Positions 1 to 64,000 of a stretch of DNA of 64,000 bases are shown here, piece after piece. Within the stretch, counting starts at the first letter, position 1. Each line of letters opens with the position of its first letter. Made by a program: the position numbers and the translations under genes. Under the pieces are notes generated by a model. The model was not told where the DNA came from and searched no databases. It saw only the letters and a program-made list of their open reading frames with translations. Source of the stretch: Streptomyces sp. HUAS YS2 (GTDB lineage Bacteria; Actinomycetota; Actinomycetes; Streptomycetales; Streptomycetaceae); the NCBI RefSeq assembly GCF_033343995.1, contig NZ_CP137573.1, forward strand, positions 6,605,001 to 6,669,000. The letters run 5' to 3'.

Positions 1-2622
1 CGCGGGCACACCGTCGTCCCTTCGGCGTCGCTCATCGCGGACGACCCGACTCTGCTGCTCGTCCCCGCCGGCATGGTGCCGTTCAAGCCCTACTTCCTGG
101 GCGAGGTCAAGCCGCCGTTCTCGCGCGCCTCCAGCGTGCAGAAGTGCGTGCGCACGCCGGACATCGAGGAGGTCGGCAAGACCACCCGGCACGGCACGTT
201 CTTCCAGATGTGCGGCAACTTCTCCTTCGGCGACTACTTCAAGGAAGGCGCCATCAAGCTCGCCTGGGAGCTGCTGACCACCCCGGTGGAGCACGGCGGC
301 TACGGGCTTGAGCCGGAGAAGCTCTGGATCACCGTCTACCTGGAGGACGACGAGGCCGAGCGCATCTGGCGCGACGTCGTCGGCGTCCCCGCCGAGCGCA
401 TCCAGCGCCTCGGCAAGAAGGACAACTACTGGTCGATGGGCGTTCCCGGCCCGTGCGGCCCCTGCTCCGAGATCAACTACGACCGCGGTCCGGAGTTCGG
501 CGTCGAGGGCGGCCCGGCCGTCAACGACGAGCGGTACGTGGAGATCTGGAACCTGGTCTTCATGCAGTACGAGCGCGGTGAGGGCTCCGGCAAGGAGGAC
601 TTCCCGATCCTCGGCGAGCTGCCGTCGAAGAACATCGACACGGGCCTCGGCCTGGAGCGCCTGGCGATGATCCTCCAGGGCGTCCAGAACATGTACGAGA
701 CGGACACCCTCAAGGTCGTCATCGACAAGGCCACCGAGCTGACCGGCGTCGCCTACGGCAAGGCCCACGACAGCGACGTCTCGCTGCGCGTGGTCGCCGA
801 CCACATGCGCACCTCCGTCATGCTCATCGGCGACGGCGTCACCCCCGGCAACGAGGGCCGCGGCTACGTGCTGCGCCGCATCATGCGCCGCGCCGTCCGC
901 AACATGCGCCTGCTCGGCGCCACCGGCCCGGTCGTCCAGGACCTCGTCGACGTCGTGATCGACACGATGGGCGAGCAGTACCCGGAGCTGGTCACCGACC
1001 GCAAGCGGATCGAGACCGTCGCCCTCGCCGAGGAGGCCGCGTTCCTCAAGGCCCTCAAGGGCGGCACCAACATCCTCGACACCGCCGTCACCGAGACCAA
1101 GGCCGCCGGCGGCACGGTCCTCGCCGGCGACAAGGCGTTCCTGCTCCACGACACCTGGGGCTTCCCGATCGACCTCACCCTCGAGATGGCCGCCGAGCAG
1201 GGCCTCTCCGTGGACGAGGACGGCTTCCGCCGCCTGATGAAGGAGCAGCGGGACCGCGCCAAGGCCGACGCCAAGGCCAAGAAGACCGGCCACGCCGACA
1301 TGACCGCGTACCGGGAGATCGCCGACAGCAACGGCGCCACCCAGTTCACCGGCTACACCAACACCGAGGGCGAGACCACCGTCGTCGGCCTGCTGGTCAA
1401 CGGTGTCCCGTCGCCGGCCGCCACCGAGGGCGACGACGTCGAGGTCGTGCTCGACCGCAGCCCGTTCTACGCCGAGGGCGGCGGCCAGCTCGCCGACCAG
1501 GGCCGGATCAAGCTGCACAGCGGCGCCGTGATCGAGATCCGCGACGTCCAGCAGCCGGTGCCCGGCGTCTCCGTGCACAAGGGCTCGGTGCAGGTCGGCG
1601 AGGTGACGGTGGGCTCCACCGCGTACGCCACCATCGACGTGCGCCGCCGCCGGGCCATCGCCCGCGCCCACTCCGCCACCCACCTGACCCACCAGGCGCT
1701 GCGCGACGCCCTCGGCCCGACGGCCGCCCAGGCCGGTTCGGAGAACTCGCCCGGCCGCTTCCGCTTCGACTTCGGCTCGCCGAACGCCGTTCCCGGCGCC
1801 GTCCTCACGGACGTCGAGCAGAAGATCAACGAGGTGCTGGCCCGCGAGCTCGACGTGCACGCCGAGGTCATGCCGATCGACGAGGCCAAGCGTCAGGGCG
1901 CCATCGCCGAGTTCGGCGAGAAGTACGGCGAGCAGGTCCGCGTCGTCACCATCGGCGACTTCTCCAAGGAGCTGTGCGGCGGCACCCACGTCCACAACAC
2001 CGCCCAGCTGGGTCTGGTGAAGCTGCTCGGCGAGTCGTCGATCGGCTCCGGCGTGCGCCGCATCGAGGCCCTGGTCGGCGTCGACGCGTACAACTTCCTG
2101 GCCCGCGAGCACACGGTCGTCGCCCAGCTCCAGGAGCTGGTCAAGGGCCGCCCGGAGGAGCTGCCGGAGAAGATCTCCTCGATGCTCGGCAAGCTGAAGG
2201 ACGCCGAGAAGGAGATCGAGAAGTTCCGCGCGGAGAAGGTCCTCCAGGCCGCCGCCGGGCTCGCCGAGAACGCCCAGGACATCCGCGGCGTGGCGCTCGT
2301 CGTGGGCCAGGTGCCGGACGGCACCGGCGCCGACGACCTGCGCAAGCTGGTCCTCGACGTGCGCGGCCGCATCCCTGCCGACCGCCCGGCCGTCGTGGCC
2401 CTGTTCACCACGGCCAACGGCAAGCCGCTGACCGTCATCGCCACCAACGAGGCCGCCCGCGAGCGCGGTCTCAAGGCCGGCGAGCTGGTCCGTACGGCCG
2501 CCAAGACCCTCGGCGGCGGTGGCGGCGGCAAGCCGGACGTCGCCCAGGGCGGCGGCCAGAACCCGCAGGCCGTCGGCGAGGCCATCGCCGCGGTCGAGCG
2601 TCTGGTCGTGGAGACCGCGTAA
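1..2622 (+). CDS. alaS: Alanine--tRNA ligase, 5' end cut by window edge
   Basis: Charges tRNA-Ala with alanine in the cytoplasm and clears mischarged Ser/Gly through its editing domain. The reading frame is open from base 1: the first residues ([20 protein letters not shown]) are a typical AlaRS N-terminus, so only about 20 residues are missing. The class II aminoacylation core comes first. The editing domain carries the HSATH zinc motif near 1669 and the CGGTH motif near 1975. A C-terminal coiled/C-Ala region ends in a Gly-rich stretch. The stop overlaps the ruvX start by one base (TAATG), which implies translational coupling. Identity is secure; only the true start is not visible. Confidence 0.97.
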
Positions 2623-3086
2623 TGCGCAGAGGACGGCGACTCGCCATCGACGTCGGGGACGCCCGGATCGGGGTCGCCTCGTGCGACCCCGACGGGGTCC
2701 TCGCCACGCCGGTGGAGACCGTGCCGGGACGCGACGTCCCGGCCGCCCACCGGCGGCTGCGCCGGCTCGTCGAGGAGTACGAGCCGATCGAGGTGGTCGT
2801 GGGCCTGCCCCGCTCGCTGAGCGGGCGGGAGGGCCCCGCGGCCACCAAGGTCCGGGCCTTCGCACAGGAGCTCGCCCGGGGGATCAAGCCGGTCCCGGTC
2901 CGGCTGGTCGACGAGCGCATGACGACGGTGACGGCCACTCAGGGCCTGCGCGCGTCGGGCGTGAAGTCGAAGAAGGGCCGGTCCGTCATCGACCAGGCCG
3001 CCGCCGTGATCATCCTTCAGAACGCTCTTGAGTCCGAACGGGTATCTGGTAATCCGCCCGGCGAGGGCGTCGAAGCGATCATCTGA
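2622..3086 (+). CDS. ruvX: Holliday-junction resolvase-like / pre-16S rRNA nuclease YqgF
   Basis: A 154-residue YqgF/RuvX family protein with an RNase H fold, linked in bacteria to 5' maturation of 16S rRNA and earlier proposed as a Holliday-junction resolvase. The N-terminal RRLAIDVGDARIGVASCD strand supplies the first catalytic Asp. VVVGLPRSLSGREG, LVDERMTT and IDQAAAVIILQ are the other family blocks holding the acidic residues. The ATG shares one base with the alaS stop, and the alaS-ruvX-mltG-aroE order is standard in actinobacteria. The choice between resolvase and rRNA nuclease cannot be made from sequence. Confidence 0.93.
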   Translation: MRRGRRLAIDVGDARIGVASCDPDGVLATPVETVPGRDVPAAHRRLRRLVEEYEPIEVVVGLPRSLSGREGPAATKVRAFAQELARGIKPVPVRLVDERMTTVTATQGLRASGVKSKKGRSVIDQAAAVIILQNALESERVSGNPPGEGVEAII

Positions 3087-3187
3087 TCGCGATACGGTAA
3101 CGTTCCGCGCGATGCGGTGGCGTTCGAACAGCTGCCGCACAACGTAGAGGCGGATCGTCCGGAAGCCTCGCGGCTGGTTGGGGATCG

Positions 3188-4882
3188 ATGACTGAGTATG
3201 GCCGGAGCCCCGGCTCCGAACCGTGGCACCCCGAGGACCCCTTGTACGGGGACCAGGGGTGGGGAGGCCAGCAGCAGTACCCCCAGCAGCATCAGGGGCA
3301 GCAGGGCCAGCAGAGCCCCTACGGACAGCAGGATCCGTACGGGCAGCAGCAGGCCTACGGCGGTCAGCAGTACCCGCAGCAGCAGTATCCGCAGCAGTAC
3401 GGAGGGCATCCCGGGCAGGGCTACGACACGCCCGGGTATCCCGCACAGCCGTACGACGGAGGCTGGGACACCGGCCAGCACGCGGCCATGCCGTACGGCG
3501 CGCCGGGCGCGGACCCGTACGGCACCGGGCAGCCCCAGGACCTCTACGGCACCCCCGAGGCGTACCCGCCGCCGCAGCCCCCGGGCCGGCGGCAGGGCCC
3601 GCCGGAGCCGGTGAACGACTGGCAGTCGGAGGAGCCGGAGGAGGAGAACCACCCGTTCTTCACGGGCGAGGACGCACCGGCCCCCGAGGAGCCCAGCCGT
3701 CGGCGCGGCCGGGGCCGGGTGCCGGAGCGCGAGGACACGTACGAGGACGAGTACGACGACGAGCCGGACTCCCGCGGTGGCGGTCGTGACCGCCGGGGGA
3801 AGGGCAAGAAGAAGGGCCGCAACGGCGTCGCCTGCCTGTTCGTCGCGCTGGTCATGGTCGGTGGCGTCGGCGGCGTCGGCTACGTCGGCTACCAGTTCTG
3901 GCAGGGCCAGTTCGGTGGCGCGCCCGACTACGAGGGCGCGGGCAGCGGCTCGGTCCAGGTCGAGATCCCGAAGGGCGCCGGCGGCTACGAGATCGGCAAC
4001 ATCCTCAAGAGGGCCGGCGTCATCAAGAGCGTCGACGCGTTCGTCTCGGCGCAGGAGAAGAACCCCAAGGGCAAGTCGCTCCAGGCGGGCGTCTACACCC
4101 TGAAGAAGGGGATGGCTGCCGCGAGCGCGATCGACCTGATGCTCGACCCCGCGAGCCAGACCAACTTCGCCATCCCGGAGGGGCGTCGGAACAGCTGGGT
4201 CTACGGCGAGATCGACAAGCGTCTCGGCCTGGACGCGGGTACCACCGCGGGCGTCGCGAAGGCCAAGGCGAACGACCTGGGCCTGCCCGAGTGGGCGAAG
4301 AACCACGAGGACGTCAAGGACCCGCTGGAGGGCTTCCTCTACCCGGCCAGCTACCCGGTCGCCAAGGGCGCGAAGCCCGAGGACGTGCTGCGCAAGATGG
4401 TCGCGCGGGCGAACCAGGAGTACGACAAGCTCGACCTGGAAGCGAAGTCGAAGTCGCTCGGACTCAAGGACCCGTGGGAGCTCGTCACGGTCGCGAGCCT
4501 GGTCAACGCCGAGGGGAAGACGGAGGACGACTTCCGGAAGATGGCCGAGGTGGTCTACAACCGCCTCAAGCCGGACAACCGGGAGACCTACCAGCTCCTC
4601 CAGTTCGACTCCACCTTCAACTATCTGAAGGGCCAGAGCGAGATCAAGATCTCCGAGAAGGAGATCCTCAACAACAAGGACCCGTACAACACGTACACGC
4701 AGAAGGGTCTGCCTCCCGGCCCGATCGGGAACCCGGGCGACGTGGCGCTCGCGGCCACGCTCAACCCGACGAAGGACGGCTGGATCTACTTCGTGGCGAC
4801 CGACGGCGAGCACAAGACCGAGTTCGCCAAGACGCACGCGGAGTTCCTCAAGCTCAAGGACAAGTTCAATGCCAACAGCTGA
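3188..4882 (+). CDS. mltG: Endolytic murein transglycosylase MltG
   Basis: A 564-residue YceG/MltG family protein, predicted to cleave nascent glycan strands at the membrane and set their length. Residues 1 to about 140 are a low-complexity Gln/Tyr/Gly/Pro-rich cytoplasmic tail, followed by an acidic/basic linker. One transmembrane helix lies near 213-237, then a LysM-like portion and the YceG domain. In the active-site block usually written ASxxEKE, this protein reads ASLVNAEG: the first Glu is Asn440 and the second is kept (Glu442). The C-terminal blocks NTYTQKGLPPGPIGNPG and LNPTKDGWIYFVATDGEHKT are intact. It overlaps aroE by 14 bases, so the two are probably co-translated. Confidence 0.92.
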   Translation: MTEYGRSPGSEPWHPEDPLYGDQGWGGQQQYPQQHQGQQGQQSPYGQQDPYGQQQAYGGQQYPQQQYPQQYGGHPGQGYDTPGYPAQPYDGGWDTGQHAAMPYGAPGADPYGTGQPQDLYGTPEAYPPPQPPGRRQGPPEPVNDWQSEEPEEENHPFFTGEDAPAPEEPSRRRGRGRVPEREDTYEDEYDDEPDSRGGGRDRRGKGKKKGRNGVACLFVALVMVGGVGGVGYVGYQFWQGQFGGAPDYEGAGSGSVQVEIPKGAGGYEIGNILKRAGVIKSVDAFVSAQEKNPKGKSLQAGVYTLKKGMAAASAIDLMLDPASQTNFAIPEGRRNSWVYGEIDKRLGLDAGTTAGVAKAKANDLGLPEWAKNHEDVKDPLEGFLYPASYPVAKGAKPEDVLRKMVARANQEYDKLDLEAKSKSLGLKDPWELVTVASLVNAEGKTEDDFRKMAEVVYNRLKPDNRETYQLLQFDSTFNYLKGQSEIKISEKEILNNKDPYNTYTQKGLPPGPIGNPGDVALAATLNPTKDGWIYFVATDGEHKTEFAKTHAEFLKLKDKFNANS

Positions 4883-5702
4883 ACGGTGCCGCGCCGCCGT
4901 GCTCGGCTCGCCGATCGGCCACTCGCTCTCGCCCGTGCTGCACCGCACCGCGTACGCCGCACTCGGCCTCGAAGCCTGGTCGTACGGGCGGTTCGAGGTC
5001 GACGAGGCGGCGCTGCCGGGCTTCGTCGGCGAGCTCGACCAGAGCTGGGCGGGGCTGTCGCTGACCATGCCGCTCAAGCGGGCGATCATCCCGCTGCTCG
5101 ACGAGATCAGCGCCACCGCCGCCTCCGTGGAGGCCGTCAACACCGTCGTCTTCCGCGAGGACGGCCGCAGGGTCGGCGACAACACCGACATCCCCGGGAT
5201 GATCGCCGCCCTGGGCGAGCGGGGCGTCGACAAGGTGGAGTCCGCCGCGATCCTCGGCGCCGGGGCCACCGCCTCCTCCGCTCTGGCCGCGCTCGCGCGG
5301 ATCTGCTCGGGCCCCGTCACCACGTACGTGCGGAGCGAGGCGCGGGCCGAGGAGATGCGCGGCTGGGGCGAGCGGCTCGGCGTGGAAGTCCGTACGGCCG
5401 ACTGGGAGCGGGCGGCGGAGGCCTTCGCCGCGCCGCTGGTGATCGCGACCACCCCGGCCGGCACCACCGACGCCCTGGCGACCGCCGTTCCCGACCGGGT
5501 CGGCACGCTGTTCGACGTCCTGTACGACCCCTGGCCGACCGCGCTCGCGGCGGCCTGGTCCGACCGCGGCGGCAAGGTCGTCGGCGGCCTGGACCTCCTC
5601 GTGCACCAGGCCGTTCTCCAGGTCGAACAGATGACGGGCGTCCCGAAGGCCCCGCTCGCGGCCATGCGCGCGGCGGGGGAGCAGGCACTCGCCGAGCGCT
5701 GA
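4869..5702 (+). CDS. aroE: Shikimate dehydrogenase (NADP+)
   Basis: Reduces 3-dehydroshikimate to shikimate, step four of chorismate synthesis. The 277-residue length is normal. The substrate pocket is visible as GSPIGHSLSPVLH, the catalytic Lys in LTMPLKRA and the Asp in NTDIPG. The NADP Rossmann loop is GAGATASSAL near residue 117. The ATG at 4869 lies inside the last 14 bases of mltG, so expression is coupled to the cell-wall gene upstream. The rest of the pathway (aroC, K, B, Q) follows after one gene on the opposite strand. A strong hairpin closes the transcription unit. Confidence 0.95.
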   Translation: MPTAERCRAAVLGSPIGHSLSPVLHRTAYAALGLEAWSYGRFEVDEAALPGFVGELDQSWAGLSLTMPLKRAIIPLLDEISATAASVEAVNTVVFREDGRRVGDNTDIPGMIAALGERGVDKVESAAILGAGATASSALAALARICSGPVTTYVRSEARAEEMRGWGERLGVEVRTADWERAAEAFAAPLVIATTPAGTTDALATAVPDRVGTLFDVLYDPWPTALAAAWSDRGGKVVGGLDLLVHQAVLQVEQMTGVPKAPLAAMRAAGEQALAER

Positions 5703-5713
5703 GGGCACGCGAA

Positions 5714-5739
5714 GGGCCCGCCGGTGAACCGGCGGGCCC
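5714..5739. terminator. Bidirectional hairpin terminator between aroE and the secreted-protein gene
   Basis: A 12-base inverted repeat (gggcccgccggt with its complement) surrounds a 2-base centre, between two convergent genes. There is no T-tract, as is usual in Streptomyces. Confidence 0.8.
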
Positions 5740-5757
5740 GACGAGACGCGGCCTCGG

Positions 5758-6204
5758 TCAGCCGCAGTGCCCGAGCGGGCTGGTGTACGTGTCGGTGTAC
5801 GGGACACCGCTGCCGGTCCAGTAGCGGGTGCTGCCCATGTACTGCACGCACTTCCCGTTGGCCTTGAGGCGGATCGGGCCGGCGTAGGAGTTGTACTGGC
5901 CCGGGTCCGTGACCCAGGAGCCGCCCTCGACCCGGAGGCCCGCGTTGATCGGGTTGCTGACCTGACCACCGGTGACGACCGTGACCACGCAGTTGTAGCC
6001 GGTCGAGCTGTTGTAGAGCAGGTAGACCTTGGCCTGCGGCTCGTCCGTGGGCAGGTACCAGCCGAGGTTGTGGGACTCCTGCACGTAGTAGCCGGAACCG
6101 CACACCGAGACCGGGTTCGACGCGGCGGACGCCGCGGTGGCCATGCCCAGCGTGAGACCGATCGCGGTCCCCACCGTGAACAGGGCCTTGGTGATCTTGC
6201 GCAT
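5758..6204 (-). CDS. Small secreted protein of unknown function
   Basis: A 148-residue protein with a clear Sec signal peptide: basic MRKITK, a hydrophobic core, and a probable cleavage after ASA near residue 27. The mature part (about 120 residues) is rich in Tyr, Ser and Gly, has four Cys, and contains repeated short aromatic segments such as YYVQESHNLGWYLP. I do not recognise the family with certainty. The start is set by a strong GGAGGGG ribosome binding site. The gene sits opposite and inside the aroE/aroC interval, so it is probably a later insertion into the aro cluster. It is presumably expressed from the AT-richer stretch just upstream. Confidence 0.75.
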   Translation of the reverse strand: MRKITKALFTVGTAIGLTLGMATAASAASNPVSVCGSGYYVQESHNLGWYLPTDEPQAKVYLLYNSSTGYNCVVTVVTGGQVSNPINAGLRVEGGSWVTDPGQYNSYAGPIRLKANGKCVQYMGSTRYWTGSGVPYTDTYTSPLGHCG

Positions 6205-6424
6205 CGCTTCCCCTCCGAATTGATCTTGCGATGAGTTGATCATCATTTCGACAGGGCAGGTACTCGTCAATGCCGTTCGCGGCCGTCTCATGGCCATTTC
6301 GCGTCCGACAGCTGGACCGGCGGCCGGGCAAGAGGCCCGGACGTGGGAGGATCGGACATGGCGGGCCAGGGCCGCGCACCCGGTCGCGCCGTCGCAGTGC
6401 CAGGCGCGAGCATGAGGAGCATCG

Positions 6425-7609
6425 TTGAGCAGGTTGCGTTGGCTGACCGCTGGGGAGTCCCACGGACCCGCGCTGGTCGCGACGCTGGAGGGTCTTCCCG
6501 CCGGCGTCCCCGTCACCACCGAGCTGGTGGCGGACCACCTCGCGCGGCGGCGCCTCGGCTATGGGCGTGGCGCCCGGATGAAGTTCGAGCAGGACGAGAT
6601 CACCTTCCTCGGCGGTGTCCGGCACGGGCTCTCGCTCGGCTCGCCGATCGCCGTCATGGTGGGCAACACCGAGTGGCCCAAGTGGGAGAAGGTCATGTCG
6701 GCGGACCCCGTCGACCCCTCGGAGCTCAAGGAGACGGGCCGCAACGCGCCCCTGACCCGGCCCCGTCCCGGCCACGCCGACCTCGCCGGCATGCAGAAGT
6801 ACGGCTTCGACGAGGCCCGGCCGATCCTGGAGCGCGCCAGCGCCCGGGAGACCGCCGCCCGTGTCGCCCTCGGCGCCGTCGCCCGGTCCTTCCTCAAGGA
6901 GGCCGCCGGCATCGAGATCGTCAGCCACGTCGTGGAGCTGGCCGCCGCCAAGGCCCCGTACGGCCTCTACCCGACCCCCGCCGACGTCGAGAAGCTCGAC
7001 GCCGACCCGGTCCGCTGCCTCGACGCCGACACGTCGAAGGCGATGGTCGCCGAGATCGACCAGGCCCACAAGGACGGCGACACCCTCGGCGGCGTCGTCG
7101 AGGTCCTCGCGTACGGCGTGCCCGTCGGCCTCGGCTCGCACGTCCACTGGGACCGCCGGCTCGACGCGCGGCTGGCCGCCGCGCTCATGGGTATCCAGGC
7201 GATCAAGGGCGTCGAGGTCGGCGACGGCTTCGAGCTCGCCCGGATCCCCGGCTCCAAGGCCCACGACGAGATCGTGCGCACCGAGGACGGCATCAAGCGC
7301 ACCTCCGGCCGCTCCGGCGGCACCGAGGGCGGCCTGACCACCGGCGAGCTGCTCCGCGTCCGTGCCGCGATGAAGCCCATCGCGACCGTGCCGCGCGCGC
7401 TCGCCACCATCGACGTCGCCACCGGTGAGGCCGCCGCGGCTCACCACCAGCGCTCCGACGTCTGCGCCGTCCCGGCCGCCGGCATCGTCGCCGAGGCGAT
7501 GGTCGCGCTGGTGCTCGCCGACGCCGTCCTGGAGAAGTTCGGCGGCGACTCGGTCCCCGAGACCCGCCGCAACGTGCAGTCGTACCTCGACAACCTGCAC
7601 ATCCGGTGA
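6425..7609 (+). CDS. aroC: Chorismate synthase
   Basis: Converts EPSP to chorismate using reduced FMN, the last common step to aromatic amino acids, folate and quinones. The 394-residue length is normal. The TTG start at 6425 gives the family N-terminus [16 protein letters not shown] and has a GAGGAG ribosome binding site about 6 bases upstream. Signature blocks include [34 protein letters not shown] and the C-terminal [17 protein letters not shown]. The stop overlaps the aroK GTG (GTGA), beginning a tightly coupled aroC-K-B-Q operon. Confidence 0.97.
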
Positions 7610-8124
7610 CCGGCGGACCGCTGGTCGTCCTGGTCGGGCCGATGGGCTCGGGCAAGTCCACCGTCGGCGCGCTGCTCGCCGAGCGGCTCGGCGCGCCGTA
7701 CCGGGACACCGACGCCGACATCGTCGCCGCCGAGGGCCGCGAGATCTCCGACATCTTCGTGGAGGACGGCGAGGAGCACTTCCGTGCCCTCGAGCGCGCG
7801 GCGGTGCGCGCCGCCGTCGCCGAGCACGAGGGTGTCCTCGCGCTCGGCGGCGGCGCCGTCCTCGACGCCGGCACCCGGGAGCTGCTGGCCGGGCTGCCCG
7901 TCGCCTATCTCTCGATGGACGTCGAGGAGGCGGTCCGCCGGGTCGGCCTCGGCGCCGCGCGACCGCTGCTCGCCGTCAACCCGCGCCGGCAGTGGCGCGA
8001 ACTGATGGAGGCGCGCCGCCACCTCTACACCGAAGTCGCGCGCGTCGTCGTCGCCACCGACGACCGCACCCCCGAAGAGGTCGCCCAGGCGGTCCTCGAC
8101 GCACTGGAGTTGAAGGACGTATGA
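7606..8124 (+). CDS. aroK: Shikimate kinase
   Basis: Phosphorylates shikimate with ATP to shikimate 3-phosphate. It is 172 residues. The Walker A loop is GPMGSGKST near the N-terminus. DTDADI holds the shikimate/Mg-binding Asp, and LGGGAVLD is the substrate-binding glycine loop. The GTG start overlaps the aroC stop, and the stop overlaps the aroB ATG at 8121, so it is translated as the middle gene of the operon. No unusual substitutions are visible. Confidence 0.95.
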
Positions 8125-9218
8125 CGGACCAGGACCAGGTGACGCGGATCCACGTCGGCGGCAGCGCCGGACACGACCCGTACGACGTGCTGGTCGGCCG
8201 GCAGCTGCTCGGCGAGCTCGGCGGCCTGATCGGCGACAAGGCCAAGCGGGTCGCCGTGATCCACCCGGAGGCGCTGGCCGAGACCGGCGAGGCGCTCCGC
8301 GCGGACCTCGCCGACCAGGGCTACGAGGCCGTCGCCATCCAGGTGCCGAACGCCGAGGAGGCCAAGACCGCCGAGGTCGCGGCGTACTGCTGGAAGGCGC
8401 TCGGGCAGACCAACTTCACCCGCACCGACGTCATCGTCGGCGTCGGCGGCGGGGCCACCACCGACCTGGCCGGGTTCGTCGCGGCGACCTGGCTGCGCGG
8501 TGTGCGCTGGATCGCCGTGCCGACCACCGTCCTCGCGATGGTCGACGCGGCCGTCGGCGGCAAGACCGGCATCAACACCGCCGAGGGCAAGAACCTCGTC
8601 GGCGCCTTCCATCCGCCGGCCGGTGTGCTGTGCGACCTCGCGGCGCTGGAGTCGCTGCCGGTCAACGACTACGTCAGCGGCCTCGCCGAGATCATCAAGG
8701 CCGGCTTCATCGCCGACCCGGTGATCCTCGACCTGGTGGAGTCCGACCCGGCCGCCGCGCGCACCCCCGCCGGGCCGCACACCGCCGAGCTGCTGGTGCG
8801 CTCGATCCAGGTCAAGGCGGACGTGGTCTCCAGCGACCTGAAGGAGTCGGGCCTGCGGGAGATCCTCAACTACGGGCACACGCTGGCCCACGCGATCGAG
8901 AAGAACGAGCGGTACAAGTGGCGGCACGGCGCGGCCGTCTCCGTCGGCATGGTCTTCGCCGCCGAGCTGGGCCGGCTGGCCGGCCGGCTCGACGACGCCA
9001 CCGCCGACCGGCACCGCACCGTCCTGGAGTCGGTCGGGCTGCCGCTCACGTACCGCGGCGACCAGTGGCCCAAGCTCCTGGAGACCATGAAGGTCGACAA
9101 GAAGTCCCGCGGCGACCTGCTCCGCTTCATCGTGCTCGACGGACTCGGCAAGCCCACCGTCCTCGAGGGCCCGGACCCGGCGGTGCTCGTCGCGGCCTTC
9201 GGCGAGGTGTCCGCGTGA
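8121..9218 (+). CDS. aroB: 3-dehydroquinate synthase
   Basis: Converts DAHP to 3-dehydroquinate using NAD and a divalent metal. It is 365 residues from the ATG at 8121, which overlaps the aroK stop; an in-frame extension further upstream is only read-through of another frame. The nucleotide-binding block is [20 protein letters not shown]. The metal-binding region includes [15 protein letters not shown] and [12 protein letters not shown]. The gene order kinase-synthase-dehydratase is the usual actinobacterial one. Confidence 0.96.
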
Positions 9219-9661
9219 GCGACCTGCGGCGCGTGCTCGTCCTCAACGGGCCGAACCTCGGACGGCTCGGCTCGCGGGAACCGGACATCTACGGGGCCAC
9301 GTCGTACAAGGGCCTGGTGGACTCCTGCCGGACGCTCGGCACGGAGCTGGGCTTCGACGTCGAGGTCCGGGAGACCAACGACGAGGGCGAGATGATCCGC
9401 TGGCTCCACGAGGCGGCGGACGGTTCGATTCCAGTCGTTCTCAACCCCGGTGCGTTCACGCACTACTCGTACGGGATGCGCGACGCGGCCGCCCAGCGGA
9501 CGGCGCCGCTGATCGAGGTGCACATCTCGAACCCGTACACACGTGAGGAATTCCGGCACACCTCCGTCGTCGCGGCGGTGGCGACCGGGACGATCGCGGG
9601 CTTCGGCATCGGCTCCTATCTGCTGGCGCTGCGCGCACTGGCCGACGAGCTCACTGGCTGA
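9215..9661 (+). CDS. aroQ: Type II 3-dehydroquinate dehydratase
   Basis: Dehydrates 3-dehydroquinate to 3-dehydroshikimate. This is the small dodecameric type II enzyme, 148 residues. The active-site blocks are [18 protein letters not shown] (catalytic Tyr and lid Arg), [15 protein letters not shown] (Asn and His) and [17 protein letters not shown]. Most homologues read NLNLLG where this one reads NLGRLG, a mild variant. The GTG start overlaps the aroB stop by four bases. A long hairpin follows, so this is the last gene of the aro operon. Confidence 0.95.
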
Positions 9662-9674
9662 CCGGGCACCCTGG

Positions 9675-9714
9675 ACCGCCCCCGGCCGTTCCCTCAGGGA
9701 GCGCCGGGGGCGGT
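9675..9714 (+). terminator. Hairpin terminator after aroQ
   Basis: A 12-bp perfect stem (accgcccccggc with its complement) encloses a smaller inner CCC/GGG hairpin. It ends the aro operon before the next start codon. Confidence 0.7.
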
Positions 9715-9762
9715 ACCGTGCCCGGAGGCATCGGACGTACGAACGAGACGGAGTCGCACCGG

Positions 9763-10914
9763 ATGCAGCACGGGATGGGTTCTCTGCCGCCGGAGCCGGG
9801 CGCCTGGCCGCCCACGGCCGACCACGCGCAGGGCGAGGGCCCCGTCCCACCCGTGGCCGGTGGCCCGGTCGCTCCGATGCCCGGAAGCCCGGTCCCGCCC
9901 GCACCGGCCGGTCCGCCGCCGGGTCCGGCGCCCACCGCGCCGCACGGCGTCCAGGGCGTCGAGCCGCGGATGCAGATCGTCCAGGCCGCCGTGCCGCCCG
10001 GGGGCGGGGGCAACCCGCCCGTACCGCCGTTGGGCGGCGCGCCCGCGCCGGGGGCGCACCCGCAGCCGTACGCAGCACAGCACCCGGGTGCTCCGGGCGG
10101 GTTGCAGCCCCAGCATCCCGGCGCGCCCGCGGGGCAGCCGCACCCGGGAGCTCCCGCAGGGCAGCCGCAGCCCTCGCACCCCGGCGCGCCCGCCCAGCAG
10201 CCGCCGCACCCCGGCCCGCCGTCCGCAGGGCAGTCGCAGCACCCGGGCCCCGCGTGGGGGAGCGGGATGCCCCGCGACACCACCGGGCACATACCCCTGC
10301 CGCCCGGGGGGCCGGTCGCCGTACCCGCCCCCGCACCCGTCGAGCTGGGCACCGGGAGCGCGACGCTCGCCGTGCTGCTCATCGGGCCCGCCGGGGCCGG
10401 CAAGACCACCGTCGCCCGGCACTGGGCGCGCAGCCGCCGGGTGCCCACCGCGCACATCAGCCTCGACGACGTCCGCGAGTGGGTCTGCTCCGGCTTCGCC
10501 GACCCGCAGGCCGGCTGGAACGAACACTCCGAGGCGCAGTACCGGCTCGCCCGCCGCACCTGCGGCTTCGCCGCACGCAACTTCCTGGCGAACGGCATCT
10601 CCTGCATCCTCGACGACGCCGTCTTCCCGGACCGCCCGGTCGTCGGCCTGGGCGGCTGGAAGCGGCACGTCGGCCCGGGGCTGCTCCCCGTCGTCCTGCT
10701 GCCCGGCCTGGAGATCGTCCTGGAGCGCAACGCCGAGCGCAGCGGGAACCGCAGGCTCTCGGACGAGGAGGTCGCCTCCATCCACGGCCGGATGGCCGGC
10801 TGGTACGGCTCGGGACTGCCGATCATCGACAACTCCAAGTACGACGTGGAAACCACCGCCCGCGTCCTCGACGACGTCCTCGCCCGGTCCATCGCGAGTC
10901 CTCCGAGCTGGTAG
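9763..10914 (+). CDS. P-loop kinase-like protein with proline-rich repetitive N-terminus
   Basis: A 383-residue protein in two parts. Residues 1 to about 195 are disordered and Pro/Gly/Gln-rich, with an HPG motif recurring at about 107, 118, 127, 139, 149 and 160. Residues 203-383 form a P-loop domain of the AAA_33/polynucleotide-kinase-like type: Walker A GPAGAGKT (208-215), then ISLDDVREW with a plausible catalytic Asp, and an Arg-containing lid (ERNAERSGNRR). The substrate is unknown. The ATG at 9763 has a GGAG at suitable distance; an in-frame GTG at 9718 is possible but lacks a good site. It lies between the aro operon and the M24 gene. Confidence 0.75.
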   Translation: MQHGMGSLPPEPGAWPPTADHAQGEGPVPPVAGGPVAPMPGSPVPPAPAGPPPGPAPTAPHGVQGVEPRMQIVQAAVPPGGGGNPPVPPLGGAPAPGAHPQPYAAQHPGAPGGLQPQHPGAPAGQPHPGAPAGQPQPSHPGAPAQQPPHPGPPSAGQSQHPGPAWGSGMPRDTTGHIPLPPGGPVAVPAPAPVELGTGSATLAVLLIGPAGAGKTTVARHWARSRRVPTAHISLDDVREWVCSGFADPQAGWNEHSEAQYRLARRTCGFAARNFLANGISCILDDAVFPDRPVVGLGGWKRHVGPGLLPVVLLPGLEIVLERNAERSGNRRLSDEEVASIHGRMAGWYGSGLPIIDNSKYDVETTARVLDDVLARSIASPPSW

Positions 10915-10989
10915 CCGGACGCGGCGGACCGGCCCCGGTCGGACCTTCCTGACAGGCCGGGTCGGCCGGACGCTCGTACGCTCGGAAGC

Positions 10990-12102
10990 ATGTCAGAGGT
11001 GTACGCGGACCGCCGCGTCCGACTGCGCGATCGTTGCGCGGCGGCCGGCAGCACGGCGGCCCTGGTCTCCCGCCCCGCCAACGTCCGCTATCTCGCGGGC
11101 GGTTCGCCCCCGGGCGCCGTTCTGCTGCTCGGCCCCGACGAGGACCTGCTGCTCAGCCCCGTCGCGCCCGGCGGCGATCCCGCCGACGGGCGGCTCGACG
11201 AGGAACTCCGGCTGAGCGTGCTGCCCGCCGGTGCGGCGATCGCCGATCCGGCCGTCGCCGCCGTCGACACGGCCCGCAGGGCCGGGGCCGACTCGCTGGC
11301 CGTGGAGGAGCACCATCTGACCGTGGCCCGTCACCGTGCGATGGGCTCGGTCGCGCCCCAGCTGCGCCTCGCCGACCTCGCCGGAGCCGTCGAACAGCTG
11401 CGGATCGTCAAGGACGAGGACGAGATCGCCTGCCTCCGGATCGCCGCCGAGATCGCCGACCAGGCTCTGGGGGAGCTGCTGGAGTCGATCCTGGTCGGCC
11501 GCACCGAGCGCCATCTCGCCCTGGAGCTGGAGCGCCGGCTCGTCGACCACGGCGCGGACGGCGCGGCCTTCCCGACCTCGGTCGGCACCGGCCCGAACTC
11601 CGGCCGCGGCGGCCACCGGCCGTCCGACCGCCGGGTCGAGGAGGGCGACTTCCTCTCCGTCTGCCTCGGCGCGAACTACCGCGGCTACCGCTCCGAGATC
11701 GGCCGCACCTTCGTCATCGGCACCACGCCCGCCGACTGGCAGATCGAGCTGTACGACCTCGTCTTCGCCGCTCAGCGGGCCGGCCGGGAGGCCCTCGTGC
11801 CCGGTGCGGAGTACCGCGACGTGGACCGGGCGGCCCGCCAGATCATCGACGGCGCGGGGCACGGAGAGGCCCTCGCGCCCCGTACCGGGCACGGTGTCGG
11901 CCTGGAAATCGACGAGGACCCGCAGATCGCACCTTCCGCCATGGGTAAACTGGACGCTTGTGTGCCGGTCACCGTCGAACCGGGGGTCCACCTCCCGGGC
12001 CGGGGCGGGGTCCGGATCGATGACACGCTCGTCGTACGCCAAGAGGCGGACGGCGGACCCGAGCTACTCACCATCACGACCAAGGAGCTGCTCGCGCTGT
12101 AG
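10990..12102 (+). CDS. M24 (aminopeptidase P-like) family protein with altered metal site
   Basis: A 370-residue protein with a creatinase N-terminal domain (1 to about 130) and a pita-bread M24 domain. The five metal ligands of active M24 enzymes are Asp, Asp, His, Glu and Glu. Here the aligned positions are Cys225 (in [12 protein letters not shown]), Glu236 (RSEIGRTF), His301 (TGHGVG), Glu330 (TVEPGV) and Asp344 (GGVRIDD). One ligand is lost and two are changed conservatively. It lies directly before efp, where actinobacteria usually carry an Xaa-Pro peptidase-like gene. It may be a weak peptidase or a non-catalytic binding protein. Confidence 0.85.
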
Positions 12103-12151
12103 GGCGCGTACGCCTCCCTGGTCCCGCGTCAGTCCAGGAGATTCCGCAACC

Positions 12152-12718
12152 GTGGCTTCCACGAACGACCTCAAGAACGGCATGGTGCTCAAGCTCGACG
12201 GGGACCAGCTCTGGTCCGTCGTCGAGTTCCAGCACGTCAAGCCCGGCAAGGGCCCGGCCTTCGTGCGCACCAAGCTCAAGAACGTGCTTTCCGGCAAGGT
12301 CGTCGACAAGACCTTCAACGCCGGCGTGAAGGTCGAGACGGCCACCATCGACCGCCGCGACATGCAGTTCTCGTACATGGACGGCGACTACTTCGTCTTC
12401 ATGGACATGCAGACCTACGACCAGCTGCACGTCGACCGCAAGGCCGTCGGCGACGCCGCCAACTTCCTGATCGAGGGCTTCACCGCCTCGGTCGCGCAGC
12501 ACGAGGGCTCGGTGCTCTACGTCGAGCTCCCGGCCGCCGTCGAGCTGACCATCCAGCACACCGACCCGGGCGTCCAGGGCGACCGCTCCACCGGCGGCAC
12601 CAAGCCGGCCACCCTGGAGACCGGTCACGAGATCCAGGTCCCGCTCTTCATCACCACCGGTGAGAAGATCAAGGTCGACACCCGCAGCAGCGACTACCTC
12701 GGCCGGGTGAACAGCTAA
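12152..12718 (+). CDS. efp: Elongation factor P
   Basis: Relieves ribosome stalling at polyproline stretches. It is 188 residues with three beta-barrel domains. The functional loop reads VKPGKGPAF with Lys33 at the tip. This palindromic PGKGP form belongs to the actinobacterial EF-P subgroup reported to work with an unmodified lysine; no modification enzyme gene is visible nearby. The GTG at 12152 gives the standard N-terminus ASTNDLKNG. nusB begins two bases after the stop, so the two are co-transcribed. The proline-rich proteins in this window (MltG, the 9763 protein) are plausible clients. Confidence 0.96.
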
Positions 12719-12720
12719 CC

Positions 12721-13164
12721 GTGGCTGCTCGCAGCAACGCCCGTAAGCGGGCCTTCCAGATCCTCTTCGAGGCCGACCAGCGCGGTGCGTCCGTGCAGCA
12801 GGTCCTCGCGGACTGGGTGCGGCACGCGCGGTCCGACGACCGGCAGCCGCCGGTCAGCGAGTTCACCATGCAGCTCGTCGAGGGATACGCGCAGCACATC
12901 GCGCGGATCGACGAGCTCATCGCCACCTACGCGGTGGACTGGGAGCTCGACCGGATGCCCGTCGCCGACCGGAACATCGTGCGCCTCGGCGCGTACGAGC
13001 TGATCTGGGAGGACGGGACGCCGGACGCGGTCGCGATCGACGAGGCGGTCCAGCTCGCCAAGGAGTTCTCCACCGACGAGTCCCCGACCTTCGTCAACGG
13101 TCTCCTCGCGCGCTTCAAGGACCTGAAGCCGCGCCTTCGCCGGGACGCCGACGCGGACGCCTAG
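12721..13164 (+). CDS. nusB: Transcription antitermination factor NusB
   Basis: Binds boxA RNA with S10/NusE in the rRNA antitermination complex. It is 147 residues and all-helical. The N-terminal ARSNARKRAFQILFEAD and the DRNIVRLGAYELIW and VNGLLARFKDL blocks are characteristic. The GTG start lies two bases after the efp stop, and the efp-nusB pairing is widely conserved. A perfect 18-bp hairpin follows, separating it from convergent bldD. Confidence 0.96.
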   Translation: MAARSNARKRAFQILFEADQRGASVQQVLADWVRHARSDDRQPPVSEFTMQLVEGYAQHIARIDELIATYAVDWELDRMPVADRNIVRLGAYELIWEDGTPDAVAIDEAVQLAKEFSTDESPTFVNGLLARFKDLKPRLRRDADADA

Positions 13165-13188
13165 TCCGTCCGGTTCCGCCCCGGCAGT

Positions 13189-13227
13189 CGAAGGGGCCCG
13201 CAGCACACCGTGCTGCGGGCCCCTTCG
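13189..13227. terminator. Perfect bidirectional terminator between nusB and bldD
   Basis: An 18-bp perfect stem (left arm 13189-13206, right arm 13210-13227) with a 3-base loop, placed between convergent genes. Confidence 0.9.
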
Positions 13228-13368
13228 CCGTACACAAGCCCCTGGGCGCGCCCCGGGGCCTCCTGACGCCCGTACCGGCACGCAGAACGCCGCCGGGGCG
13301 GCAGGAGGGCCTCAGTGGCCTCCCGCCGCCCCGGCGGCACGTTTCTGCTACTGCGGAGTCGGCTGGGT

Positions 13369-13869
13369 TCAGCTCTCCTCGTGGGCGACCGCGCGACGCG
13401 CGTCCGCATCCAGCACGCCCCAGCTGATCAGCTGCTCGGTGAGTACCGAGGGCGACTGGTCGTAGATCACGGCGAGCGTGCGCAGGTCGTCCTGGCGGAT
13501 CGACAGCACCTTGCCGTTGTAGTCGCCGCGCTGCGACTGGATGGTCGCCGCGTAGCGCTGCAGCGGGCCCGCCTTCTCCTGCGGGACGTGCGCCAGGCGC
13601 TCGAGGTCGAGGACGAGCTTCGGCGGCGGCTCGGCGGCCCCGCCCGGGGTCGTGCCCGGCAGCAGCTCCTGCACCGGCACGCCGTAGAAGTCCGCCAGCT
13701 CGGCAAGACGCTGCACGGTCACCGCACGGTCACCGCGCTCGTACGAGCCGACGACGACGGCCTTCCAGCGCCCCTGGGACTTCTCCTCCACACCATGGAG
13801 GGACAGGCCCTGCTGGGTGCGGATAGCGCGGAGCTTGGCCCCGAGTTGCTTTGCGTATTCGCTGGACAT
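13369..13869 (-). CDS. bldD: Developmental master regulator BldD
   Basis: A 166-residue repressor that holds Streptomyces in vegetative growth. Cyclic di-GMP drives its dimerisation on DNA. The N-terminal XRE-type HTH spans about 5-70 (LRAIRTQQGLSLHGVEEKS, VGSYERGDRAVTVQRL). The C-terminal domain holds the complete c-di-GMP signature RxD-X8-RxxD: Arg114, Asp116, Arg125 and Asp128, identical in position to the S. coelicolor protein. This is strong evidence for the genus. An operator-like palindrome lies over its own predicted -10, which fits known autoregulation. Confidence 0.98.
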   Translation of the reverse strand: MSSEYAKQLGAKLRAIRTQQGLSLHGVEEKSQGRWKAVVVGSYERGDRAVTVQRLAELADFYGVPVQELLPGTTPGGAAEPPPKLVLDLERLAHVPQEKAGPLQRYAATIQSQRGDYNGKVLSIRQDDLRTLAVIYDQSPSVLTEQLISWGVLDADARRAVAHEES

Positions 13870-13915
13870 AACGCTCCCGGACGCTGTGACGACATGCGGC
13901 TGCGCCGCGCGGCTG

Positions 13916-13958
13916 GTAACTCACTGTGAGGTTACGCAGCGTTACTTGGCTCCGTCAA
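13916..13958 (-). promoter_or_regulatory. Predicted bldD promoter and autoregulatory operator
   Basis: On the minus strand, TTGACG (13953-13958), an 18-base spacer and TAACCT (13929-13934) form a promoter. Overlapping the -10, 13916-13935 carries TCAC/GTGA arms flanked by GTAAC/GTTAC, resembling the BldD half-site. BldD autorepression is known; this exact site is inferred. Confidence 0.65.
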
Positions 13959-14063
13959 GCCGAATGGTCCATACCGGCCCCTCCCGGGGGACGGGGCACG
14001 GAGCGGCGACGGGGGCGTGAGCCTGACGGCCGCCCGCCCCTGGTAGGGTTGACGGCGCAATTC

Positions 14064-14739
<676 letters not shown>

Positions 14740-14847
14740 GACCGGCACCCGCCGGGCCAGGGCACACCCCTGCCCGCCCGCACCCCCGACTCGGCCCTCT
14801 GGGGGACACCCCCAGGCCCCTCTCTCCACACGACGGAGCACACCCCG

Positions 14848-15873
14848 ATGATGCGTCACCTCATCTCGGCCGCCGATCTCACCCGCGACGAAGCCGTCCT
14901 GATCCTCGACACCGCCGAGGAGATGGCCCGGGTGGCCGACCGGCCGATCAAGAAGCTGCCCACGCTGCGCGGCCGCACGATCTGCAACCTCTTCTTCGAG
15001 GACTCCACCCGGACCCGGATCTCCTTCGAGGCCGCCGAGAAGCGCCTCTCCGCCGACGTGATCAACTTCGCGGCCAAGGGGTCCAGCGTCTCCAAGGGCG
15101 AGTCCCTGAAGGACACCGCCCAGACCCTGGAGGCGATGGGCGTCGACGCCGTCGTCATCCGGCACAGCGCCTCCGGCGCCCCGTACCGCCTGGCCACCTC
15201 GGGCTGGATCGACGCCCCCGTGATCAACGCCGGCGACGGCACCCACCAGCACCCCACCCAGGCGCTGCTGGACGCCTTCACCATGCGCCGCCGCCTGGTC
15301 GGCCGGGACGCCGGCCTCGGCCAGGACCTGGCCGGCAAGCGGATCACGCTGGTCGGCGACGTGCTGCACAGCCGGGTCGCCCGTTCGAACGTCGACCTGC
15401 TGCACACCCTCGGCGCCGAGGTCACCCTGGTCGCCCCACCCACCCTGGTCCCGGTCGGCGTCGAGACCTGGCCCTGCGAGGTCAGCTACGACCTCGACAA
15501 CGTGCTGCCGAAGTCCGATGCGGTGATGATGCTGCGTGTGCAGCGCGAGCGGATGAACGCCGCCTTCTTCCCGACCGAGCGCGAGTACTCGCGGCGGTAC
15601 GGGCTGGACGGCGAGCGGATGGCGAAGATGCCGGAGCACGCCATCGTCATGCACCCCGGCCCGATGGTCCGCGGCATGGAGATCACCGCCGAGGTCGCCG
15701 ACTCCGACCGCTGCACGGTCGTCGAGCAGGTCACCAACGGCGTCTCCATCCGGATGGCCGTCCTCTACCTGCTTCTGGGCGGCAACGAAGCCGCCGCCGC
15801 CCACCCGTCGCCCACCACCACCCTTGAGCGAGGCGCTACGCGCCGCCCCTCTGCCACCGAGGAGAGCAAGTAA
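14848..15873 (+). CDS. pyrB: Aspartate carbamoyltransferase catalytic subunit
   Basis: Condenses carbamoyl phosphate with aspartate to carbamoyl aspartate. It is 341 residues, about 30 longer than E. coli PyrB because of a Pro/Thr/Ser-rich C-terminal tail. The phosphate-binding loop [11 protein letters not shown], the KGESLKDT loop, [10 protein letters not shown] and MHPGPMVRG are intact. No pyrI regulatory subunit is present, as expected for this ATCase class. It starts 108 bases after pyrR, with ATGATG at the start (the second ATG is also possible). pyrC follows two bases after the stop. Confidence 0.96.
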
Positions 15874-15875
15874 GC

Positions 15876-17162
15876 ATGAGCAAGATTCTGATCCGCGGTG
15901 CGAAGGTGCTGGGCGGCGAGGCGCAGGACGTCCTGATCGACGGCGAGACCGTCGCGGCGGTCGGCACGGACCTGGACGCCACCGGCGCCACCGTGATCGA
16001 GGCCGAGGGCCAGATCCTCCTGCCCGGCCTGGTCGACCTGCACACCCACCTGCGCGAGCCCGGCCGCGAGGACTCCGAGACCGTGCTCACCGGTACGCAG
16101 GCCGCCGCCTCCGGCGGCTACACCGCCGTCTTCGCGATGGCCAACACCTTCCCGGTCGCCGACACCGCCGGTGTCGTCGAGCAGGTCTACCGCCTCGGCA
16201 AGGAGCACGGCTACTGCGACGTGCAGCCGATCGGCGCCGTCACCGTGGGCCTGGAGGGCAAGAAGCTCGCCGAGCTGGGCGCCATGCACGACTCCGCCGC
16301 CGGTGTCACCGTCTTCTCCGACGACGGCAAGTGCGTCGACGACGCCGTCATCATGCGGCGCGCCCTGGAGTACGTGAAGGCCTTCGGCGGCGTCGTCGCC
16401 CAGCACGCCCAGGAGCCCCGCCTCACCGAGGGCGCCCAGATGAACGAGGGCATCGTCTCCGCCGAGCTGGGCCTCGGCGGCTGGCCGGCCGTCGCCGAGG
16501 AGTCGATCATCGCCCGCGACGTGCTGCTGGCCGAGCACGTCGGCTCCCGCGTCCACATCTGCCACCTCTCCACGGCCGGCTCCGTCGAGATCGTCCGCTG
16601 GGCCAAGTCCCGCGGCATCGACGTCACCGCCGAGGTCACCCCGCACCACCTCCTGCTGACCGACGAGATGGTCCGCACGTACAACCCGGTCTACAAGGTC
16701 AACCCGCCGCTGCGCACCGAGCGCGACGTCATGGCCCTGCGCGAGGCCCTGGCCGACGGCACGATCGACATCGTCGCCACCGACCACGCCCCGCACCCGC
16801 ACGAGGACAAGGACTGCGAGTGGGCCGCGGCCGCCATGGGCATGGTCGGCCTGGAGACCGCCCTCTCCGTCGTCCAGCAGACGATGGTCGAGACCGGCCT
16901 GCTCGACTGGGCCGGCGTCGCCGACCGGATGTCCGTCGCCCCGGCCCGCATCGGCCAGGCGAAGGGCCACGGCCGGCCCGTCTCGGCTGGTGAGCCCGCG
17001 AACCTCACGCTGGTCGATCCGGCATACCGTGGTGCCGTGGACCCCGCGGGCTTCGCCTCCCGCAGCCGCAACACCCCCTACGAGGGCCGCGAGCTGCCGG
17101 GACGCATCACGCACACCTTCCTGCGGGGCCGCGCGACGGTCGTGGACGGGAAGCTGGCGTGA
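15876..17162 (+). CDS. pyrC: Dihydroorotase (type I)
   Basis: Cyclises carbamoyl aspartate to dihydroorotate at a zinc centre. The 428-residue length is typical of class I DHOase. Metal-binding blocks are [10 protein letters not shown], the His in [19 protein letters not shown] and [12 protein letters not shown]. The ATG lies two bases after the pyrB stop, and the stop overlaps the next GTG by four bases, so the operon is read continuously. Confidence 0.97.
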
Positions 17163-17737
17163 CACCACTCATCAATCTGGCCGCAGAGCCCAAGTCGGCG
17201 GAGGTGACCGACTGGGCCGCACGGCTCGGCTGGGTCGCCGGACTGCTGATCTTCATCGGCTTCGTCTACTGGCTGATGCGCCAGGGATGGAAGTGGCGCG
17301 GCACCCTCCAGTCCGGGCTCCCGGAGCTCCCCGCCGTGCCGGACACCCTCGGCGAGGCGAAACTGGAGCTCAGCGGGCGCTACCACGGCTCCACCACGGC
17401 CGGGCAGTGGCTCGACCGGATCGTCGCCCACGGGCTCGGCACCCGCAGCCGGGTCGAGCTCACCCTGACCGACCAGGGCCTGGCCGTCGTCCGCCCCGGC
17501 GCGAACGACTTCTTCATCCCCGCCGAGGCCCTGCGCGAGGCGCGCCTCGACAAGGGCATCGCGGGCAAGGTCCTCACCGAGGGCGGACTGCTGATCGTCA
17601 CCTGGGCGCACGGCGAGACGCTGATCGACTCCGGCTTCCGGTCCGACCACGCGGCCGAGCACGCCGCCTGGGTCGAGGCCGTCAACTCCATGAACTCCAC
17701 GAACCACGCAAGCACGACGGAAGGCACCGCACGATGA
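17159..17737 (+). CDS. Membrane-anchored PH-like protein of the pyr operon
   Basis: A 192-residue protein with one transmembrane helix (about 22-41, [18 protein letters not shown]) followed by a soluble beta-rich domain resembling the PH-like proteins annotated at this locus. It overlaps pyrC (GTGA) and carA (ATGA) by four bases on each side, so it is translationally locked into the pyrimidine operon. Mycobacteria have an equivalent unassigned membrane gene between pyrC and carA. That conserved position argues for a role tied to carbamoyl phosphate or UMP synthesis, but no function is known. Confidence 0.85.
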
Positions 17738-18868
17738 CGACCTCCACAAGGGGAACCAGCAAGGTTCCCGCCGTACTCGTCCTGGAGGACGGCCGCATCT
17801 TCCGCGGCCGCGCCTACGGGGCCGTGGGGGAGACGTTCGGCGAGGCCGTGTTCTCCACCGGCATGACCGGCTACCAGGAGACCCTGACCGACCCGTCGTA
17901 CCACCGCCAGGTCGTCGTGATGACCGCTCCGCACGTCGGCAACACCGGCGTCAACGACGAGGACCCCGAGTCCGCCCGCATCTGGGTCTCCGGCTACGTC
18001 GTCCGCGACCCCGCCCGCGTCTCCTCCAACTGGCGCGCGCAGCGCTCCCTCGACGAGGAGCTGCGCCACCAGGGCGTCGTCGGCATCCAGGGCATCGACA
18101 CCCGCGCCCTGACCCGCCACCTGCGCGAGAGCGGCGCCATGCGCGTCGGCATCTTCTCCGGCAGCGCGCTGCCGGACGAGGGCACCATGCTCGCCGAGGT
18201 CCGCCAGCAGCCCGAGATGAAGGGCGCGAACCTCTCCGCCGAGGTCGCCACCAAGGAGACCTACGTCGTCCCCGCGATCGGTGAGAAGAAGTTCACCGTC
18301 GCCGCGGTCGACCTGGGCATCAAGGGCATGACCCCGCACCGGATGGCCGAGCGCGGCATCGAGGTGCACGTGCTCCCCGCCACCGCCACCGCCGAGGACG
18401 TCTACGCGGTGAACCCGGACGGCGTGTTCTTCTCCAACGGCCCGGGCGACCCGGCCACCGCCGACGGCCCCGTCGCCGTCATGCAGGCCGTCCTGGAGCG
18501 CAGGACGCCCCTGTTCGGCATCTGCTTCGGCAACCAGATCCTGGGCCGCGCCCTCGGCTTCGGCACCTACAAGCTGAAGTACGGCCACCGCGGCATCAAC
18601 CAGCCGGTGCAGGACCGCACGACCGGCAAGGTCGAGGTCACCGCGCACAACCACGGCTTCGCCGTCGACGCGCCGCTCGACAAGGTCTCGGACACCCCCT
18701 ACGGGCGCGCCGAGGTCTCCCACGTCTGCCTGAACGACAACGTCGTGGAGGGCCTGCAGCTGCTCGACCAGCCGGCCTTCTCCGTCCAGTACCACCCCGA
18801 GGCGGCCGCGGGCCCGCACGACGCCGCGTACCTCTTCGACCGCTTCGTTTCTCTGATGGAGGCCGAGC

Positions 18869-18876
<8 letters not shown>
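17734..18876 (+). CDS. carA: Carbamoyl-phosphate synthase small (glutaminase) subunit
   Basis: Releases ammonia from glutamine and channels it to CarB for carbamoyl phosphate, which feeds both pyrimidines and arginine. It is 380 residues. The N-terminal CPSase domain is followed by a class I glutamine amidotransferase with the nucleophile Cys in [14 protein letters not shown] and the His/Glu pair in [12 protein letters not shown]. The ATG at 17734 overlaps the upstream stop. The carB GTG begins 8 bases before the stop. Confidence 0.97.
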
Positions 18877-22177
<3,301 letters not shown>

Positions 22178-22190
22178 CAGCCCGTACGAG

Positions 22191-22226
22191 GAGGGGGACA
22201 CCGGCAGGACCTGCGGTGTCCCCCTC
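22191..22226 (+). terminator. Hairpin terminator between carB and pyrD
   Basis: A 13-bp perfect stem (gagggggacaccg with its complement) with an inner CAG/CTG extension. It ends 28 bases before the pyrD ATG, so it may act as an attenuating terminator rather than a full stop. Confidence 0.7.
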
Positions 22227-22254
22227 GTCATGAGCACACCTGGACGACGGACAC

Positions 22255-23360
<1,106 letters not shown>

Positions 23361-23364
<4 letters not shown>

Positions 23365-24197
23365 ACGACTCCTTCGGTGCACGACTCCGCTCCGCCATGG
23401 ACGAGCGCGGCCCCCTCTGCGTCGGCATCGACCCGCACGCCTCGCTCCTCGCCTCCTGGGGCCTGAAGGACGACATCGACGGCCTGGAGACCTTCACCCG
23501 GACCGTCGTCGAGGCGCTGGCGGACACCGTCGCCGTCTTCAAGCCGCAGTCCGCCTTCTTCGAGCGGTTCGGCTCGCGCGGCATCGCCGTCCTGGAGCAG
23601 GCCGTCGCCGACCTGCGCGCCGCGGGCGGCCTGGTCGTGATGGACGCCAAGCGCGGCGACATCGGCTCCACCATGGCTGCGTACGCCGAGACCTTCCTGC
23701 GCCCCGGCTCGCCGCTCTTCTCGGACGCGCTGACGGTCTCCCCGTACCTCGGCTACGGCTCCCTGAAGCCGGCCGTCGACCTGGCCCGGGAGAGCGGGGC
23801 TGGCCTGTTCGTGCTGGCGCTGACCTCCAACCCGGAGGGCGCCGAGGTCCAGCGGGCGGTGCGCGAGGACGGCCGGACGATCGGCGCGACCATGCTCGGC
23901 CACCTGGCCGAGGAGAACGCGGGGGAGAGCCCGATGGGCTCCTTCGGCGCGGTCGTCGGCGCCACCCTGGGCGACCTGTCCTCCTTCGAGCTGGACATCA
24001 ACGGCCCGCTGCTCGCCCCGGGCATCGGCGCCCAGGGCGCCACGGCCGCCGATCTGCCGGCCGTGTTCGGCCCGGCCGTGCGCAACGTGGTGCCGAACGT
24101 GAGCCGCGGCGTCCTCAAGGAGGGCCCCGACGCGGCCGCCCTGCGCGGCGCCGCCGAGCGCTTCGCGGACGAGATCCGCGCCGCCGTCGCGGTCTGA
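23361..24197 (+). CDS. pyrF: Orotidine 5'-phosphate decarboxylase, type 2
   Basis: Decarboxylates OMP to UMP, the final step of the pathway. It is 278 residues, the longer type 2 family found in actinobacteria. The catalytic Lys/Asp motif is [21 protein letters not shown] near the N-terminus and APGIGAQGA at the phosphate site also fit. The ATG overlaps the pyrD stop. A terminator with a real T-tract follows about 65 bases downstream. Confidence 0.96.
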
Positions 24198-24261
24198 GCG
24201 GACCCGGGCGTCTCGCCTGGTGAAAGGCGAGGCCGAAAATCCCATGCATAATGACCGGAAT

Positions 24262-24304
24262 GTCCTGGTCGGTCGAGCCATACTCGATCCTGACCAGGAC
24301 TTTT
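24262..24304 (+). terminator. Intrinsic terminator with T-tract after pyrF
   Basis: A 9-bp outer stem gtcctggtc/gaccaggac (24262-24270 and 24292-24300), an inner tcgag/ctcga stem, then TTTT. It is one of the few terminators here with a T-run. Confidence 0.85.
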
Positions 24305-24316
24305 CGTCTGTTCTCG

Positions 24317-24345
24317 CTGACGGGAGCGGTCTTGGCCGCTAGTCT
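24317..24345 (+). promoter_or_regulatory. Predicted housekeeping-type promoter for sIHF
   Basis: CTGACG (24317-24322), a 17-base spacer and TAGTCT (24340-24345) match the Streptomyces vegetative consensus well. It lies just after the pyrF terminator and predicts a leader of about 115 nt before the GTG at 24466. Confidence 0.6.
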
Positions 24346-24465
24346 CCGTCGCAGAGTCGTCGTGGCAAACGGCCCAGGCCACTGCCATGTGACTCGCCGC
24401 ATGTGGGGCGACCAGGTTCCTCAGCGGTCCGTATCCGACAGATCGACATCCGAGGTGACGTAGGC

Positions 24466-24789
24466 GTGGCTCTTCCGCCCCTTACCCCTGAACAGCGCGC
24501 AGCCGCGCTCGAAAAGGCCGCCGCGGCTCGCCGGGAGCGGGCCGAGGTCAAGAATCGACTCAAGCACTCCGGCGCTTCCCTGCACGAGGTCATCAAGCAG
24601 GGCCAGGAGAACGACGTCATCGGCAAGATGAAGGTCTCCGCGCTCCTTGAGTCCCTGCCGGGCGTGGGCAAGGTCCGCGCCAAGCAGATCATGGAGAGGC
24701 TCGGCATCTCCGAGAGCCGCCGAGTGCGCGGTCTCGGCTCCAACCAGATCGCCTCCCTGGAGCGCGAGTTCGGCAGCACCGGCGCCTGA
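24466..24789 (+). CDS. sihF: Actinobacterial integration host factor (sIHF)
   Basis: A nucleoid-associated protein that binds DNA without strong sequence preference and affects compaction, development and antibiotic production in Streptomyces. From the GTG at 24466 (GAGGTGA site upstream) it is 107 residues, the published sIHF length; an upstream in-frame extension is not needed. The N-terminal half is a long basic helix ([25 protein letters not shown]). The C-terminal half has an H2TH-like element ([19 protein letters not shown]). It precedes gmk and rpoZ as elsewhere in the genus. Confidence 0.95.
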
Positions 24790-24838
24790 GTCCGGGACAT
24801 CGTCCTGGGCACACCCGCAAAGCTGGAATAATCGCTGC

Positions 24839-25402
24839 ATGGCAGCAGAGGTACGTCCGCGGCTGACCGTGCTCTCCGGCCCCTCCGGGGTCGGCAAGAG
24901 CACGGTCGTCGCTCATATGCGCAAGGTCCACCCCGAGGTCTGGCTCTCGGTGTCGGCCACGACACGGAAGCCGCGACCCGGCGAGAAGCACGGAGTCCAG
25001 TACTTCTTCGTCTCGGACGACGAGTTCGACAAGCTCGTCGCCAACGGAGAGCTTCTCGAATGGGCCGAGTTCGCGGGCAACCGCTACGGCACCCCCCGGC
25101 GGGCGGTGCTCGACCGCCTGGAGGCGGGCGAGCCGGTCCTGCTGGAGATCGACCTCCAGGGCGCCCGGCAGGTCAAGGAGTCCATGAAGGACTCCCAGCT
25201 GGTCTTCCTGGCCCCGCCGAGCTGGGACGAGCTGGTCCGCCGGCTTACCGGCCGCGGCACCGAGTCGCCCGAGGTCATCGAGCGCCGGCTGGAGGCCGCC
25301 AAGGTCGAGCTGGCCGCCGAGACCGAGTTCGACACCACCCTTGTCAACACCTCCGTCGAGGACGTAGCACGTGAGCTGCTAGCCTTGATGCGAGTTGTTT
25401 GA
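24839..25402 (+). CDS. gmk: Guanylate kinase
   Basis: Phosphorylates GMP to GDP. It is 187 residues from the ATG at 24839. The P-loop is [13 protein letters not shown]-binding residues lie in [20 protein letters not shown], and the lid includes [10 protein letters not shown]. There is no clear ribosome binding site: an AT-rich GGAATAAT lies only 7-14 bases upstream, so translation from a very short or absent leader is possible. rpoZ starts 28 bases downstream. Confidence 0.95.
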
Positions 25403-25430
25403 TCTTTTCCCACCTTTCGGAAGGTAGAGC

Positions 25431-25703
25431 GTGTCCTCTTCCATCACCGCGCCCGAGGGCATCATCAACCCGCCGATCGACGAGCTGCTCGAGGCCACGG
25501 ACTCGAAGTACAGCCTCGTGATCTACGCGGCCAAGCGCGCGCGTCAGATCAACGCGTACTACTCCCAGCTGGGCGAGGGCCTTCTGGAGTACGTCGGTCC
25601 GCTGGTGGACACCCACGTCCACGAGAAGCCGCTCTCGATCGCCCTGCGTGAGATCAACGCGGGTCTGCTGACCTCCGAGGCCATCGAGGGCCCGGCGCAG
25701 TAA
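25431..25703 (+). CDS. rpoZ: DNA-directed RNA polymerase omega subunit
   Basis: A 90-residue omega subunit that clamps the beta' subunit of RNA polymerase. The family core is visible as [30 protein letters not shown] split over two lines of sequence, followed by the [10 protein letters not shown] segment. The GTG start has a GGAAGG site. A strong hairpin closes the unit. The neighbours gmk and coaBC are the standard arrangement. Confidence 0.95.
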
Positions 25704-25723
25704 GCACGTAACGTTCATCACCT

Positions 25724-25752
25724 CAGGCCCGGCGGTACGACCGCCGGGCCTG
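25724..25752 (+). terminator. Hairpin terminator after rpoZ
   Basis: A perfect 13-bp stem, caggcccggcggt with its complement, and a 3-base loop. Confidence 0.8.
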
Positions 25753-25812
25753 TGGTGTCTCATGGAGTCGTACGCATCTGACGTCGTACGCAGTCGAGTG
25801 CGGGGAGTGGCA

Positions 25813-27030
25813 GTGGTCGCGAAGCCGAAGGTCGTTCTGGGGGTCAGCGGCGGCATCGCCGCCTACAAGGCCTGTGAGCTGCTGCGGCGCCTCACGGAGT
25901 CCGGCCATGACGTACGCGTCGTCCCGACCGACTCGGCGCTGCACTTCGTCGGCGCGGCCACCTGGTCCGCGCTCTCCGGCAACCCGGTCTCCACCGAGGT
26001 CTGGGAGTCCGTCCACGAGGTCCCGCACGTCCGCATCGGTCAGGCCGCCGACCTCGTCGTCGTCGCCCCCACCACCGCCGACATGCTGGCCAAGGCCGCC
26101 CACGGCCTCGCCGACGACCTGCTCACCAACACCCTGCTGACCGCCCGCTGCCCGGTCGTCTTCGCCCCGGCGATGCACACCGAGATGTGGGAGCACCCGG
26201 CCACCCAGGAGAACGTCGCCACGCTGCGCCGCCGCGGCGCGATCGTGATCGAGCCCGCCGTCGGCCGGCTGACCGGAGTGGACACCGGCAAGGGCCGGCT
26301 GCCCGACCCGGCCGAGATCTTCGAGATCTGCCGGCGGGTCCTGGCCCGCGGTGCCGTGGCCCCCGACCTCGCAGGCCGGCACGTCGTGGTCAGCGCGGGC
26401 GGCACCCGCGAGCCGCTCGACCCGGTCCGCTACCTGGGCAACCGCTCCTCCGGCAAGCAGGGCTACGCCCTCGCCAAGGCCGCCGCCGCCCGTGGAGCCC
26501 GGGTCACGCTGATCGAGGCCAACACCGGCATCCCCGACCCGGCCGGCGTCGACGTCGTCCATGTCGGCACCGCCGTCCAGCTGCGCGAGGCGGTGCTCAA
26601 GGCCGCCTCGGACGCCGACGCGGTGGTGATGGCCGCGGCCGTCGCCGACTTCCGCCCGGCCGTCTACGCGCCCGGCAAGATCAAGAAGACCGGCGACGAC
26701 GGCGCGCCGACCGTCGAACTGGTCAGGAATCCGGACATCCTCGCGGAGATCTCCGCCGAGCGGGCCCTGCCCGGTCAGGTGGTCGTCGGCTTCGCCGCCG
26801 AGACCGACGACGTCCTCGCCAACGGCCGCGACAAGCTCCGGCGCAAGGGCTGCGACCTGCTCGTGGTGAACGAGGTGGGGGAGCGCAAGACCTTCGGCTC
26901 GGAGGAGAACGAGGCCGTGGTCCTCGCGTCGGACGGGGCCGAGACTCCCGTCCCGTACGGGCCGAAGGAGGCGCTCGCCGAGACCGTCTGGGATCTGGTC
27001 GCGCCGCGGCTCCGACCCGTGTCCGCGTAG
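25813..27030 (+). CDS. coaBC: Bifunctional phosphopantothenoylcysteine decarboxylase / phosphopantothenate--cysteine ligase
   Basis: Makes 4'-phosphopantetheine for coenzyme A: the CoaB half joins cysteine to phosphopantothenate and the CoaC half decarboxylates the product. From the GTG at 25813 (GGGGAG site 5 bases upstream) it is 405 residues; in-frame GTG 25807 and ATG 25762 are alternatives. The CoaC flavin domain is first (VVLGVSGGIAAYKACELLR), but the PAMN motif reads PAMH and the usual flap Cys is absent (LTGVDTGKGR). The CoaB domain carries VSAGGTREPLDPVRY and NRSSGKQG. These changes look lineage-typical rather than decay. Confidence 0.93.
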   Translation: MVAKPKVVLGVSGGIAAYKACELLRRLTESGHDVRVVPTDSALHFVGAATWSALSGNPVSTEVWESVHEVPHVRIGQAADLVVVAPTTADMLAKAAHGLADDLLTNTLLTARCPVVFAPAMHTEMWEHPATQENVATLRRRGAIVIEPAVGRLTGVDTGKGRLPDPAEIFEICRRVLARGAVAPDLAGRHVVVSAGGTREPLDPVRYLGNRSSGKQGYALAKAAAARGARVTLIEANTGIPDPAGVDVVHVGTAVQLREAVLKAASDADAVVMAAAVADFRPAVYAPGKIKKTGDDGAPTVELVRNPDILAEISAERALPGQVVVGFAAETDDVLANGRDKLRRKGCDLLVVNEVGERKTFGSEENEAVVLASDGAETPVPYGPKEALAETVWDLVAPRLRPVSA

Positions 27031-27034
27031 ACTC

Positions 27035-27054
27035 GGGAGAAATTTCTCTCTCCC
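27035..27054. other. AT-rich palindrome after coaBC
   Basis: A 12-bp perfect palindrome, gagaaatttctc (27037-27048), sits inside GGGAGA/TCTCCC arms. It could be a terminator stem for coaBC or a protein-binding site upstream of metK. Confidence 0.45.
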
Positions 27055-27280
27055 CTCACAAGGGACCGAACCGTACGGAACTGGGCCTTTCGGGTGAGGC
27101 GGGGGGCCATTCGCCGTACGGAACAAGCCTTACTCCCGGGTGATCCGCCTCCCACCTTGCGAGACACCTGGCCCAACGGGCGAGAGCGCCCGATAAACTG
27201 TTCTCGGAACGACGCGGGGCGCAGCCCCCTGCTGTTCCGCAAATGATCAGCCAGCAGCCGCTGCAACCACAGGGAGCGTT

Positions 27281-28489
27281 GTGTCCCGTCGTCTGTTCAC
27301 CTCGGAGTCCGTGACCGAGGGTCACCCCGACAAGATCGCTGACCAGATCAGCGACACCATTCTCGACGCGCTGCTCCGGGAGGACCCCACCTCCCGCGTC
27401 GCCGTGGAGACCCTGATCACCACCGGTCTCGTCCACGTGGCCGGCGAGGTGACCACCAAGGCCTGGGCGGACATCCCCACCCTGGTGCGCAACAAGATCC
27501 TCGAGATCGGGTACGACTCCTCGAAGAAGGGCTTCGACGGCGCCTCCTGCGGCGTCTCGGTCTCCATCGGGTCGCAGTCCCCGGACATCGCGCAGGGCGT
27601 CGACACGGCGTACGAGAAGCGCGTCGAGGGCGACGAGGACGAGCTCGACAAGCAGGGCGCCGGCGACCAGGGCCTGATGTTCGGCTACGCGTCGGACGAG
27701 ACCCCCGAGCTGATGCCGCTCCCGATCCACCTCGCCCACCGGCTCTCCCGCCGCCTCACCGAGGTCCGCAAGAACGGGACCATCCCGTACCTGCGCCCCG
27801 ACGGCAAGACCCAGGTCACCATCGAGTACGACGGCGACAAGGCCGTCCGCCTCGACACGGTCGTGGTGTCCTCGCAGCACGCCTCGGACATCGACCTCGA
27901 GTCGCTGCTCGCGCCCGACATCCGCGAGTTCGTCGTCGAGCACGTGCTCAAGCAGCTCGTCGAGGACGGCATCAAGCTGGACACCGACGGCTACCGCCTC
28001 CTGGTGAACCCGACCGGCCGCTTCGAGATCGGCGGCCCGATGGGCGACGCCGGCCTCACCGGCCGCAAGATCATCATCGACACGTACGGCGGCATGGCCC
28101 GCCACGGCGGCGGCGCGTTCTCCGGCAAGGACCCGTCCAAGGTCGACCGCTCGGCCGCGTACGCCATGCGCTGGGTCGCCAAGAACGTCGTGGCCGCCGG
28201 CCTCGCCTCGCGCTGCGAGGTCCAGGTCGCGTACGCGATCGGCAAGGCGGAGCCCGTCGGTCTCTTCGTCGAGACCTTCGGCACCAACACGATCGACACG
28301 GACAAGATCGAGCACGCCATCGCCGAGGTCTTCGACCTCCGCCCGGCCGCGATCATCCGCGACCTCGACCTGCTGCGCCCGATCTACGCGCAGACGGCCG
28401 CGTACGGCCACTTCGGCCGCGAGCTGCCCGACTTCACGTGGGAGCGCACCGACCGCGTGGAGGCGCTGCGCAAGGCCGCCGGCGTCTGA
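27281..28489 (+). CDS. metK: S-adenosylmethionine synthetase
   Basis: Makes SAM from methionine and ATP, using Mg and K ions. The 402-residue length is normal. Signature blocks are [34 protein letters not shown] and [16 protein letters not shown]. The GTG start has an AGGGAG site. The 250-bp upstream region has an AT-rich palindrome and a direct repeat but no SAM riboswitch that I can recognise. It supplies methyl donor for RsmB downstream as well as general metabolism. A perfect 14-bp hairpin follows. Confidence 0.97.
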
Positions 28490-28511
28490 TCGCCCGCACC
28501 ACCGTGCCCGC

Positions 28512-28541
28512 ACGGCCCCGGACCGCACGGTCCGGGGCCGT
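28512..28541 (+). terminator. Hairpin terminator after metK
   Basis: A 14-bp perfect inverted repeat (acggccccggaccg with its complement), 2-base centre. Confidence 0.8.
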
Positions 28542-28575
28542 CGGCGTTGTCGGCGCCGTTTGGTAGGAATGCACT

Positions 28576-30738
28576 GTGAGCAGCGAGAACGAGATCCCCG
28601 ACGGGGCGGCGGGCGGCGGCGCGGCGGCCGGCGAGCCGCCCGAGCAGCTCGCGCTCATCCGGGAGACCGTGCGCAAGGCGAAGGTCCCGCGCGCGAAGCC
28701 GCGCACCTGGCGCGGGGCCGCGCTCGCCAAGGAGCTGCCCGTCGCCCGGATCGTGGTCAACAAGGGCGTCCTCCATCTCGACCGGTACTTCGACTACGCG
28801 GTCCCCGAGGAGCTCGACGAGGCCGCGCAGCCCGGCGTCCGGGTCCGCGTCCGGTTCGGGGCCGGGTCGCACCAGGTCAGGGGCGGCCGGCGGGAGGGCG
28901 GGCGGCTGATCGACGGCTTCCTCGTCGAGCGGCTCGCCGCGTCGGACTACAACGGGCCGCTCGCCGCGCTCGCCGACGTCGTCTCGCCCGAGCCGGTGCT
29001 CGGACCCGAGCTGCTCGGGCTCGCCCGCGCGGTCGCCGACCGGTACGCGGGCAGCCTGGCCGACGTCCTCCAGCTCGCGATCCCGCCGCGCAGCGCCCGC
29101 GCCGAGTCCAAGCCGTCACCCGAGCCGCTGCCGCCGCCCGCCGCGCCGGAGCCGGGGACCTGGGCGCGGTACGAGCGGGGGCCGGCGTTCCTGGAGTCGC
29201 TGGCCGGCGGCGGCTCGCCGCGGGCCGTGTGGAACGCGCTGCCCGGGCCGCACTGGGCCGAGGAGCTGGCCCGGGCCGTCGCCGCCGCGCTCGCCTCGGG
29301 GCGCGGCGCACTCGTCGTCGTACCCGACGGGCGGGCCGTCTCCCGGGTCGACGCGGCGCTGACCGCGGTCCTGGGGGAGGGGCGGCACGCGGTGCTCACC
29401 GCCGAGGCCGGGCCCGAGAAGCGGTACGCCCAGTGGCTCGCCGTCCGGCGCGGCTCGGTCCGCGCGGTCGTCGGCACCCGCGCGGCCATGTTCGCGCCGG
29501 TACGGGACCTGGGCCTGGTGGTCATCTGGGACGACGGCGACGGCAGCCACAGCGAGCCGCACGCACCGCAGCCGCACGCCCGGGACGTCCTGCTGCTGCG
29601 GGCCGCGCACGACCGCTGCGCGTTCCTGCTCGGCTCCACGAGTTGCACGGTCGAGGCGGCACAGCTCGTCGAGTCCGGGTGGGCGCTGCCGCTGGTCGCC
29701 GGGCGGGAACAGGTACGGGCCGCGGCCCCGCGGGTCCGCACCGTCGGCGACGAGCAGCTGGCCCGCGACGAGGCCGCGCGGGCGGCCCGGCTGCCGTCGC
29801 TGGCCTGGGAGGCCGTACGGAACGGTCTGAAGACCGGCCCGGTGCTGGTGCAGGTGCCGCGGCGCGGGTACGTGCCCCGGCTCGCCTGCGAGCGCTGCCG
29901 TACCCCCGCCCGCTGCCGGCACTGTGCCGGTCCGCTGGAGGCACCGGAGCAGCAGGAACTGCGCTGCGGCTGGTGCGGGCGCGGTGCCCCCGACTGGCAC
30001 TGCGTGGAGTGCGGCGCCACGCGGCTGCGGGCGCAGGTGGTGGGCGCGCGGCGGACCGCCGAGGAGCTGGGCCGGGCGTTCCCGGCGGTGCCGGTACGGA
30101 CCTCCGGGCGGGACCACGTCCTCGACTCGGTGCCGGGGCGGCCCGCGCTCGTCGTCTCCACGCCGGGCGCCGAACCGGTCGCGGAGGGCGGCTACGCGGC
30201 TGCCCTGCTGCTCGACGGCTGGGCCATGCTCAGCCGCCCCGACCTGCGGGCCGGGGAGGAGGCGCTGCGGCGCTGGATCGACGCGGCCTCGCTGGTGCGC
30301 GGGCAGGGCGACGGCGGGACGGTCGTGGTCGTCGCGGAACCGACGTTGCGGCCGGTCCAGGCGCTGGTGCGGTGGGACCCCGTCGGCCACGCGCAGCGGG
30401 AGCTCGCGGAGCGGGCCGAGCTGGGTTTCCCGCCGGTCTCCCGGATGGCCTCGGTGGCGGGGCCCCAGGAGGCCCTCGCGGGCTTCCTGGCGGCGGCGCG
30501 GCTGCCGCCGGACGCGGAGATCCTGGGCCCGGTGCCGCTGCCGGTGGTCCGGCCGGGCGGCCCCCAGCGCCCCGGCGACCCCCCGCCGGGCGAGTCCTGG
30601 GACCGAGCGCTGCTCCGGGTGCCCCCGGGGAGCGGGGCGGCGCTGGCGGCTTCGCTCAAGGCGGCCAGAGCGGCGCGCTCGACGCGTGGCGAGCCGGCCC
30701 CGATCCGCATCCGCGTCGACCCCCCGGACATCGGCTGA
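28576..30738 (+). CDS. priA: Actinobacterial PriA-like primosome protein (probable helicase-dead form)
   Basis: A 720-residue protein related to replication-restart helicase PriA. The N-terminal 3'-end-binding domain (RIVVNKGVLHLDRYFDYAVPEE) and the zinc region with paired cysteines (Cys438 to Cys479: CERC, CRHC, CGWC, HCVEC) are kept. The helicase motifs are not: where Walker A should stand near residue 222 the sequence reads ALPGPHW, and the DEAH box near 318 reads WDDGD. ATP-driven unwinding is therefore unlikely. It may act as a fork-binding or loading scaffold. The metK-priA-fmt order is conserved in the lineage. Confidence 0.9.
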   Translation: MSSENEIPDGAAGGGAAAGEPPEQLALIRETVRKAKVPRAKPRTWRGAALAKELPVARIVVNKGVLHLDRYFDYAVPEELDEAAQPGVRVRVRFGAGSHQVRGGRREGGRLIDGFLVERLAASDYNGPLAALADVVSPEPVLGPELLGLARAVADRYAGSLADVLQLAIPPRSARAESKPSPEPLPPPAAPEPGTWARYERGPAFLESLAGGGSPRAVWNALPGPHWAEELARAVAAALASGRGALVVVPDGRAVSRVDAALTAVLGEGRHAVLTAEAGPEKRYAQWLAVRRGSVRAVVGTRAAMFAPVRDLGLVVIWDDGDGSHSEPHAPQPHARDVLLLRAAHDRCAFLLGSTSCTVEAAQLVESGWALPLVAGREQVRAAAPRVRTVGDEQLARDEAARAARLPSLAWEAVRNGLKTGPVLVQVPRRGYVPRLACERCRTPARCRHCAGPLEAPEQQELRCGWCGRGAPDWHCVECGATRLRAQVVGARRTAEELGRAFPAVPVRTSGRDHVLDSVPGRPALVVSTPGAEPVAEGGYAAALLLDGWAMLSRPDLRAGEEALRRWIDAASLVRGQGDGGTVVVVAEPTLRPVQALVRWDPVGHAQRELAERAELGFPPVSRMASVAGPQEALAGFLAAARLPPDAEILGPVPLPVVRPGGPQRPGDPPPGESWDRALLRVPPGSGAALAASLKAARAARSTRGEPAPIRIRVDPPDIG

Positions 30739-30837
30739 GCGGGGCGGGACGGGGCGGGCCTCCGGCGGTTGTTCCCCCACCCCGCCCCTTCCCGAAACCG
30801 GGGCTCCGCCCCGGACCCCGGGGGTGGGAGTAGGGGG

Positions 30838-31051
30838 TGGGGGCAGCGGGGCTCCGCCCCGCTGCTGGCCCGGCGGCTTCGCGCCGTGAGCCCTTGCTCC
30901 CGGTGCCTCCGGCGCCGCGGCCCCCGCGGCTGGTGGGTGGGGGGCAGCGGGGCTTCGCCCTGCGCCCGGCCCGGCTGGTTGATGGGGGCAGCGGGGCTTC
31001 GCCCTGCGCCTGGCCCGGCAGCTTCGCGCCGGGAGCCCTTGCTCCCGGTGG
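30838..31051 (+). repeat. Imperfect intergenic repeats with stem-loop units, in the 458-bp gap after priA
   Basis: No gene is supported in 30739-31196. It holds three copies of a unit beginning gggcagcggggct(c/t)cgccc: 30841-30903, 30942-30982 and 30984-31049. The first and third share a longer tail with ggcttcgcgccg-like and gagcccttgctcccggt segments. Each copy contains a small GC-rich stem-loop, typical of Streptomyces small intergenic repeats. Confidence 0.7.
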
Positions 31052-31196
31052 TGCCGTCGCCCTCGGTGGGCGTCTCCGGCAGGGCGGTGTCCCCGGCAGC
31101 TTCGCGCCCGCCGATGGGCTTCAGTTCCTGCCCGGACGTGCAGAAGCCGGCCCTTCGCGACCGGGCGGGGTGCGGCGGGCCGGCTTCTCTGCTGTG

Positions 31197-31721
31197 TCAG
31201 CCGTTGCGGGGGCCGGGGAAGGCCGTGGGGCGGGGGTCGTCGCGCAAGGTGTGGGCGGCTGCGGTCGGCTGGGGTGGCATCGAGCGGGCCGCCGGGACGG
31301 CGGGGGGCACCGGGAGCGTGCGGGTCGTGCCCGGCTCCGTGTGGTCGGGGTCGACGGCGACACCCTGCTGGGGCGTGCGCCGCGCGCCGTAGCGGCGGTG
31401 GACCGCCTGCTTGGTGACACCGAGCGCCGAGCCCACCGCGTCCCACGAGAAGCCCAGCGAGCGGTCGAAGTCCACCGCCGCGGTCACCAGGGTCTCGACG
31501 CTGTCCCGGAGCTCCTGCGCGAGGCGGACGGTCGGGGCGGGCGCGCGCCCGTAGACGACGAAGCCCGTCGACGGGCCGGAGCGACGCGGGCGGTACACAT
31601 TGCCCAGCTGGGCCGTGAGCGTGCGCAGTGCGTCCACCTGCCGCCGGACCCGCTCGATGTCCCGCACCAGCAGGTGCAGACTTGCCCGGGCTTGGGCGTC
31701 GTGGGTTGCGTGGTCGGCCAT
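31197..31721 (-). CDS. Small HTH DNA-binding protein of unknown role
   Basis: A 174-residue protein. The N-terminal part is helical ([26 protein letters not shown]) and may be a short coiled coil. Residues about 90-125 carry an HTH resembling sigma region 4 or AsnC-type helices ([21 protein letters not shown]). The C-terminus is a disordered Pro/Ala tail. The ATG at 31721 has a GAGAGG site 8 bases upstream and is preferred to the longer in-frame start at 31763. It lies opposite to its neighbours priA and fmt. The target is unknown; a nucleoid or regulatory role is an inference. Confidence 0.75.
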
Positions 31722-31910
31722 GTGAAAGCCTCTCGAACCGGCGTTGAAAAGGGGTCGGGCCACGGCAGTGCGGCGGCCCGTTTCGGGTCAATCTCTCTTG
31801 ACCAACGCGCCACGGGAGCTTGGGTCACGGTGCGGGGGCGTACACGCATATGCACAGGGCGCACATACCTGAGTACGCCCCCTGGCGGCACGACCTAGAC
31901 TGGTGCGCTG

Positions 31911-31954
31911 CCCTCCCCCAAGCTCTCGGCTGCGTTCGAGCAGGGAGGTACCCC
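31911..31954 (+). repeat. Streptomyces-type interspersed palindromic repeat in the fmt leader
   Basis: ccctccccca...ctctcggctgcgttcgag...cagggaggtacccc: nested inverted arms (ctctcggc with the gcgttcgag side, ccctcc with ggaggt). It resembles the abundant intergenic element of the genus and lies between a -10-like TAGACT (31896-31901) and the fmt start. Confidence 0.6.
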
Positions 31955-31980
31955 ATCGCCCCGAGACGAGGTTTTTCCGA

Positions 31981-32925
31981 GTGAAGCTGGTCTTCGCAGG
32001 CACCCCCGAGGTCGCCGTCCCCGCCCTGGACGCCCTGCTCGCCTCCGGCCGGCACGAGGTGGCCGCCGTCGTGACCCGCCCCGACGCGCCCGCCGGCCGC
32101 GGGCGGCGGCTCGTCGCCAGCCCGGTCGCCCAGCGCGCCGAGGAGGCCGGCATCGAGGTCCTGAAGCCGGAGCGGCCGCGCGACGAGGCGTTCCTCGCCC
32201 GGCTGCGCGAGATCGCCCCGGACTGCTGCCCCGTCGTCGCCTACGGCGCGCTGCTGCCCCGTGTCGCCCTCGACATCCCCGCCCACGGGTGGGTCAACCT
32301 GCACTTCTCGCTGCTGCCCGCCTGGCGCGGCGCCGCGCCCGTGCAGCACTCCCTCATGGCGGGGGACCAGGTGACCGGGGCCTCGACCTTCCTGATCGAG
32401 GAGGGTCTCGACTCCGGCCCGGTGTACGGCGTGATCACCGAGGACGTCCGCCCCACCGACACCAGCGGTGACCTGCTCACCCGGCTCGCCTTCGCCGGCG
32501 CCGGGCTGCTCGCCGCCACCATGGACGGCATCGAGGACGGCACCCTCAAGGCCGTCCCGCAGCCCGCCGAGGGCATCACCCTCGCCCCGAAGATCCAGGT
32601 CGAGGACGCCCACGTCGACTGGGCCGCCCCCGCCCTGCGCGTCGACCGCGTGGTCCGTGGCTGCACCCCGGCGCCCGGCGCCTGGACCGTCTTCCGCGGC
32701 GAGCGCCTGAAGCTGATCCAGGCCGCCCTCGTCCCGGACCGCACCGACCTCGCCCCCGGCGAGCTCTCCGCCGGCAAGAACAACGTGTTCGTCGGCACCG
32801 GCTCGCACGCCGTGGAGCTGCTCTGGGTCCAGCCGCAGGGCAAGAAGCCGATGCGCGCCGCGGACTGGGCCCGTGGGGTCCGGATCGCCCCGGGGGAGCG
32901 GGTCGGCGCCGCCGACGTAGGCTGA
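31981..32925 (+). CDS. fmt: Methionyl-tRNA formyltransferase
   Basis: Formylates initiator Met-tRNA with 10-formyl-THF. It is 314 residues. The GTG at 31981 gives the family start [19 protein letters not shown]. The catalytic formyltransferase block is [21 protein letters not shown], with the Asp in the [19 protein letters not shown] region. The C-terminal OB-like domain binds tRNA. The leader contains an interspersed repeat. rsmB follows after 38 bases and is probably in the same transcript. Confidence 0.96.
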
Positions 32926-32963
32926 AGGGGCAATTCCCTCTTCCTTTCGTACGCGGAGCACCT

Positions 32964-34382
32964 TTGAGCGAGCAGGCACGTCGCCGTCCCCACAAGCCCT
33001 ACCGACGTCCCCAGAAGGACCCGGTCCGGATCCTGGCCTTCGAGGCGCTGAGGGCGGTGGACGAGCGGGACGCCTACGCCAACCTCGTCCTGCCGCCGCT
33101 GCTGAAGAAGGCCCGGGAGAAGGAGGGGCAGAAGTTCGACGCGCGGGACGCGGCGCTGGCGACCGAGCTGGTGTACGGGACGCTGCGCCGGCAGGGCACG
33201 TACGACGCGATCATCTCGGCCTGCGTCGACCGGCCGCTGCGCGAGGTCGACCCGCCGGTCCTGGACGTGCTGTCGCTCGGCGCGCACCAGCTGCTCGGGA
33301 CCAGGATCCCGAGCCACGCCGCCGTCTCCGCGAGCGTCGAGCTGGCGCGCGTGGTGCTGGGCGACGGCCGGGCCAAGTTCGTCAACGCCGTGCTGCGCCG
33401 CATCGCGCAGCACGACCTCGACGGCTGGATCGAGCAGGTCGCCCCGCCGTACGAGGACGACGCCGAGGACCATCTGGCCGTCGTCCACTCGCACCCTCGC
33501 TGGGTCGTCTCGGCGCTCTGGGACGCGCTCGGCGGCGGGCGGGCCGGCATCGAGGACCTGCTGGAGGCAGACAACGAGCGCCCCGAGGTCACCCTCGTCG
33601 CCCGCCCCGGCCGCTCCACCACCGAGGAACTCGCGGCCGCCGTCGAGACCCTGCCGGGCCGGTGGTCCCCGTACGCGGTGCGGCTCGCCGAGGGCGGCGA
33701 GCCCGGCGCGATCGAGGCCGTGCAGGACGGCCGGGCAGGCGTCCAGGACGAGGGCAGCCAGCTCGTCGCGATCGCCCTGGCCGACGCGCCCCTGGAGGGC
33801 CCCGACGCGCGCTGGCTGGACGGCTGCGCAGGCCCCGGCGGCAAGGCGGCCCTGCTCGGCGCGCTGGCCGCGGAGCGCGGCGCCACGCTGCTGGCCTCCG
33901 AGAAGCAGCCGCACCGTGCCCGGCTGGTCGAGCGTGCGCTGGCCGGCAATCCCGGGCCGTACCAGGTCATCGCCGCCGACGGCACCCGGCCGCCGTGGCG
34001 GCCCGGCTCCTTCGACCGGGTCCTGATGGATGTGCCCTGCTCGGGTCTGGGCGCGCTGCGCCGCCGCCCCGAGGCCCGCTGGCGCCGCCGCCCGGAGGAC
34101 CTGGACGGTTTCGCGACGCTGCAGCGCGGGCTGCTGACCGAGGCGCTGAAGGCGGTGCGGGTCGGTGGTGTCGTCGGGTACGCGACCTGCTCGCCGCACC
34201 TCGCCGAGACCCGGATCGTCGTCGACGACGTGCTGAAGAAGGTCGGCGGGGCCGAGCTGATCGACGCCCGTCCGATGATGCCCGGCGTGCCCGCGCTCGG
34301 CGACGGCCCGGACGTCCAGCTGTGGCCGCACATGCACGGGACGGACGCCATGTATCTGGCGCTGATCCGTCGCACCGCCTGA
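32964..34382 (+). CDS. rsmB: 16S rRNA (cytosine-967-C5)-methyltransferase
   Basis: Methylates C967 of 16S rRNA with SAM. The 472-residue protein has an N-terminal NusB-like RNA-binding domain (about 20-150) and a C-terminal Rossmann methyltransferase. The SAM site is LDGCAGPGGKAALLGAL. The two RNA m5C methyltransferase cysteines are in MDVPCSGLGALRRRPE and GYATCSPHLAET. The TTG at 32964 with a nearby GCGGAG site gives the start. fmt-rsmB-rpe is a common order in actinobacteria. Confidence 0.94.
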   Translation: MSEQARRRPHKPYRRPQKDPVRILAFEALRAVDERDAYANLVLPPLLKKAREKEGQKFDARDAALATELVYGTLRRQGTYDAIISACVDRPLREVDPPVLDVLSLGAHQLLGTRIPSHAAVSASVELARVVLGDGRAKFVNAVLRRIAQHDLDGWIEQVAPPYEDDAEDHLAVVHSHPRWVVSALWDALGGGRAGIEDLLEADNERPEVTLVARPGRSTTEELAAAVETLPGRWSPYAVRLAEGGEPGAIEAVQDGRAGVQDEGSQLVAIALADAPLEGPDARWLDGCAGPGGKAALLGALAAERGATLLASEKQPHRARLVERALAGNPGPYQVIAADGTRPPWRPGSFDRVLMDVPCSGLGALRRRPEARWRRRPEDLDGFATLQRGLLTEALKAVRVGGVVGYATCSPHLAETRIVVDDVLKKVGGAELIDARPMMPGVPALGDGPDVQLWPHMHGTDAMYLALIRRTA

Positions 34383-34545
34383 GCGCCGTACCGTCGTTCC
34401 GCCGCGCGCCGCCCGAGTGCCTCGCGGCGGAATCGCCGGGATTGCCGTGGTCTAGACCGGTTCGGTGTTCCGTACTTTCGTCCCGAACCTCGCTCGAAAC
34501 CGCTTCGCGGCAAAGAAGTGCTCAAGAGCATGGCAGGCTTGGCAC

Positions 34546-35229
34546 ATGGCGCAGATCAACCCCAGCATCCTGTCCGCGGACTTCGCCCGGCTCGCCGAGG
34601 AGGCGAAGGCGGTCGACGGGGCCGACTGGCTGCATGTCGACGTGATGGACAACCACTTCGTGCCCAACCTGACCCTGGGCGTGCCCGTGGTCGAGTCGCT
34701 GAGCCGGGCCACGGACACCCCGCTGGACTGCCACCTGATGATCGAGGACCCGGACCGCTGGGCCCCGCAGTACGTGGAGGCCGGTGCCGGGTCGGTGACC
34801 TTCCACGTCGAGGCGGCCGCCGCCCCGGTCCGGCTGGCGCGGGAGGTCCGGGCCAAGGGCGCCAGGGCGTCCATGGCGCTCAAGCCGGCGACGCCCATCG
34901 AGCCGTACGAGGACCTGCTCCCCGAGCTCGACATGCTGCTCATCATGACCGTGGAGCCCGGCTTCGGCGGCCAGGCGTTCCTGGACATCATGCTGCCGAA
35001 GATCCGCCGCACCCGTGAGCTGATCTCGAAGCACGGCCTGGAGCTGTGGCTGCAGGTCGACGGCGGGGTCGCCGAGTCGACGATCGAGCGGTGCGCCGAG
35101 GCCGGCGCGGACGTGTTCGTCGCGGGCTCGGCGGTCTACGGCGCCAGGGATCCGGCCGAGGCGGTCCGCTCGCTGCGCGCGCAGGCCGAGTCCGCGACCG
35201 CCTCCGCGGCGTGGGCGTGTGGCCACTGA
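34546..35229 (+). CDS. rpe: Ribulose-phosphate 3-epimerase
   Basis: Interconverts ribulose 5-phosphate and xylulose 5-phosphate in the pentose phosphate pathway. It is 227 residues from the ATG at 34546; the longer open frame from 34465 extends into leader sequence. Metal and catalytic blocks are [41 protein letters not shown] and QVDGGV. No good ribosome binding site precedes the ATG. A 10-bp palindrome ggtctagacc lies in the leader at about 34449-34458. Confidence 0.95.
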
Positions 35230-35330
35230 GCCTCGGGCAGATGAACGCGGTCCGACGGCGGACCGACAGGACTGATCAAGGATCGCCGGATCTGACAGGA
35301 TGGACGGCGAGTCCAGAGTGTGAACACCTG

Positions 35331-35420
35331 CAGTACGTGGACAGCGGCAGGGCAGCAGGACAGCAGTACCTGAAGCGCAGTGCGTGAGCAGCGGCAGCAG
35401 TACATGAACAGCAGTGAGGA
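35331..35420 (+). repeat. Three helically spaced direct repeats upstream of the SorC-type regulator
   Basis: CAGTAC followed by a conserved tail (nTGnACAGCnG or a close variant) occurs at 35331, 35364 and 35398, a period of 33-34 bp or about three helical turns. The last copy runs into the gene start. This is a candidate operator array for the regulator itself. Confidence 0.6.
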
Positions 35421-35427
35421 GATCGCG

Positions 35428-36453
35428 GTGGCGGGTATGTCGGCGGGACGATCAGCCCTGCGGATGGGCCCCGCGGAGCTGGTGCAGGCGGCGGCCATGG
35501 CGCGTCGCTTCTACCTGGAGGGCAAGTCCAAGATCCAGATCGCGGAGGAGTTCGGCGTCAGCCGCTTCAAGGTCGCCCGCGTCCTGGAGACGGCGCTGGA
35601 GCGCGATCTCGTCCGTATCGAGATCCGCGTCCCCGCCGAGCTGGACGCCGAACGCTCCGACGCGCTCCGCGCGCGGTTCGGGCTGCGACACGCGGTCGTC
35701 GTCGAGTCCCCGGCCGAGGGCGAGGACGAGTCGCCCGACCCGGAGAACCTCGGCGAGGTCGCGGCCGATCTGCTGGGCGAGCTGGTGAACGAGGGCGACG
35801 TCCTCGGCCTGGCCTGGGGCCGTTCGACCATCCACATGGCGGCGGCGCTCGACCGCCTGCCGCCCTGCACGGTCGTGCAGCTCACCGGCGTGTACGACGC
35901 GGGGACCGCCGAGCGCGGCTCGGTCGAGGCGGTCCGCCGGGCCGCCCAGGTCTCCGGCGGCGAGGCGCACCCGATCTACGCGCCGATGCTGCTGCCCGAC
36001 CCCGCCACGGCGGCGGCGCTGCGCAACCAGACCGGTATCGCGCGGGCCTTCGAGTACTTCGACAAGGTCACCGTCGCCTGTGTCTCCATCGGCTCCTGGG
36101 AGCCGGGCATCTCCACCGTCCACGACATGCTCTCGGACGAGGAGCGCGCCCACTACGCCTCCCTGGGCGTCGCGGCCGAGATGTCCGCGCACCTCTTCGA
36201 CGCGGAGGGCCGCCGCGTCGGCCGCGACCTCGGCGAGCGGTGCATCACGGTCGAGGCGGACCGGCTCCGCCGTATCCCGGAGGTCGTGGCGATCGCCGGC
36301 GGCCAGCGGAAGGCGGCGGCGATCGGCGCGGTGCTGCGCTCCGGCCTGGTGACCAGCCTGGTCACCGACCGCTCCGCGGCCGACTACCTGCTCAGCGAGG
36401 CGACCCCCGGCCCGCGTCCCGCTCTCGACCGAGCGGACCCGGACGGCTCCTGA
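35428..36453 (+). CDS. SorC/DeoR-type sugar-phosphate-binding transcriptional regulator
   Basis: A 341-residue regulator. The N-terminal HTH (about 10-55, ARRFYLEGKSKIQIAEEFGVSRFKVARVLETAL) is followed by a SorC/CggR-like sugar-binding domain with VVQLTGVYDAG and VAIAGGQRKAAAIGAVLRSGLVTSLVTD. The GTG at 35428 has a GAGGAG site six bases upstream; the in-frame ATG at 35404 is a common alternative. Its position after rpe suggests it senses a pentose or sugar phosphate. Three direct repeats just upstream suggest autoregulation. Confidence 0.87.
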   Translation: MAGMSAGRSALRMGPAELVQAAAMARRFYLEGKSKIQIAEEFGVSRFKVARVLETALERDLVRIEIRVPAELDAERSDALRARFGLRHAVVVESPAEGEDESPDPENLGEVAADLLGELVNEGDVLGLAWGRSTIHMAAALDRLPPCTVVQLTGVYDAGTAERGSVEAVRRAAQVSGGEAHPIYAPMLLPDPATAAALRNQTGIARAFEYFDKVTVACVSIGSWEPGISTVHDMLSDEERAHYASLGVAAEMSAHLFDAEGRRVGRDLGERCITVEADRLRRIPEVVAIAGGQRKAAAIGAVLRSGLVTSLVTDRSAADYLLSEATPGPRPALDRADPDGS

Positions 36454-36489
36454 CGCACCAGGGGCAGTTGCCGCGGTCCGTCGCGGCGA

Positions 36490-36528
36490 GGCGGGGCCCG
36501 CCACCCTTACGGGTGTGTGCGCCCCGCC
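36490..36528 (+). terminator. Hairpin terminator after the SorC-type regulator
   Basis: Outer stem ggcggggc/gccccgcc (36490-36497 and 36521-36528) with inner caccc/gggtg. Confidence 0.65.
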
Positions 36529-36558
36529 CCACGTCCGGGCGCGCCGTAACGTCGGGGC

Positions 36559-36960
36559 ATGCTCCTCCGTCTGCTCGGCGCCCTGCTGTCCCTGGGGCTG
36601 CTCGTCGGCTGCTCGTCCGCCGCGAGCGGGGCCCGTGCCCCCGCCGCCCCGACCCCGACCGGTACCTCCGGGCTGCCGGTCGTCCGCGTCTCCGAGCTGC
36701 CGCCCGAGGCGCGCGAGACCCTCCGGCTCATCGCGGCCGGCGGCCCCTTCCCGTACGAGAAGGACGGCGCGGTCTTCGGCAACTTCGAGCGGATCCTGCC
36801 GCCGCACAAGCGCGGGTACTACCGCGAGTACACCGTCCGCACCCCGGGAGAGGACGACCGCGGCGCGCGCCGGATCGTCACCGGCCGGGGCGGCGAGGAC
36901 TACTACACCGACGACCACTACGCGTCGTTCCGGGAGGTGCTGCCCGATGCGGATCGATGA
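36559..36960 (+). CDS. Secreted guanyl-specific ribonuclease (RNase Sa-like), predicted lipoprotein
   Basis: A 133-residue RNase of the microbial N1/T1 (RNase Sa) family, cleaving RNA after guanosine outside the cell. The signal region ends in LLVGC: Cys18 is a lipobox cysteine, so the enzyme is probably lipid-anchored, unlike freely secreted RNase Sa. Catalytic residues align as Glu90 (YREYTV), Arg101, Arg105 and His120 (YTDDHYASF), with spacing 11, 15 and 30 matching RNase Sa (54, 65, 69, 85). The two Cys of the RNase Sa disulphide are not evident. It overlaps the inhibitor gene by 14 bases. Confidence 0.9.
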   Translation: MLLRLLGALLSLGLLVGCSSAASGARAPAAPTPTGTSGLPVVRVSELPPEARETLRLIAAGGPFPYEKDGAVFGNFERILPPHKRGYYREYTVRTPGEDDRGARRIVTGRGGEDYYTDDHYASFREVLPDADR

Positions 36961-37267
36961 CGCCGTCGTCCTCGACCTGACCGGCGTGACGGACAAGGCC
37001 GCCTTCATGGACCGCTGCGCCGGCGCGCTGCGGCTGCCCGACTGGTTCGGACGGAACTGGGACGCGCTCGCGGACTGCCTCACCGATCTGGCCGAACCCA
37101 CTGCGCTCGTCGTGCGCGGGTGGCACGCTTATGCGGACGCCCGCCCGGACGACTGGGCGACGGCCCAGGAGGTCTTCGCCTCGGCGGTCGACGAACGCCC
37201 CACCCGCCTCACCGTGCTCCTCGCCCTTGGAGGATCCGACGAACGGCCCGGCGCAAGTCCTGGATGA
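36947..37267 (+). CDS. Barstar-like ribonuclease inhibitor
   Basis: A 106-residue barstar family protein, predicted to bind and block the RNase encoded directly upstream while it is still in the cytoplasm. The inhibitory helix is LPDWFGRNWDALADCLTDL with Asp39 and Asp43 where barstar uses Asp35 and Asp39 against the RNase active site. The ATG lies 14 bases inside the RNase gene, so inhibitor synthesis is coupled to enzyme synthesis. It has no signal peptide, as expected for a cytoplasmic immunity partner. Confidence 0.9.
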   Translation: MRIDDAVVLDLTGVTDKAAFMDRCAGALRLPDWFGRNWDALADCLTDLAEPTALVVRGWHAYADARPDDWATAQEVFASAVDERPTRLTVLLALGGSDERPGASPG

Positions 37268-37307
37268 TGCGCCACGGCCGGAGAACGGGACCCCCGTGGG
37301 AGAATGA

Positions 37308-38816
<1,509 letters not shown>

Positions 38817-38854
38817 TCCCGGCGCGGACTCCGACCGACCGGAGCCCGTCGTCG

Positions 38855-38892
38855 CCGAGGGCCCCCGGGGAATCTTCCCCGGGGGTCCTCGG
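38855..38892. terminator. Bidirectional terminator between guaB1 and the SGNH hydrolase
   Basis: An 18-bp stem (38855-38872 with 38875-38892, one G-T pair) between convergent genes. Confidence 0.88.
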
Positions 38893-38946
38893 CGTTCCCG
38901 TACGCGGCCGGACGCAGGGCCGCGCCGAACCGCGCACGAATCCCGG

Positions 38947-39963
38947 TCAGGCGGCGGGGCCGACGAACCCCGCGTCCCGCAGCGCCCCGGCGACCGCCGC
39001 GGCCAGCCGGGCGTGCCCGCGGTCGTTCGGGTGGAGGCCGTCCGCGAGGTCCTGAGGGCCCAGCAGACCGCGGCCGGGCAACAGGGCCAGCCGCGCGTCG
39101 CCGGCCGCCACGCGGTCGCGTACGGCCTCCTCCATGGCCGTCCGCAGCTCCGCCAGGGTCGCGCCCAGCGCGTTGCGGGTGGCCTCGGCCTCCGGGCGCA
39201 GCACGGGGGAGACGAGCAGCAGGGGAGTGCGCGGCTGGCCGGCCCGTACCAGCGCCAGGAACGCCCGGGTGGTCTCGTACAGCAGCGGGGCGGAGTGCGG
39301 GACCCGGCCCCAGCAGTTGGTGCCGAACGCGAGCGTGAGCAGATCTGCGGGCAGCGCCGCCAGGTGCTCCGCGATCGGCAGCTCGCCGCGCGCTCCGCCC
39401 GCGTAGCCCAGATTGACCGCGTCCAGGTTGAGCGCGCGGCCCGCGGCGGCCGGCCAGGAGTGCGCGGGGCGGGTGGACCACCAGCCCTCGGTGATCGAGT
39501 CGCCGTGCACCACCCAGCGGGGCTGGGGCGGGGCGGGCGCCACCGCGCCGCCGAGCCCGCGCAGCCGGAGCAGTCGCGGGGCCGCCGGCTCCGGCGGATG
39601 GATCGTGAACGGGCCCGGCCGGGGCGGCAGTTCGAGCGTCACCACGGCGTCCTCGGCCGGCCGGGCGAAGGTCTCGCCGACCAGCGTCCCGCCCTCCCAC
39701 AGCGCGAAGCAGTGCGCCAGCTCGCGCAGCCCTTCACCCCGTCCGGGGACCCTGGCGCGATAGTGGACCGCCACCGCCCTGGTGCCCGGCGCGGCCGTGA
39801 ACTCCAGCCGTACGCCGATCGGCAGCGCCGCCCGTTCGGCCGCGTCCCAGGGCAGCCGGTCGAGGTCCCCGGGATCGGCGCGCACCACCCGGCCCGTCTC
39901 GTCGAACCAGGCCGTGCCCCGCAGAAAGGGCCCCGCGTCCTGCCATGTCCCGTCCCGGTCCAT
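38947..39963 (-). CDS. SGNH/GDSL hydrolase
   Basis: A 338-residue hydrolase with no signal peptide. An N-terminal beta-rich domain (about 1-145) precedes the SGNH fold. Block I is VVHGDSITEGWW with the nucleophile Ser, block II Gly is in NLGYAGGARGE, block III is AFGTNCWG and block V is DGLHPNDRGHA with the Asp and His. The substrate cannot be read from sequence; esterase, acetylxylan or peptidoglycan-sugar deacetylation are all possible. It is a single gene, convergent with guaB1 and divergent from the amino-acid permease. Confidence 0.85.
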   Translation of the reverse strand: MDRDGTWQDAGPFLRGTAWFDETGRVVRADPGDLDRLPWDAAERAALPIGVRLEFTAAPGTRAVAVHYRARVPGRGEGLRELAHCFALWEGGTLVGETFARPAEDAVVTLELPPRPGPFTIHPPEPAAPRLLRLRGLGGAVAPAPPQPRWVVHGDSITEGWWSTRPAHSWPAAAGRALNLDAVNLGYAGGARGELPIAEHLAALPADLLTLAFGTNCWGRVPHSAPLLYETTRAFLALVRAGQPRTPLLLVSPVLRPEAEATRNALGATLAELRTAMEEAVRDRVAAGDARLALLPGRGLLGPQDLADGLHPNDRGHARLAAAVAGALRDAGFVGPAA

Positions 39964-40050
39964 GGCTGTGCAGGGTGGGTCAAAGAGCTCGAGGAGTCAA
40001 TGACCGCGAGGGGGCGCTTCAGGCCCCGATGTGTGGATTCGTGCACCGGG

Positions 40051-40147
40051 GCGCAATGTTTCCCCGTCTGTGCCGCGAGCGCGCAATGATCATCTGCCGG
40101 TGCGCAACAACCCTGCATTACAACCGCAACGGCTCAACCCTTAGGCT
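40051..40147 (+). promoter_or_regulatory. Permease/AsnC promoter with phased CGCAA boxes
   Basis: The 314-bp gap 39964-40277 holds this region. GCGCAA occurs at 40051, 40081 and 40102, with a fourth box (CCGCAACGG) at 40124. A weak -35 TTACAA (40118-40123), an 18-base spacer and a good -10 TAGGCT (40142-40147) follow. The three upstream boxes lie 67, 37 and 16 bases before the -35. The same layout recurs at 42990-43088. Confidence 0.65.
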
Positions 40148-40200
40148 CGTGCCCCGTACCAGGAGTGGCGTCGACCGCCCGCTCGGCGGTTCCCCTCCCT

Positions 40201-40226
40201 CGTGGGCATGCTTCCGCATGCCCACG
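40201..40226 (+). other. Perfect stem-loop in the permease 5' leader
   Basis: An 11-bp perfect stem cgtgggcatgc with its complement and a TTCC loop, about 50 nt upstream of the GTG start. It is a candidate transcript-stability or attenuation structure. Confidence 0.6.
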
Positions 40227-40277
40227 CGCCGCCGCGGTCGTCGCGCCCTCGACAGGCAGCGATAAGGAGCCTCCGCA

Positions 40278-41750
40278 GTGCTGGACCACGGCGCAGCCCC
40301 ACCGGTCGACGAGACCACCTCCCGCAAGACCTCCGGGCTCTCCGCCCTGACCCGGCGCAAGCCGGTAGAACGCCTGGTCGCCGAGGGTGGCCAGGGTGAG
40401 GGCGGCTCGCTCCGCCGCTCGCTCTCGATGTGGCAGCTGACCATGATCAGCATCGGTGCCACGCTCGGCACCGGCATCTTCGTCGTGCTCGGCGACGCCG
40501 TCCCGAAGGCCGGCCCCGCGGTCACCCTGGCGTTCGTCATCGCCGGCCTCACGGCGCTCTTCTCCGCCCTCTCGTACGCCGAGCTGGCCGGCGCCATACC
40601 GGTGGCCGGCTCCTCCTACTCGTACGCGTACGCAACGATGGGCGAACTCGTCGCCTGGGTGTGCGGCTGGTGTCTGGTCCTGGAGTACGGCGTCTCCGTC
40701 GCCGCGGTCGCGGTCGGCTGGGGCGAGTACCTCAACGAGCTGCTCGACGGCACCATCGGCGTCACCATCCCCGCCATGCTCTCCTCGGCCCCCGGCGAGG
40801 GCGGCGTGATCAACCTGCCCGGTCTGATCGTCGTGCTGCTCGCCATGGTCTTCCTGCTGGGCGGCGCCCGTGAGTCCGCCGTCGTCAACACCATCATGGT
40901 GTTCGTGAAGATCGCGGCCCTGGTGCTGTTCTGCGCCATCGGCTTCATGGGCTTCAAGTCCGGCAACTACAAGGACTTCATGCCGCTCGGCATGGCAGGC
41001 GTCAGCGCCGCCGGCGCCAGCCTGTTCTTCTCGTACATCGGCTTCGACGCCGCCTCCACGGCCGGTGAGGAGGCGAAGGACCCGAAGCGCGACCTGCCGC
41101 GCGCGATCATGCTCTCGCTGCTCATCGTCACCGTCCTCTACGTGCTGGTCGCCGCCGTCGCCGTCGGCGCGTGGAACTGGAAGGACTTCGAGGGCTCCGA
41201 GGCCACCCTCGCGGCGATCATGAACGACGTCACCGGCCAGACCTTCTGGGGCACCCTGCTCGCCCTCGGCGCCGTCATCTCCATCGCCAGCGTCGTCCTG
41301 ACCGTGCTCTACGGCCAGACCCGCGTGCTGTTCGCGATGTCCCGCGACGGTCTGGTGCCGAAGGTCTTCGCCAAGGTCAACGGCAAGACCGGCACGCCGC
41401 GCGTGAACACCGTCATCGTCTCGCTGTTCTGCGGCGCGCTCGCCTCCGTGATCCCGCTGGGCAAGCTCGTCGACGCCACCAGCATCGGCACGCTGTTCGC
41501 CTTCGGCCTGGTCAACATCGCCGTCATCGTGCTGCGCTACACCCGCCCCGACATGCCGCGCACCTTCAAGGTGCCGCTCGGCTGGCTCTTCCCGGTGCTC
41601 GGCTTCCTGTTCTGCGCGTACAACATGTTCAGCCTGGACGCCGTCACCTGGGTGGTCTTCGGTTGCTGGATGGCCGCCGGGCTCGTGTTCTACTTCCTGT
41701 ACGGCATGCGCCGCTCCCGCCTGGCCACCGAAGCATCAGCAGAGAAGTGA
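40278..41750 (+). CDS. APC-family amino-acid permease (cationic amino-acid type)
   Basis: A 490-residue membrane transporter with about 12 predicted helices, beginning after a polar N-tail of about 50 residues. The first helix has the APC signature SIGATLGTGIFVVLGD. The SYAELAGAIPVAGSSYSYAYA and FFSYIGFDAASTAGEEAKDPKRDLPRAI segments are typical of the CAT-like subgroup that carries basic amino acids. The GTG at 40278 has an AAGGAG site. An AsnC regulator follows 10 bases after the stop, and a predicted amino-acid monooxygenase pathway lies downstream, which together point to lysine or arginine uptake. Confidence 0.88.
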   Translation: MLDHGAAPPVDETTSRKTSGLSALTRRKPVERLVAEGGQGEGGSLRRSLSMWQLTMISIGATLGTGIFVVLGDAVPKAGPAVTLAFVIAGLTALFSALSYAELAGAIPVAGSSYSYAYATMGELVAWVCGWCLVLEYGVSVAAVAVGWGEYLNELLDGTIGVTIPAMLSSAPGEGGVINLPGLIVVLLAMVFLLGGARESAVVNTIMVFVKIAALVLFCAIGFMGFKSGNYKDFMPLGMAGVSAAGASLFFSYIGFDAASTAGEEAKDPKRDLPRAIMLSLLIVTVLYVLVAAVAVGAWNWKDFEGSEATLAAIMNDVTGQTFWGTLLALGAVISIASVVLTVLYGQTRVLFAMSRDGLVPKVFAKVNGKTGTPRVNTVIVSLFCGALASVIPLGKLVDATSIGTLFAFGLVNIAVIVLRYTRPDMPRTFKVPLGWLFPVLGFLFCAYNMFSLDAVTWVVFGCWMAAGLVFYFLYGMRRSRLATEASAEK

Positions 41751-41760
41751 TCCACCCGTA

Positions 41761-42216
41761 GTGCGACTCAACGACCTCGACGAACGCATCGTCCACGCCC
41801 TCGCGGAGGACGCCCGTCGCTCGTACGCCGACATCGGCTCGCTCGTCGGCCTGTCCGCCCCCGCCGTGAAGCGGCGGGTGGACCGGCTGCGGGCCGAGGG
41901 CGCCATCACCGGCTTCACCGTACGGGTGGACCCGGCGGCGCTCGGCTGGGAGACCGAGGGGTTCGTCGAGATCTACTGTCGCCACAACACCTCGCCGGAC
42001 GACATCCGGCGAGGTCTGGAGCGGTACCCCGAGGTGGTGTCCGCGTCGACCGTCACCGGCGACGCGGACGCCGTCGTCCAGGTCTTCGCCTCCGACATGC
42101 GGCACTTCGAGCGGGTCCTGGAACGGATCGCGGGCGAGCCCTTCGTGGAGCGCACCAAGTCCGTCCTGGTGCTCTCGCCGCTGCTGCGACGCTTCTCCTC
42201 GGGCTCGCCCGCGTAG
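41761..42216 (+). CDS. Lrp/AsnC-family transcriptional regulator
   Basis: A 151-residue feast/famine regulator. The N-terminal winged HTH (about 4-55) includes LDERIVHALAEDARRSYADIG and VGLSAPAVKRRVDRL. The C-terminal RAM domain should bind an amino acid and drive octamer assembly. It is co-transcribed with the permease (10-base gap). Lrp-type octamers wrap DNA with boxes spaced by helical turns, which fits the phased CGCAA boxes found upstream of both the permease and the amidase/monooxygenase unit. The probable ligand is the pathway's amino acid. Confidence 0.92.
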   Translation: MRLNDLDERIVHALAEDARRSYADIGSLVGLSAPAVKRRVDRLRAEGAITGFTVRVDPAALGWETEGFVEIYCRHNTSPDDIRRGLERYPEVVSASTVTGDADAVVQVFASDMRHFERVLERIAGEPFVERTKSVLVLSPLLRRFSSGSPA

Positions 42217-42239
42217 CCCCGCGGGCCGCGGCGGCCGGT

Positions 42240-42267
42240 GCGGTGCGGGCCGTGGTTCCCGCACCGC
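42240..42267. terminator. Hairpin terminator after the AsnC regulator
   Basis: A 10-bp stem gcggtgcggg/cccgcaccgc between convergent genes. Confidence 0.65.
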
Positions 42268-42303
42268 GCGCCGCCCGCCCACCCCCGTGGGGCGGCTCGC
42301 GGG

Positions 42304-42855
42304 CTACTCGGTGGGGTACTCGAACTCCCACGGCAGCACCCTGAGGTCGCCGGTGCCCTCCTTCGTCCGCTCGAAGGGGGCGGCGCTGGTGCACTTCGGC
42401 ACCTCGTCCTTCAGCGGGTTGTTGGACGCCATCCAGCTGTAGCCCAGACGGTCCCGCCCCTTGCCCGTATCGTGCACGGAGATGCCGACGCGCTTGCCGA
42501 CGGCCGGGGCGAGCAGCCCCTCCCCGCGGGTGATCACGCCCGTCACCACGGCCACCTTGCCGCCCGTGACCAGACAGTCGACCTTCACGTCGGCCGCCGC
42601 CGCGAACTCGCCCTTGTAGTGGCTGAAGCTGAAGGTGCCCGTCGCCTCCGAGGGCGGCACGTCCTTCGCCAGGTGCGCGTCGAAGCTCATGGTGATGTCG
42701 TCCCCGGCCGGCCGGTAGAGCTTCGCCGAGCCGGTCAGCGCCGCCGCCTCCCGGTTGCCGCTCGCGCCGTCGCCCGAGGCGACGGCGGAGCCCGCCGCCC
42801 CCGCGGTCATCAGCAACGCGGCGGCAACGGCGGCGATCTTCGTACGGCGGTTCAT
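42304..42855 (-). CDS. Secreted protein of unknown function
   Basis: A 183-residue protein with a Sec signal peptide (MNRRTKIAAVAAALLMTAGAAG, cleavage near AVA/S at 26-27). The mature domain is mostly beta-strand, with two Cys, and resembles the small secreted Repetin-like or hypothetical proteins common in Streptomyces: DDITMSFDAHLAKD, GTFSFSHYKGEF, VDCLVTGGKVAVVTGVI. I do not assign a function. The ATG at 42855 has an AAAGGA site. It lies on the opposite strand between the two halves of the amino-acid module and shares its upstream region with the amidase promoter. Confidence 0.75.
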   Translation of the reverse strand: MNRRTKIAAVAAALLMTAGAAGSAVASGDGASGNREAAALTGSAKLYRPAGDDITMSFDAHLAKDVPPSEATGTFSFSHYKGEFAAAADVKVDCLVTGGKVAVVTGVITRGEGLLAPAVGKRVGISVHDTGKGRDRLGYSWMASNNPLKDEVPKCTSAAPFERTKEGTGDLRVLPWEFEYPTE

Positions 42856-42989
42856 GAGGTGGTCCTTTCCGCTGGTCAACCGGACGACCACCACTCTTCC
42901 GCCCGGTCCGCCGCCGGGCGTCGGGCCGCAGGACGGTTCCCGTCTCCGCCGCGCGGCGGGGGAGACGTACGACCTGCGGAGGAAACCGC

Positions 42990-43088
42990 GCGCAACGAAT
43001 CGCCGCGGACCCGAGAAACCGCGCAACGGTTCGACGGTCGGTCCGCAACGGTCTCGCCTTGTCCGGGCGGGAGTCCGAACCGTACGGT
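42990..43088 (+). promoter_or_regulatory. Amidase/monooxygenase promoter with phased CGCAA boxes
   Basis: GCGCAACG at 42990 and 43021 and CCGCAACG at 43043 precede -35 TTGTCC (43059-43064), an 18-base spacer and -10 TACGGT (43083-43088). Boxes lie 69, 38 and 16 bases before the -35, nearly the same as at the permease promoter (67, 37, 16). The predicted leader is about 40 nt. Confidence 0.68.
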
Positions 43089-43135
43089 TTTGACGTCTCC
43101 TCTCCACCTCTTCTTCACCCGACCGAGGTCCGCCC

Positions 43136-43936
43136 ATGCCGCCGCTGCGCACCGCCCTGCTCCAGAGCTCCGGCGTTCCCGGCGACGTCCCCGCGAACCT
43201 CGCCGCCCTCGACGACGCGGCCTCCCGCGCCGCCGCCGCGGGCGCCGGGCTGCTGATCGCCCCGGAGCTGTTCCTCACCGGCTACGCCATCGGCGAGGAC
43301 CTCGCCCGGCTGGCCGAGGCCGCCGACGGCCCCGGCTCCGAAGCCGTCGCCGCCGTCGCCGTGCGGCACGGCCTGGCGATCGTGTACGGGTACCCGGAGC
43401 GCGCGGGGGAGGCCCTGTACAACGCGGCGCAGCTGATCGGGCCCGACGGCGCCCGGCTCGCGCACTACCGCAAGACGCACCTCTTCGGCGACTTCGAGCA
43501 GAAGTGGTTCACCGCCGGCGACGAGCCGGTCGTGCAGGCGGAGCTGAACGGCCTCACCCTCGGCCTGATGATCTGCTACGACGTCGAGTTCCCGGAGAAC
43601 GTCCGGGCCCACGCGCTCGCCGGGACCGACCTCCTGGCCGTGCCGACGGCGCAGATGCACCCCTTCGAGTTCGTCGCCGAGTCCGTGATCCCGGTGCGCG
43701 CCTTCGAGAACCAGATGTACGTGGCGTACGTGAACCGGACCGGGCCCGAGGGCCCGTACGACTTCGTCGGCCTGTCCGCGCTGGCCGGGCCCGACGGCAC
43801 CGCCCGCGCCCGGGCCGGCCGCGGCACGGAACTGGTCGTCGGCGACGTCGACCCGGAGCTGCTGGCCGCCTCCCGCGCCGCCAACCCGTATCTGCGGGAC
43901 CGGCGCCCCGGCTTCTACTCCGCCCTGACCGAGTAG
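43136..43936 (+). CDS. Nitrilase-superfamily amidase, DavA-like
   Basis: A 266-residue carbon-nitrogen hydrolase. The catalytic triad is visible: Glu in LLIAPELFLTGYAIG, Lys in YRKTHLFGDFE and Cys in GLMICYDVEFPENVR. Size and context match 5-aminopentanamidase (DavA), which hydrolyses the amide made from lysine by the 2-monooxygenase; a 4-guanidinobutanamidase acting after arginine 2-monooxygenase is the alternative. The ATG at 43136 has a GAGG site. The monooxygenase gene starts 71 bases downstream and is probably in the same transcript. Confidence 0.85.
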   Translation: MPPLRTALLQSSGVPGDVPANLAALDDAASRAAAAGAGLLIAPELFLTGYAIGEDLARLAEAADGPGSEAVAAVAVRHGLAIVYGYPERAGEALYNAAQLIGPDGARLAHYRKTHLFGDFEQKWFTAGDEPVVQAELNGLTLGLMICYDVEFPENVRAHALAGTDLLAVPTAQMHPFEFVAESVIPVRAFENQMYVAYVNRTGPEGPYDFVGLSALAGPDGTARARAGRGTELVVGDVDPELLAASRAANPYLRDRRPGFYSALTE

Positions 43937-44007
43937 ACCGGTCCGACCCGAGCGTCACCCTCAGCCTTTCTCCCTCCCCCGTCTTGTCCCGCAAGGAGTC
44001 CGACCTC

Positions 44008-45702
44008 ATGACGTCCACGGTGCCCACCGCTGTCCCGCACACCGACGCATCGCCGCCGATCACCATGTTCGGTCCGGACTTCCCGTACGCGTACGACGAC
44101 TTCCTCGCCCACCCGGCCGGCCTCGGCCAGATACCCGCGACCGAGCACGGCACCGAGGTGGCCGTCATCGGCGGCGGGCTCTCCGGCATCATCGCCGCGT
44201 ACGAGCTGATGAAGATGGGCCTCAAGCCCGTCGTGTACGAGGCGGACCAGATCGGCGGCCGGCTGCGCACCGTCGGCTTCGAGGGCCCGGAGACCGAGGG
44301 GCTGACCGCGGAGATGGGCGCGATGCGCTTCCCGCCGTCCTCCACCGCCCTGCAGCACTACATCGACCTGGTCGGCCTGAAGACCGCGCCGTTCCCGAAC
44401 CCGCTGGCCGAGGCCACCCCGTCGACGGTCGTCGACCTCAAGGGCGAGTCCCACTACGCCGAGACCATCGACGACCTGCCGCAGGTCTACCGCGACGTCG
44501 CCGAGGCCTGGAACAAGTGCCTCGACGAGGGCGCCGACTTCTCCGACATGAACCGCGCCATGCGAGAGCGCGACGTCCCGCGGATCCGTGAGATCTGGGC
44601 GAAGCTCGTCGAGAAGCTCGACAACCAGACCTTCTACGGCTTCCTGTGCGACTCCGAGGCCTTCAAGTCCTTCCGCCACCGGGAGATCTTCGGCCAGGTC
44701 GGCTTCGGCACCGGCGGCTGGGACACCGACTTCCCGAACTCCATCCTGGAGATCCTGCGCGTCGTCTACACCGAGGCCGACGACCACCACCGCGGCATCG
44801 TCGGCGGCTCGCAGCAGCTGCCGCTCCGCCTGTGGGAGCGCGAGCCGGAGAAGATCGTCCACTGGGCGCAGGGCACCTCGCTGCAGTCGCTGCACGAGGG
44901 CGACCCGCGTCCGGCCGTGACCCGGCTGACCCGCGCCGCCGGCAACCGGATCACCGTCACCGACGCCTCCGGCGACATCCGCACCTACCAGGCGGCTATC
45001 TTCACCGCCCAGTCCTGGATGCTGCTGTCGAAGATCGCCTGCGACGACACGCTCTTCCCGATCGACCACTGGACGGCGATCGAGCGCACCCACTACATGG
45101 AGTCCTCGAAGCTGTTCGTGCCCGTCGACCGGCCGTTCTGGCTGGACAAGGACGAGGAGACCGGCCGGGACGTCATGTCGATGACGCTGACCGACCGGAT
45201 GACCCGCGGCACCTACCTCCTGGACGACGGCCCGGACAAGCCGGCCGTCATCTGCCTCTCGTACACCTGGTGCGACGACAGCCTGAAGTGGCTGCCGCTG
45301 TCCGCCCAGGAGCGGATGGAGGTCATGCTCAAGTCGCTCGGCGAGATCTACCCGAAGGTAGACATCCGGAAGCACATCATCGGCAACCCGGTGACCGTGT
45401 CCTGGGAGAACGAGCCCTACTTCATGGGCGCGTTCAAGGCCAACCTGCCGGGCCACTACCGCTACCAGCGCCGCCTGTTCACGCACTTCATGCAGGACCG
45501 GCTGCCCGAGGACAAGCGGGGCATCTTCCTCGCGGGCGACGACATCTCGTGGACGGCCGGCTGGGCCGAGGGCGCGGTGCAGACGGCGCTGAACGCGGTG
45601 TGGGGCGTGATGCACCACCTCGGCGGCGCGACCGACGCCACCAACCCGGGTCCGGGCGACGTGTACGACGAGATCGCCCCCGTGGAACTTCCGGAGGACT
45701 GA
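44008..45702 (+). CDS. Flavin-dependent basic amino-acid 2-monooxygenase, DavB-like
   Basis: A 564-residue amine-oxidase-fold FAD enzyme. The FAD dinucleotide motif is VAVIGGGLSGIIAAYEL (51-67), followed by EADQIGGRLRTVGFEG. The C-terminal FAD block is GIFLAGDDISWTAGWAEG. Throughout its length it resembles, from memory, Pseudomonas L-lysine 2-monooxygenase (DavB), including VGFGTGGWDTDFPNS and MTLTDRMTRGTYLLDDG. Such enzymes decarboxylate and oxidise the amino acid to an amide. At the position of the Pseudomonas Cys254 it has Ala257. An AAGGAG site sets the ATG at 44008. The substrate may be lysine or arginine. Confidence 0.85.
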   Translation: MTSTVPTAVPHTDASPPITMFGPDFPYAYDDFLAHPAGLGQIPATEHGTEVAVIGGGLSGIIAAYELMKMGLKPVVYEADQIGGRLRTVGFEGPETEGLTAEMGAMRFPPSSTALQHYIDLVGLKTAPFPNPLAEATPSTVVDLKGESHYAETIDDLPQVYRDVAEAWNKCLDEGADFSDMNRAMRERDVPRIREIWAKLVEKLDNQTFYGFLCDSEAFKSFRHREIFGQVGFGTGGWDTDFPNSILEILRVVYTEADDHHRGIVGGSQQLPLRLWEREPEKIVHWAQGTSLQSLHEGDPRPAVTRLTRAAGNRITVTDASGDIRTYQAAIFTAQSWMLLSKIACDDTLFPIDHWTAIERTHYMESSKLFVPVDRPFWLDKDEETGRDVMSMTLTDRMTRGTYLLDDGPDKPAVICLSYTWCDDSLKWLPLSAQERMEVMLKSLGEIYPKVDIRKHIIGNPVTVSWENEPYFMGAFKANLPGHYRYQRRLFTHFMQDRLPEDKRGIFLAGDDISWTAGWAEGAVQTALNAVWGVMHHLGGATDATNPGPGDVYDEIAPVELPED

Positions 45703-45757
45703 GGCACGTCGGGGGAGCGGGGCGGCCGCAGCGGAACGTGAGCGGACGCGCGAGCGT

Positions 45758-46447
45758 TCAGCCGCACCGTGCGAGCGGCGTGAGCAGCATCCGCCCCACC
45801 AGACCCACCGACCGGTCGAGGCGTTCCGTGAACTCCTCGGCCAGGTCGGGCAGTCCGCGCAGCTGCCACAACGAGCGGGCCGCGAACCAGGCCCCGTCGC
45901 GGGCCCGCTCCAGGCTCCAGCAGCCCAGCAGGTGCGTCAGCGGATCCGTGATCTCCAGCAGGTCCGGGCCGGGCATCAGCTCCTCGCGGATCCGCTCCTC
46001 CAGCAGCACCAGCAGGTCGCCGACCTGGTCGAACTCGTCCTCCAGGTCGCGCGGCGCGCAGTCGAGCGCGTCACAGGTGTCGACCACCGCGAGGGCGAGG
46101 TCGTGGCCGATGTGCGCGTTGATCCCGGCAAGGGCGAACTGCAGCGGCCGCACCCCGGGATGGCGCCGGTAGTGGAACAGCGGCCGCCAGCAGGCCGGCA
46201 CGGGCGCGCCCGTCGCACAGGCGTCGACGACGGTCAGATAGCGCCGGGCGAACCGTACGTCGAGGGTCGCCGCGGCCCGCCGGTCGCCGAACGCGCCCGC
46301 CTCGATGGCACGGCCGATCTCCTCGGTGACGGTCAGATAGATCCGGTTGAACACCGCGACCCCGTCGGCCGGATGCCAGGCCGATCGCAGCGCCCGCATC
46401 CGGTCCACCACGGGGTCGACCGCCATGAATTGCCCGATCTGCGCCAT
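45758..46447 (-). CDS. DUF5995-family protein
   Basis: A 229-residue, mainly helical cytoplasmic protein that I assign to DUF5995 by overall pattern (WHPADGVAVFNRIYLTVTEEIG, HYRRHPGVRPLQFALAGINAHIGHDLALAVVDTC). The two conserved His/Asp-rich segments suggest a metal site, but no activity is known. No strong ribosome binding site precedes the ATG at 46447. It is convergent with the monooxygenase and probably a separate unit. Assignment is moderate. Confidence 0.7.
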   Translation of the reverse strand: MAQIGQFMAVDPVVDRMRALRSAWHPADGVAVFNRIYLTVTEEIGRAIEAGAFGDRRAAATLDVRFARRYLTVVDACATGAPVPACWRPLFHYRRHPGVRPLQFALAGINAHIGHDLALAVVDTCDALDCAPRDLEDEFDQVGDLLVLLEERIREELMPGPDLLEITDPLTHLLGCWSLERARDGAWFAARSLWQLRGLPDLAEEFTERLDRSVGLVGRMLLTPLARCG

Positions 46448-46520
46448 GGGGGCAGGTTCCCAGTCGCCGGGGCCGGGAGGGAACTCCTCGGCCCCGGGCT
46501 CACCGGAACGGGCGAACAGC

Positions 46521-47912
46521 TCAGGACTTCGCCGGATCGGTGTCCTCGTCGTACGAGCTGGTGCCCTCGTCGAGGAGCGGCTCCTGCTCCTTCATGTGGG
46601 CCGGGGCGAAGGCGCGCAGGACGTGGTAGCCGGTGATGACGACCAGGGTGCCCAGCGCGATGCCACCGAGTTCGAAGGTGTCGGTGAAGGTCAGCTTCAC
46701 GCCGCCGACGCCGATGATGATGCCCGCCGCGGCCGGCACCAGGTTGAGCGGGTTGCGCAGGTCGACCTTGGCGTTGATCCAGATCTGCGCGCCGAGCAGG
46801 CCGATCATGCCGTAAAGGATCACGGTGATGCCGCCGAGGACGCCGCCGGGGATCGCGGCGACGACCGCGCCGAACTTGGGGCAGAGGCCGAAGAGGAGCG
46901 CGAAGCCGGCCGCGGCCCAGTAGGCGGCGGTGGAGTAGACGCGGGTGGCGGCCATGACGCCGATGTTCTCGGAGTACGTGGTGTTCGGCGGGCCGCCCAC
47001 CGCGGTCGACAGCATGGACGCGGCGCCGTCGGCGGCGATCGCGGTGCCCAGCTTGTCGTCGAGCCGGTCCCCGGTCATCTCGCCGACGGCCTTGACGTGT
47101 CCGGCGTTCTCGGCGATCAGCGCGATCACGACCGGCAGGGCGACCAGGATCGCCGACCACTCGAAGCTGGGGCCGTGCAGGGTCGGCAGACCGACCCAGT
47201 CCGCCTTGGCGACGCCCGACAGGTCGAGCCGCCAGTGGTCGGTGACCTGGCCTCCCGGGCCCATCGAGTGGATCTTGCCGAAGACCAGGTCGAAGACCCA
47301 GGAGATGCCGTAGCCGAAGATCAGGCCCAGGAAGATCGCGATCCGCGACCAGAAGCCGCGCAGACAGACCACGGCGAGACCGGTGAACAGCATCACGAGC
47401 AGCGCCGTCCACTGGTCCTGCGGCCAGTACACCGACGCCGTCACCGGCGCCAGGTTGAAGCCGATCAGCATGACGACCGCGCCGGTCACGATCGGCGGCA
47501 TCGTCGCGTGGATGATCCGGGCGCCGAACTTCCGGACCGCGAGACCGGCCAGGAAGAGCACTCCGCCGACGACGAACACCGCGCCGGTGACCGTGGCGCT
47601 GGTGCCGCCGGAGGCCCGGATCGCCGCGGCCACGCCGACGAAGGCGAGCGAGCAGCCGAGGTACGACGGGATCGTGCCGCGCGTCGCGAGCAGGAAGACG
47701 ATGGTCGCGACCCCGGACATCATGATCGCCAGGTTCGGGTCGAGACCCATCAGGACGGGCGCCACGAAGGAGGCGCCGAACATGGCCACCACGTGCTGGG
47801 CCCCGAGGCCGAACGTACGCGGCCAGGACAGCCGTTCGTCCGGCCGGACGACGGCGCCGGGAGCGGGTGTCCGTCCGTCGCCGTGCAGACTCCAGCGCAC
47901 GCCGAGGTTCAT
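46521..47912 (-). CDS. NCS2-family uracil/xanthine permease
   Basis: A 463-residue membrane transporter with about 14 helices. The NCS2 signature GGPPNTTYSENIGVMAATRVYS and the HIIHATMPPIVTGAVVMLIGFNLAP-like segment identify it as UraA-type, taking up uracil (or xanthine) with protons. The ATG at 47912 (GGGAG site) is preferred to an in-frame start at 47963 because it begins at the usual NLGVRWSLHGDG. It is the uptake complement to the pyr operon in this window, though no PyrR-type element is visible in front of it. Confidence 0.9.
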   Translation of the reverse strand: MNLGVRWSLHGDGRTPAPGAVVRPDERLSWPRTFGLGAQHVVAMFGASFVAPVLMGLDPNLAIMMSGVATIVFLLATRGTIPSYLGCSLAFVGVAAAIRASGGTSATVTGAVFVVGGVLFLAGLAVRKFGARIIHATMPPIVTGAVVMLIGFNLAPVTASVYWPQDQWTALLVMLFTGLAVVCLRGFWSRIAIFLGLIFGYGISWVFDLVFGKIHSMGPGGQVTDHWRLDLSGVAKADWVGLPTLHGPSFEWSAILVALPVVIALIAENAGHVKAVGEMTGDRLDDKLGTAIAADGAASMLSTAVGGPPNTTYSENIGVMAATRVYSTAAYWAAAGFALLFGLCPKFGAVVAAIPGGVLGGITVILYGMIGLLGAQIWINAKVDLRNPLNLVPAAAGIIIGVGGVKLTFTDTFELGGIALGTLVVITGYHVLRAFAPAHMKEQEPLLDEGTSSYDEDTDPAKS

Positions 47913-48003
47913 GAGGTCGCTCCCGTTCTGCGGTTCCGGTGGCCGGTTCGCCGTGCGATACATCGGCCGAAAAATGATCAGCCATATGGTAGTGCGCCGC
48001 TGG

Positions 48004-49224
48004 TCAGCGGGGATCCGGCACGCTCTCGGCCACCACGGCCTTCGCGGTGCCCCGGCCGCCGGGCCGGAGCACCCCGGCGCCGAGCACCAGGCCGACGGCG
48101 AGCAGGGTGACCAGTCCGAAGGAGAACGTCAGCGAGGTCGCGTCGGCGATGCCGCCGATCGCCGAGGGGGCGATCAGACCCGAGGTGTACGTGATGGTCG
48201 CGACGCCCGCGATGGCCTGGCTGGGGTTCGGGCCGCTGCGCGCCGCCGCCGCGAAGGCCAGCGGCACGACGACCGCGACGCCGAGCCCCATCAGTCCGAA
48301 ACCGGCCATCGCGACCGCCGGATGCGGGGCGAGGACCACCAGGACACCGCCGAGCGTCGCCGCCGCGCCACCGACCCGGACCGTCCGTACCGGGCCGAAC
48401 CGGTCCACGACCCGGTCGCCGGCCAGTCGGGCCACCGTCATCGTCAGCGCGAACGCGGTGGTGCAGCCCGCCGCGAGCCCGGCCGAGGCGCCGAGCTCGT
48501 CCTCCAGGTACACCGCCGACCAGTCCAGGCTCGCGCCCTCCGCGAACACCCCGCAGAATCCGATCGCGCCGATGACCAGCGCCGACCTCGGCGGCAGGGT
48601 GAAGCGCGGCGGCGGCTCCTCGTCGGGGGCGCTGTGCAGGTCGAGCACGCCCTGACAGCAGACCAGGCCGAGCACGGTGAGCACGCCGGCGGCGAGCACG
48701 TGGTGCAGCCGGGCGTCCGTGCCGAGGTGGGCGGCGACGGTGCCGGCGGCGGAACCGATCAGGGCGCCCGCGCTCCACATGCCGTGCAGGCTGGACATGA
48801 TCGACTTGCCCAGCCGGTTCTCGGTCTCGACGCCGAGCGCGTTCATCGCCACGTCGGACATGCCCGCGGTGGCGCCGTACACGAGCAGCGCGGCGCAGAG
48901 CCCGTACACGTTCGGCGCGAGGGAGGGCGGGATCAGCGCCGCCGTCCACAGGGCGAGCAGGCCGCGCAGCGCGTTGCGCGCGCCGAAGCGGTGGCTGATC
49001 GCCCCGGCGAGGGGCATCGCCAGGGACGCGCCGACGGCCGGGAAGGCGAGGGCCAGGCCCAGCTGCCCGGCTCCGACGCCGGCGTGCTCCTGGATCCACG
49101 GGATGCGGGTCGCGAAGCTGCCGGTGACGGCGCCGTGCACGCAGAAGACGGCGGCGACGGCGAACCGGGCCCGCCGCAGCCGTTCGGTAGTGAAGCCGGT
49201 CCGGCTCGTGGTCTCGCCCGTCAT
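48004..49224 (-). CDS. Major facilitator superfamily transporter
   Basis: A 406-residue, 12-helix MFS protein of the FucP/NagP-like or small-molecule exporter kind (GAVTGSFATRIPWIQEHAGVGAGQLGLAL, AGAISHRFGARNALR). The substrate cannot be read from sequence. The ATG at 49224 has a GGGAGGGG site. It is divergent from a ROK regulator across 112 bp that contain one 21-bp palindrome, so it is very likely that regulator's target and may carry a sugar or sugar-like compound. Confidence 0.85.
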   Translation of the reverse strand: MTGETTSRTGFTTERLRRARFAVAAVFCVHGAVTGSFATRIPWIQEHAGVGAGQLGLALAFPAVGASLAMPLAGAISHRFGARNALRGLLALWTAALIPPSLAPNVYGLCAALLVYGATAGMSDVAMNALGVETENRLGKSIMSSLHGMWSAGALIGSAAGTVAAHLGTDARLHHVLAAGVLTVLGLVCCQGVLDLHSAPDEEPPPRFTLPPRSALVIGAIGFCGVFAEGASLDWSAVYLEDELGASAGLAAGCTTAFALTMTVARLAGDRVVDRFGPVRTVRVGGAAATLGGVLVVLAPHPAVAMAGFGLMGLGVAVVVPLAFAAAARSGPNPSQAIAGVATITYTSGLIAPSAIGGIADATSLTFSFGLVTLLAVGLVLGAGVLRPGGRGTAKAVVAESVPDPR

Positions 49225-49266
49225 GGGCCCCTCCCTGTCCCTCTGGAATCGCGGTGCCGCGTAAAC

Positions 49267-49287
49267 TATCAGGAACCCTGCCTGATA
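49267..49287. promoter_or_regulatory. Palindromic operator between the MFS and ROK genes
   Basis: A perfect inverted repeat TATCAGG-N7-CCTGATA (49267-49273 and 49281-49287) in the divergent intergenic region. -10-like sequences on both strands (GATAAAT forward, GATAGT reverse) overlap its arms, so one bound repressor could silence both genes. Confidence 0.75.
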
Positions 49288-49336
49288 AATAGAGCGCCGG
49301 CCGGGCCGACAGCCGAGCGTCTGAGAGGATCCCCGC

Positions 49337-50485
49337 ATGGCCGCATCCCCGAGCACCGCCCGGGCCATCAACGACCGGCTCGCCCTGCGCCTGCTCCAGG
49401 ACGAGGGCCCGTTGACGGCGACACAACTGAAGACGCTCACCGGACTGTCCCGGCCCACCGTCGCCGACCTCGTCGAACGGCTCCAGGGCTCCGGGCTCGT
49501 CCGGGTCGTGGGGGAGGCCGGCGCCGAGCGCCGCGGCCCCAACGCCAAGCTGTACGGCATCGCCGCCGACCGGGCCCATCTCGCCGCGCTCGACGTGCGC
49601 ACCGACTCGGTCACCGTCGTCGTCGCCGACCTGCTCGGCACCACGCTCGCCGAGGCGACCCTGCCCGTCGGCGACGGCACCGCCGCCGAACCGGCGCCCG
49701 GCCCCGCCGTCGAACAGGCCGTCGCGCTCCTGGAGCGCACCGCCAAGGACGCCGGCGTCGCCCGGCTGCACAGTGTCGGCATCGGCGCGCCCGGTCTGAT
49801 CGACCCGGCGACGGGGGAGCTGAACGACTCCTCCGGGCTGCCCGCCTGGCACCGGCGCCTGGTGCCCGCCCTGCAGGGACGGATCCCCGCGACCGTCCTG
49901 ATCGAGAACGAGACCAACCTGGCCGCGGTCGCCGAGCAGCGCGTCGGCGCGGCCCGCGACCGCGACACCTTCGTCCTGGTGTGGCTGGGCCAGGGCGTCG
50001 GCGCGGCCGTCGTCCTGGACGGCCGGCTGCGCCGGGGGGCCTCGGGCGGCGCGGGCGAGCTGGGCTTCCTTCCGGTGCCGGGCACCTCCGGGCTGCCTTC
50101 GGCGACCGACTGCGCGGGCGGCTTCCACGAACTGGCCTGCGCCGCGGCGGTCGACGCGCTGGCGGCACGGCACGGGCTCGACCCGCGGACCGCCCTCGCC
50201 TCGGGCGACGGTGCGTTCCTCGACGCCCTTGCCGAGCGGCTGGCGGTCGGCGCCGCGGCGGTCGTCTCGGTCCTCGACCCCGGCTGCGTCGTCCTCGGCG
50301 GCCGGACCGGCCACGCGGGCGGCGAGCCGCTCGCGGCCCGCGTCGAGGCCCGCCTCGCCCGGCTCTCCCCGCTGCGCACCGACGTCCGGCCGACGGCGCT
50401 CGGCGACGGCGCCGTCCTGCGCGGCGCGCTGCTCGCGGCGCGCGACGCCGCCCAGGACGAGCTCTTCGGGCCGGGCGCGCCCTGA
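49337..50485 (+). CDS. ROK-family transcriptional regulator
   Basis: A 382-residue regulator. The N-terminal winged HTH (about 10-65, LQDEGPLTATQLKTLTGLSRPTVADLVERL) is followed by a ROK sugar-kinase-like domain (VGIGAPGLIDPATGEL, LIENETNLAAVAEQ, GQGVGAAVVLDGRLRRGASGGAGELGF). The zinc-binding Cys cluster CxCGxxGCxE of classical ROK proteins is absent; the region after GELGF reads PVPGTSGLPSATDCAGG. It probably represses itself and the divergent MFS gene through the palindrome at 49267-49287. Confidence 0.88.
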   Translation: MAASPSTARAINDRLALRLLQDEGPLTATQLKTLTGLSRPTVADLVERLQGSGLVRVVGEAGAERRGPNAKLYGIAADRAHLAALDVRTDSVTVVVADLLGTTLAEATLPVGDGTAAEPAPGPAVEQAVALLERTAKDAGVARLHSVGIGAPGLIDPATGELNDSSGLPAWHRRLVPALQGRIPATVLIENETNLAAVAEQRVGAARDRDTFVLVWLGQGVGAAVVLDGRLRRGASGGAGELGFLPVPGTSGLPSATDCAGGFHELACAAAVDALAARHGLDPRTALASGDGAFLDALAERLAVGAAAVVSVLDPGCVVLGGRTGHAGGEPLAARVEARLARLSPLRTDVRPTALGDGAVLRGALLAARDAAQDELFGPGAP

Positions 50486-50486
50486 G

Positions 50487-51239
50487 CTAGGACGCGGAGT
50501 CCGCCCCGAACCTCCGCGCCAGGAACTCCTCGAACGTCACCCGCCCCACCGTGTGCTCCGGCGCGAGGTGGCCGCCGTGCCGCAGGCCCCGGTAGACGCG
50601 CCCCGGCAGCGGCACCTCGACCAGCCGGCGCTGCCTCCCGGCCGCCGCCAGGTAGGCGCGGGCCAGCTCGGCGAAGGTGAGGATCTCCGGGCCGCCCATG
50701 TCCGCGGCCCGGCCGACCGGGGGACCCGCGGACAGCTCCGCCAGCCGGGCGGCGACCTCCGTCACCTCCAGCGGCTGGTCGGGGACGCCTTTCGGCAGGA
50801 GCATCACCGGCGGCTTCGCCAGCCCCTGGAGCAGCTGCAGGATCAGGTCGTGGAACTGGGTGGCCCTAAGAACCGTCCAGCCGAGCCCGGACCGCTCGAA
50901 CATCCGCTCGGCGGCCAGCTTGGCCTTGTAGTAGCCCAGCGGTACGCGGTCGACGCCGACGATCGAGATGTACACCAGGTGGGGGACCCCGGCCCGGCGC
51001 GCGGCCTCGATCAGGTTCCGGGTCGACGCCTCGTCGCGGCGCAGCACGTTGGCGCAGTGGACGACCGCGTCCACGCCGTCGACCGCCCGGTCCAGGAGCG
51101 GTCCGCCCTCGCGCAGGTCGACGGCGTACGGCGGGGAGTGCCGGCTCAGCACCCGTACCTCGTGCCCGTCCGCGCGCAGCTTCTCGCAGACGGGACGCCC
51201 GAGCGTTCCCGTGCCGCCGGTCACCAGCATCGTGCTCAT
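50487..51239 (-). CDS. NAD(P)-binding NmrA/SDR-type protein
   Basis: A 250-residue atypical short-chain dehydrogenase. The Rossmann motif is MLVTGGTGTLGRPVCEKL and a YYKAKLAAE segment carries the YxxxK-like pair. It may be an NmrA-like redox sensor or an epimerase/reductase acting on quinone or sugar substrates. Its stop is one base from the stop of the convergent ROK gene with no terminator between, so the 3' ends of the two transcripts must overlap. Confidence 0.82.
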   Translation of the reverse strand: MSTMLVTGGTGTLGRPVCEKLRADGHEVRVLSRHSPPYAVDLREGGPLLDRAVDGVDAVVHCANVLRRDEASTRNLIEAARRAGVPHLVYISIVGVDRVPLGYYKAKLAAERMFERSGLGWTVLRATQFHDLILQLLQGLAKPPVMLLPKGVPDQPLEVTEVAARLAELSAGPPVGRAADMGGPEILTFAELARAYLAAAGRQRRLVEVPLPGRVYRGLRHGGHLAPEHTVGRVTFEEFLARRFGADSAS

Positions 51240-51358
51240 CCCTCCAGCGTGGACGTCCGCGCCGCGACCCGCACGTGCGGGTCGCGGCGCGGACGGGGAG
51301 TGTCCCGGCGGCGGCAGGGCCGGGTGGTCCGCCGCCGGGAGCCTTCAGGGACGGGACG

Positions 51359-53704
51359 TCAGCAGGCGCCGAGGTCCTTCCAGACGCCCCACTCGCCGGT
51401 CGTGCCCGGCTCCTCGTTCTGCGTCCACCACTGGGCCTTCCACTTGTGGCCCTTGTGCGCGACCTCGTTGCCGGCGTTGTAGATCTGACCGGCCACGTAC
51501 GCCGGCGCCGTGCAGGTGCCGGGGTTCGTCGGAGTCGGAGTCGGAGTGGGCGTCGGGTCGGTCGGGGTCGGCGTGGGCGTCGAGCCGCCCGGCTCGACCA
51601 CCGAGGCGCCGCGCGTCAGGTCACCGGCGAGCGCGTACTGCGCGCCGTTGATGCCGACCGTCCAGTTCGACGGCGTGGAGACCGGGAGGTAGTAGTTGAA
51701 CGCCAGGTCCACGCTCGCGCCCGGGGCCAGCGACTGCCAGGCCGGGAGCTTCAGCGACACCCGGTGGAAGTTGCCCTTCAGGCCGCCCACATTGCTTCCG
51801 GTGTGGTCGCTGCTGATCACCTTGGTGCCGAAGCCGGACTGGTCGGAGGCGTTGCCCGGCGCGGCCGTCGCGTAGTCGAACTGGAACTCCGTGCCGCCCG
51901 GCAGCGCGGTGTTCGTGTTGTTCGTGATCTTCAGCTTGGGCGTGATCGGGTAGTTGGAGTCGCCGAGCTTGAACTCGCCGAACTCCACGCCCACGTTCAC
52001 CGCCTGCGCCGGCAGGGCCTTGTCGGACTTCTTCGCGCCGTACGGGCCGGCCGCCTTGAACTTGTCGTACATCAGCGAGGTGAGCGTGGAGCCCATCTCG
52101 TACTGGCCCTTGGCCGCGTTCCAGGCGTAGTCGCCGGCCATCTCCCAGACCATGGTGCCGCCGATGCCGCGGTCCACCACGTAGTCGGCCTTGGCGGCCA
52201 CCGACTGCTCGTCCTCCGTGGAGAGGAAGACCTTCTTCTCGGCGTTCCACAGCCACGGCGCGACCAGCGTGGCGTCGTACTTGCGGGCGTAGGTGCCGGT
52301 CAGCCTGGTGTTCGCGGGGAAGCCGTACTGCGTGACGTAGTCGCCGACGATCCCCTTCTCCAGGTTCTTGGCGTGCCACATCGGGTTGGAACCGGCCGGC
52401 GACTCGGCGCCGTTGGTGTCCTTGTCGTGCCACAGGTTGTCGATGCCGACCGCCCCGTCGCCGCACTTGGTCAGGCCGGCGCCGGCCGGGCAGGTGGTCG
52501 CGGCGGCCTTGCCCCACAGACCGTCGGTGCCGCCCTGCACGTTCTTGTGGCCGCGGGTGTAGTACGGCAGGCCGATGTTGATCCGGCCGGCCGGCATCGA
52601 GCCGCGGAAGTAGTGGTACGCCCAGTCGGTGTTGAGGTAGCCGATGCCGCCGTACTGGGAGGATCCGTAGACGCCCGCGGCTGCCAGTTCGGCGTCCTTG
52701 CCGTCGTCGAAGAGCGAGGCGTTCGGGCCCACGTACTCGTTCCAGGCGCCGTGCAGGTCGTAGGACATGATGTTGACGTAGTCCAGATACTTCTGCATCT
52801 GGAAGGTCTCCATGCCGCGCAGCAGGTAGCCGGAGGAGGGCGCGGCGACGGTCAGCAGGTAGTGCCTGCCGTCGGCGGCGCCGGCCCGGTCGAGCTTCTC
52901 GCGCAGCGACTTCATCAGCGCGTCGTAGCCCTTGACCAGGCCCGCGCGGCGGGCGTTGGAGAGCTGCCAGTCGAGCGGGTTGCCCGCGTCCTTCATCGTC
53001 GTCGGGTACTCGTAGTCGATGTCGACGCCGTTGAACCCGTACTTCTTGACGAAGGCGACGGCCGAGTCCGCGAAGGTGTCGATGCCGGCCTGGTTGACCG
53101 AGCCGTCCGCGTTGGTGGCCATCGAGTAGAAGCCGCCGGAGTTCACCCGGGTGCCGTTGTCGTCGAAGTAGCCGCCGGTCTCGGCCCAGCCGCCGACCGA
53201 GATCAGCGTCTTGACGGCCGGGTGCTGCTTCTTGAACTTGTTGAGCAGGTTGAAGTGGCCTTTGTACGCGTACGCCGGGTCCATCTCCGCGCCCGCGACG
53301 CCCGGCCAGGTCATGCCGGTGGCCGCGTTGTTCGGCCCGTCCGTGCCGACCGACAGCTTGTTGTCGGAACCGATGTGCCCGAAGGCGTAGTTGATGTGGG
53401 TGATCTTGTCCCACGGGATGTTGTTGGCGAGGTAGGCGGGCTCGCCGTTCTTCCCGGTGCGCCAGCCGGTGAAGTATCCGATGACCCGGCGCTGGTGGTC
53501 CGCGCCCATCTTCTCGCGGCCCTCGGTGTCGTAGACGGAGCAGTAGGGGACGTCGACGCCCGGGGTCTTGTACAGCCCGTCGGGGCGACAGCTCTCGTTG
53601 TCGGCGGCGTACGAGACTCCGCCCGAGAGCGAGCTGAACAGCAGTCCGGCGGCGGCGACGCCGGACGCGAGCAGCGTGACTCTCTGCTTCGTGGGGGACG
53701 GCAC
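51359..53704 (-). CDS. Secreted GH18 chitinase with accessory and CBM5/12 chitin-binding domains
   Basis: A 781-residue endo-type chitinase. The signal peptide is 1 to about 34 (cleavage near SYA). The GH18 barrel (about 73-560) has the motif NGVDIDYE at 225-232: Asp228, Asp230 and the acid Glu232 are kept but the first Asp is Asn225. [15 protein letters not shown] and a late MVWEMAGDY block are also present. A beta-sandwich domain (about 578-700), a Thr/Pro linker and a C-terminal CBM5/12 ([26 protein letters not shown]) follow. The GTG start has a GGGAGGA site. Its promoter has chitin-type direct repeats. Confidence 0.94.
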
Positions 53705-53812
53705 GATCGGTTCCTCCCGGGGAGGTCTGAAGAACACAACGAACAGGGGGGTGGGTCGTGTTGGGCCCGTGGCGTGCGCACACCGGCGGGCCGTACCTCG
53801 GAGGTGACACGG

Positions 53813-53854
53813 AGATTAAGAGGACTAGACCAGTCGGTCAATAGGTCTGGACCA
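53813..53854 (-). promoter_or_regulatory. Chitinase promoter with chi direct repeats / DasR-like sites
   Basis: On the minus strand: TGGTCCAGACCT (53843-53854), then -35 TTGACC (53836-53841), then CTGGTCTAGTCC (53822-53833), then -10 TAATCT (53813-53818) after a 17-base spacer. The 12-mer is the known Streptomyces chi promoter repeat and resembles the DasR box. Control by chitin sensors and DasR is therefore expected. Confidence 0.85.
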
Positions 53855-53948
53855 AAGTCGCCGCTCGCGATCGTTGTGAGCCAGCCCACAAGAACTCGTC
53901 TGTATGGCCGACGGCCGCCCGTGGCACACTGGCCCTGTATCAGCAGCA

Positions 53949-54074
53949 GCGCACTCCGGGGTCGGTGTAATTCCGAACCGGCGGTATAGTCCGCGACCCG
54001 TCCGCAGCCAGCGGCCGGTTGACCAGGTGAAATTCCTGGACCGACGGTGAAAGTCCGGATGGGAGGCAGTGCGC
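53949..54074 (+). promoter_or_regulatory. FMN riboswitch (RFN element)
   Basis: The conserved RFN blocks are present in order: ggtcggtgtaattccgaacc, ggcggtatagtccgcgac, ccaggtgaaattcctggacc and gacggtgaaagtccggatgg. P1 closes as gcgcact (53949-53955) with agtgcgc (54068-54074). An ACCC/GGGT hairpin at about 54083-54096 follows as part of the likely expression platform. It should switch off the rib operon when FMN is plentiful. Confidence 0.95.
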
Positions 54075-54252
54075 GGCGGGCGACCCCTCTTCGGGTGCGC
54101 CGGCCGTATTCCGCTGGTCGCCGCCACCGGTCCGCCGGTCCCGGCGTCGATCGGCGTATCCGGCCTCGGCGTCCCTGCGTGAGGCGTTGTTCCCGCTCTC
54201 TGTCGTCATCGACAGGCCCCGGAGTCCGTGCCCGAAGAGGCAGGAGGACCCG

Positions 54253-55332
54253 GTGGCAGAGCCGTCCGACATCACCGCCATGCGGCGCGCCGTCGCGCTG
54301 GCCGCCCGCGGTCTCGGCGCCACCAGCCCCAACCCCGTCGTCGGCTGCGTCGTCACCGACGCCTCCGGTCATGTGGTCGGCGAGGGCTGGCACCAGCGCG
54401 CCGGCGGCCCGCACGCCGAGATCCACGCCCTGCGCGCGGCCGGTGTCCTGGCCCGCGGCGGCACCGCGTACGTCACCCTCGAACCCTGCAACCACACCGG
54501 CCGCACCGGTCCCTGCGCCCAGGCCCTGATCGAGGCCGGGATCGCCCGCGTCGTGTACGCGGTCGGCGACCCGAACCCGCAGGCCACCGGCGGTGCCGAC
54601 ACCCTGCGCGCGGCCGGCGTCGAGGTGCTCCAGGGGCTCCTGGAGGACGAGGCCGAGGCCGGCAACCTCGCCTGGCTGACCTCCGTCCGCCGCGGCCGCC
54701 CCTTCGTCCGCTGGAAGTACGCCGCCACCCTCGACGGCCGGATCGCCGCCGCCGACGGCACCTCCCGCTGGATCAGCTCCGCCGACTCCCGCGCCGACGT
54801 CCACCGGCTGCGCGCCGAGGCCGACGCGGTCGTCGTCGGCTCCGGCACCGCCCGCGCCGACGACCCGCACCTCGCGGTCCGCGGCATCGAGGGCGCGGTC
54901 CAGCCGCTCCGGGTCGTCGTCGACACCGAGGGCACCGCCGTCAAGCCCGGCGCCCGGGTCCTGGACGACACGGCGCCCACCCTGATCGCGCTCGCCGAGG
55001 ACGCCCCGAGCGACCTCGACGACGCCCTCCTCGTACGCCTCCCCAGGGCGGACCGCGGCCTGTCCGTGCCCGCCCTCCTGGACGCCCTGCACACCCGCGG
55101 CGTCCGCTCCGTCCTGCTCGAAGGCGGCCCGACCCTCGCGGGTGCCTTCGTCGCCGCGGGCGCCGTCGACCAGGTCGTCGGCTATCTCGCCCCGGTCCTT
55201 CTCGGCGCGGGCCCCACGGCCCTCCGGGACGCCGGAATCAGCACCATCACCGACGCGTTGCGGCTCGACGTCACCGAGACCGTCCGCATCGGCCCCGATC
55301 TCCGCATCACCGCCACTCCCAAGGAGCGCTGA
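54253..55332 (+). CDS. ribD: Bifunctional riboflavin deaminase/reductase RibD
   Basis: Deaminates and reduces the pyrimidine intermediate of riboflavin synthesis. It is 359 residues from the GTG at 54253 (AGGAGG site). The N-terminal deaminase has the zinc motif GGPHAEIHAL and EPCNHTGRTGPC. The C-terminal reductase (about 145-359) includes RPFVRWKYAATLDGRIA and LLEGGPTLAGAFVAAGAVD. It is the first gene after the FMN riboswitch, which sits about 180 bases upstream of the start. The next gene begins two bases after the stop. Confidence 0.96.
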   Translation: MAEPSDITAMRRAVALAARGLGATSPNPVVGCVVTDASGHVVGEGWHQRAGGPHAEIHALRAAGVLARGGTAYVTLEPCNHTGRTGPCAQALIEAGIARVVYAVGDPNPQATGGADTLRAAGVEVLQGLLEDEAEAGNLAWLTSVRRGRPFVRWKYAATLDGRIAAADGTSRWISSADSRADVHRLRAEADAVVVGSGTARADDPHLAVRGIEGAVQPLRVVVDTEGTAVKPGARVLDDTAPTLIALAEDAPSDLDDALLVRLPRADRGLSVPALLDALHTRGVRSVLLEGGPTLAGAFVAAGAVDQVVGYLAPVLLGAGPTALRDAGISTITDALRLDVTETVRIGPDLRITATPKER

Positions 55333-55334
55333 CC

Positions 55335-55943
55335 GTGTTCACCGGAATCGTCGAAGAACTGGGTGAGGTCACCGCCGTCGAGAAGCTGGACGACGCGTCC
55401 CGCTTCCGGCTGCGCGGCCCCGTCGTGACGGAGGGCGCCAAGCACGGCGACTCCATCGCCGTCAACGGCGTCTGTCTCACGGTCGTCGAGTTCGGCGACG
55501 GCGAGTTCACCGCCGACGTCATGGCGGAGACGCTGAAGCGCTCCTCGCTCGGCGCGCTGGAGGTCGGCTCCAAGGTCAACCTGGAACGCCCGATGGCCGT
55601 CGGCGACCGCCTCGGCGGGCACATCGTCCAGGGGCACGTGGACGGCACCGGCACGATCCTGGAGCGGACCCCGTCCGAGAACTGGGAGATCGTCAAGGTC
55701 GCGCTGCCCGCGCAACTGACCCGGTACGTCGTCGAGAAGGGCTCCATCACGGTCGACGGCGTCAGCCTCACCGTGGTCGAGGCCGCCGAGGACTGGTTCA
55801 CCATCAGCCTCATCCCCACCACCCTCGCGCTGACCACCCTCGGCATCAAGCAGAGCGGCGACCCGGTCAACCTCGAGGTCGACGTCATCGCCAAGTACGT
55901 CGAGCGGCTGCTCGGCCCGAACGCCCAGGAGAACGTCAAGTGA
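55335..55943 (+). CDS. ribE: Riboflavin synthase alpha subunit
   Basis: Dismutates two 6,7-dimethyl-8-ribityllumazine molecules to riboflavin. It is 202 residues, with two tandem lumazine-binding barrels (about 1-95 and 96-195). Each has the repeat pattern: MFTGIVEELGEV with NGVCLTVV, and GHIVQGHVDGTGTI with DGVSLTVV. The GTG lies two bases after the ribD stop, and its own stop overlaps the ribM GTG. Called ribB or ribC in some Streptomyces work. Confidence 0.96.
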   Translation: MFTGIVEELGEVTAVEKLDDASRFRLRGPVVTEGAKHGDSIAVNGVCLTVVEFGDGEFTADVMAETLKRSSLGALEVGSKVNLERPMAVGDRLGGHIVQGHVDGTGTILERTPSENWEIVKVALPAQLTRYVVEKGSITVDGVSLTVVEAAEDWFTISLIPTTLALTTLGIKQSGDPVNLEVDVIAKYVERLLGPNAQENVK

Positions 55944-56578
55944 ACTGGCTCAACTCCGAGGCGTTCACCGTCCTCGGGCAGCACATCATGTGGTCCGACA
56001 TGATCGGCAACACGATCGGACTGATCGCGCTCGCCCTCGGCTGGCGCCGTTCGGTCCTCACCTGGCCCGCCCAGCTGCTGTCCGGCCTGATCCTCGTCGG
56101 TGCGTACGCCTCCGCCCACCTCAGCGGCGGCGTCGGCAAGCAGCTCCTGGTCATCGCCGTCGCCGGCTGGGGCTGGTGGCAGTGGACCCGCGGTAGGCAG
56201 CAGGCGCAGGACGGCTCCATCGCCGTCCGCTTCGCGAGCTGGAAGGAGCGCGGGCTGCTCCTGGCCGGCGCGGTGCTCGGCACCCTCGCCGTCGGCGGGC
56301 TGTTCACCCTCTACCCGTCGCTCTCCTGGAGCCCGTGGGCCGACGCGTACATCTTCGTCGGCACGCTCGTCGCGATGGTCGCCCAGGCCCGCGGCCTGGT
56401 CGAGTTCTGGTTCGCCTGGCTCCTCGTCGACCTCGTCGGCGTCCCGCTCGCGTTCAACAGCGGCCTGGCCTTCTCCGGCATCGTCTACGTGATCTACTTC
56501 GCCCTCGTCATCTGGGGCATGCGCGACTGGTGGCTCCGGACGCGTACCGCTCCCGCCCTGGAAGGAGCCCCGGCATGA
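55940..56578 (+). CDS. ribM: Riboflavin transporter of the PnuC family (RibM-like)
   Basis: A 212-residue membrane protein with about six helices and the PnuC fold ([41 protein letters not shown]). Databases often name it a nicotinamide mononucleotide transporter. Its place inside a riboflavin operon matches RibM of Streptomyces davawensis, shown to carry riboflavin and roseoflavin, so flavin uptake is the better call. It overlaps ribE and ribBA by four bases each and is under the same FMN riboswitch. Confidence 0.88.
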
Positions 56579-57852
56579 GCGCGCTGCCGATCTGGGACGC
56601 CACCGACCTGACCCTCGACCCCGTCGAGCAGGCCATCCGCGACATCGCCGCCGGCCGCCCCGTGGTGGTCGTCGACGACGAGGACCGCGAGAACGAGGGC
56701 GACCTCGTCATCGCCGCCGAGAAGGCCACCCCCGAGGTCGTCGCCTTCATGATGAGCGAGTGCCGCGGCCTGATCTGCGCGCCCATGGAGGGCGACGAGC
56801 TGGAGCGCCTCCAGCTGCCGCAGATGGTCGAGCACAACACCGAGTCCATGCGCACGGCCTTCACCGTCTCCGTCGACGCCGGGCCCGCGCACGGCGTCAC
56901 CACCGGGATCTCCGCCGCCGACCGCGCCGTCACCCTCCAGATGCTCGCGAGCGGCACGTACGAGCCCGGCGACTTCGTCCGCCCCGGCCACATCTTCCCG
57001 CTGCGCGCCAAGGAAGGCGGCGTGCTGGTCCGCAACGGCCACACCGAGGCCGCCGTCGACCTGGCCCGGCTCGCCGGCCTGCGCCCGGCCGGCGCGATCG
57101 TCGAGATCGCCGGCGAGGACGGCGTCATGCTCCGGCTGCCCGAGCTGATCCCGTTCGCCCGCAAGCACGGCCTGACGATCATCTCCATCGAGGACCTGAT
57201 CGCCTACCGCCGCTCCTCCGAGCCGACCGTCCGCCGCGAGGCCGAGGTCGCCCTGCCCACCGCGCACGGCGAGTTCACCGCGTACGGCTACCGCTCCACC
57301 GTCGACGGCGTCGAGCACATCGCCCTCGTCCACGGCGAGATCGGCGACGGCGAGGACGTCCTGGTCCGGGTCCACTCCGAGTGCCTGACCGGCGACATCT
57401 TCCACTCGCTGCGCTGCGACTGCGGCCCCCAGCTGCAGGCGTCCATGGAGCGGATCACCGAGGCCGGCCGCGGCGTCGTCGTCTACCTGCGCGGCCACGA
57501 GGGACGCGGCATCGGTCTGCTGTCCAAGCTGCGCGCGTACGAGCTCCAGGAGCAGGGCCGGGACACCCTGGACGCCAACCTGGAGCTCGGGCTGCCCGCC
57601 GACGCCCGCGACTACGCGGCCGGCGCGCAGATCCTCGCCGACCTCGGCGTCCGCAGCCTCCGGCTGATGACCAACAACCCCGACAAGATCGACGCCCTCA
57701 CCCGGCACGGCCTGACGGTCGAGGGCCGCGAGGCCATGCCGGTCCAGGCGGGCGAGCACAACCTCCGGTACCTGCGCACCAAGCGGGACCGGATGGGCCA
57801 CGACCTGCCCTGGCTGGACGGCGCGAGCGCCACCACCTGCGGCAACCAGTAA
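56575..57852 (+). CDS. ribBA: Bifunctional DHBP synthase / GTP cyclohydrolase II
   Basis: Makes both precursors of riboflavin: DHBP from ribulose 5-phosphate and the pyrimidine from GTP. It is 425 residues. The N-terminal RibB domain has [16 protein letters not shown] and the [14 protein letters not shown] block. The C-terminal RibA domain has the zinc cluster [16 protein letters not shown] and [12 protein letters not shown]. The ATG overlaps the ribM stop. The ribulose 5-phosphate link ties it to rpe-level pentose metabolism. Confidence 0.96.
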
Positions 57853-57882
57853 TTTCGCTACGAACGACCGGCAAGGAGCAAC

Positions 57883-58368
57883 ATGAGCGGCAAGGGCGCA
57901 CCCGTCCTCAGCGTGAAGAACTGCGGCGACCTCCGGGTCGCGGTGATCGCTGCCCAGTGGCACGAGAAGATCATGGACGGTCTCGTCGACGGCGCCCTGC
58001 GCGCCCTCTCCGAGCTCGGCATCGACGAGCCGACGCTGCTGCGCGTCCCCGGCAGCTTCGAGCTCCCGGTCGTCGCGAAGGTCCTCGCCGGACGCGGCTA
58101 CGACGCCATCGTCGCTCTCGGCGTGGTCATCCGCGGCGGAACCCCGCACTTCGAGTACGTGTGCCAGGGGGTCACCCAGGGCCTGGTCCAGGTGTCGATC
58201 GACACCGGAGTCCCCGTCGGCTTCGGCGTACTGACCTGCGACAACGAAGAGCAGGCGCTGGACCGCGCCGGGCTGGAGGGGTCGAACGAGGACAAGGGGC
58301 ACGAAGCGGTCACCGCCGCCGTGTCCACCGCCATGACCCTGCGGACGGTCAGCGAACCCTGGCGGTAG
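57883..58368 (+). CDS. ribH: 6,7-dimethyl-8-ribityllumazine synthase
   Basis: Condenses the RibBA and RibD products to lumazine in a 60-mer or pentamer shell. It is 161 residues. [32 protein letters not shown] and [20 protein letters not shown] hold the substrate and catalytic His residues. AAGGAG precedes the ATG at 57883. It is the last gene of the rib operon; no clear terminator separates it from hisE. Confidence 0.96.
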
Positions 58369-58426
58369 TCCACGGAGTGAACCCTGGCGCCGCGGGCCCC
58401 AGGTGAACCCGTACTCTAAGGGCATC

Positions 58427-58699
58427 ATGGCGAACAAAACCTTTGAAGAGCTCTTCACCGAGCTCCAGCTCAAGGCCGCCAACGGCGACCCCAGCACCTC
58501 CCGTACCGCCGAGCTGGTCGGCAAAGGCGTCCATGCGATCGGCAAGAAGGTCGTCGAGGAGGCCGCCGAGGTCTGGATGGCCGCCGAGTACGAGGGCAAG
58601 GAAGCCGCCGCCGAGGAGATCTCGCAGCTGCTGTACCACGTCCAGGTGATGATGGTCGCCCGCGGGATCTCGCTCGACGAGGTCTACGCCCACCTCTGA
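58427..58699 (+). CDS. hisE: Phosphoribosyl-ATP pyrophosphatase
   Basis: Hydrolyses PR-ATP to PR-AMP, step two of histidine synthesis. It is 90 residues from the ATG at 58427, giving the usual [13 protein letters not shown] start; the upstream in-frame ATG is non-conserved. The MazG-like helices hold [32 protein letters not shown] with the Mg-binding Glu residues, written here in pieces. The ribosome binding site is weak (AAGGG close to the ATG), so a short or absent leader is possible. hisG follows after 55 bases. Confidence 0.95.
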
Positions 58700-58754
58700 G
58701 CACGACCGAGCAGTACCAGCCCCGAAACTCCTGAAAGCGAAGGAAGCCCACCTC

Positions 58755-59603
58755 ATGCTGCGCATCGCCGTCCCCAACAAGGGTTCTCTCTCCGGACCTG
58801 CGATGGAGATGCTCCATGAGGCGGGCTACCGGCAGCGCAAGGAGTCCAAGGAGCTCGTGGTCGTCGACCCCGAGAACGAGGTGGAGTTCTTCTACCTCCG
58901 CCCCAAGGACATCGCGATCTACGTCTCCTCGGGCAAGCTCGACATCGGCATCACCGGCCGTGACCTGCTGCTCGACTCCGGCGCGAGCGCCGAGGAGATC
59001 CTGCCGCTGAACTTCGGCCGCTCCACCTTCCGCTACGCCACCAAGCCCGGCACGGCGAAGGGTCCCGAGGACTTCCAGGGCATGACGATCGCGACCTCGT
59101 ACGAGGGCATCGTCGCCAAGCACCTCGCCGACCTGGGCATCGACGCCTCCGTCGTCCACCTGGACGGCGCGGTCGAGACCGCCATCCAGCTCGGCGTCGC
59201 CCAGATCATCGCGGACGTCGTCGAGACCGGCACCAGCCTGCGCAACGCCGGCCTCGAGGTCATCGGCGAGCCGATCCTCACCTCCGAGGCCGTCGTCATC
59301 CGGGGCAACGGCAGCGACGCCGAGAGCCCGCAGGCCGAGCAGTTCCTGCGCCGCCTCCAGGGCGTCCTGGTGGCCCGCAGCTACGTGATGATGGACTACG
59401 ACTGCCGCGCCGAGCACCTGGAGCAGGCGGTCGCGCTCACCCCCGGCCTGGAGTCGCCGACGATCTCGCCGCTCCACAACGAGGGCTGGGTCGCCGTCCG
59501 CGCGATGGTCCCCGCCAAGGACGCCCAGCGGATCATGGACGACCTGTACGAGCTGGGCGCCCGGGCCATCCTCACCACGGCCATCCACGCCTGCCGCCTC
59601 TGA
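58755..59603 (+). CDS. hisG: ATP phosphoribosyltransferase, long form
   Basis: Catalyses the committed step of histidine synthesis from ATP and PRPP. The 282-residue length includes the C-terminal ACT-like domain (about 210-282) that binds histidine for feedback control, so no hisZ is needed. Blocks include LRIAVPNKGSLSGPAMEML, LDIGITGRDLLLDSGA and the PRPP loop region VETGTSLRNAGL. The hisE-hisG pair detached from the main his cluster is the normal actinobacterial arrangement. Confidence 0.96.
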   Translation: MLRIAVPNKGSLSGPAMEMLHEAGYRQRKESKELVVVDPENEVEFFYLRPKDIAIYVSSGKLDIGITGRDLLLDSGASAEEILPLNFGRSTFRYATKPGTAKGPEDFQGMTIATSYEGIVAKHLADLGIDASVVHLDGAVETAIQLGVAQIIADVVETGTSLRNAGLEVIGEPILTSEAVVIRGNGSDAESPQAEQFLRRLQGVLVARSYVMMDYDCRAEHLEQAVALTPGLESPTISPLHNEGWVAVRAMVPAKDAQRIMDDLYELGARAILTTAIHACRL

Positions 59604-59631
59604 GGCCGGACCCGGAAGAGCAAGGAAGCAC

Positions 59632-60084
59632 ATGGCCGACACCACCGCCCCCGCCCTCCCGGTCACGTTCCGACCGGCACGTACCCGGGCGGTCCTGCTG
59701 ACCAGCGGTGTGACGATGTTCGTCGTCATCACCACCGTCGGGATGCTGCTGGAGAAGGTCGGACCGGGGGAGCGGGCGAGCTTCGTCTTCACCGCCGCGC
59801 TCTTCCTCGGCGTCCTGGTGCTGCTCAGCCGCCCCAAGGTCGTCGCCGACGACGAGGGCGTCACGGTGGTCAACCTGACCCGGACCCGCCGGCTGGCCTG
59901 GGCGGAGATCCTCCGGGTCAACCTGCGGCCCGGCGACCCCTGGGTCTTCCTGGACCTGAGCGACGGCACCAGCATGCCCGTGCTCGGCATCCAGCCCGGG
60001 ATCGCCAAGCAGCAGGCCATCCGCGACGCCCGCGCGCTGCGGGCCCTCGCGGACGCCCGCGGCACCGGGCCCGACGCCGGCTGA
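59632..60084 (+). CDS. PH-domain membrane protein
   Basis: A 150-residue protein with two transmembrane helices (about 20-40 and 50-66) and a bacterial PH-like domain (PKVVADDEGVTVVNLTRTRRLAWAEILRVNL). Such proteins follow hisG in many Streptomyces. The function is unknown; the PH fold may bind a partner at the membrane surface. It starts 28 bases after hisG and is probably on the same transcript. A hairpin follows its stop. Confidence 0.85.
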   Translation: MADTTAPALPVTFRPARTRAVLLTSGVTMFVVITTVGMLLEKVGPGERASFVFTAALFLGVLVLLSRPKVVADDEGVTVVNLTRTRRLAWAEILRVNLRPGDPWVFLDLSDGTSMPVLGIQPGIAKQQAIRDARALRALADARGTGPDAG

Positions 60085-60121
60085 CAGCCGGCCCGGAGCG
60101 ATGCCCGGTCCCCCATACGGG

Positions 60122-60150
60122 GCCGACCCCCTGCCCCCGGGCGGGTCGGC
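60122..60150 (+). terminator. Hairpin after the PH-domain gene
   Basis: An 8-bp stem gccgaccc/gggtcggc enclosing a CCCG/CGGG inner stem, 37 bases after the stop. Confidence 0.55.
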
Positions 60151-60162
60151 GTGACTAATCTG

Positions 60163-60194
60163 GAGGCGGTGGCACCGAGCGGTGCCACCGCCTC
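60163..60194 (+). other. Perfect 14-bp stem-loop in the leader region of the CNNM genes
   Basis: gaggcggtggcacc with its complement and a GAGC loop, just after a -10-like TAATCT (60155-60160). It is either a second terminator or the 5' end of a structured leader. Confidence 0.6.
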
Positions 60195-60314
60195 GCGTCA
60201 TGGGCCGCTCGCCGCGGCCCGCGGGGCCTCCCTGTGAATTGAGGAGTGACTCCCTCCGGCAATGGACGGATCGTCCGGTAGTACCTGCGCCGCCCCCTCC
60301 AGCGAGGCGGCGGC

Positions 60315-61646
60315 ATGATCATCCCTCTGCTCCTGCTGCTCACGGCCCTGCTCCTGATCGTCGCGAACGGCTTCTTCGTGGCCGCCGAGTTCGGCCTCGT
60401 CACCGTGGAACGCCCCGACGCCGAACAGGCCGCGGCCGCCGGCGACCGGCGCGCCCGCACCGTCGTCAAGGCCCTGGGCGAGCTGTCGTTCCAGCTCTCC
60501 GGCACCCAGCTCGGCATCACCATCACCTCGCTCGTGGTCGGCATGCTCGCCCAGCCCGCGCTCGCCGCGCTGCTGGCCCCGCCGCTCGCCGCGACCGGAC
60601 TGCCCGCCGGCGCGGTCCCCGGCATCGCGGTGGTGACCGGCATGCTGCTGGCCTCCGCCGTCCAGATGGTGATCGGCGAACTCGTCCCCAAGAACTGGGC
60701 GGTCTCCCGGCCGCTCCAGGTGGCCCGGTTCGTCGCCGGCCCGCAGTACCTGTTCTCCTCGGCGTTCCGGCCGGTGATCGCCCTGCTCAACACGGTCGCC
60801 AACCGGCTAGTCCGGCTGTTCGGCGTCGAGCCGACCGAGGAGCTGGCCTCCGCCCGCACCCCCGGCGAGCTGGTCGCGCTGGCCCGCCACTCGGCCCGGG
60901 CCGGGGCACTCGAACAGGACACCGCGGACCTCTTCGTACGGACCCTGTCGCTCGGCGGGCTCACCGCCCAGCACGTCATGACGCCGCGGGTGAAGGTCAG
61001 CTCGCTGCGGTCCGACGCCACCGCCGCCGACGTCCTCAACCTGACCAGGGCCACCGGCCTCTCGCGCTTCCCGGTCTACCGCGACCGCATCGACGAGATC
61101 ACCGGCATGGTCCACCTCAAGGACGCGCTCGCCGTGCCGGTGCACGAACGGCTGCGCACCTCCGTCGGCCGGATCGCCGTCCCGCCGCTGCTGGTGCCGG
61201 AGACCCTGCCGGCTCAGCAGCTGCTCGAACGGCTCCGCCGCGAGCAGCCGATCGCCGTCGTGGTCGACGAGTACGGCGGCACGGCCGGGGTCGTCACCCT
61301 GGAGGACATCGTCGAGGAACTCGTCGGCGAGGTCCGCGACGAGCACGACACCGCCGCCGACGAGCGCCCCGAGCTGACCTCCGTCGCCGCCGAGGACGGC
61401 CAGCCGGCCTGGGAGGCGGACGGCAGCTGCCGGGTCCACACCCTGCACCGGATAGGCCTCGAGGTGCCCGACGGGCCGTACGAGACCGTCGCCGGACTGG
61501 TCGCGGACCTGCTGGGACGGATCCCCGCCCCCGGCGACCGAGCCGAACTCCCCGGCTGGCGGCTCTCCGTGCGGCAGGTCGACCGGTTCCGCGCGGAGCG
61601 GGTGCGCCTGGTGCGTACCGCGAAGGTCCCGGAGGCGGCCCGGTGA
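60315..61646 (+). CDS. CNNM/CorC-type membrane protein with CBS pair (HlyC-like), first copy
   Basis: A 443-residue protein of the family linked to Mg or Co efflux. The N-terminal CNNM transmembrane domain (about 1-150) has VANGFFVAAEFGLVTV and IGELVPKNWAVSRP. Two CBS domains (about 200-335) include TPRVKVSSLRSDATAADV and VVVDEYGGTAGVVTLEDIVEELVGE. A C-terminal CorC_HlyC domain completes the standard architecture. A leader hairpin (cgccgcc with ggcggcg) takes in the ribosome binding site region. It overlaps the next gene by four bases (GTGA). Confidence 0.92.
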   Translation: MIIPLLLLLTALLLIVANGFFVAAEFGLVTVERPDAEQAAAAGDRRARTVVKALGELSFQLSGTQLGITITSLVVGMLAQPALAALLAPPLAATGLPAGAVPGIAVVTGMLLASAVQMVIGELVPKNWAVSRPLQVARFVAGPQYLFSSAFRPVIALLNTVANRLVRLFGVEPTEELASARTPGELVALARHSARAGALEQDTADLFVRTLSLGGLTAQHVMTPRVKVSSLRSDATAADVLNLTRATGLSRFPVYRDRIDEITGMVHLKDALAVPVHERLRTSVGRIAVPPLLVPETLPAQQLLERLRREQPIAVVVDEYGGTAGVVTLEDIVEELVGEVRDEHDTAADERPELTSVAAEDGQPAWEADGSCRVHTLHRIGLEVPDGPYETVAGLVADLLGRIPAPGDRAELPGWRLSVRQVDRFRAERVRLVRTAKVPEAAR

Positions 61647-62728
61647 GCGCCCTCCAACTGCTGTTCGCCCTGCTCCTGGTGGTCGCGAACGGCTTCTTCG
61701 TCGGCGCCGAGTTCGCGCTGGTCTCGGTGCGCCGCAGCCAGATCGAACCGCTGCCCGGCAAGCGGGCCCGCCAGGTGCTGTACGGGCTCGAGAACCTGCC
61801 GCAGATGATGGCCGCGGCCCAGTTCGGCATCACGGTCTGCTCGCTGACACTGGGCGCGGTCGCCGAGCCGACCGTGGCCCGGCTCCTGGAGCCGGTCTTC
61901 CACGCGGTCCACGTCCCCGAGGGCCTGATCCATCCACTGGGCTACGTGGTGGCCCTCGCTCTGGTGGTCTTCCTGCACCTCGTCGTCGGCGAGATGGTGC
62001 CGAAGAACCTGGCGATGGCGGCTCCGGAGCGCACCGCGCTGCTGCTGAGCCCGGCGCTCGTCGGCTTCGCCCGGCTCTGCCGGCCGGTCACGCACGCGCT
62101 GGGCGCCTGCGCCCGGGTGGTCCTGCGGGCCTTCCGGGTCGAGCCCAAGGACGAGGTGGAGGCGGTCTTCACCAGCAGCCAGCTCGGCCGCCTCGTCGAG
62201 GACGCCGGCCAGGCCGGACTGCTCGACCCGGCCGAGCAGGAGCGACTGGAGGATGCGCTGGAGCTGGGCAGCCGCCCGGTGACGGACGTCCTCATCCGCC
62301 CGGCTGCCCTGGTGACGGTCACCCCGTCGGTCACCCCGCGGGAGATCGAGGAGCTGACCGTGCGGACCGGCTACTCGCGTTTCCCGGTCCGGGTCGGGGG
62401 CGGCGGGCGGTACGGGTCGTTCATGGGGTTCGTCCACGTCAAGGACGTGCTCGATGTGGAGGACCGGGAGCGGGCCGTGCCGCAGCAGATGTGGCGGCCG
62501 ATGGCGACGCTGGGGGCCGAGCTGCCGCTCGACGACGCCCTCACCGTGATGCGCCGGGCAGCCACCCATCTCGCCCAGGTCGCGGACGCCTCCGGCCGGG
62601 TCCTCGGCCTCGTGGCGCTGGAGGACGTCCTGGAACTCCTGGTCGGCGAGGTCCGCGATCCCGCCCACCGCGTCACCGTCCCGGCGGCCGCGCGAGCGGA
62701 GGGCGCGGAGAAGGCGCTGACCGGCTGA
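61643..62728 (+). CDS. CNNM/CorC-type membrane protein with CBS pair, short second copy
   Basis: A 361-residue paralogue of the preceding gene. The CNNM domain repeats the same opening motif (VANGFFVGAEFALVSVRRSQIEP) and GEMVPKNLAMAAPE. The CBS pair (about 200-340) ends with VLGLVALEDVLELLVGEVRD. The C-terminal CorC_HlyC domain found in the first copy is missing. Tandem long and short copies suggest a heterodimeric transporter. The GTG start overlaps the first gene's stop. Confidence 0.91.
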   Translation: MSALQLLFALLLVVANGFFVGAEFALVSVRRSQIEPLPGKRARQVLYGLENLPQMMAAAQFGITVCSLTLGAVAEPTVARLLEPVFHAVHVPEGLIHPLGYVVALALVVFLHLVVGEMVPKNLAMAAPERTALLLSPALVGFARLCRPVTHALGACARVVLRAFRVEPKDEVEAVFTSSQLGRLVEDAGQAGLLDPAEQERLEDALELGSRPVTDVLIRPAALVTVTPSVTPREIEELTVRTGYSRFPVRVGGGGRYGSFMGFVHVKDVLDVEDRERAVPQQMWRPMATLGAELPLDDALTVMRRAATHLAQVADASGRVLGLVALEDVLELLVGEVRDPAHRVTVPAAARAEGAEKALTG

Positions 62729-62738
62729 CCCGGCGCCG

Positions 62739-64000
62739 TCAGGTGCCCGGCGGGTCCTGGGGGTCGCGGTCCGACGGGCCGCGACCCGACAGGACCTCGC
62801 CGTACGCCTGCATCAGGTCCGGCAGCCGCAGGGTGGCCAGGTCCTCGCGCGTGGGAGTGCCGGGATAGCCGGAGAGCCGCAGGTCCCGGTACGCGCAGGA
62901 CTTCTCGTACAGGGTCCGCAGGAAGCGGCCGTTCCCGAGCTCGTCGATCCAGCTCTGGTCGACCACGTGGCCGCTGATCGAGCGCAGCTCGTCCAGCGAC
63001 TCCTCGTCCCAGCCGTCCCCGTTCGCCGCGGCCAGCACCTCGCCGATCGCGGTGAGTTCGAGCGGCCGGTACGAGGGGAAGTCCACCCGGGTCGTGAACC
63101 GGGACGAGAGGCCGGGGTTGGCGGCCAGCAGCCGGTCCATGCCCTCGGGATAGCCGGCCAGGATCACCACCAGGTGGTCGCGGTTGTCCTCGGCCCGCTT
63201 CAGCAGCACCTGAAGGGCCTCGTCGCCGTACGCGTCGCCCTTGCTGTAGCCGGAGTTGGAGAGCGAGTACGCCTCGTCGACGAAGAGCACCCCGCCCACC
63301 GCCGAGTCGATCAGCTCATTGGCCTTCACCGCCGTCTGACCGAGGAACTCTCCCACCAGATCGGCCCGTTGGGCCTCCACGAGGTGATCGCCGCCGAGCA
63401 GTCCCAGGGCGTAGAAGACCCGGCCGAGGATCCGCGCCACGGTGGTCTTCCCGGTGCCGGACGGGCCGGAGAAGACGAAGTGCCGCTTCGGTGGCTGTAC
63501 GGGAAGACCCTGCTCGGCCCGCAGCCGCGCCATCTCCAGCTGCGCCGACAACGCCTTGACCTGCCGTTTCACCGGCTCCAGGCCGACCATCCGCTCCAGC
63601 TCGGCGAGGGCCTCGGCGAGCAGGGCCGGGTCCGTGGTGCCGGCCGGGAAGCGCGGCGGCCCGGGCTGCTGTGCCGGGACGACCGCCTTCTCCCGCACGC
63701 CGTCCGGCGGCGGGGCCGGCGGCACCGCCCCGGGCGCCGGCTGCGGCGGCTCGCCGGCCAGCCGGAGCCCCTCTCCGAGGGCACCCTCGGTCTCGCACCG
63801 GTCGGCGTCCACGCTGTCCTGGCCGAGACCGCCGAGCGCCACCGCCGCGTACCCCGCCGGGTCGTCGGCGCCCTCGAAGCCGTCGTACTCCGCGATCGCG
63901 GCGAGCCGGGCCGAGGTGTCCATGAACGCCGGGTCGATCCGGTGCACCGCCCGGTACAGCGGGAGCGCGGCGGCGCTGCGGCCGGTGCCCTCGTGCGCCC
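62739..64000 (-). CDS. CbxX/CfxQ/SpoVK-type AAA+ ATPase, 5' end beyond the window
   Basis: At least 420 residues; the frame stays open to the right edge, so the start lies outside. The visible N-terminus (ALPLYRAVHRIDPAFMDTSARLA) looks like a TPR-type helical region, followed by a Pro-rich linker. The AAA+ module has Walker A GPSGTGKTT, Walker B GGVLFVDEAYSL, a sensor in VILAGYPEGMDRLL and the Arg finger region NPGLSSRFTTRVDF. The layout resembles EccA-like ATPases of type VII secretion and Rubisco-activase CbbX; which process it serves is not shown by the visible neighbours. Confidence 0.88.
   Translation of the reverse strand, partial: AHEGTGRSAAALPLYRAVHRIDPAFMDTSARLAAIAEYDGFEGADDPAGYAAVALGGLGQDSVDADRCETEGALGEGLRLAGEPPQPAPGAVPPAPPPDGVREKAVVPAQQPGPPRFPAGTTDPALLAEALAELERMVGLEPVKRQVKALSAQLEMARLRAEQGLPVQPPKRHFVFSGPSGTGKTTVARILGRVFYALGLLGGDHLVEAQRADLVGEFLGQTAVKANELIDSAVGGVLFVDEAYSLSNSGYSKGDAYGDEALQVLLKRAEDNRDHLVVILAGYPEGMDRLLAANPGLSSRFTTRVDFPSYRPLELTAIGEVLAAANGDGWDEESLDELRSISGHVVDQSWIDELGNGRFLRTLYEKSCAYRDLRLSGYPGTPTREDLATLRLPDLMQAYGEVLSGRGPSDRDPQDPPGT

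Follow-up and report, generated by a model that had tools for sequence, protein, structure and literature searches.

Local feast/famine regulators of the Lrp/AsnC family combine an AsnC-type helix-turn-helix with an AsnC ligand-binding domain and act at phased, similar sites, and the spacings reported at their targets include 30-31 bp (PMC8707732). In Mycobacterium tuberculosis, arginine induces the Rv2319c-rocDE-Rv2323c cluster together with the adjacent regulator gene Rv2324, the latter six-fold, and growth on arginine requires Rv2323c (PMC4569260). Rv2324 was also struck repeatedly in high-persister mutants (PMC4866775), and no defined binding site for it was found in the open-access literature. 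A third described system is the Pseudomonas L-amino-acid oxidase/monooxygenase (L-AAO/MOG, structure 3we0), which acts on lysine, ornithine and arginine. Its Asp238 contacts the positive charge of the substrate and its Cys254 sets the ratio of oxidase to monooxygenase activity (PMC5832979).

The locus described here lies in a Streptomyces stretch of 64,000 nucleotides, referred to as the window. It contains the following features:

40051..40063, + strand, permease promoter box 1 (GCGCAATG...), 30 bp before box 2, a distance kept in relatives
40081..40093, + strand, permease promoter box 2 (GCGCAATGATC), conserved in relatives
40102..40114, + strand, permease promoter box 3 (GCGCAAC), 21 bp after box 2
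40118..40123, + strand, permease promoter -35-like TTACAA, a weak match to consensus, TTACGA in most near relatives
40142..40147, + strand, permease promoter -10 TAGGCT, 39 bp after box 3
40278..41750, + strand, amino-acid permease (AA_permease_2, cationic-amino-acid-transporter-like; Pfam and NCBIfam)
41761..42216, + strand, AsnC/Lrp-family regulator with GTG start at 41761, HTH_AsnC-type and AsnC_trans_reg domains
42990..43002, + strand, amidase promoter box 1 (GCGCAACGAATCG), conserved in relatives
43021..43033, + strand, amidase promoter box 2 (GCGCAACGGTTCG), 31 bp after box 1
43043..43055, + strand, amidase promoter box 3 (CCGCAACGG), 22 bp after box 2
43059..43064, + strand, amidase promoter -35-like TTGTCC, with CTTGTC conserved
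43083..43088, + strand, amidase promoter -10 TACGGT, 39 bp after box 3, TACCGT in most relatives
43136..43936, + strand, CN_hydrolase (nitrilase-superfamily) amidase, Pfam E 2e-50
44008..45702, + strand, FAD amino-acid oxidase/2-monooxygenase, co-directional and 3' of the amidase, 3we0 E 1e-239

The original prediction, made from the letters of the window, held that the two promoters share one architecture of phased boxes. All boxes are where it had placed them, its 6-mer starts lying one base 5' of the exact CGCAA starts (40052, 40082 and 40103 before the permease; 42991, 43022 and 43044 before the amidase), and the 18-bp spacers and the box-to--35 distances (67/37/16 and 69/38/16) are also correct. 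The shared architecture amounts to spacings of 30/21 bp at the permease and 31/22 bp at the amidase, near whole helical turns as claimed. The regulator gene, described as lying between the two units, instead belongs to one of them: the permease gene ends at 41750 and is followed in the same unit by asnC, which starts at 41761 as its second gene. The prediction had overlooked a further CGCAA, the fourth, at 40125 within the spacer between the permease -35 and -10. This box was considered as a functional site and is probably incidental, because only three of 71 permease promoters, the window's included, have a box there. Between asnC and the amidase, a divergent gene (42304-42855) encodes a 183-amino-acid, probably secreted protein without a Pfam match and is found in many, not all, Streptomyces. 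The boxes are unlikely to serve this gene, because they are kept at four loci (L019-L022) in which it is undetected.

CGCAA is common in GC-rich DNA, with 51 + 14 copies in the window, and the boxes could in principle be chance or low-complexity repeats without function. A second-order Markov model of the window gave 0.003 triple boxes per 64 kb in simulated windows versus the two observed. When the whole 7.88-Mb genome was searched for CGCAA-N24..27-CGCAA-N15..18-CGCAA, the pattern matched twice, exactly at the permease and amidase promoters, and the reversed control pattern gave zero matches in the same genome. A 103-column profile recovered the same two promoters (E 3.8e-18 and 4.3e-12, scores that are partly by construction since both sequences are among the 38 promoters from which the profile was made), the next match having E 0.1. 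No wider regulon was found in the genome by pattern or profile, and on the best reading the regulon here would comprise the permease and amidase promoters.

The original prediction named absence of the boxes from related species as grounds for its rejection, and the boxes proved to be conserved among 80 Streptomyces loci gathered by similarity to the AsnC protein. The spacings of 30/21 bp and 31/22 bp are kept in most of these loci, that of the amidase in nearly all, although the letters that separate the boxes vary. Some permease promoters have one or two boxes that deviate from exact CGCAA. This conservation already refutes the chance reading, to which we attach practically no weight. The gene order permease-asnC-(zero to several genes)-amidase-FAD oxidase is widely conserved, as is the adjacency of amidase (CN_hydrolase) and oxidase. 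Profile matches were found in 40 of 41 Streptomyces genomes, usually as two sites close together, and one third match (G009:C1:1476510) adjoins a paralogous asnC. The regulon is present in most sampled Streptomyces. In many permease promoters (among L009-L088), the window's not among them, an additional, fourth box precedes box 1 by 21 bp, so that the array is a symmetric 21-30-21 one.

The regulator belongs to the Lrp/AsnC family, with an N-terminal AsnC-type helix-turn-helix (PF13404, E 8e-16), a C-terminal ligand-binding domain (PF01037, E 7e-16) and several similar promoter sites in near helical phase, and like known local members it adjoins its predicted targets. The recognition helix GLSAPAVKRRVDRL is common to nearly all box-bearing homologs, and LSAPAVKRRVDRL, with small changes allowed, occurs in nearly all homologs listed, including every one with CGCAA triple boxes. 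What sets this system apart is the use of direct CGCAAC-type repeats on a nearly fixed 31/22/39 ruler that, unlike in known Lrp/AsnC systems, is retained in several families of actinobacteria and before target genes that are unrelated to each other. Three boxes at 31 and then 22 bp are in themselves not proof of a wrapped octamer.

Whether the boxes belong to this AsnC bears on a further explanation, in which another regulator, such as a different AsnC/Lrp paralog, binds them and asnC is merely a neighbor. Adjacency is not binding, and a genome search returned 38 AsnC-like candidates at first look. The comparison draws on 198 genomes sampled over the class, 64 of which have an asnC homolog at E below 1e-40, and on a search of the same genomes for the exact triple box. 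Among the 182 actinobacterial genomes outside Streptomyces, the box occurs in 16 of 48 with the homolog versus five of 134 without it (Fisher p 5e-7, for genomes that share ancestry and are phylogenetically non-independent). In each of the 16 genomes the site is 13-528 bp away from asnC; the five sites in genomes lacking the gene look like chance. The remaining 32 of the 48 asnC-bearing genomes have no exact triple box, and the loci inspected among them mostly have degenerate ones. The target outside the genus is a hydrolase of the DDAH/arginine-deiminase superfamily instead of the permease or amidase, and a third target type, a PLP-dependent decarboxylase, occurs in one other genus of Streptomycetaceae, where an asnC homolog (64% identical) accompanies a 31/21 triple box before the decarboxylase gene (L156, 1225-2947). 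The boxes stay with the same asnC lineage across families while the gene behind them changes, and a ddah-linked Streptomyces paralog retains the geometry with altered letters. Both points speak against a foreign regulator, which we regard as very improbable. The motif follows the regulator and not the target gene, which argues that the neighboring AsnC, a candidate in the original prediction, very probably binds the boxes. In a midpoint-rooted tree of AsnC proteins, the window type forms one supported group inside mostly ddah-linked homologs. The DDAH gene of the window's own genome was considered as a third target and rejected, as it lies about 1 Mb away, without boxes and with no asnC homolog nearby.

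A scan of all 1156 pairs of spacings from 12 to 45 bp returned (30,21) as the best for permease promoters, (31,22) for amidase promoters and (31,21) for ddah promoters, the last resting on loci picked by AsnC alone and not by the triple box. The pair (31,21) was also best for the ddah promoters of three Streptomyces loci that have a paralogous asnC alongside. Between promoters, spacing differs by 1 bp. Counted from the C of box 3, a TAnnnT -10 begins at exactly 39 bp in 46 of the 51 distinct promoters of the permease class, in 58 of the 62 distinct ones of the amidase class and in 9 of 14 for ddah; most other ddah loci have it at 37-39 bp. Taking the -10 element at position -12, box 3 covers approximately -51 to -40, and boxes 2 and 1 lie at about -73 and -104. 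The promoter geometry is unusually rigid, and the regulon appears to be new and of a known kind.

The sign of regulation can be read from the same promoters. The -35 elements are weak (TTACnn, TTGTCC) and barely recognizable at most ddah promoters, and because the boxes lie upstream of them the arrangement suggests that expected of an activator. The opposite reading, that AsnC binds the boxes and represses both units by wrapping promoter DNA until a ligand frees it, is in keeping with the many Lrp/AsnC proteins that repress or switch sign; the boxes come within 16 bp of the -35, and asnC is carried in the permease unit, which makes autorepression plausible. However, no conserved box overlaps the -35 or -10, the one at 40125 being unconserved, and -10 elements conserved beside weak or nearly absent -35s are a feature of activator-dependent promoters. 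The M. tuberculosis homolog, moreover, rises with its presumed targets on arginine (PMC4569260). We consider repression unlikely, and favor as the probable explanation a local Lrp/AsnC activator that binds the boxes and switches on uptake and catabolism of basic amino acids at two promoters.

The enzymes point to the nature of the substrate. The closest solved structure to the oxidase is L-AAO/MOG (3we0, E 1e-239), and the charge-recognizing Asp238 (chain position 258) aligns to the Asp in GGWDTDFPN of the window oxidase, the numbering offset having been verified with Trp235, Cys254 and Gln258. Membership in the flavin amine-oxidase family near L-AAO/MOG together with this Asp marks the protein as a predicted amino-acid 2-monooxygenase of the L-lysine/arginine type. 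The closest solved structures to the amidase are amidases, and an amidase gene before the oxidase gene is expected if the oxidase makes an amide. The locus thus resembles the Pseudomonas enzyme and amide-forming 2-monooxygenase pathways in the kept charge-recognizing Asp and the adjacent amidase. It differs in that Cys254 of 3we0 is Ala in the window oxidase, whose substrate and activity are predictions. Both units probably serve the uptake and breakdown of basic amino acids.

As in the M. tuberculosis Rv2324 system, a regulator of the AsnC family stands beside a catabolic unit, in that case arginine-catabolic and arginine-induced. Boxes are seen at locus L187, which we infer to be mycobacterial and which carries asnC, ddah, a rocD-like aminotransferase gene and a permease gene (product 49% identical to the window's) in M. 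tuberculosis order. Unlike the Rv2323c/Rv2324 cluster, the window locus is without DDAH or rocD, no DDAH-like gene adjoins its asnC, and its targets are the permease, amidase and FAD oxidase. The window and Rv2324-type AsnC proteins are homologs in clusters of different type, and the analysis links the Streptomyces regulon to the DDAH/roc arginine cluster that other actinobacteria carry. Because the M. tuberculosis cluster is arginine-induced and L187 shares its order and boxes, arginine is favored as the likely inducer. The chief alternative is lysine, which could also take the place of arginine as the substrate.

Under the activator model, the AsnC protein of 41761-42216 would contact three direct copies of approximately CGCAACGAATCG on one face of the DNA, spaced 31 + 22 bp at the amidase and 30 + 21 bp at the permease, probably bound as dimers in a larger assembly. 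Sitting directly upstream of a poor -35, it would recruit RNA polymerase and place it at the TAnnnT -10, which keeps a fixed distance of 39 bp downstream from the last box. The signal would be a plentiful basic amino acid, most likely arginine, then lysine or ornithine, upon which AsnC would turn on uptake, through the permease and along with its own gene, and a two-step breakdown in which the FAD monooxygenase carries out oxidative decarboxylation and the amidase then hydrolyzes the amide. The boxes, their geometry and conservation, the association with asnC and the two-promoter regulon come from sequence comparison, and direct binding, activation, effector and oligomeric state are what we infer. 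The regulon is apparently undescribed in the open-access literature, where no papers were found under presumed S. coelicolor locus names, and the analysis gives it a motif with a fixed promoter geometry, together with a putative regulator and a probable inducer. The rigid ruler also offers a clean system in which to study activation by Lrp/AsnC proteins from positions that are fixed on the helix.

A wider and more tentative idea is that an AsnC subfamily uses a hard-wired ruler (box-~31-box-~22-box-39-TAnnnT) which has moved among unrelated catabolic genes, and that the recognition helix SAPAV versus SATAV or SSTAV predicts CGCAA versus CGCAG; we find this possible, though the odds lean against it. 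In the ddah-linked paralogs of Streptomyces the helix is SATAV or SSTAV and the boxes read CGCAG in most cases; with three sequences, the link between helix and box letters is only a lead.

The 5' leader of the permease gene (40148-40277) is conserved in pieces (GTAC..GGAGTGGCG, GCTCGG and GGCAGCGAT-AAGGAG). RNAalifold found little covariation and Rfam gave no match for it; single leaders fold into long stems, with z -2.7 in the window, but three of the six leaders examined gave values of about 0 or above, and a structured leader is possible. In two other genera of Streptomycetaceae, a triple CGCAA array with 31/20-bp spacing and similar letters (CGCAATG...ATGCGCAA) is shared between L155 (2292-2343) and L161 (2744-2795), with no asnC in the fetched stretch, and the array of L155 precedes ferredoxin/reductase and P450 genes.
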